Below are positions 1-64,000 of a DNA stretch of 64,000 bases, piece after piece (positions within the stretch are counted from its first letter, which is position 1; each line of letters starts with the position of its first letter). The translations under genes were made by a program, and so were the position numbers. Under the pieces are notes generated by a model. It made no database searches. It was not told the DNA's origin and saw only the letters and a list, made by a program, of their open reading frames with translations. Source of the stretch: Phaeocystidibacter luteus (GTDB taxonomy: Bacteria > Bacteroidota > Bacteroidia > Flavobacteriales > Schleiferiaceae); contig NZ_WBVO01000004.1 in NCBI RefSeq assembly GCF_008933115.1, positions 62,001 through 126,000 on the forward strand. The letters are read 5' to 3'.

Positions 1-2
1 AG

Positions 3-233
3 GATATGGGACTTAGCTACGTGATCTCAGAAGTGGAAGCACTTCAAAACGAGAACATCGGAGCTGGACACCCATCTACTATTAGCGATCTTCCAGCGTT
101 CCTCGTAGCTATCGCAGGCGAGGCTGATGAGATTGACTATGACCCAACAACGTACGTTTGTACAGTTACTCACGATGTGAACGCTATCATCGTAGCTAAC
201 AAAACTGACGACGCTGTTTGTCCATTCCACTAA
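3..233 (+). CDS. C-terminal fragment of an unrecognised protein (5' end outside window)
   Basis: The frame is open from the window edge and stops at TAA 231-233, so about 76 C-terminal residues are visible. The first ATG (6-8) has no room for a leader and is probably an internal methionine. The fragment has two hydrophobic patches (LPAFLVAIAG and NAIIVAN) and two late cysteines (VCTV, VCPFH). I do not recognise a family. Codon use is rich in GCT, GTA and ACT, similar to the secreted-protein gene at 35280. A strong intrinsic terminator follows at 274-305, so this is the last gene of its transcript. Confidence 0.6.
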   Translation, partial: DMGLSYVISEVEALQNENIGAGHPSTISDLPAFLVAIAGEADEIDYDPTTYVCTVTHDVNAIIVANKTDDAVCPFH

Positions 234-273
234 TGAGCAACAGGTCTGAATAGGCCTAATGCCATTCCAACGG

Positions 274-305
274 AACCGCCCCTGCACCCGGGGGCGGTTT
301 TTTTT
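274..305 (+). terminator. Rho-independent terminator after the first gene
   Basis: A perfect 9-bp stem AACCGCCCC (274-282) / GGGGCGGTT (291-299) with an 8-nt loop runs into an uninterrupted T-run to 305. It lies 40 bp after the stop codon of the partial gene and reads in the same direction. Confidence 0.92.
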
Positions 306-310
306 GTTTA

Positions 311-325
311 TTGGCCTATGGCCAA
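311..325. repeat. Isolated GCC/GGC mini-hairpin at the left edge of the repeat array
   Basis: TTGGCC-TAT-GGCCAA is a perfect 6-bp inverted repeat with a 3-nt loop, followed by AAAAGGG. It has the same design as the hairpins inside the adjacent 123-bp units (GCC-loop-GGC followed by a purine-rich AAAAGG spacer) but different outer bases, and it sits just outside the first unit. Confidence 0.7.
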
Positions 326-330
326 AAGGG

Positions 331-1068
331 TTAGCCTACGGCTAAAAGGAATCCGCGCCTATCGGCGGGATAAGGATCTGCCTAATGGCAGAAAGGAGGC
401 TGATTGTTAAGCTGGAAGGAAGTGGGTGATGAGAAGGTGTTGGGAAGAAAGGGTTAGCCTGCGGCTAAAAGGAATCTGCGCCTATCGGCGGGATAAGGAT
501 CTGCCTAATGGCAGAAGGGAGGCTGATTGTTAAGCTGGAAGGAAGTGGGTGATGAGAAGGTGTTGGGAAGAAAGGGTTAGCCTGCGGCTAAAATGAATCT
601 GCGCCTATTGACGGGATAAGGATCTGCCTAATGGCAGAAAGGAGGCTGATTGTTAAGCTGGAAGGAAGTGGGTGATGAGAAGGTGTTGGGAAGAAAGGGT
701 TAGCCTGCGGCTAAAAGGAATCTGCGCCTATCGGCGGGATAAGGATCTGCCTAATGGCAGAAGGGAGGCTGATTGTTAAGCTGGAAGGAAGTGGGTGATG
801 AGAAGGTGTTGGGAAGAAAGGGTTAGCCTGCGGCTAAAATGAATCTGCGCCTATTGGCGGGATAAGGATCTGCCTAATGGCAGAAAGGAGGCTGATTGTT
901 AAGCTGGAAGGAAGTGGGTGATGAGAAGGTGTTGGGAAGAAAGGGTTAGCCTGCGGCTAAAAGGAATCCGCGCCTATCGGCGGGATAAGGATCTGCCAAA
1001 TGGCAGAAAGCAGGCTGATTGCTAAGCTGGAAGGAAGTGGGTGATGAGTAGGGGGTGGGGAGGAAGTA
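331..1068. repeat. Six 123-bp tandem repeats made of small hairpins, non-coding
   Basis: Six units start at 331, 454, 577, 700, 823 and 946, exactly 123 bp apart. Each carries three short inverted repeats in the same order: TTAGCC-TGC-GGCTAA (TAC loop in unit 1), CGCC-TATC-GGCG, and CTGCC-TAAT-GGCAG, then a hairpin-free purine-rich stretch containing AAGCTGGAAGG and GTGGGTGATGAG. Unit 2 equals unit 4 and unit 3 nearly equals unit 5 (both have AAAATGAA and CTATTG), so a 246-bp dimer seems to have been duplicated. Units 1 and 6 share GGAATCCGCG, and unit 6 has decayed most. The period is a multiple of three, but every frame on both strands has a stop in each unit, so it is not a protein repeat. 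Confidence 0.95.
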
Positions 1069-1170
1069 TCCTTTTGACCTTTGTCATATCAATCTTTCAA
1101 CTCACGTAATTGGAATGAAGAGCCTTTAGGTCAAAGTGTGAGCTCTAGAAATAGGTAACCCACTTTTTCC
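1069..1170. other. Unique spacer between the repeat array and the right hairpin cluster
   Basis: About 100 bp with no open frame, no tRNA-like fold and no promoter that I can recognise. It separates the end of the sixth 123-bp unit from the hairpin cluster next to the lpxD-like gene. Confidence 0.5.
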
Positions 1171-1225
1171 TGCCGTTGGGCAAAGGAAATCCTTTAGCCG
1201 AAGGCTATCCTTTTGGCGCAGCCAA
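1171..1225. repeat. Cluster of four mini-hairpins abutting the lpxD-like stop codon
   Basis: Four back-to-back inverted repeats: TGCC-GTTG-GGCA (1171-1182), AAAGGA-AA-TCCTTT (1182-1195), TAGCC-GAA-GGCTA (1195-1207) and TTGGC-GCA-GCCAA (1213-1225). The last ends one base before the stop codon of the minus-strand gene. Read on the minus strand, the hairpins are joined by AAAAGGA-type linkers, as in the 123-bp array on the plus strand, so this looks like the same module family in inverted orientation. It may double as the transcription end of the lipid A operon, although no clear T-run follows. Confidence 0.7.
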
Positions 1226-2158
1226 TTATAACTCCAACCTCTCAATTATCTCCGGCAAAACCCTAATAGAAGCCATCTCACGGTATTTCTTCCTCGCCTC
1301 TTCTGCAGGGTAGCCAAAGTAGGTCTTCTTGGCTTCGAGCGACTTAGAAATGCCTGATTGTGCAAGTACAACACAGCCTTCACCCAAGGTGATGCCGCTG
1401 GTTACACCTACTTGGCCCCAAAGTGTGACGCTATCTTCTACAATTACACAGCCGGCAATGCCCACTTGCGAGGCGAATAGACAGTTCTTGCCTACCTGCG
1501 TATCGTGACCAATATGCACGTTGTTGTCGAGTTTCGAGCCTTCTCCGATGATGGTCGTTCCCGAAACGCCTTTGTCGATTGTACAGCAAGCACCCAGCTC
1601 TACACGATCTTCAATGCGGATGTCGCCACCACTCAGCAGGCGGTCGTAGCCCTCTGGTCGTTTTTTGTAGTAAAAAGCGCTGCCGCCTAGAACGGTTCCG
1701 GCATGAATAACTACGTCGTCACCAATAGTGCAATCGCCGTAGATGGAAACGTTTGCGTGAATGACCGTGTTTTTGCCAATCTTGACATTGGGTCCGATAA
1801 AGCAGCCTGGCTGAACTACGGATCCTTCGCCGATAATGACATCATCTGAGATGGCCTTTGGACTCGCAGCAAAAGGCTTATAGAAATTCGTGATCTTGTT
1901 GAAATCACGGAATGGGTCATCTGAAATGATGAGTCCCTTGCCCTCTGGTGCTTCCACTTCCTTGTTGATAAGTACGGTAGTAGCGGCCGATTGAAGGGCT
2001 TTGTCGTAGTATTTCGGGTGATCCACAAATACGAGATCACCCGGTTCTACTACGTGTATTTCATTGATTCCTGTAACCTCGTGGTTTGGATCACCTACAA
2101 AGGAGCATCCTAGCCATTCAGCTAAATTGGAAAGCGTACGAGGTTCTGGAAATCTCAT
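1226..2158 (-). CDS. LpxD-like UDP-3-O-acylglucosamine N-acyltransferase (second paralogue)
   Basis: 310 residues. The first 95 or so resemble the LpxD uridine-binding domain, followed by a left-handed beta-helix of hexapeptide repeats (for example IGPNVKIG, GDCTIGDDVVIHAG, IGEGSKLDNNVHIGHDTQVG). The helix keeps a His in NNVHIGHD where LpxD has its catalytic His. It is about 30 residues shorter than the second LpxD in this operon (6960-7982). Its start overlaps the EF-P stop by one base (TAATG), so it is translated from the same transcript. A second LpxD-like gene beside efp is common in Bacteroidota. It may acylate a different lipid A intermediate or modify another sugar nucleotide; the acyltransferase fold is certain, the substrate is not. 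Confidence 0.85.
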   Translation of the reverse strand: MRFPEPRTLSNLAEWLGCSFVGDPNHEVTGINEIHVVEPGDLVFVDHPKYYDKALQSAATTVLINKEVEAPEGKGLIISDDPFRDFNKITNFYKPFAASPKAISDDVIIGEGSVVQPGCFIGPNVKIGKNTVIHANVSIYGDCTIGDDVVIHAGTVLGGSAFYYKKRPEGYDRLLSGGDIRIEDRVELGACCTIDKGVSGTTIIGEGSKLDNNVHIGHDTQVGKNCLFASQVGIAGCVIVEDSVTLWGQVGVTSGITLGEGCVVLAQSGISKSLEAKKTYFGYPAEEARKKYREMASIRVLPEIIERLEL

Positions 2159-2724
2159 TATTCTTTGGCGCGTTCTTTATAACTGCCCGTAGCAGTATCA
2201 ATCACAATTTTCTCACCTTGCTCGATGAACAATGGCACGCGTACTTCCGCTCCTGTTTCAAGTGTAGCTGGCTTTGTGGCGTTCGTAGCTGTGTTTCCCT
2301 TTACGCCTGGTTCGCTATACGTAATCTCGAGTGCTACCGTAGCTGGGAGTTCGCATGAAAGTGGACGTTCTTCATCGGCGTGATAAAGAATGTTGGTTTC
2401 CATTCCATCCTTCAAAAACTCTGGAGCGTTGATCAAGTCCTTTTGAAGGGTGATTTGCTCATACGTCTCCATATTCATGAAGTGATATCCATCTGGATCG
2501 TTGTAGAGGTATTGGTAGTTGCGGTTCTCTACGCGGATTTCGTCAATCTTAGTTCCCGCAGGGAAAGTATGCTCGAGCAAACGACCTGTATTAAGGTTGC
2601 GCATCTTTGTGCGCACGAATGCATTACCCTTACCAGGCTTCACATGAAGGAATTCTACGATTTGGTACGGATCGTTATTGTAGTCGATGCACATACCGTT
2701 GCGGATATCTGAAGTACTTGCCAT
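2158..2724 (-). CDS. efp: Elongation factor P
   Basis: 188 residues, the full family length. It has the N-terminal KOW-like domain with the loop HVKPGKGNAF, in which Lys32 is at the position modified in other bacteria, followed by two OB domains ending with the typical basic tail (GSYKERAKE). EF-P relieves ribosome stalling at polyproline stretches. I see no modification enzyme in the window. A perfect -7 box (TATTTTTG, 2743-2750) stands 18 bp before the ATG, so efp and the downstream lpxD-like gene can be made from their own promoter within the larger operon. Conservation of length and motifs makes the call secure. Confidence 0.97.
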   Translation of the reverse strand: MASTSDIRNGMCIDYNNDPYQIVEFLHVKPGKGNAFVRTKMRNLNTGRLLEHTFPAGTKIDEIRVENRNYQYLYNDPDGYHFMNMETYEQITLQKDLINAPEFLKDGMETNILYHADEERPLSCELPATVALEITYSEPGVKGNTATNATKPATLETGAEVRVPLFIEQGEKIVIDTATGSYKERAKE

Positions 2725-2742
2725 AAATATCTATTTGAAGAG

Positions 2743-2750
2743 CAAAAATA
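2743..2750 (-). promoter_or_regulatory. Bacteroidota -7 box upstream of efp
   Basis: Read on the minus strand this is TATTTTTG, a perfect match to TAnnTTTG, with the efp ATG 18 bp downstream. It lies in the short gap after the GT-C-like gene. I could not place a convincing -33 element. Confidence 0.6.
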
Positions 2751-2756
2751 GGGGTT

Positions 2757-4175
2757 TTACTCTAGGGTTTCACGCTCTTCAGAGAGCTCAATTTTGTAAA
2801 GATAAAAGGACTCACCAGAAATGGACGGCCCGAAGTAGTTTAGCGAGTCAGGATCGAGAATGAGCTTCCAATCATTTTGAGCCCTTGGGTAGTCTCGATG
2901 CATGTTAATACCGCTGATCAAGTACACTTCACCATATCCGAAATGGGAGATCAACCTTGATTTGAGTTGCTTTGGCCACACATCTTCTTGGCTTTTTGCA
3001 TCCCATATGATATGGGTCATAACCGTATCTCGCGTAGGTTGATAGTAAGCGTGGCCCGATTCTAAGCTTATGGCAGGAGTCAGGTTGTCTGGGAAAACGG
3101 CCGTCTTTTCATTGGGGATTTGAGCTTCGGTTAGATACTCTGCTACATCCGCCGCGCTTGAGTACTCGTTATTGTTGAACTCTTGATTGAGATACAAAGA
3201 ACCAGCCACGAGTTGCCCAAGGAGGACGAGCGACAATAGCTTAAATCGTATAATCTTTTGTCCCTGTCGACTTAAAATAAAGTGAAGAAGTAAAAAGAGT
3301 ACCCAAACATGTCCAGTATGCCGGATGTACGCGTGAAGTTTTATAGAACAGAAGAGAATAATCACAGCGGCTGACCCGATAAACAGCCACCGGTGTTTGG
3401 TTGAAGGAAACGTAAGTGAAAGTATTCCAAGTAGGATGAGGGAATAAATCAATCCATAATGACTTCCATAGTCGAATTGACCTCCAAACATAGGTATGGG
3501 AATCCCCATTCCAACGCTTCCCGTTGCAGTTTGAAACAAGTCTGAGCTAAACCCCCAACCACTTGCAAACCCACCGGATTCGGGAGGGGTAAGTTGATAG
3601 ATGGTGAAGACAAGCAATGCAAGGGCAACCGGAATTCTCCAAAACCAACTCTTGGACCTTGGGTCTTCAATCAACATCAAAACACCCAATGTGCTAGCTA
3701 GAATAAGCGCAAAGAAGTTGGCTTGTGTAGCGAGCAGCAGAAGGATGAAGGCTAGATTTGGTCTAGTCTTCCAAACAGTCACAGCCGCGAAGAGCAGAAA
3801 TATCCCCACTGCGTAATCTCTGTAGATCACGGCATATTCAAAGGCAAAATAATAGGTGAAGGGAAGTGCCCATTTCAACCATCTAGGCCACCCACTTTTG
3901 AATATTATCAGCGCATTGGTTCCAACAGCAAAAGTAGAATGAAGTAGGGGAGTGAGTGTAGGGCCAACGACCTTGATAAGCAGGAACCACAACATGGGGT
4001 GACCTTCCCAGCGTATACGTTGAATAAGGTCCCAAAACCCGGTGGCATCTTGAGCGAGCATGACGGCCTGAGCCTCATCTCTCCACGGTTGATGGGTGGC
4101 CGTTGCAGCAAAGATTAATAGAGTGGAGAGTGTCCAGAAGACAAAATCCAAACTCCGTTCTCTGCTAAATTTCAT
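2757..4175 (-). CDS. Multi-pass membrane protein, probable GT-C-type glycosyltransferase
   Basis: 472 residues with about ten hydrophobic segments. The first extracytoplasmic loop carries an Asp-Glu pair (PWRDEAQAVMLA, residues 30-41) followed by GHPMLWFLLIK. This layout is seen in lipid-phosphate-sugar-dependent glycosyltransferases of the PMT/ArnT/Alg family (GT-C fold), which transfer sugars outside the inner membrane. I chose ATG 4175 because it makes an ATGA overlap with the preceding ABC gene; an upstream ATG at 4202 would add nine residues inside that gene. Lying between lpxA and efp, it could glycosylate lipid A, LPS or another envelope lipid. The family assignment rests on topology and the DE/GHP motifs only; the substrate is unknown. 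Confidence 0.6.
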   Translation of the reverse strand: MKFSRERSLDFVFWTLSTLLIFAATATHQPWRDEAQAVMLAQDATGFWDLIQRIRWEGHPMLWFLLIKVVGPTLTPLLHSTFAVGTNALIIFKSGWPRWLKWALPFTYYFAFEYAVIYRDYAVGIFLLFAAVTVWKTRPNLAFILLLLATQANFFALILASTLGVLMLIEDPRSKSWFWRIPVALALLVFTIYQLTPPESGGFASGWGFSSDLFQTATGSVGMGIPIPMFGGQFDYGSHYGLIYSLILLGILSLTFPSTKHRWLFIGSAAVIILFCSIKLHAYIRHTGHVWVLFLLLHFILSRQGQKIIRFKLLSLVLLGQLVAGSLYLNQEFNNNEYSSAADVAEYLTEAQIPNEKTAVFPDNLTPAISLESGHAYYQPTRDTVMTHIIWDAKSQEDVWPKQLKSRLISHFGYGEVYLISGINMHRDYPRAQNDWKLILDPDSLNYFGPSISGESFYLYKIELSEERETLE

Positions 4176-4786
4176 TTTCTCAAGTTGATTTCCCTCGTAC
4201 AAAGGGCAGTTTCGATTTCCTGATGATTCGACCCTACAAATAGAATTCTGTCATCTACATGGTCGGCAAGTAAGTTCTGAAACCATACCATACCCTTGGC
4301 GTCCAAATTGGAGGTCGGTTCGTCCAAGAGTAAAACGGGAGTGTCGGACAAGATTGCCAACGCGAGTCGAACGCGCTGACGCATGCCAGATGAAAAATTT
4401 GCAATTGGACGCTTGGCTACCTTTTGAAGGCGAGTCAGTTCGATCACATCCGCGTCAGACAAGCCATTTCTCCACTTTCGGAACTGCGATTGAAAAGCGA
4501 CGATTTCCTCGAGGTTGTACTCTTCGATAATCTCGGTGTAGGGACCTGCAAACGCAACCTGTCTCATGTAGTTTTCTACGGGCAGGTTCTGGTTGTTCTG
4601 TGTGATTTCAATCTTGCCTTCGGTAGAAGTGAGGCTTCCTGAAATGATTTTGAGGAGTGTGCTTTTACCAGAGCCATTTCCGCCCAGAATAGCAGTTTTA
4701 TCTCCTGTTTTAAAGGAATCTGAAACATTGCGGAATACAAAGTGCCGCTCAAATTTCTTTCCGATGTCCTTTAACTCAACCTGCAT
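4172..4786 (-). CDS. Orphan ABC-type ATPase in the lipid A operon
   Basis: 204 residues, a single nucleotide-binding domain. Walker A GGNGSGKST (about residues 34-42), signature FSSGMRQR, Walker B VLLLDEPTSNLD and an H-loop-like GSNHQ are all visible. The stretch where the Q-loop glutamine normally sits reads VAFAGPYTEI, with no Gln. No transmembrane ABC partner is encoded nearby. The gene overlaps the lpxA end by 11 bp and the next gene by ATGA, so translation is coupled. It could power an unlinked permease for LPS or another lipid, or work without a membrane partner. The fold is certain; the role is open. Confidence 0.8.
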   Translation of the reverse strand: MQVELKDIGKKFERHFVFRNVSDSFKTGDKTAILGGNGSGKSTLLKIISGSLTSTEGKIEITQNNQNLPVENYMRQVAFAGPYTEIIEEYNLEEIVAFQSQFRKWRNGLSDADVIELTRLQKVAKRPIANFSSGMRQRVRLALAILSDTPVLLLDEPTSNLDAKGMVWFQNLLADHVDDRILFVGSNHQEIETALCTREINLRK

Positions 4787-5570
4787 TCTTTGTGAGGCTG
4801 AATCCCTTCATGATACCTTGCTGAGAATTGCGAATGAAAGTCAAGATTTCGTCTCTTTCCTTCGTCGCTTCAAAGTCGGCTTCGATGATTTCGGTAGCCT
4901 GACTTACGTTGTAATTCTTCTGGAAGAGGATTCTGTAGATGTTCTGAATCTCGTTGATCTTGTCGTTGTCGAAACCACGACGACGAAGTCCGATACTGTT
5001 AATGCCCGCGTATGAAATTGGCTCCTTAGCTGCCTTTACAAAAGGCGGAACGTCTTTACGAACAAGTGATCCACCGCCAACGAAAGCGTGAGCTCCGATT
5101 TTAGTGAACTGTTGAACGGCGGAAAGTCCACCGATGATGGCATACTCACCAACTTCAACGTGACCGGCCATGGCACATCCATTTACGATGATGGCGTGAT
5201 CTCCAACGATACAATCGTGTGCAATGTGGCTGTATGCTTGAAGTAGACAATGTTTTCCAACAACAGTTTTGCCGGCAGCTTTGGTTCCACGGTTGATGGT
5301 TACACATTCGCGGATGATGGTTCCGTCACCAACTTCGGCTGTTGTGTCTTCACCTTCAAACTTCAAATCTTGTGGAATTGCTGAAATAACGGCTCCTGGG
5401 AAAATGCGGCAATTCTTTCCGATGCGCGCTCCTTCCATGATGGTGACGTTACTTCCGATCCAGGTTCCTTCGCCAATTTCTACATTCTTGTGAATGGTGG
5501 TGAACGGCTCGATTACCACGGTGTCGGCAATCTTTGCTGAAGGATGTACGTATGCTAAAGGCTGATTCAT
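4776..5570 (-). CDS. lpxA: Acyl-ACP--UDP-N-acetylglucosamine O-acyltransferase
   Basis: 264 residues, full LpxA length. It catalyses the first step of lipid A synthesis, moving a 3-hydroxyacyl chain from ACP to UDP-GlcNAc in the cytoplasm. N-terminal hexapeptide repeats (VHPSAKIADTVVIEPF onward) form the left-handed beta-helix. The stretch YSHIAHDCIVGDH holds the catalytic histidine region, and GINSIGLRRRGF leads into the helical C-terminal part typical of LpxA. Only one base separates it from the end of lpxC/fabZ, and its 3' end overlaps the ABC gene. I see no separate promoter, so it belongs to the lpxD-led transcript. Confidence 0.96.
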   Translation of the reverse strand: MNQPLAYVHPSAKIADTVVIEPFTTIHKNVEIGEGTWIGSNVTIMEGARIGKNCRIFPGAVISAIPQDLKFEGEDTTAEVGDGTIIRECVTINRGTKAAGKTVVGKHCLLQAYSHIAHDCIVGDHAIIVNGCAMAGHVEVGEYAIIGGLSAVQQFTKIGAHAFVGGGSLVRKDVPPFVKAAKEPISYAGINSIGLRRRGFDNDKINEIQNIYRILFQKNYNVSQATEIIEADFEATKERDEILTFIRNSQQGIMKGFSLTKNAG

Positions 5571-5571
5571 C

Positions 5572-6963
5572 TTACTTCTCTTTGGTGATCTGAGCCATCA
5601 AGTCGGCTTCAGTAACGAGCTTGTCTCCTACAAACATCTGACCATGCATCTGTACGATACCTCTGCGGATTGGTTGTGTGAGCTCAAGACGGAAAGTGAG
5701 TGTGTCTCCAGGAAGAACCTTTTGTTTGAATTTCACTCCATCAATCTTGAGGAAGAAAGTGAGGTAATTCTCTGGGTCCGGAACACTGTTTAGCGCCAAG
5801 ATTCCACCTACTTGAGCCATGGCTTCTACTTGAAGTACACCCGGCATAACCGGTGCTCCGGGGAAGTGACCCACGAAGAATGGTTCGTTCATGGTTACCG
5901 CCTTCATACCTACTACATGGGAGTCAGAAATCTCAAGGATTCTATCCACCAACAAGAAAGGAGGTCGGTGCGGCAAGCGCTTCATAATATCAGTCACCTC
6001 AAAAACAGGAGGTGTATTCAAATCGACCTTAGGCGCTTTAGGCTTTGCGTCGTTTTTCTTAATAATCTGCTGGAGCATTTTGGCAAACTCGGTGTTTGCT
6101 TTATGTCCAGGCTTTGTAGCGATAATTCTACCGCGGATACTTCTTCCCGCAAGGGCGAGATCGCCGATTACGTCGAGAAGTTTGTGACGAGCCGCTTCAT
6201 TCGGAAAGTGCAAGTCGAGGTTGTCTAGAATACCGTTTGGCTTCACTTTGACTTGATCCTTCTTGAAGGCCTCTCGAAGCTTAGCCATGGTGTCGTCATT
6301 CACCTCTTTATCCACATAAACAATGGCATTGTTGAGGTCGCCACCTTTAATTAGGCCGTTATCGAGGAGGAATTCGAGTTCATGCAAGAACGAGAATGTA
6401 CGTGCAGGAGCAATTTCCTTAGCGAATTCGTCGATGTGGTCGATATGTGCATTCTGGCTTCCGAGAACCTTGGTTTGATAGTCGACCATTGCGGTTACTT
6501 GGTACTCTTCGGAAGGAAGTGCGAGGATTTCGATGTCTTCTTCTTCGTCGTAATAACGAATAACTTCATCGATGATGAACTCGCGCTTCTGTGCGTCTTG
6601 TTCTTCAGCTCCAACCGTTGCAATTGCTTCCATGAACGGCTTTGAAGAGCCGTCTAGAATTGGCGTTTCTGGAGCATTGAGTTGAAGGAGGCAGTTGTCG
6701 ATTTTGGAACCTACGAGTGCTGCCAGGACGTGCTCTGTGGTGAACACCTTGGCATCCCCTTTAACGAGAGTTGTTCCTCTATCGGTGCTAACCACGTTAG
6801 AGGCGAGTGCATCGATAATAGGTTGTCCCTCGAGGTCAACCCTTTGAAATTTGAATCCGTGATCGACAGGTGCTGGTTGAAGAACCAATTCTACTTCTAC
6901 ACCAGTGTGTAGACCTACACCTTTGATGGTTACGGGAGCTTTAAGGGTCTGTTGATGAGTCAT
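5572..6963 (-). CDS. lpxC-fabZ: Bifunctional LpxC deacetylase / FabZ dehydratase fusion
   Basis: 463 residues. Residues 1 to about 310 are LpxC (zinc-dependent UDP-3-O-acyl-GlcNAc deacetylase): TTEHVLAAL with zinc-ligand His78, NEAARHKLLDVIGDL with the other His and Asp ligands, and GHKANTEF. After a Lys-rich linker, residues from about 325 on are FabZ (3-hydroxyacyl-ACP dehydratase): LPHRPPFLLVDRI and GHFPGAPVMPGVLQVEAMAQ carry the catalytic His and Glu. The fusion is characteristic of Bacteroidota and links the committed lipid A step to fatty-acid elongation. It overlaps lpxD by four bases (ATGA). Confidence 0.97.
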   Translation of the reverse strand: MTHQQTLKAPVTIKGVGLHTGVEVELVLQPAPVDHGFKFQRVDLEGQPIIDALASNVVSTDRGTTLVKGDAKVFTTEHVLAALVGSKIDNCLLQLNAPETPILDGSSKPFMEAIATVGAEEQDAQKREFIIDEVIRYYDEEEDIEILALPSEEYQVTAMVDYQTKVLGSQNAHIDHIDEFAKEIAPARTFSFLHELEFLLDNGLIKGGDLNNAIVYVDKEVNDDTMAKLREAFKKDQVKVKPNGILDNLDLHFPNEAARHKLLDVIGDLALAGRSIRGRIIATKPGHKANTEFAKMLQQIIKKNDAKPKAPKVDLNTPPVFEVTDIMKRLPHRPPFLLVDRILEISDSHVVGMKAVTMNEPFFVGHFPGAPVMPGVLQVEAMAQVGGILALNSVPDPENYLTFFLKIDGVKFKQKVLPGDTLTFRLELTQPIRRGIVQMHGQMFVGDKLVTEADLMAQITKEK

Positions 6964-7982
6964 GACTCCAAGTTTTTCTTAAGCTGATGGATATCCTTGG
7001 CTAGTTGTGGTAGTTTGCGGTACACCGCGTAGGATTTGTTGTAGTCGACATACTCGAAAGCAGGAGAGCCTTGAACTACGGCATTGTCTGGAAGATTTTT
7101 AGGGATTCCCGACTGTGCGGCGATTTTCACGCCATTGCCGATGGTAAGGTGACCGACGATACCTACTTGACCGCCTATCATGCAATTCTTGCCGATTTTG
7201 GTTGAGCCTGCAACGCCAGATTGAGCGGCAATGACAGTATTTTCACCAATTTCAACGTTATGAGCTATCTGAATGAGGTTGTTGAGCTTCACTCCTTTGC
7301 GAATGATTGTCGAGCCTAATGTAGCTCTATCTATTGTTGAGTTTGCTCCAATTTCAACATGATCTTCTATAATCACATTTCCAATTTGAGCGACTTTGTC
7401 GTAGCTGTTCTCACTATTCGGAGCGAACCCGAATCCATCGGCGCCGATGATTGTTCCGGCATGAATGGTGACGTTGTTTCCGATAACGCAATCTCCATAA
7501 ATTTTCACTCCGGCGAAAATTTCACAATTCTCACCGATTTGAACGTTGTCGGCAATGTGGCAGTGAGGATGAATTTTCGTTCCGTTGCCAATTTTTGAGT
7601 TGGCCCCAATGTATCCGAAGGCACCTAAATAGTACTCTTCGGGCATGGATACAGAATCGTGAATGTACGACGGTTCTTCACGTCCGCTTTTGTTGCCCTT
7701 CATCTGATTGTACATCTCCAAAAGTTTGGCAAATGCACCGTATGCATCGGGAACTCGAACGAGTGTAGCACTGATTTCAGCGGTAGGAGCGAAGTCTTCT
7801 GAAACGATAACCACGCTTGCGGTTGTTTCATAAATATACTTCTCGTAAGCCGGGTTTGCTAAAAACGAAAGAGAGCCTTCTCCGCCCTCTTCGATCTTCG
7901 ATAGTCGACTTACTGTTTGTTCTGCGTTTCCGTCGACTTTACCGCCGAGGACTTCCGCTAGTTGTTCAGCACTAAATTCCAT
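6960..7982 (-). CDS. lpxD: UDP-3-O-(3-hydroxyacyl)glucosamine N-acyltransferase
   Basis: 340 residues, normal LpxD length. The N-terminal domain (FSAEQLAEVLGGKVDG onward) binds the nucleotide. The hexapeptide beta-helix follows and includes NLIQIAHNVEIG with the catalytic histidine, and ends in SPAFEYVDYNKSYAVYRKLP, the usual C-terminal helix. It catalyses the third step of lipid A synthesis. A perfect -7 box (TACTTTTG) lies five bases before the ATG, so this is the first gene of the lpx operon running to 1226. The shorter LpxD-like protein at the other end of the operon is a distinct paralogue. Confidence 0.96.
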   Translation of the reverse strand: MEFSAEQLAEVLGGKVDGNAEQTVSRLSKIEEGGEGSLSFLANPAYEKYIYETTASVVIVSEDFAPTAEISATLVRVPDAYGAFAKLLEMYNQMKGNKSGREEPSYIHDSVSMPEEYYLGAFGYIGANSKIGNGTKIHPHCHIADNVQIGENCEIFAGVKIYGDCVIGNNVTIHAGTIIGADGFGFAPNSENSYDKVAQIGNVIIEDHVEIGANSTIDRATLGSTIIRKGVKLNNLIQIAHNVEIGENTVIAAQSGVAGSTKIGKNCMIGGQVGIVGHLTIGNGVKIAAQSGIPKNLPDNAVVQGSPAFEYVDYNKSYAVYRKLPQLAKDIHQLKKNLES

Positions 7983-7987
7983 CCCGC

Positions 7988-7995
7988 CAAAAGTA
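7988..7995 (-). promoter_or_regulatory. Bacteroidota -7 box upstream of lpxD (lipid A operon)
   Basis: Minus-strand TACTTTTG matches TAnnTTTG perfectly and is followed after five bases by the lpxD ATG, giving a very short leader. No clear -33 box was found upstream. Confidence 0.65.
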
Positions 7996-8058
7996 TGAAA
8001 AATAGCGCTTGTTTAGCGTACCGTGAGATGTGGCTCGTTTCTTACCGAATGCCTCGAA

Positions 8059-9315
8059 TTATGCGGGCTTCCAAACTTCTTTTGGGTAGCAAATAAAGTG
8101 GCGAGTTACGGCGGACTGCAAGGCTTTGAGGTTGAGTTGGTCAGCCGCTTCAGCAACGTCCGTAACCGTCCCATCCTTATACCTCAACCTGATCTGATTG
8201 TCGCCAGCCTTGTAGATGTCATTGCTCGTCGCCCTTTCAATCATGTAGTACGACGCCTCCTCAACGGAGAATCCAAATGTGGCTTGAATCTTTTGGCGAA
8301 TATCATCTACATACTCTTCTTCAAACGGCTTGGCTTGTATTTCAATTCTGAACAATCGTCTATCGACAATTCGTCTACTCAAATCACTCAAAACTCGATC
8401 GTCGTGGTTGCACCATTCCTTTATGGCCGCCATCATATCGGAATCGTCGAGATGCGCAAAAGTGTCCAAAAGCGTATCGCTCTTCATGAAGTCTTCATAC
8501 GTAGGATCTTCGTAAAGAAAGGTTCTCAACGCGCTAGTCCCGTGTATTTCTACGCCATTAGCAGCCAACTCTTTCGCTCGCTGAAGAACGTTTACGAGCA
8601 TGAATTCAGCACTTAGGACGGTCTTGTGAAGGTATACTTGCCAGTACATCAGGCTTCTGGCGACGATGAATTTTTCAACAGAATAGATTCCTTTCGCATC
8701 TACCACCAATCTATCGTTGGCGATGTTTAGCATGGTGAGCAATCGTTCTGAATTGATAGCACCTTCAGTTACTCCGGTGTAGAATGAATCTCTTCTCAGA
8801 TAATCCAGGCGATCCATGTCGAGCTGCGAAGAAATCAACTCATTCAAATACCTCTTTGGATACTTATTGTTGAAAATCTCAATCGCTGTAGTCAATCGAC
8901 CTTCGAACTTTTGATTTAACCTTTCCATGAAGAGCGTTGAGAGCTGTTCGTGATCCACATTACGAACCAGCGTGTGCTCGAGTGCATGTGAAAAAGGGCC
9001 ATGACCAATATCGTGCAGTAGGATGGCGATATAGACGGCCTCTTCCTCTTCATCGGTGATTTCGTGTCCTTTCGATCGCAAGACACCAACGGCTCGCTGC
9101 ATTAAGTGCATGGCGCCTATGGCGTGATGAAATCGAGTGTGATACGCTCCAGGGTAGACCAAGTAGGTAAGTCCCAGCTGGGTGATTCTCCTCAGTCGTT
9201 GGAAGTAGGGGTGTTCAATTAGATCGAAAATGAGCTCGCTAGGAAGTGAGATAAATCCGTAGATCGGATCATTTAAGATCTTGAACTTGTTTGTGAAATT
9301 CGCCTCAAAGGCCAT
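8059..9315 (-). CDS. HD-domain phosphohydrolase
   Basis: 418 residues. The HD motif is complete: HTRFHHAIGAMHL (first metal His), then ILLHDIGHGPFSH (the HD pair and following His), in the order seen in dNTP triphosphohydrolase/SAMHD1-like proteins. The LPSELIFDLIEHPYFQRLRRI start is typical of the Bacteroidota family found between lpxD and porX. I chose ATG 9315; two codons further upstream only a TTG is available. A near-consensus -7 box (AATCTTTG, 9335-9342) lies 19 bp upstream. The substrate is unproven: it could be a dNTP or another nucleotide. It is divergent from porX. Confidence 0.88.
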   Translation of the reverse strand: MAFEANFTNKFKILNDPIYGFISLPSELIFDLIEHPYFQRLRRITQLGLTYLVYPGAYHTRFHHAIGAMHLMQRAVGVLRSKGHEITDEEEEAVYIAILLHDIGHGPFSHALEHTLVRNVDHEQLSTLFMERLNQKFEGRLTTAIEIFNNKYPKRYLNELISSQLDMDRLDYLRRDSFYTGVTEGAINSERLLTMLNIANDRLVVDAKGIYSVEKFIVARSLMYWQVYLHKTVLSAEFMLVNVLQRAKELAANGVEIHGTSALRTFLYEDPTYEDFMKSDTLLDTFAHLDDSDMMAAIKEWCNHDDRVLSDLSRRIVDRRLFRIEIQAKPFEEEYVDDIRQKIQATFGFSVEEASYYMIERATSNDIYKAGDNQIRLRYKDGTVTDVAEAADQLNLKALQSAVTRHFICYPKEVWKPA

Positions 9316-9435
9316 ACGCAATCCGTTGGTACTGCAAAGATTTCAAACAAGATCGGATTTTCCGCCTAACTTCATCAAATATTCAAACAACAACTTGCGT
9401 TGGAGGTGCTACCTTGCAATAAATAATCAGATCTT

Positions 9436-10989
9436 ATGGATAAGACCCGCATACTCTGGGTAGACGATGAAATTGATATGTTGAAGCCGCACATCATGTT
9501 CCTTGAGCAAAAGGGATATGACGTCGATACTTCAAATAATGGTGATGAAGCCCTTGATAAAGTAGAGGAGACTTCATACGACATTGTCTTCCTCGATGAG
9601 AATATGCCGGGCCTCAGTGGGCTTGAAACCCTGCAGCGACTCAAGGAGATTCGTGAGTCCATGCCCATTGTAATGATTACTAAGAGCGAGGAGGAGCACA
9701 TCATGGAGGATGCGATCGGTCAGAAGATTTCTGACTACCTCATCAAACCTGTGAACCCCAATCAGATTTTGCTTTCGCTCAAGAGAAATTTGCAGTCACG
9801 CCGACTTGTAAGTGAGAAGACCACATCTAGCTACCAGCAAGAATTTAGAAAGATTGCGATGGAACTTGCTGAGGTTAGAACTTGGCAAGATTGGGTAGAC
9901 CTCTACAAGAAACTGGTTTACTGGGAGCTTCAGTTGGAGAAGCTTGAAGACGAAGGATTGCAACAGATTCTCATCTCTCAGAAAGAAGAAGCCAATAATC
10001 TTTTTGCTCGATTTATTGAAGGTGAATATGGCGATTGGATTGAAGATGCTGAAGGCGCGCCACTCCTATCTCACCGACTTGTAAAGCAGGAAATCGCTCC
10101 AGCTCTCAGAAGTGGGAGTAAGGTGATGATGGTGGTGATTGATAACCTTCGCTATGATCAGTGGAAGGTGATTCAACCTATGCTAGAAGACTACTTCAGA
10201 ATTGAATCTGAAGAGGCGTTTTTCTCAATCTTGCCGACAGCCACGCAGTTTGCGCGAAATGCCCTGTTCGCTGGAATGATGCCAGATGCTATTTCTAAAC
10301 GCTTCCCTGATAAATGGGTGGATGATGTAGATGATGAGGGCAAGAATCTCAACGAAGATTTCTTCTTGAAAGCTCAAATGGAGTTGTTAGGATTGAAGGA
10401 CAAGCGCGTTCATTACACCAAGGTGGCCAATCATCAAAGCGGTAAAAAATTGGCGGACAGTTTCGGCAATACACGCAACTTCGATTTGAATGTTGTGGTT
10501 TACAACTTCGTCGATATCCTATCTCACTCCAAGACCGAAATGGAAGTGATTAAGGAGTTGGCGGACGATGATAAGGGCTACCGCAGTATTACGGAATCAT
10601 GGTTTAAGAATTCACCGCTATTCGATTTACTTCGCCAGGTTTCAGAAACCGATGACCGTGTTATGATTACTACGGATCACGGCACGATCAATGTTACGGA
10701 GCCATCTAAGTTGGTGGGGCAGCGTGATTTGAGTACGAACCTTCGATATAAAGCGGGGAAGAATATGAGCTACGACAAGCGCGATGTTTTTGCGATGAAG
10801 GATCCGGAAAAATTCGGTTTGCCTAAGCGGAATATCAGCGACGAGTATGTTTTCGCGAAGTCGGATAAGTTCTTTGCATACCCGAATAATTACAACCACT
10901 ACGTAAAGTACTTCAAGAACACCTACCAGCATGGAGGTTTGTCTTTGGAGGAGATGATTATTCCGTATGTGTGGTTGAAGGGGAAGTAA
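9436..10989 (+). CDS. porX: PorX: response regulator with PglZ domain, type IX secretion control
   Basis: 517 residues. Residues 1-120 are a receiver domain (ILWVDDE, phospho-acceptor Asp54 in VFLDENMPG, Lys104 in DYLIKPV). The rest is a PglZ/alkaline-phosphatase-like domain with MVVIDNLRYDQWK, HSKTEMEVI and TTDHGTINV. PorX pairs with the kinase PorY and is needed for T9SS gene expression and secretion in Porphyromonas; related PglZ domains bind zinc and cleave phosphodiesters. PorY is not in this window, but two T9SS cargo genes are (35280 and 37595). The start follows a near-consensus -7 (TACCTTGC, from 9411). Length and architecture match the family fully. Confidence 0.96.
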   Translation: MDKTRILWVDDEIDMLKPHIMFLEQKGYDVDTSNNGDEALDKVEETSYDIVFLDENMPGLSGLETLQRLKEIRESMPIVMITKSEEEHIMEDAIGQKISDYLIKPVNPNQILLSLKRNLQSRRLVSEKTTSSYQQEFRKIAMELAEVRTWQDWVDLYKKLVYWELQLEKLEDEGLQQILISQKEEANNLFARFIEGEYGDWIEDAEGAPLLSHRLVKQEIAPALRSGSKVMMVVIDNLRYDQWKVIQPMLEDYFRIESEEAFFSILPTATQFARNALFAGMMPDAISKRFPDKWVDDVDDEGKNLNEDFFLKAQMELLGLKDKRVHYTKVANHQSGKKLADSFGNTRNFDLNVVVYNFVDILSHSKTEMEVIKELADDDKGYRSITESWFKNSPLFDLLRQVSETDDRVMITTDHGTINVTEPSKLVGQRDLSTNLRYKAGKNMSYDKRDVFAMKDPEKFGLPKRNISDEYVFAKSDKFFAYPNNYNHYVKYFKNTYQHGGLSLEEMIIPYVWLKGK

Positions 10990-11303
10990 AAGTCAGTTTG
11001 AGATAGGCCCGAATGGATATTATAGGGCGATCTTTGGGTATGAGTGGAATGGTTGGTGAGCGCTAGGGGCCGCCACCTCCTCCCCGGAGATCAAGTTACG
11101 CAGCAGAAAAGCAAATCCCGGAATCTCAATCCACAATCGACCCGCAATTTTTTTATCCGTTTTTAAACGTTTAACCTCCGACTATTTCGATTCATAATTT
11201 CGAAATTGCGAGTGGGGTCGCGGGAAGCGGCCCCGGGCAAGCCGCCCCACCCACAGCACCATTCGTTGCCTAGCTCCACCACTCCAAAGACCCCTTTTTA
11301 CTC
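10990..11303. repeat. Intergenic repeat copy A (no gene)
   Basis: 314 bp without a credible gene. It contains, in order, a CCGCCACCTCCTCCCC / AAGTTAC block (11066-11098), the direct repeat CGTTT at 11158 and 11168 (10 bp apart), and a 21-bp stretch (11164-11184) that recurs exactly, inverted, at 19687-19707. A GC-rich GTGGGG...CCCCAC inverted repeat follows (about 11212-11252). The first two blocks have diverged counterparts in the same order at 23735-23817. A dispersed intergenic element or shared regulatory region is likely. Confidence 0.55.
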
Positions 11304-11311
11304 TACCTTTG
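11304..11311 (+). promoter_or_regulatory. Bacteroidota -7 box upstream of tsaE
   Basis: TACCTTTG matches TAnnTTTG perfectly, with the tsaE ATG four bases downstream. It also marks ATG 11316 as the start. Confidence 0.7.
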
Positions 11312-11315
11312 CCCA

Positions 11316-11729
11316 ATGCAATTCGAGGCAAAATCACTAGAAGACCTAAAGCAACTTGCGCCCGTGCTGGCAGAGCTAATTCCAAAAGGAGTTGTGCTTT
11401 TCCAAGGCGACATGGGGGCAGGGAAGACAACTACCATTTCCGCGCTTTGCGAAGCTTGGGGAGTCGTTACACCCGTTCAGTCGCCGACCTTCTCCTTGGT
11501 CAATGAGTATGAAACATTGAACGGCGAGACCATCTTTCACTTTGATTTTTACAGGCTTGAGGACGAAGAAGAGGCGATGGATATGGGGTATGAAGACTAC
11601 TTCTGGAGCGGAAATCGATGCCTAGTGGAGTGGCCAGAAAAAATCCCTACCTTGCTACCGAAGACATTTACATTGGTACGCATTAGTGTTTCCGACGGGA
11701 TTCGGACGATCCAACTGAGGCTACCATGA
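11316..11729 (+). CDS. tsaE: tRNA threonylcarbamoyladenosine biosynthesis ATPase TsaE
   Basis: 137 residues. The Walker A loop reads GDMGAGKTT (about residues 31-39), followed by the family motifs SPTFSLVNEY, FHFDFYRL and VEWPEK. TsaE is the ATPase partner of TsaB/TsaD that makes t6A37 in ANN-decoding tRNAs; TsaB and TsaD are not in the window. A perfect -7 box ends four bases before the ATG. The order porX-tsaE-ald recurs in Flavobacteriales as I know them. Confidence 0.95.
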   Translation: MQFEAKSLEDLKQLAPVLAELIPKGVVLFQGDMGAGKTTTISALCEAWGVVTPVQSPTFSLVNEYETLNGETIFHFDFYRLEDEEEAMDMGYEDYFWSGNRCLVEWPEKIPTLLPKTFTLVRISVSDGIRTIQLRLP

Positions 11730-11845
11730 CTACGACCTTATGAAACTACTCAAGCATTTGCTTCTCACGAAGCTTCTTTCGCGTTTCGTTCAAGTTCGCT
11801 TAGCGAAGCGCTGGACAGTCTAAAACGGATTTTCGCGATTTCACC

Positions 11846-13051
11846 ATGACGGAACCAAACTACTTCTCGTTCTCTAGCGCTCAACTCGTCCCACAAGAAG
11901 AAAGATTAGCCGTTGGCAGAAAGAAAGGGAAACTTCAAATCGGAGTTCCCCGAGAAACCTGCATGCAAGAAAATCGCGTGGCCCTGACACCAGAAGGGGT
12001 GCATCTCCTCGTCTCTAACGGACATGAAGTTTTGGTGGAAACCAAAGCGGGGGAGGGAGCGCATTATACCGACAATGATTATTCGGAAGCTGGCGCATCC
12101 ATCGCCTATTCAGCCAAAGAAGTCTTCGAATGCAACGTTGTTCTGAAAGTCGAACCGCCTTCCATGGATGAGCTCGACTTAATGAAGCAAAAGCAAACAC
12201 TCATCTCAGCACTTCAACTGAAGACGTGTACCAAGGAGTTTTTCCAAAAACTGATGTCGAAGCGTGTTACCGCGATTTCTTACGAGAATATCCGTGACAG
12301 CGAAGGTCAAATACCTATCGTACGCTGCATGAGCGAAATTGCCGGGAATGCCAGCATCCTTATCGCAGCAGAGTATTTGAGCAATGTAAATGATGGCAAG
12401 GGATACATCATGGGAGGTGTTACAGGCGTACCTCCTACCGAAGTTGTGATTATTGGAGCTGGTACCGTGGGTACTTTTGCCGCGAGAACGGCTACCGGAA
12501 TGGGAGCGAACGTGAAGGTGTTCGACCGTTCTCTTTCAAGATTGAAGAGACTTCAAGACAGCATTCAGGTACCCGTGTATACCTGCGTAATTCAGCCTAA
12601 AATTTTGGAGAAGGCACTTAGACGTTGCGACGTTGCCATTGGTGCAATGCGCTCGGAAGGCGGACGTACACCGTGTGTGGTTACGGAAGATATGGTGTCG
12701 AAAATGAAGCCACGTTCAGTCATTGTGGATGTCAGCATTGATCAAGGCGGTTGCTTTGAATCCAGCGAGCTGACTTCACACGAGAAGCCCATTGTCGTAA
12801 AGCATGATGTAATTCACTACGGTGTTCCGAATATCGCCTCACGTGTTTCTAGAACCGCATCATTCTCGCTGAGCAACATCTTCTCTCAAATTCTCATCAC
12901 CTTTGGAGAAGAGGGTGGAATTGAAGACGTACTGAGATATCGCAAGGATGTGCGAGCTGGAATGTACTTGTACAATGGTGTGCTGACAAACAAAGCAATT
13001 GGCGAGTGGTTTGATTTGCCATTTTCAGATAGCGATTTGCTCTTCGGTTAA
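11846..13051 (+). CDS. ald: Alanine dehydrogenase
   Basis: 401 residues. It interconverts L-alanine and pyruvate with NAD and ammonia. IGVPRETCMQENRVALTPEG is the conserved N-terminal substrate motif, and the Rossmann dinucleotide loop VVIIGAGTVGTFAARTA begins near residue 200. The C-terminal NIASRVSRTASFSLSN is also typical. The N-terminal 28 residues before the core are an extension shared by Bacteroidota members. The 116 bp upstream hold only a short TTCGCTTAGCGAA hairpin and no promoter that I can place. The next gene follows after 24 bp but has its own -7 box. Confidence 0.95.
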   Translation: MTEPNYFSFSSAQLVPQEERLAVGRKKGKLQIGVPRETCMQENRVALTPEGVHLLVSNGHEVLVETKAGEGAHYTDNDYSEAGASIAYSAKEVFECNVVLKVEPPSMDELDLMKQKQTLISALQLKTCTKEFFQKLMSKRVTAISYENIRDSEGQIPIVRCMSEIAGNASILIAAEYLSNVNDGKGYIMGGVTGVPPTEVVIIGAGTVGTFAARTATGMGANVKVFDRSLSRLKRLQDSIQVPVYTCVIQPKILEKALRRCDVAIGAMRSEGGRTPCVVTEDMVSKMKPRSVIVDVSIDQGGCFESSELTSHEKPIVVKHDVIHYGVPNIASRVSRTASFSLSNIFSQILITFGEEGGIEDVLRYRKDVRAGMYLYNGVLTNKAIGEWFDLPFSDSDLLFG

Positions 13052-13063
13052 GCATTCCACAGC

Positions 13064-13071
13064 TATCTTTG
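13064..13071 (+). promoter_or_regulatory. Bacteroidota -7 box upstream of the 138-aa gene
   Basis: TATCTTTG, a perfect TAnnTTTG match, ends four bases before the ATG at 13076. A TTTG at 13036-13039 lies 24 bp upstream and might serve as -33, but that is inside the ald end. Confidence 0.6.
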
Positions 13072-13075
13072 CCCC

Positions 13076-13492
13076 ATGAAATTACTCAAACGTTTTGGCT
13101 GGTACCTAGGTGGAGTCCTTCTCGGTACTATTCTCGTTCTGTTTATGTTCGGCGATAGAGAAATCGCTTGTACCTATTTTCCAAACGACCGTGTATTAGG
13201 CGATCTTCAAAAGAAAGAATTACTCTTTTCGGAAGAAGTGAAGTGCATCAACGAATGCATCGGTGCGGATGTCGATACAAACTTCTACTTCAACGTTCTA
13301 CACGCTTCTAAAGTAGATTTCTCGTATAATGAGCGTGGGACGGAAAGCGATTGCAACGACTACAAACTGATTTACTCACAGGATGGTCTTGCCTACACGT
13401 TATACGTCAAGAATTGCAAGGATTCTACGGCTACGTTCCACAGGGTCGAACTTCCTGCTTCTTTCGATTGCGATTGTCCTACTGAGGAATAG
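13076..13492 (+). CDS. Membrane-anchored extracytoplasmic protein, possibly DUF4258-like
   Basis: 138 residues. One N-terminal transmembrane segment (FGWYLGGVLLGTILVLFMF) anchors a small Cys-containing domain: ACTYFPNDRVLGDL, VKCINECIG, SDCNDYKLIY, KNCKDS and a closing CDCPTEE. The FPNDRVL...LLFSEE pattern reminds me of the DUF4258 proteins often found after ald in Flavobacteria, from memory only. The even number of cysteines outside the membrane suggests disulfides. It converges with proline dehydrogenase and overlaps it by 14 bp at the 3' ends. Confidence 0.7.
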   Translation: MKLLKRFGWYLGGVLLGTILVLFMFGDREIACTYFPNDRVLGDLQKKELLFSEEVKCINECIGADVDTNFYFNVLHASKVDFSYNERGTESDCNDYKLIYSQDGLAYTLYVKNCKDSTATFHRVELPASFDCDCPTEE

Positions 13493-14675
13493 TCGCCGGT
13501 TGGTGCTTTTCCTGTTTTCTCCGTCGAAGCTCAGCTTTTATCAAACCTAACTCTCGGCCGGTCTGACCGCGAACAGAGGTGTTTTCTTCTGCTCTTCTGA
13601 TGAGATAAGGCATCACATCGCGTACTGGGCCAAAAGGGAGGTATTTAACAACGTTGAAGCCGCTAGCTGCAAGGTTGAAACTGATGTGGTCGCTCATTCC
13701 ATAGAGTTGAGCAAACCAAATTCTTCGGTCGCCAGGGTCGATTCCTCTCTCCGCCATTAAGCTTACCAAGAGCTGACTTGATGCCTCGTTGTGTGTTCCA
13801 CATACAAAGTTGATGCGGTCAATATTGTCGATAAGCAATCGGATGCCCGCGTCGTAGTCTCTATCGCTCGCTGCTTTGTCAGGCTGAATCGGGTCGAGGT
13901 AACCCATCTCTTCGGCGCGATTGCGCTCCTTTTCCATGTATGCGCCGCGTACGATTTTGACACCAAGGAAGTAGTTGTTCTCAACCGCATGTTCGAGCGA
14001 TTTTTGAAGAAACTCAAGTCGGTCGTGGCGGTAAAACTGAATGGTGTTAAGAATGAGTACACGCTCTGTGTTGAACTCCATCATCAATGCAGTGACTACG
14101 TCATCTACCGCCTGTTGAATCCAAGATTCTTCAGCGTCAACCATCACTGGGATGTTGTAGTCTTTCGCAGCTTGGGCGATGTCATGGAAGCGCCCAACAA
14201 CTCTGTCCCATTCCAACTGCTCATTTGCTGATAACGCGTGTCCGGCGCTCACTTTTTCAAGGAGAGCAAATCTGCCCATTCCCGTTGGCTTGAATACGGC
14301 AAGGGGAACACCTGTCTTTTCACTCGCGTATTTGATGGTCTCGATCACCGTATTCTTCGTACGATCGAAATCCTTCTCCGTTTCTTTTCCCTCAACGGAA
14401 TAGTCCAAAATACTACCCACTCCCATTTCAATGAGCTCGTCAATTGAGTTGGAACAGTCGCGAATGTCTTCTCCACCGCAGAACTGATTGAACACGGTAG
14501 CCTTTATCAGACCTTTAACTGGGAGGTGGGTTTTGAAGGCAAACTCAGAAAGGTACTTGCCAGATTTTACAATCCATGGGAATGCCAGGGAGCTAAAGAG
14601 TAAATAGCTCTTTCTCAACTCGAATTTCGACTTATTGCGAAACGCAGTGGCCGTATCAGAAAAGTTAATCAGCAT
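13479..14675 (-). CDS. Proline dehydrogenase
   Basis: 398 residues, a single-domain FAD enzyme that oxidises proline to pyrroline-5-carboxylate. The TIM-barrel motifs are present: FKPTGMGRFALLEK, MVDAEESWIQQ, GVKIVRGAYMEKER, CGTHNEASSQL, and the substrate-binding YLIRRAEENTSVRGQ. It lacks the second (P5C dehydrogenase) domain of PutA, which must be encoded elsewhere. It diverges from aroB. Confidence 0.95.
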   Translation of the reverse strand: MLINFSDTATAFRNKSKFELRKSYLLFSSLAFPWIVKSGKYLSEFAFKTHLPVKGLIKATVFNQFCGGEDIRDCSNSIDELIEMGVGSILDYSVEGKETEKDFDRTKNTVIETIKYASEKTGVPLAVFKPTGMGRFALLEKVSAGHALSANEQLEWDRVVGRFHDIAQAAKDYNIPVMVDAEESWIQQAVDDVVTALMMEFNTERVLILNTIQFYRHDRLEFLQKSLEHAVENNYFLGVKIVRGAYMEKERNRAEEMGYLDPIQPDKAASDRDYDAGIRLLIDNIDRINFVCGTHNEASSQLLVSLMAERGIDPGDRRIWFAQLYGMSDHISFNLAASGFNVVKYLPFGPVRDVMPYLIRRAEENTSVRGQTGRELGLIKAELRRRKQEKHQPATIPQ

Positions 14676-14779
14676 TCACAACTCGGGTATAACATTGAGC
14701 AAGCGCGCAAATATAATTCATGAACTATCAAAAATGTATGACCTTTGTTACAGTCAACGGTACATTTTTCACCTTGTTC

Positions 14780-15877
14780 ATGGATTCAAAAATGGGTATG
14801 AATTTTAGAGAAACCAAATTTGGAAATGTGTATGCTAACGAGCAGGCATTGAGTGAGTTGGATTCCCTTCTGGGTTTGTACTCCGAATCCGAAAGCCTCG
14901 TTTTCTTCTTAGTTGATGAGAATACACACGAGAAATGTCTGGTAAGATTGATTCCCGAACTGCCCTCTTTAGGTAAGTATGAGATCTTAGAAGTACCCGC
15001 TGGGGAGGAATCTAAGTCGATTGAGGTTGTGTACAATTTATGGACCTCCCTATCGGAGTTGGGGGCAGATAGGCACGCATTACTCGTAAATGTTGGAGGT
15101 GGAATGATTACCGACCTTGGTGGATTTGTTGCCTCAACCTATAAGCGCGGGATAGAGTTTGCCCACGTTCCAACATCGCTTCTCGGGATGGTGGACGCAT
15201 CACTGGGTGGTAAAACGGGAATAGATGTAGAAGGCGCGAAGAACCTCGTCGGAACCTTTGCTTCCACGAAAGGGGTTTTCCTTATTCCTGATTTTCTAGA
15301 AACCCTCCCTGAGCGCGACACCCTCTCCGGTTTCGCCGAGATGATTAAACATGCCCTCATCTCCTCAGAAGATGAGTGGAAACGTATTTCAAAGTCGAAT
15401 CCACTCACGCTTTGGGAGCAACCCGATGTCGTACGCGATTCTATGAAAGTAAAGCTCGATGTTGTCGAAGACGATCCAAAGGAGGCAGGTGCAAGGAAGC
15501 ACCTCAACTTTGGGCATACTTTCGGACATGCGCTTGAGAGTTTTTTCCTCGACTCAAATCCAGAGAATCCACTGCTTCACGGTGAAGCAATTGCCCACGG
15601 CATGTGGATGGAAGTTGAAGCTTCGGTCATGACGTGTGGCTTGAGTAGAGAAACGGCAAACGAGATTCAAGCTTTAATTGACGAGACGTACCCAGCGATC
15701 TCTATTGATGAGTCGAAGTATGAAGCGGTATTAGAATGGCTGAAGTTCGATAAGAAGAACAGCGGCGGCTCGGTGCGGTTTGTTTTGCTTGAAAAAATTG
15801 GAAAGCCGGTGCGAGACCGCGAACTTAGTGAAGAGCAAATGCTCGAAATCCTTCGCATTCGCAAGACACGGAACTAA
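14780..15877 (+). CDS. aroB: 3-dehydroquinate synthase
   Basis: 365 residues from the chosen start. The second shikimate-pathway enzyme, NAD- and metal-dependent. The motifs GGGMITDLGGFVASTYKRG, PTSLLGMVDASLGGKTG, MIKHALI and HLNFGHTFGHALE give the NAD site and metal ligands. The frame is open further upstream to an ATG at 14720, but a promoter-like TATGACCTTTG lies at about 14746-14756 inside that extension, so I prefer ATG 14780 (14792 and 14798 are alternatives). Its stop overlaps the aroA start by one base (TAATG). Confidence 0.93.
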   Translation: MDSKMGMNFRETKFGNVYANEQALSELDSLLGLYSESESLVFFLVDENTHEKCLVRLIPELPSLGKYEILEVPAGEESKSIEVVYNLWTSLSELGADRHALLVNVGGGMITDLGGFVASTYKRGIEFAHVPTSLLGMVDASLGGKTGIDVEGAKNLVGTFASTKGVFLIPDFLETLPERDTLSGFAEMIKHALISSEDEWKRISKSNPLTLWEQPDVVRDSMKVKLDVVEDDPKEAGARKHLNFGHTFGHALESFFLDSNPENPLLHGEAIAHGMWMEVEASVMTCGLSRETANEIQALIDETYPAISIDESKYEAVLEWLKFDKKNSGGSVRFVLLEKIGKPVRDRELSEEQMLEILRIRKTRN

Positions 15878-17094
15878 TGAAATCACTCACGTACATCCAA
15901 CCAGAGGGAGGCGCTATCCCAGAGTTGGAGGTGCCATTGTCAAAAAGTGTAGCCAATAGATGGCTCATTCTTGAGGCGATTTTCCCAAAGCATATTGTAA
16001 AGAAGCAGCTTTCCGAAGCCGCAGACACGCGCATTCTCAGAGAAGCACTTGAATCTGAAAGCACCGATATTGACCTCGGAGCTGCTGGAACTGCCATGCG
16101 TTTTGCCACGGCTTTTTTTAGCGCCAAGCCTGGGGCGGTGACCTACCTGTATGGAACCGACCGAATGCATGAACGGCCCATTCAACCTTTGGTTAAGGCT
16201 CTTCGAAGCCTTGGTGCAGAGATTCGGTACGAAGGGAAAGAGGGTTTTCCACCGCTCCGGATTTACGGTCGACATCTCCGCGGTGGCGAAGTGTATATTC
16301 CAGCCGACATGAGCAGCCAGTTTATTTCGGCCCTTATGCTTGTTGCTCCCGCAACCCAAGATGGACTACTGATAAACCGAACCAGTAAAACCGTTTCGCA
16401 GCCCTACATTGATATGACCACTGCCGTTCTTCAACAAGCGGGAATTACGGTAGAGGAAGATGACAACAGGATTCATGTACACGGCAAGCCTAGCGGTGTT
16501 GTTGAAATGCCGTCGGAAGGTGACTGGAGCGCAGCTGCAGCTTTTGTTGCATGGACGGCTGTGAGCGGGCAATCTATCACTGTGAAAGGCCTTTCGAACG
16601 AATCCATTCAAGGTGATGCGATGCTGATTGAATGGGCCGAAGAGCTTGGTGTTGAAGGCGAATGGGTAGATGGTAACTGGTTGTTGAACCGAACACATAT
16701 CCCTGAAGAGGATCTGCATCTTGATTTACTCGATCACCCTGATTTGGCGCAGTCTATAATAATGGCGGCATTCGCACAGGGAAGAGGAGGAAAGGTAACG
16801 GGATTGAATACACTTCGCATCAAAGAAACTGACCGTATCAATGCACTTGTAGAATGCATACGCATGCTAGGCGGTGAAACTACTGACACAGGTGGAGCCT
16901 TGTATTGGTCGCCAACGGAATCGCTCAATTTCAATGGGGCTACGTTTAAGACGTACGAAGACCACCGTATGGCCATGGCACTAGCTCCACTCGCAGCACT
17001 TCACGACATTACCATCGACGATGAAACGGTGGTTGTGAAGTCGTTCCCGAAGTTCTGGGAGGAGATGAAGAAGGTAGGGTTAACATTATCGTAG
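15877..17094 (+). CDS. aroA: 5-enolpyruvylshikimate-3-phosphate synthase
   Basis: 405 residues, slightly short for the family. It condenses shikimate-3-phosphate with PEP. Motifs are PLSKSVANRWLIL (N-terminal lobe), GAAGTAMRFATAFF, DHPDLAQ, RIKETDRINAL and YEDHRMAMA. It is translationally coupled to aroB. The 3' end overlaps the convergent outer-membrane gene by nine bases. Pairing of aroB with aroA gives the two steps around shikimate but not the intervening ones. Confidence 0.95.
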   Translation: MKSLTYIQPEGGAIPELEVPLSKSVANRWLILEAIFPKHIVKKQLSEAADTRILREALESESTDIDLGAAGTAMRFATAFFSAKPGAVTYLYGTDRMHERPIQPLVKALRSLGAEIRYEGKEGFPPLRIYGRHLRGGEVYIPADMSSQFISALMLVAPATQDGLLINRTSKTVSQPYIDMTTAVLQQAGITVEEDDNRIHVHGKPSGVVEMPSEGDWSAAAAFVAWTAVSGQSITVKGLSNESIQGDAMLIEWAEELGVEGEWVDGNWLLNRTHIPEEDLHLDLLDHPDLAQSIIMAAFAQGRGGKVTGLNTLRIKETDRINALVECIRMLGGETTDTGGALYWSPTESLNFNGATFKTYEDHRMAMALAPLAALHDITIDDETVVVKSFPKFWEEMKKVGLTLS

Positions 17095-18927
17095 TGCATA
17101 GTGTAGCTCGAAGTTAAAAGCCCACTTCAAGCCTCCAGGCGTTTCATCTAGTCCACTTCCCCTGCTTTTCGAGTTGAATTCGCGATTGACCATGCCTCGG
17201 ATTTCAAGTTTCAAAGTTGAAGAAAGCTGAACCCCGCCGTATACATTTATTCCAGCGCCTGATTTTGAGAAGCGCAATACACTCATTTGCATACTTGTAG
17301 TTCGCATCATGAGCCATACGGGAAGTTCATCCATTCCGCTGCTGAAATAGAACATGTCGGCTCGTAGTTTCCCACCTGGGATTTGGAATTCACATGATGT
17401 CGCTATCATACTCGTCCCGTTTTTGGGATGACTCCAATGAAAGTCACTTCGCACACCAATTTCTACGTTTAGCGCGGTGGTCTTGATGTAGTTCCGCAAG
17501 TGGAGTGACTGACTTTCATCTTTGTTCCTACTTCTCAGTCTCGAACCCGCTTCGACTCCGCGATTGTGATAAGCATACTCCAACTGCCAGCCGCGGGTCT
17601 TCGAGGTGACCCATTCCGGTTTTCTTTGATAGCCACCATAAGCCGTCCCACACAGTGAATGCTTTTTCCAGCCGTACTCAAAAAGAACAATGGCGGATCG
17701 TTCCCCTCCACCTGAAAAAAGTAGTCCGTTTGCATTTTGTGCAGAGGGTTGATAGTCAACCGCCGATCTTCGAATTTTCATTCCAAGCGACGCGTCGCCA
17801 AATGATTTTGAGTAGGACATTCCAAAGGCTAAGCGGTTATCGTGGTCTGTGCTTAATTCTGCATCGAGAAAATGAGTGCCATATATAAATTGACCACCCA
17901 TGGAGCTTGCCAAGCGAAAAGAAAGACGAGATTTCTCGAAATAAAGGAGGTGCCCAGCCCAAAATAGCCGTAGCATTTTCCATGTCTTTTCTATGTAAAT
18001 CCCTTCATGCCAGTTGGTAACTGCCGACTTTCTTTGAAGCTCTGTTGAGGTGCGGTGGCTACCGGTTGAGGGGTAGCTTTCTACCCATCCATCGCTGAGT
18101 CGGGCATCTGCATTGTCTTTTCCGAGATTCAACTGAAGTTTCCAGTTGTTGCGTTGATACCTCGCTAGAACACCTCGATACGTTCCAAACTCACTCGCCG
18201 AGGATATGGCCGTGTTCGGATTAAAGAATGTGTGAATTTGCCCGACCTTTTGCGGTATGGCGCTGCCAAACCCCACACCGAATAGTATACCGGTAGAATG
18301 ACCGAGCCTGTAATCTCCGAGTGAAACAAACCAAGTCTTACCACCATTCCATTGGAGATTGAAGGAATGATGATCTATTATTCCTTTTCGGATAGAGTGA
18401 ATGGGTTCTCCTGCATCTTGCTGCCATCGCCAATAAAAGGCATACGGATGGTTTTTGATTTCCAGTTTCCCCTGCACTTGCGCGGGTATTCCTTGATATT
18501 CATTATCGATGTAGCCTTTCTTGGTAGGGTCGTCTACTTGAATGCCTACAGAAGCTTTCACCTTAGTTCGACCCCTTGTCTTCAATGAATATCCCTCATT
18601 CTCATCAAGCGCCAAGTATGGCTTGCGTGCTTCAATCCATTGTCCATTTATTCCATGCGCCTCGCATAATTCACCCCAATCGAGCAATGCGCCAGCTTCA
18701 TCAATGTATCGTTTAATGCTAATGGCTTCAGTAGTCGAGATCAGCGGGTGTGCGCTCAACTCGTGGATAGTGGCGGAGTTCAACGCCAGTGGATTCGCTT
18801 CGTAGGCACTCAACTCATCTTGGAGCTGCTCCAATTCTTGAGATGTTAAGCCTTGTTCCCAATCGAAGCTGACAGTTTGGGCAAGCAGGGCATTTGACCA
18901 TAGTATCACACTAATCCATTTCCACAT
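17086..18927 (-). CDS. Helix-hairpin-helix domain fused to an outer-membrane-like beta-rich region
   Basis: 613 residues. A signal peptide ends at ALLAQ. Residues about 45-110 look like two ComEA-type helix-hairpin-helix units (NPLALNSATIHELSAHPLI, then AGALLDWGELCEAHGI), a DNA-binding fold in other proteins. From about 115 to the end the sequence alternates polar and aromatic residues as in outer-membrane barrels, and closes with LKWAFNFELHYALR. Proteins of this plan are widespread but uncharacterised in Bacteroidota. It overlaps its upstream partner (18911-19657) by 17 bp. DNA uptake is an attractive but unproven role. Confidence 0.7.
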   Translation of the reverse strand: MWKWISVILWSNALLAQTVSFDWEQGLTSQELEQLQDELSAYEANPLALNSATIHELSAHPLISTTEAISIKRYIDEAGALLDWGELCEAHGINGQWIEARKPYLALDENEGYSLKTRGRTKVKASVGIQVDDPTKKGYIDNEYQGIPAQVQGKLEIKNHPYAFYWRWQQDAGEPIHSIRKGIIDHHSFNLQWNGGKTWFVSLGDYRLGHSTGILFGVGFGSAIPQKVGQIHTFFNPNTAISSASEFGTYRGVLARYQRNNWKLQLNLGKDNADARLSDGWVESYPSTGSHRTSTELQRKSAVTNWHEGIYIEKTWKMLRLFWAGHLLYFEKSRLSFRLASSMGGQFIYGTHFLDAELSTDHDNRLAFGMSYSKSFGDASLGMKIRRSAVDYQPSAQNANGLLFSGGGERSAIVLFEYGWKKHSLCGTAYGGYQRKPEWVTSKTRGWQLEYAYHNRGVEAGSRLRSRNKDESQSLHLRNYIKTTALNVEIGVRSDFHWSHPKNGTSMIATSCEFQIPGGKLRADMFYFSSGMDELPVWLMMRTTSMQMSVLRFSKSGAGINVYGGVQLSSTLKLEIRGMVNREFNSKSRGSGLDETPGGLKWAFNFELHYALR

Positions 18928-19657
18928 GGTTGTTCATGCCTACATGCGATTGGACAATTGGATTGAGCCCCATTTCGATTCCGAAAGTGTAATCGAATGA
19001 GCTCGTTTTCAAGATCAGATTTGCTTTCAATTGCCCACGCCATGAAGCGTCAAACCTGACCGATAGCCTTTCACCTTCTGATTGTAAGTGCAGCCTAAAG
19101 TCGTGAGCCAATGATGATAAGAATGTACTATGCCCGATCCACCATCCATCAGCGATGCGATAGGCAAGTTCGAAATCAACCCGTGACTTGGCTATTGGGT
19201 TTGAAATGAGTGGAGAGGCTACGCTCGTGGTCATTCTCCATTGCGATGAGTACAACGAGTGGCCAAGTCCAACCGAAAATTGAACGGCCTTGGAGAATGG
19301 GATGTACAAAGAACTCAGCAAAGCGTGAAGCCTCTGCTCTTCACTTATACTAACGCCACATTGCAACCCCATCCATCCAACAGCCCATTCGCTCTGTCCA
19401 CTCCACTCGGCCTTGGCTAGCAAATACGCACCCTTTCTGGTATGTGCCACCTCGCTTCGTGAAGTGTACCATGAAGAAAAATCTATCGCGGTCACGGTGG
19501 CCGTCCAACTGGTGTGAGGGACGGATGGCCTTCCCATGTAGACTTTGGATATGCCCTCAGACCATGTCGTGAGGTTCAAGGTTCCACCGCCCACAAATTG
19601 AGAAAGACCCAATTGAGAGGAAAAAAGGAACAGCCCTATGACACAACGATAATTCAC
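18911..19657 (-). CDS. Secreted, probably outer-membrane protein of unknown function
   Basis: 248 residues beginning at a GTG. The N-terminus NYRCVIGLFLFSSQLGLSQ is a signal peptide. The remainder is rich in alternating hydrophobic and aromatic residues (WAVGWMGLQCGVSI, FSVGLGHSLYSSQWRM), which suggests a small beta-barrel. I do not recognise a named family. It overlaps the helix-hairpin-helix/barrel gene by 17 bp, so the two are probably co-translated partners in the outer membrane. The upstream intergenic region is shared with the divergent sensor kinase. Confidence 0.6.
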   Translation of the reverse strand: MNYRCVIGLFLFSSQLGLSQFVGGGTLNLTTWSEGISKVYMGRPSVPHTSWTATVTAIDFSSWYTSRSEVAHTRKGAYLLAKAEWSGQSEWAVGWMGLQCGVSISEEQRLHALLSSLYIPFSKAVQFSVGLGHSLYSSQWRMTTSVASPLISNPIAKSRVDFELAYRIADGWWIGHSTFLSSLAHDFRLHLQSEGERLSVRFDASWRGQLKANLILKTSSFDYTFGIEMGLNPIVQSHVGMNNHVEMD

Positions 19658-19686
19658 TTGGCTAAGATGCGCCGAGGCATTCGCTC

Positions 19687-19742
19687 TAGTCGGAGGTTAA
19701 ACGTTTACTTCCGTTTACACACGCTTTTAATCGCATCTCTCA
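19687..19742. promoter_or_regulatory. Repeat copy C: CGTTT-type direct repeats upstream of the sensor kinase
   Basis: CGTTTAC occurs at 19702 and 19712, followed by CGCTTTT at 19722 and CGCATCT at 19732, all on a 10-bp period. The stretch 19687-19707 is an exact inverted copy of 21 bp at 11164-11184. It lies between the divergent outer-membrane gene and the two-component operon, about 65 bp upstream of the likely -7 box (TATCTTGG, 19783-19790). A regulator-binding region is the best guess. Confidence 0.45.
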
Positions 19743-19796
19743 TTTCTCGCGCCCTTCCGATTATGGAAGGTTGAGAATCCCTTATCTTGGCTCTTC

Positions 19797-22763
19797 GTGA
19801 GTTGGAGACTTGTCATAGCCTTTCTTTTCCTCGGTTTGAATCTTCAAGCCCAGCAGTATTTCTTCCAGACTTTTGGTCAGGATGAAGGAATACCCGTTTC
19901 CACCATTAATGATATTGTAGAAGACGACCTAGGTTTCATGTGGATCGCCACGGAAGGGGGAGGGCTTGCCCGATTTGACGGTCTGCATTCACAGGTTTTC
20001 AATACCGAAAACGCTGCAGGTATTCCTTCAAACTACATTACCCGACTTCATTTCAAAACGGAACTCGGTCTTCTTATCGGCACCGATAAAGGACTCGTAT
20101 TGTACAATGGCTTCACGTTTCAGGATGTCTGGAATCTGCCCAAAGAAAGAGTAGTGGCCTTCACTTTTGTAGATGAGGAGTTATTTGTGGTGTACCGAAG
20201 AAGTATTTGGAAGGTTGCTCCCGATAGCACAACTACCTCATGGGATTTTGAGGATGATGTGGAACTGATGTCTGTTTGCGCCACGAATTCCGATTTATTC
20301 ATCGGTGCCTCCAATGGAGTCTATCGCAAGAATGGAGAGGAGTGGGAGAAGTGGTGGAATGGGACTAATGTGCGTTCAATCTTCGATCCGAATCCAAATG
20401 AAGACGGCTCAGCCATTCAGGTAGGGGCAGCCGACGATGTGTATCTCATATTGAGAAAAGGAGTAGGGTTGAAAAACCTGAGTAGCTCTGGAGACGGAGG
20501 CGCTCACCCTGATGTTCGTGATATCGTGCTCGACAGCCGTGGTCGCTGGTGGTATGGAAGTTATCTGAATGGACTTCGACGATACGACTCTCAACTTCCC
20601 GAATCTGTTGCTGAGACCCGAATAGGTGAGGAGCAAGGATTGACAACTCCTAAAGTTCGTTGCTTGCACGTGTCTACCGACGGCCGAATTTGGATTGGTG
20701 GACTTACCGGCTTGAGTAGATTGGTGGAGCCGGATCTTTTCAGAATAAATAAATCAGATGGACTTGCCGACGATAGAATACACGCTGTGGCGCTTGGTTC
20801 AAATGGCGACTTGTGGATGGGAGGGCTTTCTGGTTTGTCGCGAAGAAAATACAGAGGGGATGTAGAATCCTTTACCTCGAGTTCGGGTTTGCCACGTGGA
20901 TTGATTTTCGACGTGGTAGAAACGAAATCTGGGGATATCTATATCGCTACGGAGAACGGATTGGTTCGTAGAACTAGAACTGGTTTCAGAACCTACGGGG
21001 AAGAAAATGGACTTGGCAATGCTTTCATTTTTGATTTAGAACCCTTGTCTAGCGGCGGCATGGCCGTTGCCACCACAGAAGGGATTTACATTTTCGCGAA
21101 TGGTAGATTCAGGGTTCTTGACATCAACCTAACAACAACGGCATTTACCCGAATTCAAGAAGATAACTTAGGTCGACTTTGGGCATTAGACATTGAGGGG
21201 AGGATTCTTCAACAACAAGGAGAGGGTTGGAAGAATGCTTTCAAGGAAGATTTAATGCTCAGGATTTCGCCAGCTACCTTTCAGGTTGATCAGGAAGGCA
21301 CGCTTTGGATGGGCACGAATGGTCACGGTTTGTGGCGTTTGGATTCAGAAAGACTAGATTCAATAACCGCTTCACAAGGCTTGATAAGCGACAATGTTTG
21401 GTCACTTGATGTAGATGCCGGTGATGTGTGGATCGGCACTGAAAGTGGAATTCAGAACATCGTTTGGAACCGAGGATGGGGCTTCGGAGCACGCGTATCA
21501 AACGCAAGAGGAATTGGCGAAACGGAGTGCAATCCGCATGCGGTAGTACGAAGTGATGAGTCCATCATTTTCGGAACAAATGCGGGTGTGATAGTTGCGC
21601 CGTTGCGCAGAGATAATGAAAACGTGGTTCCGGGAAAGCTTCAACTGACTGCCTTGGACCTCTATTTCGAGCAGCCTGAGACCTGGTCGTTGTGGAGCAC
21701 ATCCGTTCAACCGTGGAGCGGAATGCCGCAATCGCTGGAATTGCCATGGGACCAGAATTACTTGAGATTCTCGTATGCTGCGCTTCAGGTGGCTGACCCG
21801 TTGTCGCTTCAATATCAATATAAAATGAGCCCGCTAAACAGCGAATGGACGGCAGCTGAGGGCAGGACGGAGGCCATTTACACCAGTGTTCCTCCGGGAA
21901 AATACACGTTTGAAGTGAAGGCTTTTGATCCAATCAGTGGAAAGTCTTTATACTCGGAACCATACACCTTCGTGATTCGGTCGCCGTTTTGGAAAACCTG
22001 GTGGTTCTACGTAATTGTTGGGCTTGTGCTGGCCGCTTCGGTATGGCTGTACATCCGTGTTCGTTTCCAGCGAATCAATGCGAGATTGAAACTTGAAGAA
22101 GAGCGTAACGACCTGGAGCGACGCGCACTTCGGTTGCAGATGAATCCGCACTTTGTCTTTAACGCACTTGATGCGATATCTGGATTCATCTTTAAAAATG
22201 AGCCCAAGGAGGCGGTGAAGTACTTGAACAACTTTGCGAAGTTGATGCGATTGATGCTAGAGAGTTCTCGGGAGCATGTCATTCCTGTACATACCGAGAT
22301 TCAATTGCTGGAGAACTACCTCGCCCTTGAAAAATTGCGCTTTTCAGGATCTTTTGAAAGTGAGATTATTATTGATGACGATCTCGATACGTACGGCTTT
22401 TCTATGCCTTCAATGATGGTACAACCACATGTTGAAAACGCCATTCTGCACGGGTTGCGCCCGACCGGCGGAGGCAAAGTGACTATCACCTTTACAGAGG
22501 TTGAAGGCTCATTGAAGTGTGTGGTAGAGGATAATGGAGTAGGCAGAAAGAAGTCGGCCGAGTTGAATGAAAAGAGCGGTAGAACACACCGGAGTTTGGC
22601 GGGAGAAATCAGTCGACGACGCGTTGAGCTCTTCGAGCGCACCTTTGGAGGTCGGAGTGCGGTAATAACCGAAGACCTTTACGACGAAAACGGAGATGCT
22701 GCGGGTACGCGAGTCCTTCTTCAACTGCCGCTTCAGTCGGTAGACGAGTGGGACGACGAATAG
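19797..22763 (+). CDS. Hybrid sensor: periplasmic two-component propeller, Y_Y_Y domain, LytS-type histidine kinase
   Basis: 988 residues. A signal peptide (VIAFLFLGLNLQAQ) leads into repeats of the type D.LGFMWIATEGGGLARFDG, GRIWIGGLTGLSRL and GDLWMGGLSGLSRR, a 14-blade-like propeller (about 25-600). A Y_Y_Y-like domain follows (YKMSPLNSEWTAAEG), then one transmembrane helix (WWFYVIVGLVLAASVWLYI) and a LytS-type kinase. Phospho-acceptor His785 lies in QMNPHFVFNAL, and the N-box is PHVENAILHGLRP. I accept GTG 19797: it is the only start that keeps the signal peptide, and a -7-like TATCTTGG ends six bases upstream. The partner regulator follows at 22854. The ligand is unknown. Confidence 0.9.
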   Translation: MSWRLVIAFLFLGLNLQAQQYFFQTFGQDEGIPVSTINDIVEDDLGFMWIATEGGGLARFDGLHSQVFNTENAAGIPSNYITRLHFKTELGLLIGTDKGLVLYNGFTFQDVWNLPKERVVAFTFVDEELFVVYRRSIWKVAPDSTTTSWDFEDDVELMSVCATNSDLFIGASNGVYRKNGEEWEKWWNGTNVRSIFDPNPNEDGSAIQVGAADDVYLILRKGVGLKNLSSSGDGGAHPDVRDIVLDSRGRWWYGSYLNGLRRYDSQLPESVAETRIGEEQGLTTPKVRCLHVSTDGRIWIGGLTGLSRLVEPDLFRINKSDGLADDRIHAVALGSNGDLWMGGLSGLSRRKYRGDVESFTSSSGLPRGLIFDVVETKSGDIYIATENGLVRRTRTGFRTYGEENGLGNAFIFDLEPLSSGGMAVATTEGIYIFANGRFRVLDINLTTTAFTRIQEDNLGRLWALDIEGRILQQQGEGWKNAFKEDLMLRISPATFQVDQEGTLWMGTNGHGLWRLDSERLDSITASQGLISDNVWSLDVDAGDVWIGTESGIQNIVWNRGWGFGARVSNARGIGETECNPHAVVRSDESIIFGTNAGVIVAPLRRDNENVVPGKLQLTALDLYFEQPETWSLWSTSVQPWSGMPQSLELPWDQNYLRFSYAALQVADPLSLQYQYKMSPLNSEWTAAEGRTEAIYTSVPPGKYTFEVKAFDPISGKSLYSEPYTFVIRSPFWKTWWFYVIVGLVLAASVWLYIRVRFQRINARLKLEEERNDLERRALRLQMNPHFVFNALDAISGFIFKNEPKEAVKYLNNFAKLMRLMLESSREHVIPVHTEIQLLENYLALEKLRFSGSFESEIIIDDDLDTYGFSMPSMMVQPHVENAILHGLRPTGGGKVTITFTEVEGSLKCVVEDNGVGRKKSAELNEKSGRTHRSLAGEISRRRVELFERTFGGRSAVITEDLYDENGDAAGTRVLLQLPLQSVDEWDDE

Positions 22764-22824
22764 TCGTTAAATAGGAGCACAACCGCGATTGCTCATTTGG
22801 ATAAAATGGGTCGGTCGGATTCAT

Positions 22825-22832
22825 TAGATTTG
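22825..22832 (+). promoter_or_regulatory. Bacteroidota -7 box upstream of the LytTR regulator
   Basis: TAGATTTG, perfect TAnnTTTG, 21 bp before the ATG. A TTTGG at 22796-22800 lies 25 bp upstream, a little far for a -33 box. The regulator may therefore be transcribed separately from the kinase. Confidence 0.55.
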
Positions 22833-22853
22833 TAAGAACTGCAACACTGCCCC

Positions 22854-23612
22854 ATGTTAAAAGCATTGATTATTGATGACGAAGAGAACAGTAGAGCTGC
22901 CTTAAAGGGTAAGCTTGAGCTCTTTTGTCCAGACATTCGTCCAATCACAGAAGCTTCGAATATTGAAGGTGCCATGCAAGAAATTGTGAGTGGCAAGCCT
23001 GATGTGATGTTCTTGGATGTAAAGCTCGCCGGTGAGACCGGATTTGAGCTGCTAGAGAAATTGAGAGCTGAGGAGATCAGCTGGAACGGTGAGGTAATCT
23101 TCACTACGGCGCATGATGAATTCGCGCTAAAGGCGATCAAGTTTTCGGCATTAGACTACCTGTTGAAGCCTATTGATCCTGAGGAGCTCGTTAAGGCGGT
23201 TCGTAAGGTTCAGCAGATAAACTCGGTTGAGCCAAGTGCTGGAATTTCGGTTCTGTTGGAGAACTTTCGTTCGGCGACTGAATCTCCAAAGAAGATTGTC
23301 ATTCCGAGTTCGGATGGCATGCACATCATTAAGGTGAGTGACATTTTGAGATGTGAATCTTCGAGCAACTATACGCAGTTTGTACTTCGCACGGGTAAGA
23401 ACCTGCTTGCGAGCAAGACGTTAAAAGAATTCGACAACATGTTGTCGGACCACAATTTTGAGCGCATTCACAAGAGTCACTTGGTGAACATGAACTATGT
23501 GAAGCGTTATGTGCAGTCGGATGGAGGCTATGTGATTATGGAAGATGATTCCAGGATTCCGGTAGCCAATAGGAAGAAGGAACACTTGATGACCTTACTG
23601 AAATCACTCTGA
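22854..23612 (+). CDS. LytTR-family response regulator
   Basis: 252 residues. An N-terminal receiver domain (LIIDDEENSR, phospho-acceptor Asp55 in VMFLDVKLAG, Lys in YLLKPID) is followed from about residue 150 by a LytTR DNA-binding domain (IPSSDGMHIIKVSDILRCES, FERIHKSHLVN, IPVANRKKEHL). LytTR proteins bind short direct repeats. It is the cognate partner of the propeller kinase 90 bp upstream. Repeated CGTTT-type sites at 19702-19718 and 23798-23817 flank this two-gene unit and could be its targets. Confidence 0.95.
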   Translation: MLKALIIDDEENSRAALKGKLELFCPDIRPITEASNIEGAMQEIVSGKPDVMFLDVKLAGETGFELLEKLRAEEISWNGEVIFTTAHDEFALKAIKFSALDYLLKPIDPEELVKAVRKVQQINSVEPSAGISVLLENFRSATESPKKIVIPSSDGMHIIKVSDILRCESSSNYTQFVLRTGKNLLASKTLKEFDNMLSDHNFERIHKSHLVNMNYVKRYVQSDGGYVIMEDDSRIPVANRKKEHLMTLLKSL

Positions 23613-23634
23613 GCAACACTGTGATAAAATGGAG

Positions 23635-23663
23635 CCCCATGATCGATGATTGTGGGGTTTTTT
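23635..23663 (+). terminator. Rho-independent terminator after the LytTR regulator
   Basis: CCCCA (23635-23639) pairs with TGGGG (23653-23657), followed by six T residues. The 13-nt loop contains ATCGAT. It is 22 bp past the stop codon. Confidence 0.75.
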
Positions 23664-24346
23664 GTGGGGTAAAAAATGGGATGGTGTGAGTTGGAATAGC
23701 TAGGTTAGAAGTGGGCTGCTGACCACGAGCAGCTGGGGTCCGCCACTCCTCCTCCCCAGTCGGAAGTTACACCATCCCAGCGACCTAAGTCGTGTCGTAA
23801 ACGTATACAAACGCTTAGTTTTCAACCCTTCAAATTTCCATTGTGAGATTCAGCGATTTGATTTATTTCTTCCGAACTTCACCACAAGGGGTGGGGTTGG
23901 GGCCCCTTAAGGCGCCGGAGAGGCTTCTATAGCCCGCACGGATTAAAGTCCTGTACTAATTGGAACCAGCGCTAAAAGTCGAAGTGAATCGCCCACTTCG
24001 CTCCGCGGAATCCCTATTGCTAGGCGGCATTCCCGTCCCCATCTAAACGTCCGAGAGTCTATTAGTCCAAAAGTCTCCCGCATCAGCTTCGCCTCGCGGG
24101 ATTCCTCCCTTTGGTCGGAACCTTAAGTCGGTACATCATTCCGAAGGTCCAACCCTCTAACCCTCCAACCCTCCAAATTCCCCCATTCGTAGTCCATTTC
24201 CTACCATTCGACGAAATATAACGACTGAACCGTAAGTCATCTCCTACATTTGAAGTGCATTTCAATACGGAGTTCCCCCCTTCCGAAGTGGCGAAAAGCA
24301 ACATGTAGCTATGCTATCGTGCATTTTAATACCAAATGGAGGAACC
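23664..24346. repeat. Gene-poor intergenic region with repeat copy B
   Basis: About 680 bp without a credible gene. At 23735-23770 it carries CCGCCACTCCTCCTCCCC then AAGTTAC, closely matching 11066-11098. At 23798-23817 is a site with AAACG at 23799 and 23809 (10 bp apart), resembling the site upstream of the kinase. Later stretches are low-complexity (a thrice-repeated ACCCTC run near 24145-24175) and contain short CGCGGAAT / CGCGGGATT echoes near 24003 and 24094. A 73-codon open frame on the minus strand has repetitive composition and no start signal, so I do not count it. Confidence 0.5.
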
Positions 24347-24676
24347 ATGAAGACTTACATCTTATCACTCATCGCAGCCGTCGTTACCCTCAGCTCTTGC
24401 TCAGAGAACGTCGTTGAAGAACAGTATACCTTCGAAGAACCGAAGTATACACTCGTTTTTCAATCCGCAAGTGATTTTAACTGGTCTATTAACGAGCTCA
24501 GTGGAACTTTGGATTCCGTAGATGTCACAAATTTTTCTACCATCGATGTAGAAGTAACTCTAGCCAAGGATGCTTCCCTCACCTGTATCGTTTACAAAGG
24601 CGAGTATCCCATCTTCTACCGCGTAAGCTCTTGCCAGAAGTCTTCTGCTTATCAGTTCTCGGTAGACATTCAATGA
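24347..24676 (+). CDS. Small lipoprotein of unknown function
   Basis: 109 residues. The signal peptide MKTYILSLIAAVVTLSSC ends in a lipobox with Cys18. I chose ATG 24347 because a GGAGG ribosome-binding site lies five bases upstream, and the 12 extra codons to an ATG at 24311 would break the signal peptide. The mature part is acidic and predicted beta-rich, with a cysteine pair (LTCIVYKG and SSCQKS) that may form a disulfide. No family recognised. It stands alone and converges with purE. Confidence 0.75.
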   Translation: MKTYILSLIAAVVTLSSCSENVVEEQYTFEEPKYTLVFQSASDFNWSINELSGTLDSVDVTNFSTIDVEVTLAKDASLTCIVYKGEYPIFYRVSSCQKSSAYQFSVDIQ

Positions 24677-24683
24677 CATGCAA

Positions 24684-24706
24684 TAAAAAAGGGGAATTAC
24701 TTCCCC
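24684..24706 (-). terminator. Terminator overlapping the purE stop codon
   Basis: Read on the minus strand: GGGGAA-GTAA-TTCCCC followed by TTTTTT. The 6-bp stem is perfect and the purE stop codon TAA lies in the loop, so the last coding bases form the left arm. Confidence 0.88.
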
Positions 24707-25179
24707 TCTAAATCTGCTGCGCTTTTCAGAACTTTCGTCTTTAAGCCTTCTTTGTAGTTGATGATGTTCTGCATAATCGCCTCATCCGAACTGCCTACAA
24801 TCTGAGCGGCCAAGATTCCAGCGTTCTTCGCGCCGTCTAGCGCTACCGTGGCAACAGGAACGCCACCTGGCATCTGCAAGATGCTCAATACACTGTCCCA
24901 TCCATCAATCGAGTTTCTGGATTTTACAGGAACACCAATCACTGGTAAGGGTGACAGCGAAGCAACCATTCCCGGAAGGTGAGCAGCACCACCAGCCCCA
25001 GCAATGATGGCCTTAATGCCTCGCGTATGCGCCGACTTCCCATATTCATACATGCGCTCCGGAGTACGGTGGGCTGAAACAATCGTGATTTCATACGGCA
25101 CGCCCAGTTCCTTTAAAACATCCGCGGCCTCCTGCATAACGGGAAGATCACTCTTGCTTCCCATGATAATTCCAATCAT
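24697..25179 (-). CDS. purE: N5-carboxyaminoimidazole ribonucleotide mutase
   Basis: 160 residues, typical class I PurE. It converts N5-CAIR to CAIR in purine synthesis. The signature GIIMGSKSDLPVMQEAA and VSAHRTPERMYEY with the active-site His are at the N-terminus, and IAGAGGAAHLPGMVAS follows. It works directly with PurK, encoded 23 bp upstream on the same strand. Its stop codon is inside the transcription terminator. Confidence 0.97.
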   Translation of the reverse strand: MIGIIMGSKSDLPVMQEAADVLKELGVPYEITIVSAHRTPERMYEYGKSAHTRGIKAIIAGAGGAAHLPGMVASLSPLPVIGVPVKSRNSIDGWDSVLSILQMPGGVPVATVALDGAKNAGILAAQIVGSSDEAIMQNIINYKEGLKTKVLKSAADLEGK

Positions 25180-25202
25180 GTTTTCTCGTCTATTAGGGTA
25201 GT

Positions 25203-26366
25203 CTAACTTCTACTAATAACTTTAATCGCACTCTTCGCCTGCTCCGCCGCTTTTCTGGCTTCAGATCTGTCGGCATTCGTAACCGTTACGTGCCCCATTT
25301 TTCTAAATGGACGCGTGGAACTCTTTCCGTACAAGTGAATGTACACTCCAGGCATGCTCAACAAGTTCTCATATCCGTCGTAACGAACCGGACCACTGTA
25401 CCCCGTTTCACCAACCAAGTTAGCCATTACCGCAGGTAAGCGAAGTTCAGTTGAGCCCAATGGCATCCCCGTTACCGCTCTCACATGCTGCTCAAACTGC
25501 GATGTAAAGTTTGATTCTATCGTAAGGTGACCACTGTTGTGCGTTCTTGGAGCAACTTCGTTGATGTATACTTCGCCATCCTTACTCAAGAACATTTCAA
25601 CGGCTAAAAGTCCAACTAAGTCAAAGGCCTCAATCGCATCTACCGCTAATTTGCGCGCTTTCTCTTCCGCTTCAGGAGAAACCGTTGCCGGACAAAGCAC
25701 ATATTCTACCTGGTTCGCAGTTGGATGGAATTCCATTTCAACTACAGGATACGTCACAGTCTGTCCATGCTCGTTTCTCGCAACAATCACAGCGAGTTCT
25801 TTCTCAAAAGGAACGAAAGCTTCAACCAATCCGGCCTGATCTGGCAAGGATTCAATCTGAGCGGCATCCTTCACAATGTTCACCCCAAATCCGTCGTAAC
25901 CGCCCGTAGCGGCCTTCCAAACAAACGGTGGCTTCCAGTTTCCATCTTTCAAGCCCTCTAGCATCTCTGCCTTGTTTTTGAAGGTGAAGAACTTAGAAGT
26001 TGGTAGACCTTTAGTTTGATAAAATTCCTTCTGGTCGGCCTTATTTTGAATGATACGCAATGCCGATGGCTGCGGGAATACCTTCACACCTTGCTTTTGC
26101 AGGTCCTCAAGGGCATCTACATTTACGTGCTCAATTTCAATGGTGAGAACATCCAAGCCACGTCCAAATTCCATGACCGTGTTGTAGTCGGTAAGTGAAC
26201 CTTGAACAAATTCGTTGGATGCGAGCCTCGATGGAGCATCCGCCGCAGGGTCGATCACCTTTGTATATATGTCATAGCGACGAGTTTCTTGAAGCATCAT
26301 TTTGCCCAATTGTCCGCCACCTAGTACGCCAAGTTTGAAGTTGGGATTCGAAAAAATCTCTTTCAT
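25203..26366 (-). CDS. purK: N5-carboxyaminoimidazole ribonucleotide synthase
   Basis: 387 residues, ATP-grasp enzyme that carboxylates AIR. GVLGGGQLGKMML is the N-terminal nucleotide-binding motif; KAATGGYDGFGV and EVAPRTHNSGHLTIE are the ATP-grasp and substrate loops. The ATG overlaps the stop of the SprT-like gene by four bases (ATGA), so purK and purE belong to a four-gene unit that starts with a small lipoprotein. Confidence 0.96.
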   Translation of the reverse strand: MKEIFSNPNFKLGVLGGGQLGKMMLQETRRYDIYTKVIDPAADAPSRLASNEFVQGSLTDYNTVMEFGRGLDVLTIEIEHVNVDALEDLQKQGVKVFPQPSALRIIQNKADQKEFYQTKGLPTSKFFTFKNKAEMLEGLKDGNWKPPFVWKAATGGYDGFGVNIVKDAAQIESLPDQAGLVEAFVPFEKELAVIVARNEHGQTVTYPVVEMEFHPTANQVEYVLCPATVSPEAEEKARKLAVDAIEAFDLVGLLAVEMFLSKDGEVYINEVAPRTHNSGHLTIESNFTSQFEQHVRAVTGMPLGSTELRLPAVMANLVGETGYSGPVRYDGYENLLSMPGVYIHLYGKSSTRPFRKMGHVTVTNADRSEARKAAEQAKSAIKVISRS

Positions 26367-27004
26367 TCTTCTCGTTCTGATATTATTACCTCTGCCAGAG
26401 GATGGACGGCAAAGGTACGTCCTGTTCCTAGCTCTTCACAGAGAAATCTTGTTCTTCGTTTCTTTCCCTTTCGCATGGGGGGTCTGCTGCCCAATCGGAA
26501 GACCGCGTTTTCAGGAAGATCTTCAAGCGTCAAAATCATCGATTTCATCTCATCTTCCTCTCTCAACACTCGCAACAACTTGGTATCTGCCGAGCAGCTC
26601 GCCTTGGGCTTGCTCAGGTATCGAGCGATTTCAGCCTCAACATGTGGTGGGTAAATTTGAGAGTCGAGGATGGGATGCATCAATTCCTGAAACATAGACT
26701 GCCATTCCACTCCATGGGGATTGACTTTTGACGCGTACTTCTCGTACGTTTTCATGTGCGCCACCTCGTGCACTAGCGTGAGCAAGAAGTGATACGGATG
26801 CAAATCGCCGTTCACAGTGAGCTGATGTGGGCGTCCTCTCAAACCCGGACGAAAATCTCCAAGTTTCGTTTTTCGCGGTCGAACCACCTTCAGCAAAAAA
26901 TGATGCGGCTTCAGCATTTCCTCTACAAAGCTGGCCGAACCCTCTGGTATAAAGGGAAGTAACTGGTTTATCACTTGGGCGATACGTTTGTAGAAGAGGA
27001 CCAT
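26363..27004 (-). CDS. SprT-like zinc metalloprotease domain protein
   Basis: 213 residues. The zinc-binding motif HEVAH (His79, Glu80, His83) lies in LLTLVHEVAHMKTYEKY, followed by the SprT-type region NPHGVEWQSMFQELM. The C-terminal 80 residues are basic and lack the cysteine zinc ribbon of longer SprT proteins. In eukaryotes this fold (SPRTN) cleaves DNA-protein crosslinks; the bacterial role is not established. I chose ATG 27004; five codons upstream only a TTG exists. Its 5' end overlaps the small lipoprotein gene by 34 bp. Confidence 0.85.
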   Translation of the reverse strand: MVLFYKRIAQVINQLLPFIPEGSASFVEEMLKPHHFLLKVVRPRKTKLGDFRPGLRGRPHQLTVNGDLHPYHFLLTLVHEVAHMKTYEKYASKVNPHGVEWQSMFQELMHPILDSQIYPPHVEAEIARYLSKPKASCSADTKLLRVLREEDEMKSMILTLEDLPENAVFRLGSRPPMRKGKKRRTRFLCEELGTGRTFAVHPLAEVIISEREE

Positions 27005-27102
27005 GTAGGACAGTCGCAATCTTTAGCCGCACCACAGCTCGATAAGCTCAGGAAGCCAATACTTGCAACTATAACTAGAATGATGCGTTTAATCCCTTTC
27101 AT
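26971..27102 (-). CDS. 43-residue lipoprotein
   Basis: A short gene running from ATG 27102 to TGA 26971. It encodes a signal peptide (MKGIKRIILVIVASIG then FLSLSSC) with a clear lipobox, then GAAKDCDCPTWSSS and a few polar residues. A perfect -7 box (TAATTTTG, 27120-27127) lies 17 bp before the start, and the gene overlaps the SprT-like gene by 34 bp in another frame. Small CDCPTW-type lipoproteins occur beside SprT-like genes in other Flavobacteriales as far as I remember. The role is unknown; two close cysteines could bind metal or form disulfides. Confidence 0.8.
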   Translation of the reverse strand: MKGIKRIILVIVASIGFLSLSSCGAAKDCDCPTWSSSTNVSPK

Positions 27103-27119
27103 ATTCTCTCTTTGTGCCA

Positions 27120-27127
27120 CAAAATTA
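27120..27127 (-). promoter_or_regulatory. Bacteroidota -7 box for the lipoprotein-sprT-purK-purE unit
   Basis: Minus-strand TAATTTTG is a perfect TAnnTTTG match, 17 bp before the lipoprotein ATG. It is the only consensus box found upstream of this four-gene run, which ends at the terminator 24684-24706. Confidence 0.65.
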
Positions 27128-27143
27128 AACTTATTTTAGCGGC

Positions 27144-27890
27144 ATGGTCTACAGATTCTTTAATGGCATTGGCGATTATGCCCTTCTCATGTGGCGCGTC
27201 TTCCGCAGACCCGAAAGCTGGCGGGAGACTTGGAAGGCTTTCTGGCGCGAAGTAGACCTTCTCGGACTCGATTCACTCTGGATCGTTTCTATCATTTCCC
27301 TCTTCATGGGTGCGGTAGTAACTATTCAAACAGCATTGAATCTAGACGATCCATTCATTCCTGATTATTACATCGCCATTGCCGTTCGCGAATCTATCAT
27401 TCTAGAATTTTCGCCTACTATGGTGAGTCTGATTCTGGCCGGTAAGGTGGGGTCTAATATCGCATCGACGATTGGAACCATGCGGACATCAGAGCAGATT
27501 GATGCCCTGGAAGTTATGGGGATCAATAGCGCAAACTATCTCATTCTGCCTAAAATCGCCGCCTCCGTTTTCTTCAATCCTATGCTGCTTACGCTGAGTC
27601 TTGTGCTCGGACTTGCAGGAGGATACTTGGCGGGAGAATGGACGGGAATGGTGGTGAGCTCGGACTTCATCCTTGGACTTCAGATGGGGTGGGACCCATT
27701 CTACATATCCTACGCCATCATTAAAATGATTGTGTTTGCTTTCCTCATCGCTTCCATTTCTGCCTATTTCGGGTATACCGTTAAGGGTGGAGCTGTTGAG
27801 GTTGGTCGCTCAAGCACCACGGCGGTTGTGAATTCATCGTTGGCCATTATCGTGTTCAACTACATACTAACCGATGTACTCCTGAACTGA
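27144..27890 (+). CDS. mlaE: MlaE-type ABC permease for lipid transport
   Basis: 248 residues with about five to six membrane segments. The MlaE/Ttg2B signature is present: TIGTMRTSEQIDALEVMGI, preceded by FSPTMVSLILAGKVGS and followed by GGAVEVGRSSTTAVVNSS near the C-terminus. These permeases move phospholipids between the inner and outer membranes with an MCE-domain protein (MlaD). No MlaD gene follows here; the next genes are convergent. The stop overlaps the ATPase start by one base (TGATG). Confidence 0.9.
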   Translation: MVYRFFNGIGDYALLMWRVFRRPESWRETWKAFWREVDLLGLDSLWIVSIISLFMGAVVTIQTALNLDDPFIPDYYIAIAVRESIILEFSPTMVSLILAGKVGSNIASTIGTMRTSEQIDALEVMGINSANYLILPKIAASVFFNPMLLTLSLVLGLAGGYLAGEWTGMVVSSDFILGLQMGWDPFYISYAIIKMIVFAFLIASISAYFGYTVKGGAVEVGRSSTTAVVNSSLAIIVFNYILTDVLLN

Positions 27891-28648
27891 TGATTGAAGT
27901 AAAAGGTCTAAGAAAGAGTTTCGGTGAACACGAGGTCCTCAAAGGGATCGACGTAAACTTTGAACCAGGGAAAGCGAACCTAATTATTGGTCGTTCCGGT
28001 TCAGGAAAAACAGTTTTCTTAAAGAGTGTACTCGGCCTGCATGACGTGGATTCTGGCGATATCGTCTACGACGGCCGGAATGTAGCCGAACTCTCGAAAG
28101 ATGAGCGCACTTTACTCCGACAAGAAATCGGGATGGTATTCCAGGGCGGAGCGCTTTTCGATTCGCAAACCGTGCTCGAGAACGTTATGTTCCCGTTGAA
28201 TTTCTTTGGAGATATGAGCGAAAGTGAGAAACGAGATCGAGCAGACTTCTGCCTTTCACGTGTTCGATTAGACAGCGCTCACAATCGTTTTCCTGCGGAA
28301 ATTTCCGGAGGTATGCAGAAACGTGTAGCCATTGCGCGTGCTATCGCCATGAATCCAAAGTACCTTTTCTGTGATGAGCCAAACTCTGGTCTAGATCCAG
28401 AAACCGCCATCGTGATAGATAACCTCATCCAGGAAATTACAGAAGAGTACAACATTACCACGGTGATCAACACCCACGATATGAACTCCGTACTTGAAAT
28501 CGGAGATCACGTGATTTTGTTGAAAGAGGGATATCGGGCCTGGGAAGGAACCAAGGACGAAATTCTTCATTCCGAGGATGAAGCCGTTCTCGACTTTGTT
28601 TTCCGTTCCGAACTGTTCAAAAAGGTGAAAGAAGCGCTTCGAAAGTAA
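27890..28648 (+). CDS. mlaF: MlaF-type ABC ATPase
   Basis: 252 residues. Walker A GRSGSGKT, Q-loop MVFQGGALF, signature ISGGMQKR, Walker B YLFCDEPNSGLDPE and H-loop NTHDM are all intact. GMQKRVAIARAIA and NSGLDPETA are characteristic of Mla/Ttg2A ATPases. It is translationally coupled to the permease, and its stop codon is immediately followed by the convergent kmo stop, so there is no room for a terminator between the two genes. Confidence 0.93.
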   Translation: MIEVKGLRKSFGEHEVLKGIDVNFEPGKANLIIGRSGSGKTVFLKSVLGLHDVDSGDIVYDGRNVAELSKDERTLLRQEIGMVFQGGALFDSQTVLENVMFPLNFFGDMSESEKRDRADFCLSRVRLDSAHNRFPAEISGGMQKRVAIARAIAMNPKYLFCDEPNSGLDPETAIVIDNLIQEITEEYNITTVINTHDMNSVLEIGDHVILLKEGYRAWEGTKDEILHSEDEAVLDFVFRSELFKKVKEALRK

Positions 28649-29983
28649 TTAGGAAAGCTTGTTCATCAACTCCATTACCTCGTTGCTATCCCACTTTTCC
28701 TCAATGTTTGGCATCGCCATAACTTGCTCCATTATTGCAGCCTGACGTTTGCCCTCGGCATTCGCCTCAGCGTATGGAATATGGCTGAAAGTTACCATAG
28801 AGTAGAGTGGAAGCCACTTCTCAGGATGAAGGGTAGAGAACTTTCCTTCAATTTTCTTTCTCAAGAGGAATTTTGGGTCGCCCGTTAAGTCGCGCATTTC
28901 CACAAAGTTCTGCATCGCCAAATCAGCAATGGCATCACCGTTTGGCTTGCGCTCCTCTTCGTAGAGCTTCATGGCCTTATCCCAATCTTCATTTGTCTCT
29001 GCTAAGAATTTCTCGAAGATGGTACAGTCTTCAAAACCGGCATTCATACCCTGGCCATAGAATGGAACAATGGCGTGTGAAGCATCCCCTAGGAGAGCGA
29101 CTTTACCGTTTTTGCTCCAAGGGAAACAACGGATGATAACCAAGCTACTCGTTGGGTTCTCGTGCCAATCTTCCATGAGATTCGGCATTAGCTCGTAGGC
29201 GTCTGGGAATGTGGATTTAAAGAAGTTTCGAACCTTTTCGTCGTTATCTAGTGCATCAAACCCTTGCTCACCCCCATAAGGATGGAAAAGGGTGCAAGTA
29301 AAGCTGCCGTCCATGTTGGGAAGGGCGATGAGCATAAATTCGCCACGCGGCCAGATGTGTAGTGCATTTTTTTCAAGCTTGTGCGTTCCATCCTCGTTTG
29401 GATGAATGGAAAGCTCCTTATAGCCGTGTTCGATGTATTCTTGTTCGTAATTGAATCTATCGGTGCGTTGCATCGCCTTTCGAACAGCTGAGAATGCCCC
29501 ATCTGTACCGAACAATAATCCATTGTCGGAAACGACTTGTTCACCCGTATTTCTATTTGTGAATGTGGCAGAGCCTTTTTCGAGGTCAACCGATTTACAC
29601 TTGTGTTCGAAGTTGATTTTGACGTTGCCTTCTCGTTCGGCAAGATCCATCAGTACGCGATTCAAACCTCCGCGGGAAACACTCCAGATGGCTTGGTTCT
29701 CTTTGCCGTATGGTTGATAGGTAAGGCTCCCATCCATGGCGTGCATAACACGACGGTACATTGGAATGGCCACTTCACGGATTTGATCGCCCAAGCCTAC
29801 CTTTTCCAGGGCCTTCCAGCCACGGTCAGAAAGTGCTAGGTTAATCGATCGGCCGGCAGACAAGCTAGCGTCGCGCATATCTGGACGCGCTTCGAAAATG
29901 TCAACATTGTATCCGCGTTTGGCGAGGTAAACAGACCAAAGTGAACCAACAAGTCCTGCTCCAACAACGGTAGCCTTTTTCAT
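28649..29983 (-). CDS. kmo: Kynurenine 3-monooxygenase
   Basis: 444 residues, FAD-dependent aromatic hydroxylase that makes 3-hydroxykynurenine. The N-terminal dinucleotide motif GAGLVGSLWSVYLAKRG, the RSINLALSDRG substrate region, and the second FAD motif GDASHAIVPFYGQGMNAGFED are present, and the C-terminal hydrophobic region (GKWLPLYSMVTFSHIPYAEA-like) matches Kmo proteins. It lies ten bases downstream of kynU, so the two form an operon. Confidence 0.94.
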   Translation of the reverse strand: MKKATVVGAGLVGSLWSVYLAKRGYNVDIFEARPDMRDASLSAGRSINLALSDRGWKALEKVGLGDQIREVAIPMYRRVMHAMDGSLTYQPYGKENQAIWSVSRGGLNRVLMDLAEREGNVKINFEHKCKSVDLEKGSATFTNRNTGEQVVSDNGLLFGTDGAFSAVRKAMQRTDRFNYEQEYIEHGYKELSIHPNEDGTHKLEKNALHIWPRGEFMLIALPNMDGSFTCTLFHPYGGEQGFDALDNDEKVRNFFKSTFPDAYELMPNLMEDWHENPTSSLVIIRCFPWSKNGKVALLGDASHAIVPFYGQGMNAGFEDCTIFEKFLAETNEDWDKAMKLYEEERKPNGDAIADLAMQNFVEMRDLTGDPKFLLRKKIEGKFSTLHPEKWLPLYSMVTFSHIPYAEANAEGKRQAAIMEQVMAMPNIEEKWDSNEVMELMNKLS

Positions 29984-29993
29984 AGATAGGTTT

Positions 29994-31271
29994 TTATGCT
30001 TCTTTCAAAACGTTGAGGAGTGTCTCCCCAAATCGATAGATGTCTTCAAATGAGCTGTACATAGGAACCGGTGCCATGCGAATGACATGCGGCTCGCGCC
30101 AATCGGCAATAACTCCTGCGGCTAGTAGCTTGTCGAACAAGTCCTTGCCCAAACCTGGGAATAGGACCGAAACCTGACAACCACTTTGGGCTTCGTTTGC
30201 AGGCGTGATAATTTCGATTTCTCGGCCAGTGAGCTCTGCAACCTCTAACAGTACTTCGCGTAGATAGTTGCTCAATTTTCTCCCTCGGGCTCGGAGTTCG
30301 GCTAAATCGACATGATCGAACAAGTCCAAAGAAGCTCTATGCGCAGCCATGGCCAAAACGGGCACGTTGCTCAACTGCCAAGCTTCGGCAGTTGGAATCG
30401 GTTCAAATTGATCGGGCATTGCAAACCGACTTCCTTTGTCGTGGCCCCACCATCCTTCAAAACGAGGGATGTCGCGCTGGCCATGGTGACGCTCGTGAAT
30501 GTAGATTCCGGCGATTGAACCAGGTCCGGAGTTTAAGTATTTATATGAACACCACGCGGCGAAATCAACGTCCCATTCGTGGAGTTTTAGTTCGATGTTG
30601 CCGATGCCGTGTGCTAAATCCCACCCAACGGTTATTCCTTTTGCACGCGCAAATTTGGTAAGGGAGTTCATGTCGAAAACCTGGCCTGTATAGTAGTTGA
30701 CGCCGCCAATCATCATCATGGCAATAGAGTCGCCTTCGCGTTCGATGATCTCGTGGATATCCTCCTCGCGGATGGTGTGTTCGCCTTCTCTCGGGCTTAC
30801 TTCAATGATTGCCTCTTTTGGGTCGAATCCGTGAAAGCGGGCCTGGCTGGCCAACGCGTATTGGTCGCTAGGAAAAGCTTTGGCTTCACAGAGGATCTTG
30901 AATCGAGATTCCGTAGGTCGATAAAAACTCACCATCAACAAGTGAAGGTTGTTCGTGAGTGTGCCGATGGCAACCACTTCTTCTGGCTTAGATCCAACCA
31001 ATCGGGCAAGCGACTTCGTGAAGTTCTCGTGGTACGGCATCCAAGGTCTTCTCGCGTGAACGTGCCCTTCAACACCCAAGTTCTTCCAATCTTCCAACTC
31101 TTCGTCGATATACTTTTTGGCATCCACCGGCTGTAATCCGAGGGAATTGCCGGTGAAATACATCACATCTGCACCGTTGTGCTGAGGAATGTGGAATTTC
31201 TGACGAAGGCTTGATAAAGAGTCGTTTGCATCGCTTTGGAGTGCAAAATCTCTAGAGGTTAACGAACTCAT
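29994..31271 (-). CDS. kynU: Kynureninase
   Basis: 425 residues, PLP-dependent hydrolase that releases alanine from (3-hydroxy)kynurenine. MYFTGNSLGLQP is the family N-terminal motif; the Schiff-base lysine is Lys244 in AAWCSYKYLNSGPG, and WDLAHGIGNIEL carries the PLP-binding Asp. With kmo it would yield 3-hydroxyanthranilate. No 3-hydroxyanthranilate dioxygenase or quinolinate phosphoribosyltransferase is in the window, so whether the route feeds NAD synthesis or tryptophan catabolism cannot be told from here. Confidence 0.95.
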   Translation of the reverse strand: MSSLTSRDFALQSDANDSLSSLRQKFHIPQHNGADVMYFTGNSLGLQPVDAKKYIDEELEDWKNLGVEGHVHARRPWMPYHENFTKSLARLVGSKPEEVVAIGTLTNNLHLLMVSFYRPTESRFKILCEAKAFPSDQYALASQARFHGFDPKEAIIEVSPREGEHTIREEDIHEIIEREGDSIAMMMIGGVNYYTGQVFDMNSLTKFARAKGITVGWDLAHGIGNIELKLHEWDVDFAAWCSYKYLNSGPGSIAGIYIHERHHGQRDIPRFEGWWGHDKGSRFAMPDQFEPIPTAEAWQLSNVPVLAMAAHRASLDLFDHVDLAELRARGRKLSNYLREVLLEVAELTGREIEIITPANEAQSGCQVSVLFPGLGKDLFDKLLAAGVIADWREPHVIRMAPVPMYSSFEDIYRFGETLLNVLKEA

Positions 31272-31294
31272 GGGGTGAATTTTGTGCCGCTAAT

Positions 31295-32143
31295 TTAGCT
31301 TGAAATAGAGGATAGGACAAATGAATTGAGCGCTGTTCCTACCGCTAGAAGTATCGGCGTGCCTTCCAACAAGAAACTGAAATACATATCGGGAAGCTCT
31401 TGATCGGAACGATGGATCAAGTATCCAGTAAACAACAGGGCGCTGACCTCAATCCACGGGATATTGGTGTGGTAACCAGGGTAGAGCTGAAGGAGAATGA
31501 CAAATGCGATGGCAGTGAGCGCGATGTTTCTCGCTCGAGCCACACCTATCCACATAGGTAAGGTGAGTAGGTCGGTAGAATCGGTGCGAGCATCCCGTAT
31601 ATCAAAAGGAATGGTGATGGCAAGTATGAATGCAAATCGTTCTATATGATGAAGAATCTGATAGTCTCCGGATAATTCGTTTGCCAATAGCAAAGGGATT
31701 GTCGCCGTAACAACGGTCCAAATTGCCGCTATATAGATGATTTTAAACCCGGCGAGATACCTGACTCCTCGGCGATTGAAAAGTGCGGGGATTGTGTATA
31801 GTGCGCTGAGCAAAGCACAAACCACAAAGACTACCTTGGGGGTATTCGGAAGCTTCATCCATGCAACTGCTGCCCCAGCAGAAGCGGCTATAGAAATAGC
31901 AAAAATGGCTTTGCGGTTGTGGACGGTCCATGCCGCAATATGCTGACTGGGTTTTGTCTTGATTTCTGAAGTTTCAACCCAACGCGCATATCCGTAAAAA
32001 GCGACCGTGCTAGAGAAGCACAAGAGAAGGTAGTCTATGGAAATTTCACCCGATCGATATGAGGAAAGCCAGGCTAGAGAGGCGACAGCGAAGCCGACCC
32101 ACAAATTACTGTATACAAAAGCTCTGAAAACCTTTTGGAGCAT
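31295..32143 (-). CDS. Multi-pass membrane protein, UbiA-prenyltransferase-like
   Basis: 282 residues with about eight or nine hydrophobic segments. The loop FDIRDARTDSTDLLTLP resembles the second Asp-rich motif of UbiA-family prenyltransferases. The first motif (NDxxDxxxD) is not visible at the expected place, which reads YGYARWVETSEIKTK. It may be a divergent or inactive relative with an unknown substrate. It lies 23 bp upstream of kynU on the same strand and diverges from gcvP. Confidence 0.6.
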   Translation of the reverse strand: MLQKVFRAFVYSNLWVGFAVASLAWLSSYRSGEISIDYLLLCFSSTVAFYGYARWVETSEIKTKPSQHIAAWTVHNRKAIFAISIAASAGAAVAWMKLPNTPKVVFVVCALLSALYTIPALFNRRGVRYLAGFKIIYIAAIWTVVTATIPLLLANELSGDYQILHHIERFAFILAITIPFDIRDARTDSTDLLTLPMWIGVARARNIALTAIAFVILLQLYPGYHTNIPWIEVSALLFTGYLIHRSDQELPDMYFSFLLEGTPILLAVGTALNSFVLSSISS

Positions 32144-32235
32144 GAAACAAAGTAAAGGTAAAAGTTGTCATAAGGCGTTGAAAACTATTATGTAATTGTA
32201 GATGTTGTTCGTTCGGTTAAATGCTTAGCCAATCG

Positions 32236-32243
32236 TAACTTTG
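32236..32243 (+). promoter_or_regulatory. Bacteroidota -7 box upstream of gcvP
   Basis: TAACTTTG, a perfect TAnnTTTG match, 27 bp before the ATG. No glycine-riboswitch-like structure was seen in the 127-bp gap. Confidence 0.65.
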
Positions 32244-32270
32244 CAGCCTAATTTTTGAAGTGCGCGGTAA

Positions 32271-35141
32271 ATGAAGACACACGCTTTTTCCTATCGTCAC
32301 ATTGGACCTCGTGAGCACGAGGTGAATGAGATGCTGAAGACCATCGGTGTTAACTCAGTAGATGAACTCATCGAACAGTCAGTTCCAGATGGAATTAGAA
32401 TGAAGGAAGCCTTGAACCTCTCCACGGCAATGACCGAACAGGAGTTTATGGTTCACATTCAAGAACAAGCTAGGAAAAACAAGGTATTTAGATCGTACAT
32501 CGGCCTCGGATACCACAATACCATTCTTCCAGGTGTAATTCAGAGAAATATTCTCGAGAACCCAGGATGGTACACCGCGTACACTCCTTATCAAGCTGAG
32601 ATTGCCCAAGGTAGATTGGAAGCGCTTTTGAACTTCCAAACGATGGTTGCTGAACTCTCTGGAATGGAGCTCGCAAACGCGTCCCTTCTCGATGAGGCGA
32701 CTGCAGCAGCCGAAGCCATGAGCATGATGTTCTCGGCAAGATCTAGAGACAAGGTGAAGGCAGGAGCGAATAAATTCTTCGTTTCGAAAGACTGTCTTCC
32801 TCAGAATATCGACCTACTCAAGACTCGTTCAGAGCCTATGGGGATTGAGTTAGTAATTGGTTCCCACCGTGAAATGAGCTTCGGAGAAGATTTCTTCGGT
32901 GCGATGCTTCAATACCCAGATGTAGTTGGAACCATTCATGACTACAAAGATCTCGTAGAAGAAGCTCATTCAAACGGTGTTCTTGTAGCCGTTGCAGCTG
33001 ACATCATGAGCTTGGTACTTCTTACACCTCCGGGTGAATGGGGCGCCGATGTTGTAGTTGGCACAACTCAACGCTTTGGTATTCCACTCGGCTATGGTGG
33101 TCCTCACGCTGCATTTTTCGCCACCCGCGAAGAATACAAGCGATTGATTCCTGGTCGTATTATTGGTCAGACCATCGACCGCGATGGGAACACGGCTCTA
33201 CGTATGGCTCTTCAGACTCGCGAGCAGCACATCAAGCGCGACCGTGCAACTTCGAATATTTGTACCGCTCAAGTTCTCCTAGCTGTCATGGCCGGCGCTT
33301 ATGCTGTTTATCACGGTCCGGATGGATTGAAGCGAATTGCAACCACCATTCACCAAGCGGCTGTCACTTTGAATGACGGCTTGGAGAAATTGGGATATGA
33401 GCAACTCAACCCTACATTCTTTGATACCCTCGAAGTTGAATTGGGTGATGTTGATGAAATCAATCTTCGCAAGATTTCGGAAGACTACAAGATCAACTTC
33501 CGTTACATGTACGGAAACCGCATCGGTATTAGTCTGAATGAGCACACAAGCGTAGAACACGTAAACGACATTCTCGCGGTTCTCGCGGAGGCAAAAGAAA
33601 TGGAGGCTCCAGAGTATCAGGACTTCATTCAAGCGAGCATGTTGCCAGAGGGACTTACGCGTACATCTGATTTCCTAGCACACGAAGTATTCAATAAATA
33701 CCATAGTGAAACGGAAATGATGCGCTACCTCAAGAAGTTGGAGCGCAAAGACCTTTCGTTGAATCACAGCATGATTGCACTTGGCTCGTGTACAATGAAG
33801 TTGAATGCTGCGACAGAAATGTTGCCATTGAGCTGGCCGAGCTTCGGTAATATTCACCCGTTTGTCCCTAAAGATCAAGCGGAAGGGTATCACTTTGTAA
33901 TTAATGAGTTAGAACGTGATCTAGCCGAGATTACCGGTTTTGATGCCACTTCACTTCAGCCAAACAGTGGTGCTCAAGGTGAGTACGCAGGTTTGATGGT
34001 CATCCGCGCATACCACGCGTCAAGAGGTGAAGCACACAGAGATATTGCAATCATCCCATCTTCTGCCCACGGAACGAACCCAGCCTCTGCAGTAATGGCC
34101 GGTATGAAGGTTGTTGTTGTGAAGTGCGATGACCGCGGAAACATCGATGTGGATGACCTTCGTGCTAAAGCTGAAAAGCATGCGGAAAACCTAGCATGTC
34201 TGATGATTACCTATCCATCTACACACGGGGTGTTTGAAGCCAGTGTGAAGGAAGTAACTGGAATCATTCACGAGTTCGGTGGACAAGTATATATGGATGG
34301 TGCCAACATGAATGCACAGGTAGGCTTGACATCCCCAGGATTGATTGGTGCGGATGTTTGTCACCTCAACCTACACAAAACCTTTGCGATTCCGCATGGT
34401 GGTGGTGGCCCTGGTATGGGACCAATTTGTGTGAAGAAGCATTTGGCTCCGTTCCTTCCTACCAACCCAGAAGTTCGTACCGGTGGCTCACAAGGTATCT
34501 CGGCAATTTCTGCTGCTCCTTGGGGTTCTGGTTTGATTTTGTTGATCAGCTACGCCTACATTAAGATGTTAGGTCCAAAGGGATTGACCGAATCAACAAA
34601 GTATGCCATTCTGAACGCCAACTACATCAAGCAGCGCTTGGAAGGTCACTATGCAGTGCTATATGCTGGCGAAAACGGTCGTTGTGCACACGAAATGATT
34701 TTGGATTGTCGTCCATTTAAGCGTGAAGCTGGAGTAGAAGTAGTTGATATTGCCAAGCGCCTGATCGATTATGGATACCACGCTCCGACGGTTTCGTTCC
34801 CTGTTGCGGGTACGTTGATGGTAGAACCTACGGAAAGTGAAGGCAAAGAGGAATTGGATAAATTCTGTGACGCGTTGATCAACATTCGTAAGGAAGTTGA
34901 TGAAATTGTGAGTGAGCAGGTAGATGCCACGAACAACGTATTGAAGAATGCTCCACACACCTTGGGTATGACGATTTCCGACAATTGGGATTTGCCATAT
35001 TCTAGAGAAAAGGCGACTTATCCGCTACCTTATATAATGGAGAATAAGTTCTGGCCATCGGTTCGTCGGGTAGACGATGCGTATGGAGACAGGAATCTAA
35101 TTTGCACTTGTGCCCCGATTGAGGAGTACATAGAATCCTAA
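32271..35141 (+). CDS. gcvP: Glycine dehydrogenase (decarboxylating), P-protein
   Basis: 956 residues, the full fused P-protein with N- and C-terminal aminotransferase-like halves. It decarboxylates glycine on PLP and passes the aminomethyl group to GcvH. The start motif [16 protein letters not shown], the first-half [20 protein letters not shown] and the PLP lysine Lys703 in [17 protein letters not shown] are all present. Other glycine-cleavage genes are not in the window. A -7 box precedes it and a strong hairpin (35178-35205) follows. Confidence 0.98.
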
Positions 35142-35177
35142 CAACCAGTACATATAGACTTTCGGTTAATAAATAAT

Positions 35178-35210
35178 GAAGCCCCTTGAAAAACCAAGGG
35201 GCTTCTTCAT
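35178..35210 (+). terminator. Terminator hairpin after gcvP
   Basis: An 11-bp perfect stem GAAGCCCCTTG (35178-35188) / CAAGGGGCTTC (35195-35205), with a 6-nt A-rich loop, is followed by a weak T-rich tail. It ends the gcvP transcript before the secreted-protein gene at 35280. Confidence 0.8.
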
Positions 35211-35279
35211 TTGTATTTATGTTAAATTTAGGTAATATTGCGTATTGCTCATTAGTGATTAACTAAAACATTTCTTAAC

Positions 35280-37304
35280 ATGAAGAAATTTACTCCGACT
35301 CTCTTGGGTCTGTTGGTAGCTTCTGCGGCTTTCGGACAGGAACAAGTGAACACGCTTCCAGCTCAGATGGAAGTAGCGAACCCGGAGACTCAAGTGAACA
35401 TCACTCCACGTACAGATTACCGTGGAAGTGAAGCTATCCTTTGGTCTGAGGACTTCGCAAATGGTATCCCTGCTACTTGGTCAAACCAAGGTTTCGATGG
35501 AAACCTTAGCCCTTTGGCTGCTGCTCAGTGGGAATATCGTGGCACAAGCACAACTCCAACTAATGCAGAAGGATCTCGTGGTGCTTTCTCTGGTGTGAAT
35601 AACAACCCACCAACTAACGATCCAGTTGCTTCGACTACGACAGCTAACGGTTTCGTTATTTTTGATTCAGACTACCTTGATAACTCAGGTAACTCTGCTA
35701 ACATTGGTGGTGGTACTGCTCCAGCTCCACACGTTGGTACTTTGACAACTAGCACGATTGACCTTACAGGTGAGCCGTATGTTATGTTGGAAATGGAGAG
35801 CTACGCCCGTGTGTTCTTCGCGAACATGCAAGTTGCTTTCTCAACTGACGGTGGTACTACTTGGGGAGATACAGCGACTATCTACACAGACGCTTCTTTG
35901 GGTGTTAACGGTTCTTCTGCAAACGCTGACCTAGTACAGGTAAACGTTTCAAACATCATCGGTAACCAGTCTAACGTGAAGATGCGTTTCATCTTCGACG
36001 GTCGTCCTGGTAACGCCAACGGTAACGGTTACTACTTCTGGATGATCGACGATATCCGTCTTAGCGACCTTCCACGTCACTCTATCCGTTTCGTTGAGAA
36101 CACTGACGGTGCACCAGAGCGTGACATCATCTATGGTACTACTACTGGCGAGAGCAAGACTGGTATCATGACACTTAAGCAGACTCGTCCTATCGCGTTC
36201 GACTGTAACGTACTTAACTTCGGTTGGGACCAGCAGGACAACGTACAGCTTGAGCTTCAAGTGTTGAGCAACGGTAACGTAGTTCAAACTTTGAACTCTG
36301 GTACTGTAAACGTTGCTTCAGGCGGTATTGCTGACTACACTGTGTTGAACACTTCTACTTGGACTCCAAGTGCAGAAGGTGCTTACGACATCGTTTGGAT
36401 TGCTAAGTCTGACTCTTGTAACGGTACTGTAGCTCCATTCGCTTCTGATACCTCTACTATCTACGTTACTGATTCATTGTTGTCACTTGACTTCAATGTA
36501 TTCGAAAACCGTTTCGGTACTGGTAACATTGGTGACGACGGTTCTGCTGTTGCAACTCGTATGGACCTCGTTCAAGACGAGCGTCTATTCGCTGCTGACA
36601 TCTGGTTGTCTGCTACTACTGTTCCTGGTGGTGTAATTGAGGTTACTGTTTACGATACTACTGGTTTCGACTTCACAAACGGTTTCCCTACTCAGCCATT
36701 GGCTTACTACCAGCACACTGTTACACAAACTGACGTAGACAATGGTGCTATCCGCGCTGACCTTACTGGTACTGACGGATTCCCAGTTTACCTCAGCACT
36801 GCTAACACTGGTTCTTACTACATCGTGGTTACTTTCTTCTCTAATGCAGGAGCTAACCCAATCTTCCTTCGTAACGACCAGAGCTTCCCACAACCAGCGC
36901 TTTCTTCGATCATGTATTACACGATCTCTAGCCCGCGTTGGTACACAGGATTTACAAACAGCTTGTCTATCAACGGTCTTCACATCCGCGCCATCACTTG
37001 CCCAGCTGCTTCAGCTGCCGCTTGTATGGAAGTTGGTATCGAAGAAGTTGATCTAAGCAACGTTATCGACGTTTATCCTAACCCAGCTGAGGACGTAGTA
37101 TTCCTCGAGTTCGGTGACGATTTCAACGGTGATATCGAAATCAACGTAGTAGATCTTCAAGGTCGCACTGTGATTTCTACTTCTGAAGTAGCTATCGAAG
37201 GAACTAAGGTTCCAGTTTCATTGAATACTTTGACTCCAGGTGTTTACATGATGAACATCGCTCAAGGTGACGCAATGAGCACATTCAAGCTTACCGTGAA
37301 GTAA
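35280..37304 (+). CDS. Secreted T9SS cargo protein, cleaved-adhesin/choice-of-anchor J type
   Basis: 674 residues. The signal peptide MKKFTPTLLGLLVASAAFGQ is followed from about residue 50 by an adhesin-like jelly-roll domain (ILWSEDFANGIPATWSNQGF onward; FIFDGRPGNANGNGYYFWMI). A second beta-rich region fills the middle, and the type A sorting tail starts near residue 595 (VYPNPAEDVVFLEF, DLQGRTV, LTPGVYMMNI). T9SS would export it and cleave off the tail, leaving it on the surface or released. Codon use is strongly skewed towards GGT, GCT, ACT, AAC and TAC, which suggests high expression. The gene at 37595 is a close paralogue. Confidence 0.93.
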   Translation: MKKFTPTLLGLLVASAAFGQEQVNTLPAQMEVANPETQVNITPRTDYRGSEAILWSEDFANGIPATWSNQGFDGNLSPLAAAQWEYRGTSTTPTNAEGSRGAFSGVNNNPPTNDPVASTTTANGFVIFDSDYLDNSGNSANIGGGTAPAPHVGTLTTSTIDLTGEPYVMLEMESYARVFFANMQVAFSTDGGTTWGDTATIYTDASLGVNGSSANADLVQVNVSNIIGNQSNVKMRFIFDGRPGNANGNGYYFWMIDDIRLSDLPRHSIRFVENTDGAPERDIIYGTTTGESKTGIMTLKQTRPIAFDCNVLNFGWDQQDNVQLELQVLSNGNVVQTLNSGTVNVASGGIADYTVLNTSTWTPSAEGAYDIVWIAKSDSCNGTVAPFASDTSTIYVTDSLLSLDFNVFENRFGTGNIGDDGSAVATRMDLVQDERLFAADIWLSATTVPGGVIEVTVYDTTGFDFTNGFPTQPLAYYQHTVTQTDVDNGAIRADLTGTDGFPVYLSTANTGSYYIVVTFFSNAGANPIFLRNDQSFPQPALSSIMYYTISSPRWYTGFTNSLSINGLHIRAITCPAASAAACMEVGIEEVDLSNVIDVYPNPAEDVVFLEFGDDFNGDIEINVVDLQGRTVISTSEVAIEGTKVPVSLNTLTPGVYMMNIAQGDAMSTFKLTVK

Positions 37305-37330
37305 TTCACTCCGCGATAACTCGCATATTG

Positions 37331-37362
37331 AGCCGCCTCGATCATTCGAGGCGGCTTTTTTT
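37331..37362 (+). terminator. Rho-independent terminator after the first T9SS cargo gene
   Basis: AGCCGCCTCGA (37331-37341) pairs perfectly with TCGAGGCGGCT (37346-37356), 4-nt loop, followed by a run of T to 37362. Confidence 0.93.
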
Positions 37363-37594
37363 ATGTACACCTTTTCAACTCGTAAAGATTGTCTTTACTC
37401 GGAGCTAATGTTTTGAGTTTGTGCCTGAGTATGGGCTTAGGTAAATTGCTGTAACACTTTTGGGAACGTTTTAGGCATACACCTTCACCTTCAACTAATC
37501 GCCTTTAGTCCGGCCCAAAAAGTGACGGGATTACAACCGTAAACACAAATCAACAGCGACGAAAATCGTCGTGAAAAAACTCAAAACACGAATC
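37363..37594. other. Leader region of the second T9SS cargo gene
   Basis: 232 bp with no gene longer than 17 codons. An AT-rich stretch with ACACTTTTGGG near 37455 could contain the promoter, but no perfect TAnnTTTG box is present. A GTG at 37571 is in frame with the next gene but would put eight basic residues before the signal peptide. Confidence 0.4.
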
Positions 37595-39595
37595 ATGAAG
37601 AAGATTACTCTATCTCTTCTTGGTCTAGCTATGTGCGCAACTTCGTACGGACAAGCCGACCAAAATCAACTCCCCGCTCAGAAAAAACAGTACGAGCTCG
37701 AGACGGTTCAATTTCAAGCCCCTCGCACACATCAGTCATCCGGCACCGAAGCCGTTTATTGGTCAGAGGACTTCGCAAATGGAATCCCAGCAACTTGGAC
37801 AAATCAAGGTTTCGATGGTGGCCTACAACCTATGGCTGCTGCACAATGGGAATACCGCGGTCCAGGTACAACTCCCGGAGTAGGTACCGGCTCTCGTGGT
37901 GCATTCGCCGCAGCAAACGACCCTATTCAATCAGCTACACGTACCAACGGTTTCGTGATTTTTGATTCTGGCTGGTTGGATAACAACGGTAGCTCTGCCA
38001 CAGTAGGTCAAGGCGTTGCTCCCGCTCCACACGTGGGTACGCTTACCACCGACACAATCGATTTGACAGGGCATCAGTACATCATGCTTGAGCTGAACAG
38101 CTACGCACGTGTGTTCTTTGCCAATATGCAAATCGCAATGTCGCCGGACGGTGGCGTTACTTGGCCAGATACCATCACAGCGTATTCCGACGCTACTCTT
38201 GGTGTAAACGGTGCATCTCCAAACGTAGATAACCTTCAATACAACATCAGTGCAGAGCTCGGTAACTCAGCCAACGCGATGATTCGTTTCATCTTCGACG
38301 GTCGCCCTGGCAATGCCAATGGCAACGGGTACTACTTCTGGTGTCTCGATGATATCAGCATTTTGGACCTGCCAAATCACTCCGTTCGCTTTGTTGAAAA
38401 TACAGATGGCGCTCCAGCGCACGATATCATCTATAATAACGACGGACTTTCTTCTAAGCACGGCATCATGCCACTAAAGCAGAATCGTCCTATTTCATTT
38501 GACGCGAACATCTACAACTTCGGATCGCAGCCGCAAACAAACCTTCGTCTGCAAATTGATATCCTTGACGATAACGACAATGTTGTTCAAACACTCAGCT
38601 CTCAGTCTGTAACACTTCAGCCAGACAGCATCGCTGATTACAATGTGATGAATACCGCAGCATGGACTGCCACAACTACCGGAAACTACCGAGTGGTTTA
38701 TTCAGCCCTTTCCGATTCTGTTACAGGAGCGGACATTCCGCGCGACACATTCCAAATCTTCGTGACCGATTCATTGATGTCTACCGACTTCAATACATTC
38801 GATAACCGTTTCGGTACGGATGATATCGGTCCTGACGGATCTGCGATTGCTTCCCGCTTTGACCTTGTACAAGGCGAAAGAATCTTTGGTGCAGATATCT
38901 GGTTGTCTAACACGACCGTTGCTGGTGGAGTAGTAGAGGTGACCATCATGGATACCACTGGCTTTACCTTTACTAACGGATTCCCAGGTCAGCCCCTCGC
39001 TTACGTACAGCACACCGTTACAGCTCAAGACGTAGCGAATCGTGTTATCCGAGTTCAATTGCGCGATGCTTCTGGACTACCAATTACATTGGATGCGACC
39101 AACACAGGCGCTTACTACGTAGTTGTGACCATGTTCTCAAATGCGGATGCAAATCCAATCAACTTGAGAAACTCAACCCACTTCTCCCAGCCTTCACGTT
39201 CGTCTATCATGTATTACACGATTTCAGCACCACGCTGGTACACCGGATTTGAAGGTTCACTTGATTTGAATGCACCACACATCCGTGTTATTACATGTGC
39301 GCTTTCTGATCCTGCTGGATGTGCCGTATCTGTAGAAGAAATCGACCTTTCAAATGAGATCAAACTATATCCAAACCCAGCTGACGAATACGTGAACATG
39401 GAGTTTGGAGATGTTTCGGGTGAATTCGACCTACGCATCGTCGATATGCAAGGCCGCACTATCACTACAAAATCTGAACTCGCAGTACCTGGAACTTCTG
39501 TTCCAGTTGACGTGAGTATGCTAACTCCAGGGGTGTACATTCTCTCTGTGGAGAAAGACGATTCAGTTAGTTCGTTCCGATTGACTGTTGAGTAA
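37595..39595 (+). CDS. Second secreted T9SS cargo protein, paralogue of the preceding gene
   Basis: 666 residues from ATG 37595, which gives a clean signal peptide (MKKITLSLLGLAMCATSYGQ). It follows the same plan as its neighbour: VYWSEDFANGIPATWTNQGF, FIFDGRPGNANGNGYYFWCL, SIMYYTISAPRWYTGF, then a type A sorting tail (LYPNPADEYVNMEF, DMQGRTI, LTPGVYILSV). The two are similar along their whole length, so they arose by tandem duplication. Its codon use is more mixed than that of the first copy, pointing to lower expression. The sequence suggests adhesion or surface coating; no enzyme motif is visible. Confidence 0.92.
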   Translation: MKKITLSLLGLAMCATSYGQADQNQLPAQKKQYELETVQFQAPRTHQSSGTEAVYWSEDFANGIPATWTNQGFDGGLQPMAAAQWEYRGPGTTPGVGTGSRGAFAAANDPIQSATRTNGFVIFDSGWLDNNGSSATVGQGVAPAPHVGTLTTDTIDLTGHQYIMLELNSYARVFFANMQIAMSPDGGVTWPDTITAYSDATLGVNGASPNVDNLQYNISAELGNSANAMIRFIFDGRPGNANGNGYYFWCLDDISILDLPNHSVRFVENTDGAPAHDIIYNNDGLSSKHGIMPLKQNRPISFDANIYNFGSQPQTNLRLQIDILDDNDNVVQTLSSQSVTLQPDSIADYNVMNTAAWTATTTGNYRVVYSALSDSVTGADIPRDTFQIFVTDSLMSTDFNTFDNRFGTDDIGPDGSAIASRFDLVQGERIFGADIWLSNTTVAGGVVEVTIMDTTGFTFTNGFPGQPLAYVQHTVTAQDVANRVIRVQLRDASGLPITLDATNTGAYYVVVTMFSNADANPINLRNSTHFSQPSRSSIMYYTISAPRWYTGFEGSLDLNAPHIRVITCALSDPAGCAVSVEEIDLSNEIKLYPNPADEYVNMEFGDVSGEFDLRIVDMQGRTITTKSELAVPGTSVPVDVSMLTPGVYILSVEKDDSVSSFRLTVE

Positions 39596-39626
39596 TTGGA
39601 TTGAGAATTAGTTATTGTTTTGCTAC

Positions 39627-39657
39627 ACCGCCCATCATTTCGATGGGCGGTTTTTTT
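39627..39657 (+). terminator. Rho-independent terminator after the second T9SS cargo gene
   Basis: ACCGCCCATC (39627-39636) / GATGGGCGGT (39642-39651), a perfect 10-bp stem with a 5-nt loop and seven T residues. Confidence 0.93.
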
Positions 39658-39738
39658 ATGTTCGCATCTGCAAACTGAATCACACCAATCTGCGTTAATG
39701 ATAAGGTAGCTAGACAGTGTTTCACTACCTTTAAGTGT

Positions 39739-42700
39739 ATGTCCAAACATTTACGCGCTTTTACACTCCTGATAGCCGTGCTGCTATGCTCTAATGCATG
39801 GGGGCAATTCTACTATGGACTACACCAAACTTTCGGGAAGAATAGAGTAGAGTTCACGAGGTTCGATTGGAATTTCTACCGCTACGATCGATTCGATGTG
39901 TACCATTATGAAGACGGACAGTACCTCGCTCAGCAAGTAGCGCGCATCGTAACCCGACAAATGCCTATCATCGAACAGGCCTTAGATGTGCCCCTTGATG
40001 AGCGCATTCAAATCATGGTTTTCAACAACCTGAGTGAGCTCAAGCAAAGCAATCTTAACGCATCGGACGATGAGTCGTACAATACGGGAGGCGTAACCCA
40101 CTTCGCAGGCACCCGAATCTTTGTCTATTTTGATGGCGACTATGCGCATCTAGAATATCAAATTAGAGAAGGATTAGCCGGCCTAGCCCTGAATAATTTA
40201 ATGTACGGTGGCTTCACCCAGAGTATTCGAAATTCAACCTTGCTGAATCTTCCTGAGTGGTTCACGGAAGGTATGCTGGCGTACTTAGCTTATCCATATT
40301 CCTCCGATGTGGAGAATTACATTATCGATGGAATGACCCACGATAAGTACGATCACTTGTATGCGCTTACTGGGTACGAAGCACGAGCTGCAGGCCATAG
40401 CCTTTGGAACTACATCGCAAAAACCTACGGAGAAAATCTCATCAAGAACATCGTCTATACGACCGTGATGGAGCGTAGTATCGATAAAGGCCTCCAATAC
40501 AATTTGGGCGTGAACTCCGAACAACTGCTGCGAAACTGGCAACAGTATTATGCCCAGTTGATTCCCATGGGTTTCAATGAGGAGGCTGTCGAAGATTTGG
40601 AGCTCAGAAGAAGCCGCAGAGATGGCAGGCTAAACCGTCCTTTGTTTTCGCCAGATGGAACGCACATAGCCTATGTTCGAAATCGACTAGGGAAGTATAG
40701 GGTGAGTATTCTTGACATTGAAGAAAACGATCGTACGACCGTTCTTCGTGGAGGTCACCTCATCGCACAAAATGCCGACTATAGCTACCCACTCATGGCT
40801 TGGCATCCAAATGGGAAGATTCTAGCTATCATTACCGAAGAGGAAGGCTTAACCTGGTTGTACTTCTACAATGTTGAGGAGGGTGAACTCGAGAAAAGAG
40901 AGTTCTACGGCTTTCAGAAAGTTCGCTCTATCACGTATTCTCAAGACGGTAGACAGTTTTTGATGTCGGCCGTTCAGAGAAACCAGTCGGACATCTTTCT
41001 GTACACCATTTTGTCTAAGAGCATCAAGCCACTTACGAAAGACGGCTATACAGACCTAGACCCGATCTTCGTCAACAACGATAAGTTCATCGTTTTTAGA
41101 TCGAATCGAGACAACGATACTTTACAGCAGGGGCTGGAAGTCTTCAATCACCCCAATAGATTTGACTTGTTCATCTACCGAATGGACAAGCCCGAAGATC
41201 AAGTGCTGTGGCGCTTGAATACCCCAAGTGGTCTTAATGAAATTCAACCCCGCTCCATTGGCGATGGGTACTTCACCTACAACGGTTCAACTAGTGATGG
41301 TGGAGCTGCCAAAACCTACATGGTTCAGCTCGATTCTAGCATCGCATTCGTAGATACAATCACGCATTACGATTACTTCATCCGACAGGCCGAACTTGAA
41401 TCTCCAATATTTGGCACGGTGAATTATGACATCAATCGTGAGACGCAACAGATTTCGAGAGTGTACATGCGGGACGATAGATACAGGCTGGCAGTTGATT
41501 ACTTTGAGTTTCCAGATGAGTTTATCTCCGCCGTTAGAGGTGAAGAAGTGGCAGGTGGTGCCTTCCCGACCAATGATCCGGAAGAGGTGGTTGATGCAAG
41601 AAAGCAAGGGGAGGTTGACATTCACAATTACGAGTTTGCACCAGAAGCGTTAGCGCTTATCAAAACCCGAACCTCCGTGCCGGTTCAAACAACCTCAAAA
41701 GAAAACTTGGATAGTCTTTTTGGTGAAGACTTCCCAATTCCTCAAGACCGGATTTACCTGCTCTCCTTCATCCGAGATGAGTTTACAGTTCAAATCGATA
41801 ACGTATTTGATTACCCTCAATATCAGCCATTTACTGGGACACCAGGTGGAGGGCTTATCAATACAGGTTTCAATACAATGTTCAAGGTAGGGGCAGTAGA
41901 CATCCTGAACGACTATCGCATGATTGCTGGGTTCAGGACCGATTTCCAACCACTACCTGGGGTATCGTTAAGTCCGAACTCCGAGTTATTCTTTGGGTTC
42001 CTTGACCAGAAAAGCAGATGGAATTCTGAAATATCACTCTACCGCAGGAGTCAGGTTGCTTTCTTACCAGACGCCTTTGCAAATGCGCGTTACTTGACCT
42101 ACGAGGGGCATTATAAGATGGATTATCCTTTGAGTCAAGTAGCAGGTTTCCGGTTCTCTGCAGGGTATAGAAATCAGAGGCGAATCATTTTGATGGACAA
42201 TGCTGCTACCGTGGTTCCAGGAGAGCTAGATCCAGTATCCATCACGGATTATGGAATTCTCAAAGCTGCATTTGTATACGACAATACGCGGAAGAAAGGC
42301 ATTAACCTCTACCACGGTACTCGGTATAAGATCTTCACGGAATTCTATGAGAACCTGAGTAGCAGTAACTCCGGAATGGTCACTCTTGGTATCGATTGGA
42401 GGAACTACATCCCGGTGCATAGGGAGATTATTTGGGCGAATAGATTCGCCTTTGGAACCTCCTTTGGAAACGAGTTGTTGCTGCATTATCTAGGTGGGGT
42501 CGACAATGAGTTTGCTCCTGCCTTCACGAACAACACACCGTATGCGCGCGATCAGAATTACGCGTTCCAGACCGTGGTAACCAACATGCGAGGATTCTTC
42601 CAGAACATCAGAAATGGAAATAGCTTCGCAGTAATTAATAGTGAACTGCGGATTCCAGTAGTGAAGTACTTGATTAATGCGCCCATTCAGAATGACTTCC

Positions 42701-42978
42701 TAGCGAACTTCCAAGTCATAGGTTTTGGAGATATAGGTACAGCTTGGAACGGACTTCACCCGTATGTTGAAGAGAATGCTATCAATACCAGAACGGTAGA
42801 TCGACTGGGTTACCGCGTGGTTCTCGATACACAAAGAGAACCTATAGTGGGTGGATTCGGTTTTGGACTTCGCAGCCGACTTCTCGGATATTTCTGTCGA
42901 GTAGACTGGGCTTGGGGTGTAGAGGATGGGGCTATCCTCGATCGCGTATTCTACTTCTCTATCAGCACCGACTTCTAG
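39739..42978 (+). CDS. Gluzincin-like domain + TolB-like propeller + Omp85-type barrel fusion
   Basis: 1079 residues. A signal peptide (LIAVLLCSNAWGQ) leads to a peptidase-MA-like domain (about 30-285) whose catalytic HExxH is replaced by REGLA (Arg143-Ala147), although the downstream LPEWFTEG (Glu177) is kept. A TolB/WD40-type propeller follows (FSPDGTHIAYVRN, MAWHPNGKILAII, ITYSQDGRQFLMS). From about 690 to the end is a barrel with the Omp85-like MRGF (950-953) and SELRIPV, ending in VFYFSISTDF. No POTRA domain is visible. The domain order suggests an outer-membrane protein with a large periplasmic part; the role is unknown. It ends four bases inside the convergent nth gene. The -7-like TACCTTTA lies six bases before the ATG. 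Confidence 0.8.
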   Translation: MSKHLRAFTLLIAVLLCSNAWGQFYYGLHQTFGKNRVEFTRFDWNFYRYDRFDVYHYEDGQYLAQQVARIVTRQMPIIEQALDVPLDERIQIMVFNNLSELKQSNLNASDDESYNTGGVTHFAGTRIFVYFDGDYAHLEYQIREGLAGLALNNLMYGGFTQSIRNSTLLNLPEWFTEGMLAYLAYPYSSDVENYIIDGMTHDKYDHLYALTGYEARAAGHSLWNYIAKTYGENLIKNIVYTTVMERSIDKGLQYNLGVNSEQLLRNWQQYYAQLIPMGFNEEAVEDLELRRSRRDGRLNRPLFSPDGTHIAYVRNRLGKYRVSILDIEENDRTTVLRGGHLIAQNADYSYPLMAWHPNGKILAIITEEEGLTWLYFYNVEEGELEKREFYGFQKVRSITYSQDGRQFLMSAVQRNQSDIFLYTILSKSIKPLTKDGYTDLDPIFVNNDKFIVFRSNRDNDTLQQGLEVFNHPNRFDLFIYRMDKPEDQVLWRLNTPSGLNEIQPRSIGDGYFTYNGSTSDGGAAKTYMVQLDSSIAFVDTITHYDYFIRQAELESPIFGTVNYDINRETQQISRVYMRDDRYRLAVDYFEFPDEFISAVRGEEVAGGAFPTNDPEEVVDARKQGEVDIHNYEFAPEALALIKTRTSVPVQTTSKENLDSLFGEDFPIPQDRIYLLSFIRDEFTVQIDNVFDYPQYQPFTGTPGGGLINTGFNTMFKVGAVDILNDYRMIAGFRTDFQPLPGVSLSPNSELFFGFLDQKSRWNSEISLYRRSQVAFLPDAFANARYLTYEGHYKMDYPLSQVAGFRFSAGYRNQRRIILMDNAATVVPGELDPVSITDYGILKAAFVYDNTRKKGINLYHGTRYKIFTEFYENLSSSNSGMVTLGIDWRNYIPVHREIIWANRFAFGTSFGNELLLHYLGGVDNEFAPAFTNNTPYARDQNYAFQTVVTNMRGFFQNIRNGNSFAVINSELRIPVVKYLINAPIQNDFLANFQVIGFGDIGTAWNGLHPYVEENAINTRTVDRLGYRVVLDTQREPIVGGFGFGLRSRLLGYFCRVDWAWGVEDGAILDRVFYFSISTDF

Positions 42979-43637
42979 AGCGGGCCATTCGCTTTAACCC
43001 ATTCATTTACAACCGTCTTCCGACCAATTTTTTGGGTGATTACATCCTTTCGTAGATCCCAGCCTCTGGCTTGGCAATACTCTCGGCCATAGAATATTAT
43101 TTGAAGGTGCAGGCTATTCCACTTTTCTTCTGGGAAGATGCGCTTGGCGTCCCTTTCGGTTTGAACCACGTTCTTGCCGGTGCTCAAACCCCAACGGTAC
43201 ATCAAGCGATGGATGTGGGTGTCTACCGGAAATGCTGGCACTCCAAAACCTTGACTCATCACCACGCTCGCGGTTTTATGTCCAACAGCTGGTAGAGCTT
43301 CTAGCGCTTCAAAATCTGCAGGAACTTCTCCATTGTACTTGTCGAGCAGGATGTGAGAGAGCTCATAAATCCCCTTGCTTTTCATGGGGGTGAGGCCACA
43401 CGGACGAATGATATCGGCAATCTCTTCGCGAGTGAGCTTGATCATCTCTTGTGGGGTGCTGGCAGTGGCGAATAGGTGGGGCGTAACCTTGTTCACACGT
43501 TCGTCGGTACACTGAGCGGACAGCAGGACCGCTATGAGTAAGGTATATGGGTCGTGGTGATCGAGAGGAATCGGAGTCTCGGGATAGAGGTTTTCCAACG
43601 TTTCAATCACAAAGGATACCTTTTCTGTTTTGGTCAT
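42975..43637 (-). CDS. nth: Endonuclease III-like DNA glycosylase lacking the iron-sulfur cluster
   Basis: 220 residues. The helix-hairpin-helix LEALPAVGHKTASVV with catalytic Lys121, and Asp139 in FPVDTHIHR, are intact, so it should excise oxidised pyrimidines and nick at abasic sites. In the C-terminal region where the family usually has four cysteines holding a 4Fe-4S cluster, only Cys188 (REYCQARGW) remains; the rest reads LRKDVITQKIGRK. I chose ATG 43637; the frame is open to 43751 but the extra residues resemble no Nth. It is divergent from bcp, 60 bp apart. Confidence 0.93.
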   Translation of the reverse strand: MTKTEKVSFVIETLENLYPETPIPLDHHDPYTLLIAVLLSAQCTDERVNKVTPHLFATASTPQEMIKLTREEIADIIRPCGLTPMKSKGIYELSHILLDKYNGEVPADFEALEALPAVGHKTASVVMSQGFGVPAFPVDTHIHRLMYRWGLSTGKNVVQTERDAKRIFPEEKWNSLHLQIIFYGREYCQARGWDLRKDVITQKIGRKTVVNEWVKANGPL

Positions 43638-43697
43638 GCTGTTCAAACTTTTAGCTTCGTCTATTGTTCCGATAAGAAGACCAAAAAAACGAATAAT

Positions 43698-44159
43698 ATG
43701 ACACATCTGAAGAAGGGAGACGATGCTCCAGCTATCCACGCGAAAGATCACAAAGGGAATGAAATCACTTTAGATTCTTTGAAGGGAAAGAAGGTGGTTC
43801 TCTATTTCTATCCGAAAGATGATACTCCAGGATGCACGGCTGAGGCTTGTAGCTTTAGAGATGAATACAGCGAACTCAAAGACCGTGGATTTGAAATCAT
43901 CGGTGTATCGGCGGACGATGAGAAGAAGCACAACAAGTTTGCGGATAAATACGACTTGCCGTTTCCACTCATCCCTGACACTGAAAAGGAGATTATCAAT
44001 GCTTACGGAGTTTGGGGTTTGAAGAAGTTTATGGGGCGAGAGTACGACGGTATTCATCGCGAAACTTTCGTAATTGATGAAGAGGGAAAAATCGATTTGG
44101 TGATCACGAAAGTGAAGTCAAAAGCTGCCGCTCAACAAATTCTTGAAGCATACGCCTAA
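43698..44159 (+). CDS. bcp: Thioredoxin-dependent peroxiredoxin (BCP/PrxQ type)
   Basis: 153 residues. The peroxidatic Cys46 and resolving Cys51 are in YPKDDTPGCTAEACSFRD, the two-Cys PrxQ arrangement within one helix. VLYFYPKDDTPGCT and RETFVIDEEGKI match the family. It reduces hydroperoxides with thioredoxin electrons in the cytoplasm. The start at ATG 43698 gives the normal N-terminus MTHLKKGDDAPAI; 48 further codons upstream are open but overlap nth antisense and are not family-like. Confidence 0.96.
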   Translation: MTHLKKGDDAPAIHAKDHKGNEITLDSLKGKKVVLYFYPKDDTPGCTAEACSFRDEYSELKDRGFEIIGVSADDEKKHNKFADKYDLPFPLIPDTEKEIINAYGVWGLKKFMGREYDGIHRETFVIDEEGKIDLVITKVKSKAAAQQILEAYA

Positions 44160-44175
44160 ACTGTCGATAACTTAC

Positions 44176-44217
44176 CCGTTTTAAAACGGATAGCCCCCTT
44201 TGGAAGGCCTATATTTG
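44176..44217 (+). promoter_or_regulatory. recA promoter with a perfect 14-bp palindrome
   Basis: A perfect palindrome CCGTTTTAAAACGG (44176-44189) lies just upstream of a perfect -7 box TATATTTG (44210-44217), where the -33 element would be (20 bp between). recA starts 25 bp after the box. A bound repressor here would block transcription. CGTTTTTAAACG at 11158-11169 has the same half-sites and spacing. Confidence 0.55.
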
Positions 44218-44242
44218 TGCTTCCAAGAAAACAAAGTTGTCA

Positions 44243-45247
44243 ATGAGTAATGATAAAGATGCCCGTCTGAAAGCGCTGAAGCTGACGATGGATAAAATGG
44301 ATAAAACTTACGGTAAAGGCGCGGTAATGCGCATGGGTGATGCACCCGTTATCGAAGTTGATACAATTCCTTCTGGTTCCATTGGTCTCGACCTTGCATT
44401 GGGAATAGGAGGCTACCCGCGTGGTAGAGTAGTTGAGATTTACGGTCCTGAATCATCAGGTAAAACCACTCTTACGCTTCATGCGATTGCCGAAGCTCAA
44501 AGAAACGGCGGTATCGCTGCTTTCGTTGATGCCGAGCACGCGTTTGATCGCACTTACGCTGAGCGCCTAGGAGTGAATACAGAGGAGCTTATTATTTCTC
44601 AACCAGATAATGGTGAGCAGGCTCTTGAGATTGCCGATAACTTGATTCGCTCAGGTGCAATTGACATCCTCATTATCGACTCCGTAGCTGCACTTACACC
44701 GAAGAGCGAAATCGAAGGTGAGATGGGCGATTCAAAAGTGGGACTTCAAGCACGCTTGATGTCGCAAGCCTTGAGAAAGCTAACGGGTACCATTTCAAAG
44801 ACGAATTGTACCTGCATCTTCATCAACCAGCTTCGTGAGAAAATTGGCGTGATGTTCGGAAACCCAGAAACTACCACAGGTGGTAATGCGCTTAAGTTCT
44901 ACTCTTCTGTGAGATTGGATATTCGTCGCTCAAGCCAAATCAAGTCTACAGATAGCGTGATCGGAAACCGTGTACGTGTGAAGGTGGTGAAGAATAAAGT
45001 AGCCCCTCCTTTCCGTCAGGCCGAGTTTGATATCATGTATGGCGAAGGGATTTCTAAAGTTGGCGAGCTTGTCGACCTCGGTGTTGAACACGAAATCGTT
45101 CAGAAGAGTGGTAGCTGGTTCAGCTACGACGGCACCAAACTGGGTCAAGGTAGAGATGCCGTAAAGCAACTCCTAAAAGACAATCCAGAACTAGCAGAAG
45201 AAATCGAAGGTCGCATTCACGAGAAAGTGAAGGCTGCAGCCGAATAG
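44243..45247 (+). CDS. recA: Recombinase RecA
   Basis: 334 residues from ATG 44243 (an in-frame TTG lies two codons earlier). Walker [11 protein letters not shown], Walker [10 protein letters not shown], the L1/L2 loops ([36 protein letters not shown]) and the C-terminal DNA-binding region are intact. It carries out strand exchange and, where LexA exists, triggers its cleavage. A palindrome at the promoter hints at damage-responsive control. A strong terminator follows. Confidence 0.98.
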
Positions 45248-45266
45248 TATTTCACCATAGAAATGT

Positions 45267-45299
45267 AGGTCCCGTCTTTCGATGGGACCTTTCTTTTTT
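45267..45299 (+). terminator. Rho-independent terminator after recA
   Basis: AGGTCCCGTC (45267-45276) / GATGGGACCT (45281-45290), a 10-bp stem with one G-T pair and a 4-nt loop, followed by a T-rich tract to 45299. Confidence 0.9.
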
Positions 45300-45339
45300 C
45301 TAACCCTTTGTCGACTTTTGCCGTTACCTCATTGAACCC

Positions 45340-45369
45340 TTTGGTCTTACCACAGGTTATGTAGCTTTG
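45340..45369 (+). promoter_or_regulatory. Full Bacteroidota promoter of the TPR lipoprotein gene
   Basis: TTTG (45340-45343, extended to TTTGG) as -33 and TAGCTTTG (45362-45369) as -7, separated by 18 bp, with the ATG four bases after the -7 box. It is the best-spaced promoter of this type in the window. Confidence 0.75.
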
Positions 45370-45373
45370 CACC

Positions 45374-46450
45374 ATGAGATATACACTTCTATTAGCCCTT
45401 TTTGCATTCACACTTGCTTCATGTGACGACAAACCTAAGTCGGACACCAACGACTCGAGCCAGGTGGTTAGTCCAATGGATTCGCTCGCTCCGGCAGATG
45501 CGGGATTCCTCGACGATTCATTGAATGCATATTTGCACGACAATCCATTTAGCGTGGACGGTCTATTGGCTAGAGCTGAACGTTACATCTCTAGAAAGAA
45601 CTATCGCTACGCCGAAGCAGATATCAGAGCGGCTAAGGAACTCGACAGTCTCAATCCGAAGGTACTGCTGCTTTGGGGTGATATCCACTTCTTCAATAAT
45701 AAGACACGAGTATCCAGAGACGCTTGGAAGAAGTGTATTGAAGTAGACCCTCAAAGTGTTGATTGCCGCTTGAAACTAGCTGAGCTCTATCGGGCTATTG
45801 GCGATCTTGAGACGAGCACGAAGTTGGTGCGCGAGGTTATCGACATCGACTCCGAAGAACCGGTATCATATTTTATCCTTGCGAGTAATTACCGCGATAT
45901 GACTGGAGATACCGCAACGGCAATTCGTTACGTGCAAGAAGCGATCGAAAGAGATCCTGATTTCTTTGCAGCGCTGGATTATGCGGCGGTCATGGCTGGC
46001 GATCTAAAGATGCCAATTGCCGAATCTTATTATCAGCGCCTCATTGAACTCGATCCAAACAATCCGAATGTATACTTCAATCAAGGATGGTACTATCAAT
46101 CGATTGACAATTACAACGAAGCTATTAAGGCGTACACGAAGGTGATGGATCTGCAACCCAAGAACTTCATGGCGCCGTATCACCTTGGGTACATCCACCT
46201 TGAACTGGACCTACGAAGAGAGGCAATCGGATACTTCAACAAGTCGATTGAAGCGCAGCAGGTGAATCACCGTGCCTACTTTGCGCGTGGTTGGACCTAC
46301 GAGCAAATGGGGGATATTATCCGCGCGGAGCAAGACTATCGTCAGGCGCTAGCGTACAATCCAACTCACCAAGATTCTAAAGTGGCAATTCAGAGGGTTC
46401 AGCAGCAGATTCGAGAAATGCAGGCTGAAATGAATGCGCAACAGCAGTAA
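45374..46450 (+). CDS. Tetratricopeptide-repeat lipoprotein
   Basis: 358 residues. A lipoprotein signal (MRYTLLLALFAFTLASC, Cys17) is followed by an acidic linker and at least seven TPR units (for example YAEADIRAAKELDSLNPKV, YNEAIKAYTKVMDLQPKN, AEQDYRQALAYNPTHQDSK). TPR proteins act as scaffolds; this one sits in the inner face of the outer membrane or on the inner membrane. Nothing ties it to a specific complex. It has its own promoter and no terminator before the convergent SDR gene, which starts one base past its stop. Confidence 0.9.
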   Translation: MRYTLLLALFAFTLASCDDKPKSDTNDSSQVVSPMDSLAPADAGFLDDSLNAYLHDNPFSVDGLLARAERYISRKNYRYAEADIRAAKELDSLNPKVLLLWGDIHFFNNKTRVSRDAWKKCIEVDPQSVDCRLKLAELYRAIGDLETSTKLVREVIDIDSEEPVSYFILASNYRDMTGDTATAIRYVQEAIERDPDFFAALDYAAVMAGDLKMPIAESYYQRLIELDPNNPNVYFNQGWYYQSIDNYNEAIKAYTKVMDLQPKNFMAPYHLGYIHLELDLRREAIGYFNKSIEAQQVNHRAYFARGWTYEQMGDIIRAEQDYRQALAYNPTHQDSKVAIQRVQQQIREMQAEMNAQQQ

Positions 46451-47332
46451 TTACTTCGCGCTCTTAATCATCGCTTCCAGCATGTCCCATTCCTGATCAG
46501 ATACTTGGTCGAGGAAGTTCATCTGACCAGCGTCTTGCAACCATTCTCCACCGTCGAGGGTAACAACTTCGCCGTTCATGTAGGCCCCAAACGGGCTAAT
46601 CATGTAGGCTACAAGGTTGTTCAATTCTTGGTGTTCTCCTGATCTGCGAAGCGGAATCTGATTCACCACATTCAACTTCTCTGAGATATTGCCAGGTAGT
46701 AATCGATCCCAAGCTCCTTTAGTTGGGAACGGACCGGGCGCTACTGCGTTAGATCGGATGCCATACTTTGCCCACTCTACAGCCAGGCTGCGAGTCATGG
46801 CCAAAACACCTGCTTTAGCCATTGCACTTGGCACAACGTAAGCAGAGCCTGTCCACGCGTAGGTAGTCACAATATTGAGGAAGGATTTGTCCGTGTCTTT
46901 GTCGGCAATCCACTTCTTACCAAAGGCGAGTGTTACGTTTTTACTTCCCTTGAGCACGATGTCAATGATGGCATCAAAGGCATTGGCAGAAAGACGTTCG
47001 GTTGGACTGATGAAATTGCCAGCGGCATTGTTCACCACTACATCCGGATTTCCCCATTTTTCAACGATGGCGTCTCTCAGGGCCTCGACTTGAGCATAGT
47101 CACGTACATCGCAGGCAAAAGCGAACACTTCATTTCCGGTTTGATCAGAAATCTCCTTTGCGGCCTCATCTATGCGGTCTTGCTTTCTACTCGAAATGGC
47201 AACCTTGGCGCCAAGCTGGGAGAAATAAGTTGACATTGATTTGCCAAGTCCGCTGCCACCGCCGGTTACTAAAATAACTTTGTCTTTTAGTGAATCAGCA
47301 GGAAGCATAGGTGAAGTGTGGGATATCGCCAT
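46451..47332 (-). CDS. Short-chain dehydrogenase, 2,4-dienoyl-CoA-reductase-like
   Basis: 293 residues from ATG 47332 (47308 is an alternative). NADP-binding VILVTGGGSGLGKSM, then NNAAGNFISPTERLS and VPSAMAKAGVLAMTRSLA, the motif order of the DECR1/FadH-type SDR branch; here Ser replaces the usual catalytic Tyr of YxxxK, as in that branch, and Lys is retained. VAPGPFPTKGAWDRL and VTLDGGEWL complete the fold. It would reduce polyunsaturated acyl-CoA intermediates during beta-oxidation; I cannot exclude another enoyl substrate. It diverges from the S9 peptidase gene. Confidence 0.85.
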   Translation of the reverse strand: MAISHTSPMLPADSLKDKVILVTGGGSGLGKSMSTYFSQLGAKVAISSRKQDRIDEAAKEISDQTGNEVFAFACDVRDYAQVEALRDAIVEKWGNPDVVVNNAAGNFISPTERLSANAFDAIIDIVLKGSKNVTLAFGKKWIADKDTDKSFLNIVTTYAWTGSAYVVPSAMAKAGVLAMTRSLAVEWAKYGIRSNAVAPGPFPTKGAWDRLLPGNISEKLNVVNQIPLRRSGEHQELNNLVAYMISPFGAYMNGEVVTLDGGEWLQDAGQMNFLDQVSDQEWDMLEAMIKSAK

Positions 47333-47377
47333 TGTGATGTCTATCTTGTGTCCTGCCAAAATACAATTTACCATTTG

Positions 47378-49501
47378 ATGAGGTACACAATTCTCCCACT
47401 TCTTAGCACCTTTGCACTTTTTAGTTGCCAAAACGAATCAAACGAAATGGTCCAAGAGCCCGACGCACGAAAGATATCTACCCGTTTAGAAAAGCATGGA
47501 GATATCCGCATCGACGAATATTACTGGTTAAATCAACGTGATAATCAGGAGGTGATTGACTACCTCGAGGCTGAAAACAGCTATCGCGAAGCCATTATGA
47601 AAGGAACCGAACCGCTTCAGGAGAAACTCTATGAAGAGATGGTAGGTCGCATCAAACAAGATGATTCGTCTGTTCCTTACGAACTCGATGGTTACTTCTA
47701 CTATACCCGCTTCGAGGAAGGGCAGCAGTATCCGCTTTATTGCCGTCGCAAAGGTAGCATGGAAGCAGAGGAAGAAGTCATGCTCAACGTGAACGAACTC
47801 GCCGAAGGGCATTCGTATTATCAGGTAAGTGGAATCTCAGTGCGACCAGATTCCAAGATGATTGCCTTTGGAGTTGATACTCTTTCAAGAAGAATTTATA
47901 CCATCCACTTCAAGGATTTGGAAACAGGTGAAATCATCGAAGAGAATATTCCAAACACCAGCGGCAGTTCTACTTGGGCGGAAGACAATCGCACCTTGTT
48001 TTATGCTTCGAAGGACCGTCAAACGCTTCGTCAAGATCGAATTCACAAGCACAAGCTAGGCACCGATGCTGGTTTGGATAGCGAAGTGTACTACGAGGCA
48101 GACGAAACCTTTACGACCTACGTGTACAAGTCTCGCAGCAAGAAGTACATCGTAATCGGCTGTGGCAGCACGCTCTCCAATGAGTACCGTACTATTCCGG
48201 CGGATAGCCCAGATGAGGAATTTGTTGTGTTTCATCCAAGAGTTCGCGGATTGGAGTACGGCATTGCCCACTACAAGGACCATTGGTACGTTCGCACTAA
48301 CCACGACAATGCCACGAACTTTAAGCTCATGCGCACACCGGTTTCGTCGACCGGAGTTGAGAACTGGGAAGAGGTAATTCCTCACAGAGAAGATGTGCTC
48401 CTGGAAAACATCGAAATCTTCAACGATTATTTGGTGACTGACGAACGCACTCAAGGCTTGAACAAGCTTCGCGTAATACCTTGGAACAATCCTTCTGCGG
48501 AGTATTTCATCCCTTTCGAAGAAGAAACATATACCGCGTACATTGGCAACAACCCACAGTTTGATTCTAAGGTGTTGCGTTATGGATATTCATCACTCAC
48601 CACCCCAAGCTCGGTCTTGGAGTTCAATTTAGAAACTCGCGAAAAGACCTTGCTCAAAGAACAAGAAATTGTTGGCGGCTATGATAAAACCCAATACCGA
48701 TCTGAGCGCGTTTGGGCAGTTGCTGAAGATGGAGTGCGTGTGCCAATCTCACTCGTGTACCGTGCGGATATGAAGCAGGATACGGGTAACCCTGTGCTTC
48801 TTTACGGATATGGGTCATACGGCTATACCATCGATCCATCGTTTTCATCGAGCCGCTTAAGTTTGCTGGATAGAGGCTTCGTATTCGCTATCGCGCACAT
48901 TCGTGGAGGTCAGTATTTGGGTAGAAACTGGTATGAAGACGGTAAGCTTCTGAAAAAGCGAAACACCTTTACAGATTTCAATACATGCGGCCAGTTCTTG
49001 GTAGATGAAGGATACGCCACCAAATCTTCATTGTACGCCATGGGTGGCAGCGCTGGTGGACTCCTCATGGGAGCTTGCGTGAATATGCGTCCCGATTTGT
49101 ACAACGGAGTAATCGCGGCAGTTCCCTTCGTGGATGTCGTAACCACTATGCTTGATGAAACCATTCCATTGACTACTGGAGAGTACGATGAGTGGGGGAA
49201 TCCGAATGACGCCGAGTATTACGAATACATGTTGTCGTATTCACCGTATGACCAGGTGGTGGCGCAGGATTATCCGGCTATGCTTATCACAACTGGACTG
49301 CACGATAGTCAGGTGCAGTACTGGGAGCCAGCAAAATGGATTGCAAAGTTGCGGGATGTCCGCACCAATAAGGAACGTCCGCTTCTCATGCATTGTAACA
49401 TGGATACGGGACACAGCGGAGCATCCGGAAGATTCGAAGCGTTTAAGGAGATCGCGATGGAATATGCATTTCTCCTAGATCTTCAGGGAATATCAGAATA
49501 A
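47378..49501 (+). CDS. Prolyl-oligopeptidase-family (S9A) lipoprotein, oligopeptidase B-like
   Basis: 707 residues. The start at ATG 47378 gives a lipoprotein signal (MRYTILPLLSTFALFSC). A beta-propeller (about 80-430) precedes the alpha/beta-hydrolase domain with catalytic Ser558 in MGGSAGGLLMG, an Asp in TGLHDSQV and a His in MDTGHSGASGR. VVIAHIRGG-type (AIAHIRGGQYLGRNWYEDG) and FTDFNTCGQFLV motifs are typical of oligopeptidase B, which cuts after basic residues. The lipid anchor places it in the periplasm or on the outer membrane, unlike the cytoplasmic E. coli enzyme. Confidence 0.92.
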   Translation: MRYTILPLLSTFALFSCQNESNEMVQEPDARKISTRLEKHGDIRIDEYYWLNQRDNQEVIDYLEAENSYREAIMKGTEPLQEKLYEEMVGRIKQDDSSVPYELDGYFYYTRFEEGQQYPLYCRRKGSMEAEEEVMLNVNELAEGHSYYQVSGISVRPDSKMIAFGVDTLSRRIYTIHFKDLETGEIIEENIPNTSGSSTWAEDNRTLFYASKDRQTLRQDRIHKHKLGTDAGLDSEVYYEADETFTTYVYKSRSKKYIVIGCGSTLSNEYRTIPADSPDEEFVVFHPRVRGLEYGIAHYKDHWYVRTNHDNATNFKLMRTPVSSTGVENWEEVIPHREDVLLENIEIFNDYLVTDERTQGLNKLRVIPWNNPSAEYFIPFEEETYTAYIGNNPQFDSKVLRYGYSSLTTPSSVLEFNLETREKTLLKEQEIVGGYDKTQYRSERVWAVAEDGVRVPISLVYRADMKQDTGNPVLLYGYGSYGYTIDPSFSSSRLSLLDRGFVFAIAHIRGGQYLGRNWYEDGKLLKKRNTFTDFNTCGQFLVDEGYATKSSLYAMGGSAGGLLMGACVNMRPDLYNGVIAAVPFVDVVTTMLDETIPLTTGEYDEWGNPNDAEYYEYMLSYSPYDQVVAQDYPAMLITTGLHDSQVQYWEPAKWIAKLRDVRTNKERPLLMHCNMDTGHSGASGRFEAFKEIAMEYAFLLDLQGISE

Positions 49502-50740
49502 CTATTGAGTGAGTTGACGGTGGAGTAGTTCCGCCGTCTTTTCGCTTGCTCCAGCGTTCTGCAAGATGAATTCGCGAGCTGCAAGTCCAGCCGTTTCTCT
49601 TTCAGCAGGATAGTCGCCCCATTTCTTTAGCAAGGCATCGACCTCCTCTTGTGATTTAATCGAGAAGCCGCCACCAGCGCGTTGGAGCCCTTCCGCTTCC
49701 CAGAATTTGCCGTGCTGCGGACCGTAAATGACAGGTAGGCTATACACGGCCGGTTCTAGTATGTTGTGTAAGCCGGTCTTAAATCCGCCGCCAACATAGG
49801 CGATTCTTCCAAATCTATAGGCTCTGCTTAGTACCCCTATGGAGTCTATGATTAGAACTTTTACGTCTTGGAGGTCGGTTTGCTCATCACATTCGCTTAG
49901 AAGAACGGCATTGGCAGGAATGCGTTTCAGCAGTCGTTGAACGTTCGATTTGCTGACGTCGTGCGGGGCAAGCAGGAAATTGAAATAGGGATGTCGATTT
50001 ATTTGGGGAAGGAGAACCTCTTCATCTTCTTCCCAAATGCTGCCGCCTACGATTGTTTCACGCTCATTGGCAAACTTCTCAATCACCGGATGTTCAAAAT
50101 CCTCATCAAAAAGGCGGATTACATTGTCGAATCGACCATCACCCGTAAGTTCAACATTTGTGAACCCTTTTGACAATAGAATTTCTTGAGAGCGGCCATC
50201 TTGTACCGAAATCAACTTGAAGTGATGCAAGAGTTTCCTCAGGGACACGGCCCAATTTGAAAAGAGGAACTGATTCTCGCGAAAGGTTGCAGAAATCACA
50301 GAAGTCGGAACCTTTCGGGAAATGAGTTCTTTGAGGATGACAGGCCAGAACTCATATTTGATGAAAACCGCTATTTCCGGATTTACCCTGTCGAGGAACT
50401 TCTTAACACTTCTGGTTTGATCGTGAGGTAAATAGCAGGCGAAATCGAGGGCTGAGTCGTGCTTTCTGTTCTCATATCCGCTAGGGGAGAAGAACGTGAC
50501 TAGGATTTTTTTCTCGGGATAACGCTCCTTCATTTTGAGCAGAACGGGGCGTCCCATTTCGTACTCACCTAAGCTGGCAGCATGAAACCACAGAACTTTA
50601 TCTGAAGTTGATAAGTCGGCAAGATCGATGTAAATCTGTTTTCTTCCGGCAACCCATTTCTGCGCCTTCTCATTGAAAGGAGCGGTGAGGTTTGCAACCG
50701 TTCTGTAAGCTGCATATCCCAACTGGAAGAATCCCAACAT
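49502..50740 (-). CDS. waaA: 3-deoxy-D-manno-octulosonic-acid transferase
   Basis: 412 residues, GT-B fold. It adds Kdo to lipid IVA at the inner membrane. Glu59 in WFHAASLGEYEMGRPVL is the predicted catalytic base, and VFIKYEFWPV, ISATFRENQF and VGGGFKTGLHNILEPA are conserved family motifs. An N-terminal hydrophobic stretch is the membrane anchor. It lies four bases downstream of the barrel gene at 50745, so the two form a short operon, and is convergent with the S9 peptidase. Confidence 0.95.
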   Translation of the reverse strand: MLGFFQLGYAAYRTVANLTAPFNEKAQKWVAGRKQIYIDLADLSTSDKVLWFHAASLGEYEMGRPVLLKMKERYPEKKILVTFFSPSGYENRKHDSALDFACYLPHDQTRSVKKFLDRVNPEIAVFIKYEFWPVILKELISRKVPTSVISATFRENQFLFSNWAVSLRKLLHHFKLISVQDGRSQEILLSKGFTNVELTGDGRFDNVIRLFDEDFEHPVIEKFANERETIVGGSIWEEDEEVLLPQINRHPYFNFLLAPHDVSKSNVQRLLKRIPANAVLLSECDEQTDLQDVKVLIIDSIGVLSRAYRFGRIAYVGGGFKTGLHNILEPAVYSLPVIYGPQHGKFWEAEGLQRAGGGFSIKSQEEVDALLKKWGDYPAERETAGLAAREFILQNAGASEKTAELLHRQLTQ

Positions 50741-50744
50741 CGGA

Positions 50745-51497
50745 TTAGTAGTAGTAGAACTTCTGAGCGTTCTCGTTATAAATTGGCAAGAACCAAGATA
50801 CTCTTAATCCGTAATACAAATCGAGTTTGCTTCCCGTGTCAAACATACGAGTATCGTAGTTGTACTCACGGTTGTTGGAATTGAATCCTTGCATGAATTC
50901 AAATCCAACGGTGAAGTTTACGCTCCGCTGATTACCGGCGAAATGGTACCCGAGGTATTGTCGGGTCATGAATCCTTGGGTGTATCGATCGTATCCTCTC
51001 AGGTAGTCATCTTGAATCTGTGGGGTGTTCTCCTGTTGATTTCGAACGTCAATCCAGTGTGCGTTGTAGCCTAGTCCGACACCTAACATCACACCGCTGT
51101 TGGGGTTGTGGCCGAATTGATTGAATAGATAGGACACATCAACTGAGGCGTTCCAGCCTCTTTCCCGAAAGGTAACTGTGGCGTACTCGCCGTTTAGTGC
51201 AAGTATTTCCCCTGTGGAGGTGAGCAAGTCGCCAAACACGGCTTGTGGGTCTCTCAATTTATCTCCAAAATGATATCGGCCTCCAACTGAGAGGAACCAA
51301 TTGGATTTCCATTTATACTGCACATCACCTCCAACACTAAAGTTGGGTAGAAAATGATCGCTGAAATCACCACCTTTCACATTGTACGAAGCGGAGATGT
51401 GGATGAGCCACCCCTGTACCGTGGAATCGCGAACATTTACCTGCGCGAAGGTGAGTGTGGAAAAGAGAATGGCAATAAGAAGTAGAGGTCTTCGCAT
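50745..51497 (-). CDS. Outer-membrane beta-barrel protein of unknown function
   Basis: 250 residues. Signal peptide MRRPLLLIAILFSTLTFAQ; thereafter alternating aromatic/hydrophobic strands (FSVGGDVQYKWKSNWFLSVG, WNASVDVSYLFNQFG, FTVGFEFMQGF, DLYYGLRVSWFLP) ending in FYYY. It resembles a PorT/OmpW-sized barrel but I cannot assign a family. Adjacent waaA suggests an envelope role. The near -7 box TAATTTCG (51501-51508 on the minus strand) stands just before the start. Confidence 0.65.
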   Translation of the reverse strand: MRRPLLLIAILFSTLTFAQVNVRDSTVQGWLIHISASYNVKGGDFSDHFLPNFSVGGDVQYKWKSNWFLSVGGRYHFGDKLRDPQAVFGDLLTSTGEILALNGEYATVTFRERGWNASVDVSYLFNQFGHNPNSGVMLGVGLGYNAHWIDVRNQQENTPQIQDDYLRGYDRYTQGFMTRQYLGYHFAGNQRSVNFTVGFEFMQGFNSNNREYNYDTRMFDTGSKLDLYYGLRVSWFLPIYNENAQKFYYY

Positions 51498-51579
51498 GTT
51501 GCGAAATTAGTTTTTTAAACGATAAGGAACTTCACCTATGAAACGATGATTCTTAGCGCTTCGTTTGCTCTCTGTTCCT

Positions 51580-51587
51580 TACTTTTG
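51580..51587 (+). promoter_or_regulatory. Bacteroidota -7 box of the nucleotide-sugar operon
   Basis: TACTTTTG, a perfect TAnnTTTG match, 22 bp before the DegT-family ATG. The genes that follow are overlapping or nearly so up to 58090, so one transcript could cover all seven. A TTTG at 51564-51567 is too close (12 bp) to serve as -33. Confidence 0.65.
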
Positions 51588-51609
51588 ATGTACTGCTAAA
51601 AACATACGC

Positions 51610-52743
51610 ATGAAAGATATCCGAATGGTAGACCTGGTAACCCAATATGAGGGTATGCAGGAAGAAATTGACAACGCCGTTCTCAACGTTATACGTTCCA
51701 GCGCTTACATTAATGGTCCAGAGGTTAAATCCTTCCAATCTGAACTTGAAGATTACCTTCGAGTGAAGCACGTGATTCCATGTGCTAATGGAACAGATGC
51801 ACTTCAAGTTGCCATGATGGGCCTCGGTTTGAAGCCCGGTGATGAAGTGATTACTGCAACCTTCACTTATGTCGCAACTGCAGAGGTCATCGCACTTCTT
51901 CAACTCACTCCCGTTTTAGTGGATGTTGATCCAGATACATTCTTAATCGATCTCGAAGCGGTTGAAGCTGCAATCACTGCAAAAACAAAGGCTATTGTCC
52001 CAGTTCATTTGTTCGGGCAAGTAGCGAATATGGAGGGCTTGATGGAAATTGCCAAAAAGCACAACCTCAAGGTAGTCGAAGATACAGCACAAGCTATTGG
52101 AGCGGAGTATTCTTTCTCCAATGGAGAAAAGGCCATGGCCGGAACCATCGGCGAAATTGGCTGTACCTCGTTCTTCCCTTCCAAGAACCTCGGTTGCATG
52201 GGTGATGGAGGTGCGATTTTTACAAATGACGACGATCTTGCTGCCAAGATGCGCATGATTGTGAATCACGGACAGAGCAAGCGCTATTACCACGATAGTA
52301 TCGGGGTGAACTCAAGACTAGACAGTATTCAAGCAGCGATTCTTCGAATAAAGCTTCGTAGGCTCGACGATTACGGTAAGGCTAGACAGGCCGCTGCAGC
52401 ATACTACGATAACGCCTTTGCGAATCATCCGAATTTGCAAACCCCAGTTCGCGCTGATAAGAGTACGCACGTATTCCATCAATACACTTTGAGATTGCTA
52501 AATGCAGATCGTGCAGGTTTACAAGCACATTTAGAAGAGAAGGGAATTCCATCCATGATATACTATCCTGTGGCATTGCATATGCAAACCGCTTATGCTG
52601 ATGACAGATATCCTTCTGGACACTTTCCTATTACTGAAACATTGGTAGATGAAGTATTCTCCCTTCCAATGCACACTGAATTAACGAACGAACAACTCGA
52701 GTACATCACCTCTAGCGTGCTCGAATATCTAAACCAAGACTGA
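51610..52743 (+). CDS. DegT/DnrJ/EryC1-family aminotransferase
   Basis: 377 residues, PLP-dependent sugar aminotransferase. The Schiff-base Lys192 is in SFFPSKNLGCMGDGGA, and AQAIGAEY and GVNSRLDSIQAAIL are typical of the family. It is most like those that aminate 3-keto or 4-keto sugar nucleotides (WbpE-like); the exact sugar is not clear. It opens the operon, overlapping ugd by one base (TGATG), which suggests its substrate is a UDP-sugar related to UDP-glucuronate. Confidence 0.92.
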   Translation: MKDIRMVDLVTQYEGMQEEIDNAVLNVIRSSAYINGPEVKSFQSELEDYLRVKHVIPCANGTDALQVAMMGLGLKPGDEVITATFTYVATAEVIALLQLTPVLVDVDPDTFLIDLEAVEAAITAKTKAIVPVHLFGQVANMEGLMEIAKKHNLKVVEDTAQAIGAEYSFSNGEKAMAGTIGEIGCTSFFPSKNLGCMGDGGAIFTNDDDLAAKMRMIVNHGQSKRYYHDSIGVNSRLDSIQAAILRIKLRRLDDYGKARQAAAAYYDNAFANHPNLQTPVRADKSTHVFHQYTLRLLNADRAGLQAHLEEKGIPSMIYYPVALHMQTAYADDRYPSGHFPITETLVDEVFSLPMHTELTNEQLEYITSSVLEYLNQD

Positions 52744-54059
52744 TGAAAATTGCAATCGTAGGAACTGGCTATGTTGGACTTGTAACCGGAGCTTGCCTCA
52801 GTGAGGTGGGAATGGACGTTACTTGTATCGATGTAGATGAGAAGAAAATTGAAAACCTGAAGAAAGGTATTCTTCCTATCTACGAGCCTGGCTTGGAGGA
52901 AATCGTTGAAAGAAACTTTTCGAAAGGTCGTCTCAAGTTTAGCACAAACCTCGCCGAAAGCATCCAGGGTGCTGAAGCTGCATTTATTGCGGTAGGAACA
53001 CCTCCGGGAGAGGATGGCTCCGCTGATTTGAAGTATGTTCTTCAAGTAGCGCAAGGCATCGGTGAGCACATGCAAGACTACATGGTTGTAGTTACGAAGT
53101 CTACCGTGCCAGTCGGTACCGCCGAAAAGGTGCGCGCACAGCTGAAATCAGCGCTTGAATCTCGCGGAAGCGATTTGACGTTTGACGTCGCCTCAAATCC
53201 AGAGTTCCTCAAGGAAGGTGCTGCAGTTGACGATTTCATGAAGCCTGACCGAATCGTAGTGGGTGTTGAAAGCGACCGCTCTCGTGAAACGATGGAGCGC
53301 TTGTACAGACCATTCACGTTGAACGGTCACCCTGTAATCATCATGGATATTCCATCGGCAGAGATGACCAAATATGCAGCGAATGCCATGCTTGCAACGA
53401 AGATTAGCTTCATGAACGATGTGGCTAACCTATGCGAAATCATGGGAGCTGACGTGAACGCGGTTCGACGTGGAATCGGAAGCGATCCGAGAATCGGAAA
53501 CAAGTTTATCTATCCAGGGATTGGCTACGGAGGTAGCTGTTTCCCGAAGGACGTTAAGGCGCTCATTCGAACCGCTCGTGAGAATGGCCACGAAATGAGA
53601 ATCCTTCAGTCGGTAGAAGACGTGAACGAATCGCAGAAAGAAGTGATGTTCACCAAGCTGAAGAAGCACTTTGGTGATCTAAGTGGAAAGCATTTCGCCA
53701 TGTGGGGTTTGAGCTTCAAGCCTCAAACGGACGATATGCGCGAGGCACCAAGTTTGGTGATTATCGACCAAATTTTGAAGGCGGGAGGCACCGTTTGTGC
53801 CTACGATCCAGTAGCAATGGAAGAAGCGCAACACCTGCACCTAGGTGACAAGATTCGCTACGCCGAAAACGAATACGACGCATTGAAAGATGCCGATGCA
53901 CTTCTATTAGTTACGGAGTGGGCCGAGTTCCGAGTTCCAGATTGGAGCAAAGTAAAATCGAGCTTAAACAATGCGGTTGTCTTCGATGGTCGTAACTTAT
54001 ATGACCGCGTTCGTTTGCGCGAACTAGGATTTGACTACTACGGAATCGGAATTCAATAA
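52743..54059 (+). CDS. ugd: UDP-glucose 6-dehydrogenase
   Basis: 438 residues. N-terminal NAD domain with GTGYVGLVTGACLSEVG; the catalytic Cys266 is in GYGGSCFPKDVKAL; the C-terminal UDP-binding domain has WGLSFKPQTDDMREAPS. It oxidises UDP-glucose to UDP-glucuronate, the substrate of the next gene, a UDP-glucuronate decarboxylase, six bases downstream. Confidence 0.97.
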   Translation: MKIAIVGTGYVGLVTGACLSEVGMDVTCIDVDEKKIENLKKGILPIYEPGLEEIVERNFSKGRLKFSTNLAESIQGAEAAFIAVGTPPGEDGSADLKYVLQVAQGIGEHMQDYMVVVTKSTVPVGTAEKVRAQLKSALESRGSDLTFDVASNPEFLKEGAAVDDFMKPDRIVVGVESDRSRETMERLYRPFTLNGHPVIIMDIPSAEMTKYAANAMLATKISFMNDVANLCEIMGADVNAVRRGIGSDPRIGNKFIYPGIGYGGSCFPKDVKALIRTARENGHEMRILQSVEDVNESQKEVMFTKLKKHFGDLSGKHFAMWGLSFKPQTDDMREAPSLVIIDQILKAGGTVCAYDPVAMEEAQHLHLGDKIRYAENEYDALKDADALLLVTEWAEFRVPDWSKVKSSLNNAVVFDGRNLYDRVRLRELGFDYYGIGIQ

Positions 54060-54065
54060 GAAAGT

Positions 54066-55052
54066 ATGGGACGCGTATTAATTACCGGCGCAGCAGGGTT
54101 TCTAGGTTCACACCTGTGTGATCGCTTCTTGGCCGAAGGTCACGAAGTAATTGGAATGGACAACCTGATTACAGGAGATCTCAAGAATCTCGAACACCTC
54201 TTCAAAGAGGAGCGATTCGAATTCTATCACCACGATGTCTCTAAGTTCATTCACGTGCCAGGAGACCTAGATTACATCCTTCACTTCGCCTCTCCGGCGT
54301 CTCCCATTGATTACCTAAAGATTCCAATTCAGACCCTCAAAGTGGGGTCTCTCGGTACACATAATTGTCTCGGTTTAGCTCGAGCAAAGAATGCCAGAAT
54401 TCTGGTTGCCAGTACAAGCGAGATTTACGGAGATCCTCACGTACACCCTCAAACCGAAGACTATTGGGGCAATGTGAATCCGGTTGGTCCACGCGGAGTG
54501 TACGACGAAGCCAAGCGCTTCCAAGAAGCGATGACCATGGCCTATCACACATACCACGGATTGGAAACACGTATCGTCCGTATTTTTAACACATACGGAC
54601 CTCGTATGCGCCTGAATGATGGGCGGGTTCTACCTGCATTTATCGGACAAGCGCTACGTGGCGAAGACCTCACAGTGTTTGGCGATGGTTCGCAAACGAG
54701 AAGTTTCTGCTACGTAGACGATCTAGTAGAAGGTATCTACAGATTGTTGATGAGCGATTGTGCAGACCCTGTCAACGTGGGTAACCCAGATGAAATTACT
54801 ATCGGCGATTTCGCAGAAGAAATCATCAAGCTGACGGGTACAGACCAAAAAGTGATTTACAAGGATCTTCCGAAAGACGACCCTACACAACGTCGTCCGG
54901 ATATTACCAAGGCTCGCGAGATTCTTGGATGGGAGCCTAAAGTAAGCAGAGCAGAGGGCTTGAAGATTACCTATGAGTACTTCAAAAGCCTGCCTGAAGA
55001 AGAGCTTTATAAGAAGGAGCACAAGGATTTCACCGATTATTCCAGAAAGTGA
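54066..55052 (+). CDS. uxs: UDP-glucuronate decarboxylase (UDP-xylose synthase)
   Basis: 328 residues, extended [18 protein letters not shown] binds NAD, and [10 protein letters not shown] holds the YxxxK catalytic pair. [20 protein letters not shown] and [14 protein letters not shown] match soluble UXS rather than the membrane-anchored eukaryotic form. It converts UDP-glucuronate to UDP-xylose. The context after ugd makes this assignment firm. Its stop overlaps the galE start (TGATG). Confidence 0.95.
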
Positions 55053-56065
55053 TGAGCAAGGTTCTAGTTACAGGCGGATTGGGTTACATCGGTAGCCATA
55101 CAGTGGTTGAACTCACAAATGCGGGCTTCACCCCGGTTGTGCTAGACGATTTGAGTTGCTCCGACCTTGAAGTGAAGGGGCGCATTGAGAAGATTCTCGG
55201 CTCACCTATCATCTTTGAAGAAGTGGATATGTGCGATAAGTTGGCCTTAGCCGACGTGTTCGACCGCCATCCTGAAATTACTGGAGTGATTCACTTTGCC
55301 GCTTTTCTACTCGTGAATGAAAGCGTTGACCTTCCATTAAAGTACTATCGCAACAACCTCTTTTCGACCATCAATTTGCTTGAGCTGATGAGCGAGAAGA
55401 AGGTTAAGTCGCTTGTATTTAGTTCATCTTGTACGGTTTATGGAATCCCTGACAAGCTTCCTGTAGACGAAAATGCGTCTATCAAACCTGCCGAATCTCC
55501 GTATGGCAATACGAAGAAGATGGGCGAAGACATCATTCGAGATGCTGCTTTAGCTCATGACTTGAAGTGTATTTCACTTCGATATTTCAATCCTATCGGA
55601 GCACATGATTCAGGTATCATCGGCGAGTTTCAGGATGGCGAACCACATCATCTCGTGCCTTACATTACAGAAACGGCTATTGGCAAACGCTCAGAGTTAA
55701 AGGTGTTTGGCGGTGATTATGACACGCGAGATGGAACGTGTGTTCGCGATTACATTCACGTGGTTGATATCGCAAGAGCTCACGTAAATGCAATCGAGCA
55801 AGCCATGAAGACTGATGCCTTGAATTACGATGTCATCAATCTTGGCTCTGGCAACGGCTCTACCGTTTTGGAAATGATACACGCCTTCCAAAATGCAACT
55901 GGAATTGACATTCCGCATAGCATTGTAGCAAGACGTGAAGGGGATGTGCCAGCCGTATATGCCGATATTACTAAAGCAAAAAAGGTGCTCGGTTGGGAAC
56001 CTCAATTGAGCTTAGAGACCATGCTCGCTTCCGCTTGGCAGTTTGAGCAAAGTTTGACTTCATGA
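55052..56065 (+). CDS. galE: UDP-glucose 4-epimerase
   Basis: 337 residues from ATG 55052 (a GTG one codon earlier is less likely). GGLGYIGSHTVVEL, SSSCTVYG, the YxxxK pair in PYGNTKKMGE and LRYFNPIGAH are GalE motifs. It interconverts UDP-glucose and UDP-galactose, and perhaps UDP-GlcNAc/GalNAc or UDP-xylose/arabinose given the operon. Translationally coupled to both neighbours. Confidence 0.94.
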   Translation: MSKVLVTGGLGYIGSHTVVELTNAGFTPVVLDDLSCSDLEVKGRIEKILGSPIIFEEVDMCDKLALADVFDRHPEITGVIHFAAFLLVNESVDLPLKYYRNNLFSTINLLELMSEKKVKSLVFSSSCTVYGIPDKLPVDENASIKPAESPYGNTKKMGEDIIRDAALAHDLKCISLRYFNPIGAHDSGIIGEFQDGEPHHLVPYITETAIGKRSELKVFGGDYDTRDGTCVRDYIHVVDIARAHVNAIEQAMKTDALNYDVINLGSGNGSTVLEMIHAFQNATGIDIPHSIVARREGDVPAVYADITKAKKVLGWEPQLSLETMLASAWQFEQSLTS

Positions 56066-56505
56066 AAGAATTTAGACCGCAACAAGCTGCCTCGAGACCT
56101 ATATTCCTTATCACATTTAGCGTTCTCGGAGTGATTTACACGGGATGGTTCGTGTACTCTTATTTCATCCTAGAACAGCCCGTTAATTGGTACAGCGTAG
56201 TATTTGTCTTAGGGGCAATCTTCTTCCTGTGGTATTCTAGACTCACCCAATCTTACTATCTGAAGATTGATGGAGAGAACTTGGAGTGGAAGATGAATAG
56301 AAAAGAACCTGTGAAAGTTTCATCAAAACAGGTAACCTTGGTAGCCGAGCATACCTATACCGTGGATTTTCTCGTTGCGGATAACTGGATTGAACTTCCT
56401 CTTGACCATTTCGGTAAATTTGGTAAGAAGAACGAAGTCGTTTTGGCCATCAAAGAATGGTGTGCAGAGCAGAAGATTGAATTTGAACAACCTCAAGGAT
56501 CATGA
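56062..56505 (+). CDS. Small two-helix membrane protein between galE and rfbB
   Basis: 147 residues. Two transmembrane helices ([20 protein letters not shown] and [13 protein letters not shown]) are followed by a cytoplasmic-like beta-rich domain of about 80 residues resembling the bacterial PH-like fold ([37 protein letters not shown]). I do not recognise a named family. ATGA overlaps at both ends tie its translation to galE and rfbB, suggesting a partner in surface sugar assembly. Confidence 0.75.
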
Positions 56506-57551
56506 AAAGTATTCTCATTACAGGCGGAGCCGGGTTCATCGGATCACACGTAGTTCGCCGCTTCGTGAAACGATACCCAGATTATCATATCGTCAACTTA
56601 GACGCGCTCACGTATGCCGGTAATCTAGAGAACCTGAAAGACATTGAGAATCGCCCCAATTACCATTTTGTAAAGGCCGATATCAACGATGCAAATGCAC
56701 TCAGAGATGTGTTTGAAAAGCATCGTCCAGAAGGAGTGATCCACCTCGCGGCAGAAAGCCATGTGGACAGATCGATAACGGACCCTCTTGCCTTCGTCAA
56801 AACGAATGTGATTGGAACCGTAAATCTTCTCAATGCTGCGCGTGAGCTTTGGGGCGAGAATCTCGACAACAAACGCTTCTACCATATTTCAACCGACGAA
56901 GTCTACGGCACTTTAGGTGAAACGGGGCTTTTCATGGAAACAACGGCCTACGATCCTAACTCGCCCTATTCGGCCTCCAAAGCGAGTTCCGACCACTTCG
57001 TAAGAGCTTATGGTGAAACTTATGACCTTCCATACGTTGTAACCAACTGTTCCAACAACTACGGACCGAATCACTTCCCTGAGAAGCTCATTCCACTCTT
57101 CATCAATAACATTGTTAATATGAAGCCTTTGCCCGTTTATGGCGATGGGAATTACACCCGCGATTGGCTTTATGTAATTGATCACGCACGCGCTATCGAC
57201 CTAGTTTTCCACGAGGGCGTGACCGGCGAAACCTACAACATCGGAGGATTCAACGAGTGGAAGAATATAGATCTGGTAAAAGTTCTCTGTAAGCAGATGG
57301 ACGAAAAGCTTGGTCGCGAAGTGGGAACCAGCGAAGGACTGATCACCTACGTAAAAGACCGTCCGGGTCACGATCGTCGATATGCCATCGATGCTACCAA
57401 GATCAACGAGGAACTCGGTTGGGAGCCTAGCGTTACATTCGAGGAAGGTTTGAAAGAAACCATCGATTGGTACATGGATAACCAAGAGTGGCTCGACAAT
57501 GTAACGAGTGGCGATTACGCCAAGTATTACGCTGATCAATACGGCGAGTAA
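56502..57551 (+). CDS. rfbB: dTDP-glucose 4,6-dehydratase
   Basis: 349 residues, extended [29 protein letters not shown], the acid/base pair in [13 protein letters not shown], and [16 protein letters not shown] with the Tyr and Lys are all present. It makes dTDP-4-keto-6-deoxyglucose, the branch point to dTDP-rhamnose and other 6-deoxysugars. rfbA, rfbC and rfbD are not next to it. The start lies four bases inside the preceding gene, and the stop overlaps hemJ by one base. Confidence 0.96.
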
Positions 57552-58090
57552 TGGACGCACTTTACGTTCGCGCACTGCACATCATCTTTGTGGTTACCTG
57601 GTTTGCAGGGCTCTTTTACATGCCCCGATTGTTTGTCTATGCCGCAGAAGCAAACGAGCGTAAGGATGAGGCTGGTCGAATTCTCATAGGTCAGTACGCC
57701 ATCATGAAAAAGCGCCTTTGGTTCGGAATTACCTGGCCAAGTGCGATTCTAACACTCATCTTCGGATTGTGGATGCTTGATACCATCGGATGGTATATCC
57801 AAACGTGGCTATGGGTGAAGTTGGGATTCTTGGTTGGGCTGTATGCGTACCATTTGAGCTTGCATTACATCTTCAAGCTACAAGCTAAAGGCGACTTCAG
57901 ATATAGCGGCAATCAAATGCGAATTTGGAATGAAGTAGCGACCATATTCCTTGTAGCTATCATATTCCTGGTAGAATTGAGAAGTGCGTTAGATATGGCC
58001 TGGGGGCTACTCGGTTTGTTCGGCTTCATCATTTTGCTCATGCTCGCTATCCGAAGTTACAAGCGCATTCGGATGAAGAAGCAAGGGTAA
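57551..58090 (+). CDS. hemJ: HemJ-type protoporphyrinogen IX oxidase
   Basis: 179 residues with four to five membrane helices. [30 protein letters not shown] carries His10, conserved in HemJ, and LWVKLGFL the conserved Lys. HemJ oxidises protoporphyrinogen IX in heme synthesis. It is the last gene of the nucleotide-sugar operon by spacing (TAATG), with hemN further on in the window on the other strand. Its 3' end overlaps the convergent gene at 58007 by 84 bp. Confidence 0.92.
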   Translation: MDALYVRALHIIFVVTWFAGLFYMPRLFVYAAEANERKDEAGRILIGQYAIMKKRLWFGITWPSAILTLIFGLWMLDTIGWYIQTWLWVKLGFLVGLYAYHLSLHYIFKLQAKGDFRYSGNQMRIWNEVATIFLVAIIFLVELRSALDMAWGLLGLFGFIILLMLAIRSYKRIRMKKQG

Positions 58091-58513
58091 ATTCCAATTC
58101 GACTCCATCCATTCGGCTACCTGTTGCGAATGCTCGCCGACTACCGCCGAGGTTACATTTCGACCTTTAGATAGGGTGTACCGTATAATCAATCTGGAAC
58201 TCGATGCAGTGGACAGTTTTTTGTCGTGCGTGATTTCAAGATCCATTATTTCGAAGAAAACCATGGGACGATTGACGCCGCGCAGTACATAAGTTGTTCC
58301 CTTGGTGGTGACGGTGGTGTCTAGTTCATGGAATTGCCTTCTATCAGCAAGCTTATCAATCAAATCTGAGGGCGTTCCACTATACCACAAAACCAAGGAA
58401 GCGTCTTGGGTGAGAGTGCCGCTGTTTGGTCCGTAATAAACAAGGGTATCCATTTTTTGGGCAGAAACGCTCAGCGCAAAGCCGAAGAATAGAAGAAAGT
58501 AGGTAGTTTTCAT
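58007..58513 (-). CDS. Secreted protein of unknown function
   Basis: 168 residues. Signal peptide MKTTYFLLFFGFALSVSAQ; mature part begins KMDTLVYYGPNSGTL. A ribosome-binding site (AAGGAG) precedes ATG 58513, which I prefer over upstream codons. No known domain recognised; the central region FHELDTTVTTKGTTYVLRGV is predicted beta-rich. Its last 28 codons overlap hemJ antisense, an unusually long convergent overlap; the true 3' end could be earlier. Confidence 0.65.
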   Translation of the reverse strand: MKTTYFLLFFGFALSVSAQKMDTLVYYGPNSGTLTQDASLVLWYSGTPSDLIDKLADRRQFHELDTTVTTKGTTYVLRGVNRPMVFFEIMDLEITHDKKLSTASSSRLIIRYTLSKGRNVTSAVVGEHSQQVAEWMESNWNLPLLLHPNALVTSDSEHEQNDEAEQTE

Positions 58514-58547
58514 GACTCCTTGAAAATCAAAGACTAGGCCACAAGTT

Positions 58548-59411
58548 CTATTCCTTCCAAACACCCATTTTGCCAGCCTGATAGTCGGCTACAGCCTGAT
58601 TTATTTCATCATAGGTGTTCATCACAAAGGGACCATGTGCCGCAATAGGCTCGTTGAACGGTTCTCCATGACCGTAGAGAATTAAGGCATCTTCAGACGC
58701 AGACACGTCTATATCTCCATCTTCGATATTGAACTCTACGATGTTTCGCATTTCAACTTCGGCACCATTGACATTCACCTTACCGCGAACCACATAAAAT
58801 AGCACTTGGTGATTACCTGGAGCTGGAAGGTGAACCTGAGACTCCGAGTCCATTTCAAGCCATGTCATCGTCAAGTTAGTGATGGAAGAATACGGACCCT
58901 GACTACCATAAATTTCACCGCTGATCAGGTGAAGTTTTACACCATCGACAGGGTTGAGGTGAACCAGATCTTCGCTTTGCATTCCCGAATAGGCGGGAGG
59001 GGTCATTTTCAACTTGCTCGGTAAATTCAACCAAAGTTGTATGATTTCAATCGCTCCACCTTCGCGCAAGAATTCTTCAGATGATGTTTCGGAGTGAAGT
59101 AGACCACTACCAGCAGTCATCCACTGCACGCCACCCTCCGTAATTCTACTCTTGTATCCGGTAGTGTCTTCGTGTACGAGCTCCCCCTCAAGAATGTATG
59201 TCAACGTCTCAAACCCACGGTGGGGGTGCGGACCAAAAGGCAAGCCTCGGTTTCCTGGTCTAAAGATATCTGGACCATGATGATTCAAAAAAAGGAACGG
59301 ATCTAACCACTCAACGTGTTGAGTAGGCATAGCTCTCCAAGTGCTCAAGCCAGGCATGTGTGCGGCTATTGCGGGATGGACTTTCTTAATGCTTCGCGTT
59401 GACATGTTCAT
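58548..59411 (-). CDS. Pirin-family cupin
   Basis: 287 residues. The metal-site signature is complete: GPHPHRGFETLTYILEG holds two His and later HSETSSEE gives His and Glu. Pirins bind Fe or Mn and some act as quercetin dioxygenases or regulatory proteins; the substrate is unknown here. I start at ATG 59411 (59405 is an alternative). The C-terminal pirin domain (YDEINQAVADYQAGKMGVW) is present. Confidence 0.94.
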   Translation of the reverse strand: MNMSTRSIKKVHPAIAAHMPGLSTWRAMPTQHVEWLDPFLFLNHHGPDIFRPGNRGLPFGPHPHRGFETLTYILEGELVHEDTTGYKSRITEGGVQWMTAGSGLLHSETSSEEFLREGGAIEIIQLWLNLPSKLKMTPPAYSGMQSEDLVHLNPVDGVKLHLISGEIYGSQGPYSSITNLTMTWLEMDSESQVHLPAPGNHQVLFYVVRGKVNVNGAEVEMRNIVEFNIEDGDIDVSASEDALILYGHGEPFNEPIAAHGPFVMNTYDEINQAVADYQAGKMGVWKE

Positions 59412-59448
59412 TCGTTTAGTCAAATAGACACTTAGTACTGTGAAAAGT

Positions 59449-60060
59449 TCAATGCCCTTTTGGCGCTTGAACTCCAGCTGTAATCGACACAGGCAGAATA
59501 TTCCTCAAAGGAACTTTTGGGCAAGAATACCGACCACTGTACGCGCAATAGGGATTGTAAGAACGATTGAAGTCAATGTAGATCGAATCTCCTTCCGGAA
59601 TACGAAGGTCCAGATAACGACCTCCACCGTAACTCTTAAAGCCATTCGTCATATCTCCAAAAGGAAGGAATAAGTAATCCTCATACCCCTCTTTGGTCAT
59701 CAATCTTTGACTTTGATAAACGGCGAGATCTAACGTTGTGTCTCCATGTGTAAAGCGAAGAATTGCATACTGACGATAAACGGGCTTTCTAGAAGTGGTT
59801 GTGGCCATTTCGAAAGGCACTGAGTCCGGTGTTAGAATCACTTCTGCCCACACCATCCATGTAGTGTCAATGGGGAAATACGGGTGCCCGTCAAAGTGTT
59901 CGAAGTCGTCCTTTTCCAAAGGTGACTCATCTGCATTGGCATAAGAGCTGTCAAGCTCGGCCTGAGCTTCTAACGCAAAGCGGATTCTATCATTGATGTC
60001 ATCTGGCTGCGCCAAAAGCGGAGTGCTGAGGATAAGGAGTGCGAGAAACAGGCGAATCAT
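59449..60060 (-). CDS. Secreted DUF1684-family protein
   Basis: 203 residues from ATG 60060. Signal peptide MIRLFLALLILSTPLLAQ. The characteristic DUF1684 end NRSYNPYCAYSGRYSCPK is present, preceded by GDMTNGFKSYGGGRYLDL. The family's function is unknown. Mature protein is extracytoplasmic. Confidence 0.88.
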   Translation of the reverse strand: MIRLFLALLILSTPLLAQPDDINDRIRFALEAQAELDSSYANADESPLEKDDFEHFDGHPYFPIDTTWMVWAEVILTPDSVPFEMATTTSRKPVYRQYAILRFTHGDTTLDLAVYQSQRLMTKEGYEDYLFLPFGDMTNGFKSYGGGRYLDLRIPEGDSIYIDFNRSYNPYCAYSGRYSCPKVPLRNILPVSITAGVQAPKGH

Positions 60061-60097
60061 AGCAAGTGGGTTTGCTCGAAGATACATCCTTAAAGTA

Positions 60098-60131
60098 GAA
60101 GAGGCGAGAATCTGAAAGACCCCGCCTCTTC
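60098..60131 (-). terminator. Probable terminator hairpin of the lipoprotein gene at 60150
   Basis: GAAGAGGCG (60098-60106) / CGCCTCTTC (60123-60131), a perfect 9-bp stem with a 16-nt loop, placed just downstream of the minus-strand gene that ends at 60150. The following T-run is weak, so it may only stabilise the transcript end. Confidence 0.55.
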
Positions 60132-60149
60132 AAGAAAAGCTACACACTG

Positions 60150-60920
60150 TTAGAACACAACCTCAACAGAGCCGATGTTAGGGTAGTTTGGTCGGTAGGT
60201 TATACCTATTAATGTGCCCGAAACTACATTGAGTTCGAGGCGCGGGTACGGCTCCGATGGGTAAGGCGTGCAGTCAATGTAAACGGCATCGCAGCAGTCT
60301 AAGCGATCCGAAATAAGTTCATAATCTCCTGGTGCAAACGCTACTCCTGCATCAAAATCGATGCTGCCATCGGTACCTATGATGACCGTCATTCGTGTAT
60401 GCGTCCCGTTATTTACGGTGGTCACAGTATGAGTTCCCGCGTGCGGCGTGATTAGGGAAACATCTGGCCCAGGAGTGTAGGTGAGGGAAACCTGTCCGTT
60501 GGCATCACTCAAGATGAGCTGAATGGTCTGACCTTCTACCTGAACGATCAAGTCGTACGTGCCATTGTCGTAAAACACGTTTACCTCATTGGCATTTTCC
60601 TCACAGTTAGTGATGTCATCCGCCTCGAAAATAAAGTCGTTGGCATCGGAATGAATCGTTGTTTTGCCAGCGGCGGTGAAGTTCACTTCGTAGATCGAGC
60701 CGGAAGTAAAACTCGTCCCCGGACCACCAGTGATAGCGCCAGCAGTGAGAGAAGCTGTTCCTTCCAAATCCGTAAAAATGCTCACGCACTCGGCGGGAAG
60801 TTGACTCGTATTGTTGTCGTCATCGGGATCTTCATCCGTACAACTGCTCAGAAGAGCTAGTGAAGCGAATAGGGCTAAAAAATACTTACTGAGGGTAAAA
60901 ACATTGGCTTTCATCATCAT
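60150..60920 (-). CDS. Large secreted lipoprotein of unknown function
   Basis: About 256 residues (three consecutive ATG codons make the exact start uncertain; 60920, 60917 or 60914). The signal MKANVFTLSKYFLALFASLALLSSC has a lipobox. The mature part is beta-rich and Thr/Asn-rich, with cysteines (AECVSI, ITNCEE, RLDCCDAVYIDCTPY). I recognise no named family. It is the sole gene of its transcript. Confidence 0.75.
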   Translation of the reverse strand: MMMKANVFTLSKYFLALFASLALLSSCTDEDPDDDNNTSQLPAECVSIFTDLEGTASLTAGAITGGPGTSFTSGSIYEVNFTAAGKTTIHSDANDFIFEADDITNCEENANEVNVFYDNGTYDLIVQVEGQTIQLILSDANGQVSLTYTPGPDVSLITPHAGTHTVTTVNNGTHTRMTVIIGTDGSIDFDAGVAFAPGDYELISDRLDCCDAVYIDCTPYPSEPYPRLELNVVSGTLIGITYRPNYPNIGSVEVVF

Positions 60921-60984
60921 CAAAATTGATTCTCAACAAAGAAAAATGATGAATCAGAGCGCCGCCATACGGCAGATGTCGTAT

Positions 60985-62076
60985 TTAGAATCTGTCGCGC
61001 AACCGTGTCATTCTCTTTTCATAGAGATGATACAGAAGAACGGAAAGTCCGTACGTAAAGGCGATAAAGATGATAAACTGGAGACCCGAGTTCAGTTCTA
61101 CAATGGAACTCTTGCGAATAATGATGTTGAGCACCAGTGTGAAATGCAAGAGATACATGGAATATGACAATATGCTTGTCCAGGTGAAAAATCCCGCAAA
61201 TGGCAATCGGGTATTTTTCCATTCGGATAGAAGGGGCAAGAGAAGCAGAGTTCCGACAGATATCAATGAAAACGAATAGACGGCCATGTACTCATTGATG
61301 TCACGCATAAACTGGAAATAGAGCCAGCGATGTGAAACGAGCAAGACTATACCCAGGGCGAAGAATAGCGTCCGATTCTTTTTCCAGAGTTGGACAGTGT
61401 AGGACGCTAACCAGGCGCCAATCACGCCGAACATTATGCTGTCCAGACGTGTGAGCACCGTTTTTCGAATGTTCAGATCCCATGTGTGCAGGCTGATATC
61501 TTCGACAGTAATGAGGTGGTACCACATATATCTCGACCATGTGGATATGGCAATGACCAGGGCTGCTATGATGAGTACCGACCATCTTGGAGAAAGCCTA
61601 AACAATGCTACGGAGAGCCATAGGAAGATTGGAATCAGTAGGTAAAACCATTCCTCGACAGATAAACTCCATGCTTCTTGAAAGAATGGAGGATGAGGAG
61701 AGGTGAAGTTCTGTGTGAAGGTGAAGAAATGCCAGATTCCCGACCAATCCTTGCGGCCCATGTAGAAATAATACACGAGGATAATGAGTAGGACAAGGAA
61801 GTAGTTCGGCAGGGTTCTGAACCATCTTCGCTTCCAGAAATTGAAGAGTGATTTGGCACTTGTATTTCCACTTTCGAGCGTGCGAATGAGAATCTTTCCT
61901 ATCAGAAATCCGCTTAAGACAAAGAAGATTGAAACACCGTCGAGTGAAATGGTACGAATAAAGGTGCCCGCGGTAGAGTCTCCTAGAAGTGCCGAACCGT
62001 GCGCGAGAATCACGAATAGAATTGCCAGTGCACGGAGCACATCAAGACCAAATACTCTGCCTTTATCCAAAATCAT
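60985..62076 (-). CDS. Acyltransferase 3 family (OafA/YrhL-like) membrane enzyme
   Basis: 363 residues with about ten membrane helices. GLDVLRALAILFVILAHGSA has the catalytic His of the family, and SVEEWFYLLIPIFL the second motif. Such enzymes acetylate O-antigen, lipid A sugars or other surface glycans; the substrate is not visible. I start at ATG 62076, one codon inside a TTG-initiated frame. Confidence 0.92.
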   Translation of the reverse strand: MILDKGRVFGLDVLRALAILFVILAHGSALLGDSTAGTFIRTISLDGVSIFFVLSGFLIGKILIRTLESGNTSAKSLFNFWKRRWFRTLPNYFLVLLIILVYYFYMGRKDWSGIWHFFTFTQNFTSPHPPFFQEAWSLSVEEWFYLLIPIFLWLSVALFRLSPRWSVLIIAALVIAISTWSRYMWYHLITVEDISLHTWDLNIRKTVLTRLDSIMFGVIGAWLASYTVQLWKKNRTLFFALGIVLLVSHRWLYFQFMRDINEYMAVYSFSLISVGTLLLLPLLSEWKNTRLPFAGFFTWTSILSYSMYLLHFTLVLNIIIRKSSIVELNSGLQFIIFIAFTYGLSVLLYHLYEKRMTRLRDRF

Positions 62077-62112
62077 CAATTGATTTTGGGAAGATAGTCA
62101 GACTCCGCGATT

Positions 62113-63459
62113 CTACACAGCTTTGCTGAAAACGCCTTCACGCATAACGGCCATTCCGGGGTCGAAAGCGGCACAGACTACTCGAACAATGGCCTTGCCT
62201 TTGGCGGTTACTTTCAGGCCACGCGAATCGATGGTAATGAGTCCGTCAGTTACGAAACTGAAGAGTTTCTTCTGAAGATCTGAGTCCATTTGCATTGCCT
62301 TGAGTAAATCACGTTCCTTCAATCGGAAGTAGCAGCTCAGTTTCAAAATTCGCTCGCGAACTTCAATTTGATCGTGGCTCATGAGGTGACCTTTGAATAT
62401 GGGCAGTTCACCTGCTTCTATGCGCGCCGCCCAATCTTCAACCACCTTTTCATTTTGCCAATAGGCGCCAAATGCATCGGAAATTGAGGACACGCCTAGT
62501 CCAAGCTGAAGCGTTTCACGATCGTGCGTGTAGCCCATGAAGTTTCGGTGTAGGTGACGCTCTTCTCTAGCTTCGAAAAGTTCATCGCCAGGCAATACGA
62601 AGTGATCCATGCCCACATCGACGTAGCCCGCTTTATTGAGCATGTCACAGCCCAGTTGATAAAGAGCCGTTTTTTCATTCGGCTTGGGCAAATCGTTTTC
62701 GTCGTATGCACGCTGACTCTTACTTACCCAAGGCACGTGGGCATAGCTATAGAAAGCGATACGCTCGGGCAACATCTTCGTCACTTCGGTAAAGGTGTTG
62801 TCCAATCCCTCAATCGTTTGGAATGGCAAGCCGTAGATGAGGTCGAAATTGATGCTGTTGTATCCGATCGCCCGCGCATCGTCAACGCACTGCCTTACTT
62901 GCTCAACCGATTGCCAACGGTGGATGGCTTTTTGAACTTTTGGGTCGAAATCTTGAATTCCCAGGCTCATTCTCCGGAAGCCTAGATTGTAGAGCGCTTC
63001 GAGGTGCTCACGCTTGGTGTTGGCAGGGTGTCCTTCAAAACTAAATGCAAAATCGTCGGACTTTGTTTGTCCATCCAGCACCTGCTCCAGCATGGACGTC
63101 AGGTTTTCTGGATTGAAGAAAGTTGGGGTTCCGCCCCCAAGGTGGATACCTGAGATCTTGAAATCGATTCCTTTAAGTAGGTTGAGGTACATCTTCCACT
63201 CGCTAACGATATTGTCGATGTAGGGCTGTTCAACCTTATGGTTTTTAGTGATGCGCTTGTTACATCCGCAGTAGGTGCACAGTGCTTCGCAAAAGGGGAG
63301 GTGAAAATAGAGGCTCAGTTCGCCCTTCCGTTCTACTTCATCTACAAAGCGAGATAACGCCAGTTGTGTGTTGAATCCTTCTACATTCCAGTGGGGTACG
63401 GGAGGGTAGCTCGTATATCTAGGAACGGCTAGGTTGTACTTTTCCGAAGCGCGTGACAT
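62113..63459 (-). CDS. hemN: Oxygen-independent coproporphyrinogen III oxidase
   Basis: 448 residues, radical-SAM enzyme. The cluster motif CEALCTYCGC is intact (CxxxCxxC) together with HLGGGTPTFFNPENL, and the C-terminal HemN domain (FSFVTDGLITIDSRGLKVTA) is present. It converts coproporphyrinogen III to protoporphyrinogen IX, feeding HemJ, encoded at 57551. The 78-bp upstream gap has a -7-like GACATTTG. Confidence 0.96.
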   Translation of the reverse strand: MSRASEKYNLAVPRYTSYPPVPHWNVEGFNTQLALSRFVDEVERKGELSLYFHLPFCEALCTYCGCNKRITKNHKVEQPYIDNIVSEWKMYLNLLKGIDFKISGIHLGGGTPTFFNPENLTSMLEQVLDGQTKSDDFAFSFEGHPANTKREHLEALYNLGFRRMSLGIQDFDPKVQKAIHRWQSVEQVRQCVDDARAIGYNSINFDLIYGLPFQTIEGLDNTFTEVTKMLPERIAFYSYAHVPWVSKSQRAYDENDLPKPNEKTALYQLGCDMLNKAGYVDVGMDHFVLPGDELFEAREERHLHRNFMGYTHDRETLQLGLGVSSISDAFGAYWQNEKVVEDWAARIEAGELPIFKGHLMSHDQIEVRERILKLSCYFRLKERDLLKAMQMDSDLQKKLFSFVTDGLITIDSRGLKVTAKGKAIVRVVCAAFDPGMAVMREGVFSKAV

Positions 63460-63537
63460 GGTGCTTTAGTTTCTGTGTAGAGCAAATGTCAGCACCTTTA
63501 AGAAGGCAAAAAATGCGATTTGTCAGGTTTTGGACGC

Positions 63538-64000
63538 TTAATGCGAGCGCTTTGCGATTTTTTGCTGATTTGCACTGAGAGGATGTGTGCTAGCGCGAGT
63601 GTTCGCCGCACTGCGCGCATGAATCACGGAGATCAAGTATTCCCGATTGGCAATGCTTTCGGGAATCGTCACTTTTTCTCCTCTGTTGTTCTCTAAGACG
63701 ATAGATTCGCTGAAGAACTTCTTGTTCTCTTTGATTAAACCCTTAAGCTGCATTGAACGATTATCAAGTATTCCGTAGCTAGTCACCTCATGTTGTGTAA
63801 TCGTCACTCTCGCAACTACGGAAAGTCCGAAAAGCCACAGGCCCAACAGAGAAATACCAAAGAACATAACTGTGTAAATCCAGATGCGCTCTGGAGAACT
63901 TTGGAGGTACAATCCTAAAAAGCCCATCAGTAGAAGGAATATTCCGAGGTACTTGGTCAAAGGACTTACCCGATATACCTGTTCAGCCGGATTCTCATTC
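63538..64000 (-). CDS. Membrane protein, 5' end beyond the window edge
   Basis: The frame stays open to the right edge (about 154 residues visible), so the true start is outside the window; a TTG at 63960 is an internal codon. Two transmembrane segments (YLGIFLLLMGFLGLYL and VMFFGISLLGLWLFGLSVVA) are followed by a small soluble region (VTITQHEVTSYGILDNRSMQ). It resembles a PH-like membrane protein, but no family is recognised. Confidence 0.6.
   Translation of the reverse strand, partial: NENPAEQVYRVSPLTKYLGIFLLLMGFLGLYLQSSPERIWIYTVMFFGISLLGLWLFGLSVVARVTITQHEVTSYGILDNRSMQLKGLIKENKKFFSESIVLENNRGEKVTIPESIANREYLISVIHARSAANTRASTHPLSANQQKIAKRSH

Follow-up and report, generated by a model that had tools for sequence, protein, structure and literature searches.

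WD40-Omp85 is one of the ten Omp85 subfamilies named by Heinz and Lithgow in 2014, who termed its members reminiscent of a fusion of BamA and BamB (PMC4104836). The joining of a propeller to an Omp85 barrel is thus already described, its function being unstudied. The same account includes the 'Metallo' subfamily, in which a metal-enzyme domain (PF00149) precedes the barrel, with no propeller mentioned and conservation only at the genus level, and PlpD, a patatin-Omp85 protein that delivers its lipolytic domain to the cell surface (PMC4104836). In Bacteroidota, TamL is the reported partner of TamB (PMC12045153). In E. coli, BepA acts on BAM, where it both assists and degrades an outer-membrane client (PMC8423444).

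Here we describe a protein of Phaeocystidibacter luteus encoded within a window of 64,000 nucleotides, the whole stretch of DNA that was analysed. Like the WD40-Omp85 proteins it has a TolB-like propeller preceding an Omp85 barrel, and we equate it with them by architecture and not by a published member list (PMC4104836). The word 'peptidase' is absent from the main text of that account, whose passages on the subfamily speak of no protease domain in it, of no loss of one and of no linkage to tamB; 'WD40' and 'propeller' are both absent from the main texts of two papers on outer-membrane assembly in Bacteroidota (PMC12611786 and PMC12045153).

Gene and protein architecture

The gene is an open reading frame with an ATG start and without internal stop, encoding 1079 amino acids (Table 1), and it was found at one place in the P. 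luteus genome. The full-length AlphaFold2 model, built on 81 alignment rows, had a mean pLDDT of 80.6 and a pTM of 0.78; the protein consists, in order, of a signal peptide, a gluzincin-fold domain, a TolB-like propeller, a disordered linker and an Omp85 barrel. Residue Q23 is invariant (81/81 rows). No lipobox was seen by eye in the signal region, an apparent difference from TamL, which is a lipoprotein.

Table 1. Features of the WD40-Omp85 locus of P. luteus, in positions of the window.
Feature	Residues	Position	Strand	Basis
Terminator-like stem between type IX secretion cargo genes and WD40-Omp85 gene		39627-39651	+	10 pairs, 7 G-C, then T run
WD40-Omp85 gene (protease-like domain, propeller, Omp85 barrel)	1-1079	39739-42978	+	ORF, genome search, AlphaFold2 model
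Signal peptide, mature start about Q23	1-22	39739-39804	+	Sequence by eye; model helix 2-14
Gluzincin-fold pseudoprotease domain	24-287	39808-40599	+	Models and fold matches
Former HExxH site, EGLAG	144-148	40168-40182	+	Alignment with intact relatives
Former third zinc ligand E177, variable in class	177	40267-40269	+	E in 35/129 rows
TolB-like propeller	288-590	40600-41508	+	PD40 (Pfam); TolB in PDB by sequence and fold
Variable linker, mostly low-confidence	591-668	41509-41742	+	pLDDT <50 across most of 600-658
Omp85 barrel, 16 strands, C-terminal F1079	669-1079	41743-42975	+	Model, fold matches
MRGF, position of Omp85 loop-6 motif	950-953	42586-42597	+	Invariant R951, G952

In fold comparisons the barrel (residues 678-1079) matched BamA (8xnb_A; Z 22.5, 323 residues, rmsd 4.8), and also F. 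johnsoniae BamA, E. coli BamA, TamA and mitochondrial SAM. Its strand count is 16 (677-687 to 1065-1076), as read from the DSSP string of the model alone and with 1017-1030 treated as a hairpin outside the barrel. MRGF falls between strands 11 and 12, which we take to be loop 6 of Omp85 proteins, and R951 and G952 are invariant in 81/81 rows and also in 21/21 rows that include intact relatives. A 16-strand barrel with an RGF loop motif is shared with BamA, TamA and TamL; these have POTRA domains, whereas the P. luteus protein has a propeller and a pseudoprotease instead. No POTRA was found in the Pfam scan of the protein or in the secondary structure of its model, and the BamA and TamL of the same genome score well for POTRA with the same Pfam library. 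Neither PF01103 nor PF19143 is listed for the protein up to E 1, and the gene is absent from the five PF01103 places of its own genome, so that the Omp85 assignment is carried by the fold match. The propeller (284-569) matched TolB (4pwz_B; Z 22.9, 237 residues). An Omp85-type barrel, a TolB-like propeller, a dead gluzincin-like domain and a lack of POTRA had all been proposed in the first-pass annotation, and each is borne out by these models and by those below.

Protease-like domain and its zinc site

Modelled separately, the N-terminal domain reached a pLDDT of 82.4 and matched collagenases (7wss_A; Z 15.4, rmsd 4.5, 237 residues), the M30 protein lugdulysin (7bb8_A; Z 14.7) and M1 aminopeptidases. 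Z values below about 13 can mean little in helical models, and rank 50 stood at Z 12.8; nearly all matches belong to one fold, that of the gluzincins. PF13485 (Peptidase_MA_2) matched 9 of 21 diverse family members, the P. luteus protein itself being without a match, and its two matches elsewhere in the genome lie below the cut-off, neither being the WD40-Omp85 gene. The domain of this family is thus a gluzincin, unlike that of the 'Metallo' subfamily, with which it shares the placing of a metal-enzyme fold ahead of an Omp85 barrel.

An ungapped alignment with intact relatives places the HExxH column at E144-G-L-A-G148 and the third ligand at E177; the P. luteus protein has no intact HExxH there or nearby. 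The site had earlier been read as REGLA (143-147), correctly as to its loss and one residue early as to register. The complete site (HExxH...E), as in peptidases of this fold, is present in 31/31 genomes examined from other classes of the phylum (26 family codes), a subset of the 159 strong matches outside the class, and in 0/129 Bacteroidia-type rows (125 distinct). A single change between intact and lost lies on the tree (SH-aLRT 100), and we infer that the site was lost along the branch leading to Bacteroidia.

Residue 177 is E in 35/129 Bacteroidia-type rows and elsewhere N, D, K, Q or others, so the 'kept EWFTEG' on which a substrate-binding role had been argued is not conserved. A retained role is nevertheless favoured by the domain as a whole: its mean top-residue frequency is 0.60, against 0.61 for the barrel and 0.26 for the linker, and conservation equal to that of the barrel indicates a maintained pseudoprotease.

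Distribution and samples

The gene is not a private oddity of P. luteus: 242 of 295 sampled Bacteroidia genomes have a match (E 1e-20). Matching relatives carry it at one place per genome in 34/35 cases, the remaining one having it in two pieces. Strong matches in the phylum sample number 192 genomes, 159 of them outside the class. Weak matches had been dropped beforehand: those in 21 genomes, all of family code f31, ranged over E 9.6e-4 to 9.8e-7, and those in a further six genomes over E 6.4e-4 to 1.6e-14. Family code f3, to which F. johnsoniae presumably belongs, gave weak matches or none.

The phylum Bacteroidota of GTDB includes Rhodothermia, Ignavibacteria, Kapabacteria and Chlorobia besides Bacteroidia; the 'other classes' are defined here by kinship labels, not by taxon names. 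The 31 intact genomes comprise 11 among the best-scoring loci and 20 chosen one per family code. The 129 Bacteroidia-type rows comprise 48 genomes labelled as own class or nearer, the window again and 80 named records, with four repeats (window = L001, L060 = L003, L061 = L004, L063 = L006). By NCBI ranks, 55 named records have a class name within Bacteroidota, 21 the phylum only, three a Chlorobiota/Chlorobi label (L094, L095, L132) and one a Saccharibacteria label (L131). All 80 lie nearer to the Bacteroidia labelled by class than to the intact genomes and were therefore counted as Bacteroidia-type; should the three Chlorobi labels prove correct, the loss would extend beyond a single class.

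Genomic context

Among intact-clade loci, rnr is the immediate upstream neighbour of the WD40-Omp85 gene in 16/30, and a TamB-type gene precedes rnr in 13/30, within two genes of the WD40-Omp85 gene; the arrangement occurs on both deep branches of the clade, and 14/30 loci are without an adjoining rnr. Two of seven TamB-type proteins scanned passed the PF04357 cut-off, while five matched AsmA or DUF748 only, one of them above a cut-off. A profile built from the TamB-type cluster finds the TamB of P. luteus with 366.6 bits. That gene is on a different contig from the WD40-Omp85 gene, and tamB was found near the gene in 0/91 Bacteroidia-type neighbourhoods (at most 8 kb on either flank, and shorter where the contig ended sooner). 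The P. luteus genome also encodes a BamA with POTRAs, a TamL-type Omp85 with POTRA and a patatin-Omp85 protein; in one intact-clade genome (G322) a POTRA-bearing BamA is encoded some 10 kb upstream of tamB.

The neighbourhoods of the 80 named loci have no envelope theme. With neighbours named by eye, an MBL-fold hydrolase is divergent upstream in 35/70 loci with more than 1 kb of flank, and downstream, among 69 loci with more than 1.8 kb, there are TauE/SafE (31), M20 amidohydrolase (34) and, further on, ribonucleotide reductase (23).

The two genes upstream in P. luteus are indeed type IX secretion cargo (Por_Secre_tail, Pfam), as had been noted; they carry no functional weight. A terminator-like stem intervenes, and its weight rests on stem length, since the scan for such stems gave 2 sites overall against 2.7 in shuffles. 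The pair also precedes the gene in a locus of the same genus (L060) and is absent from one of the same family (L061). We thus reject this adjacency, interrupted and limited to close kin, as a functional clue.

Discussion

We tentatively propose that this WD40-Omp85 protein serves outer-membrane biogenesis as a factor allied to TAM, which we consider the best explanation while holding the full mechanism to be somewhat short of probable. The barrel would be embedded in the outer membrane; the propeller and peptidase fold would extend into the periplasm and stand in for POTRAs. This N-terminal module may bind unfolded outer-membrane proteins, or dock TamB, and would deliver the client to the seam of the barrel. 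In intact relatives the peptidase site might also degrade stalled clients, much as BepA does on BAM (PMC8423444); Bacteroidia would have retained binding and lost cutting. BepA is an M48 metallopeptidase, thus of a different family, and is a separate and active protein; the parallel is an analogy only, confined to the idea of a periplasmic zinc-peptidase fold acting on an outer-membrane client.

In favour of a TAM-allied factor are the fold of each part, the clean division of intact and lost zinc sites by a single change, the barrel-like conservation of the dead domain in a gene that most sampled Bacteroidia carry, the single copy per genome, the rnr/tamB linkage in both halves of the intact clade's tree, the TamB matches and the BepA parallel. 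Against it stand the lack of tamB linkage in Bacteroidia-type neighbourhoods, including P. luteus with its TamB on a separate contig, and the BamA and TamL-type proteins that P. luteus already has, TamL being the reported partner of TamB (PMC12045153). Nearly half of the intact-clade loci lack a neighbouring rnr, most of the TamB-type proteins match AsmA or DUF748 only, and G322 has its own BamA with POTRAs near tamB. Moreover, rnr lies between tamB and the gene, so that the linkage may reflect an old operon and not joint work.

On a possible though less likely reading, the protein would insert, in the manner of BamA, a subset of outer-membrane proteins; the propeller would act as a fused BamB and the dead peptidase as a scaffold, with no link to TamB. 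BamA structures are the best match of the barrel, the propeller matches TolB, the likeness of WD40-Omp85 to a BamA-BamB fusion has been pointed out (PMC4104836) and the Bacteroidia are without visible tamB linkage, but the tamB-rnr arrangement, which the intact clade shows on its two deep branches alike, and the separate POTRA-bearing BamA of P. luteus argue against it.

It is unlikely that the barrel exports its own protease-like and propeller module to the surface, there to bind or, in intact relatives, to cut external substrates. PlpD, in which an enzyme fold is likewise joined to an Omp85 barrel, takes a lipolytic domain to the surface (PMC4104836), and P. luteus itself encodes a patatin-Omp85 protein; the module here is, however, a propeller with a dead protease, and the wide occurrence in Bacteroidia and the barrel-level constancy of the dead domain would suit a housekeeping protein better than a variable surface enzyme.

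An accessory role in type IX secretion seems improbable. SprA is present in 191 of the 192 phylum-sample genomes with a strong match and, by hand comparison, in 239/242 of the class sample, yet SprA-bearing genomes without the gene number 36 and 47, respectively, and SprA occurs in 286/295 class genomes, so that co-occurrence there says little. The nine class genomes without SprA divide into six without the WD40-Omp85 gene and three with it: G061 (one contig), G402 and G510 (56%-complete). Outside the class the lists for gene and SprA agree fully (159 genomes), where the negatives shown are all of f31 and 47 negatives are unlisted; the cargo adjacency weighs against this role for the reasons given above. 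We do not favour it, as co-occurrence with SprA and neighbourhood give no support beyond shared ancestry.

An envelope tether or Tol-Pal-like part, whose propeller, resembling TolB by sequence and fold, would bind a Pal-type lipoprotein, is very improbable and would leave the Omp85 barrel and peptidase fold unexplained.

An outer-membrane assembly or export component, as the first-pass annotation had suggested, thus remains the likeliest role for the P. luteus protein, although it is not uncharacterised in the sense of unnamed, the fusion being that of WD40-Omp85 (PMC4104836). A broader history for the TAM-allied factor is conceivable, if rather doubtful: in the ancestor of the Bacteroidota, a protein made up of protease, propeller and Omp85 barrel, and encoded next to tamB, may have formed the outer-membrane end of a TAM-type machine, as an insertase that carried its own quality control. 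Toward the Bacteroidia it would have become a pseudoprotease, lost its link to tamB and, in most lineages, been retained alongside TamL as an assembly factor that only binds.

Most sampled Bacteroidia carry this Omp85 protein, which neither PMC12611786 nor PMC12045153 names in its main text. The tamB neighbourhood supplies a concrete candidate partner for it, and the clade with an active site and the clade with a dead one form a natural experiment that separates cutting from binding.

Architecture and fold

The 39739-42978 (+) frame encodes 1079 residues and occupies a single place in its own genome. In a Pfam scan up to E 1, the protein matched PD40, a propeller repeat, and more weakly two other propeller models; it matched no Omp85, POTRA or peptidase model. 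TolB was indicated by NCBIfam and by a PDB sequence search. The full-length AlphaFold2 model (pTM 0.78, mean pLDDT 80.6), built from an alignment of the protein and 80 relatives (81 rows), comprises the segments listed in the table. Foldseek matched this model to TolB and BamA (E about 1e-10), and VIA-align placed residues 284-569 on TolB (Z 22.9) and residues 678-1079 on BamA (Z 22.5), confirming the TolB-like propeller and BamA-type (Omp85) barrel that the first-pass annotation had read in one protein. The N-domain, modelled separately, aligns in Foldseek (E 1.1e-5) and VIA (Z up to 15.4) with the peptidase domains of collagenases, with lugdulysin and with M1 aminopeptidases and, as modelled, is a gluzincin fold. 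The Pfam model Peptidase_MA_2 matches 9 of 21 diverse family members (best E 9.6e-17). A Peptidase_MA_2 match elsewhere in the window genome (locus L185) scores 30.3 bits, under the cut-off of 32.4.

Features of the window protein, its surroundings and related loci
Feature	Position	Strand	Remark
Signal helix	N-terminal	+	AlphaFold2 model
Alpha/beta domain (N-domain)	residues 24-287	+	AlphaFold2 model
Propeller	residues 288-590	+	AlphaFold2 model
Low-confidence linker	residues about 600-660	+	AlphaFold2 model
Barrel	residues 669-1079	+	AlphaFold2 model
T9SS cargo paralogue	35280-37304	+	Por_Secre_tail
T9SS cargo paralogue	37571-39595	+	Por_Secre_tail
Terminator-like stem, 10 pairs	39627-39651		between cargo pair and family gene
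Patatin-Omp85 (PlpD-type)	L204:4639-6870	-	window genome
Separate Peptidase_MA_2 match	G000:C5:29504-29806		window genome
Long family member	L146:5559-10148		G062, f27

Zinc site and its probable loss

An ungapped alignment stretch sets IREGLAGL of the window protein opposite IHHELVHA of its intact relatives, so that HExxH corresponds to EGLAG 144-148 and the third ligand to E177; REGLA, the earlier reading, lay one residue early. A gluzincin-like domain without its zinc site, as first proposed, is borne out by EGLAG at this position and by the model matches. Of the 159 strongly matching genomes labelled as belonging to other classes of the phylum, 31 were examined, covering 26 family codes, and every one has HExxH and the third Glu; none of the 129 Bacteroidia-type rows (125 distinct) has an intact site. 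In these rows, column 144 holds A 65, E 17, S 16 and others including one His; column 145 G 92, A 25 and others; and column 148 E 66, Q 17, R 17 and others including two His. Nor is the glutamate of EWFTEG, a motif noted earlier as kept, conserved among these rows: column 177 is E in 35 of the 129, followed by N 22, D 18, K 18, Q 14 and others. At one locus (L042; genome G304, family f24) the four columns read H, D, M, P, and the His still standing in the first of them may be a zinc-site relic.

In a tree of 79 genomes (31 intact, 48 lost) made with the motif columns left out, a single branch separates intact from lost (SH-aLRT 100). The wider gluzincin family is active, which points to loss, not gain, as the direction. 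Across the 81 aligned rows, the commonest residue has a mean frequency of 0.60 in the N-domain, against 0.61 in the barrel, 0.54 in the propeller and 0.26 in the linker; the dead domain is thus maintained, and its conservation suggests a structural or binding role. In one intact-clade member (L146) the open frame runs to 1530 residues, some 400 more than usual, and may include an additional N-terminal part.

Distribution and type IX secretion

The family gene occurs in 35 of the 60 nearest relatives, in 220 of 296 genomes of the phylum sample at E 0.001 (192 strong besides the window's own) and in 242 of 295 genomes of the class sample at E 1e-20, a profile search in which partial matches are possible. 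The 35 same-order genomes listed carry family codes f3 or f6, and none of them is strongly matched. Judged by title, every one of the 80 named records is a metagenome-type assembly, and four titles are off-group (L094, L095 and L132, Chlorobi or Chlorobiota; L131, Saccharibacteria). Their sequences lie closest to Bacteroidia-type ones, sharing 0.40-0.45 identity with class-labelled Bacteroidia and 0.25-0.27 with the intact set, and these Bacteroidia-type copies may reflect a naming error, a binning error or transfer.

Tandem T9SS cargo paralogues, 60% identical, lie upstream of the family gene; the pair is also there in a congener (L060) and absent there in a member of the same family (L061). 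SprA, the T9SS marker, accompanies 191 of the 192 strong matches in the phylum sample and 239 of the 242 matches in the class sample, and is found in 286 of the 295 class genomes overall. SprA-bearing genomes missing the family gene number 36 in the phylum sample and 47 in the class sample; among the nearest 60 genomes, 56 carry SprA and 35 the family gene. Among genomes from outside the class, SprA and the family gene are present in exactly the same 159; the negatives that were listed, 47 fewer than the total, all belong to f31, possibly one event. We read this co-occurrence as shared ancestry, which does not disprove a T9SS link.

Genomic neighbourhood

Longer flanks were inspected in 30 of the 31 intact genomes (L145-L174). 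The RNase R gene rnr lies directly upstream on the same strand in 16 loci, a median of 26 bp from the open frame; because that frame is taken to begin at the preceding stop, the true gap is somewhat larger. Pfam confirmed the RNB domain in one RNase R. An AsmA/TamB-type gene precedes rnr in 13 loci, giving the order tamB-rnr-WD40-Omp85, and three have rnr without tamB (L170, where the contig ends, and L147 and L168, with no contig end). Seven of the AsmA/TamB-type proteins, read whole, have 1516 to 1581 residues. Of seven scanned with Pfam, two pass PF04357 (61.6 and 81.7 bits; cut-off 22.4), three match AsmA (one over cut-off) and two match DUF748 alone, under cut-off. A profile of the AsmA/TamB-type cluster matches the window genome's TamB, itself identified by PF04357 (E 3.6e-52), at 366.6 bits.

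The 13 tamB loci are spread over both halves of the intact tree, as is the rnr arrangement, for which well-supported branches force at least five changes, so that this arrangement is probably ancestral in the intact clade and was lost repeatedly. Upstream of tamB, 12 stretches judged by eye hold shikimate-kinase and aroB-like genes (6), heptose-kinase-like genes (4) or others (2). A TamL query matched 11 of these 12 genomes (G134 at E 2.5e-79, the other ten at 3.1e-37 to 6.7e-5), on other contigs or more than 100 kb from tamB; in one genome (G322), the gene for a POTRA-bearing BamA lies some 10 kb upstream of tamB.

No tamB was found within the flanking DNA examined in 81 plus 10 further Bacteroidia-type neighbourhoods; in two, RNase R lies about 6 kb from the family gene. 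Many of the named-record, Bacteroidia-type loci (L060-L139) are flanked upstream by a divergently oriented MBL-fold hydrolase gene and downstream by genes for TauE/SafE and an M20 amidohydrolase. The window genome encodes BamA with POTRAs, a TamL-type protein with POTRA (L202), TamB (L201) and patatin-Omp85 in separate places. The separation of tamL and tamB agrees with a report placing them outside one common operon in Bacteroidota (PMC12045153); TamL-TamB operons are mentioned in an earlier paper (PMC4494059).

Proposed role

The WD40-Omp85 fusion is already known, having been described by Heinz and Lithgow and likened to a BamA-BamB fusion (PMC4104836). A search of partly accessible literature did not find in print that this subfamily has a peptidase domain, that the zinc site is gone throughout the class, or that there is a tamB link; these points appear to be new. 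We tentatively propose, at somewhat less than even confidence, that the window protein is an outer-membrane assembly factor in which a periplasmic module of propeller and peptidase fold would stand in the place of POTRAs. A precedent is BepA, a single zinc peptidase reported both to assist and to degrade clients on BAM (PMC8423444). In the intact clade, clients might be both guided and degraded near the TamB-based machine TAM; in Bacteroidia, the guiding part would have been retained.
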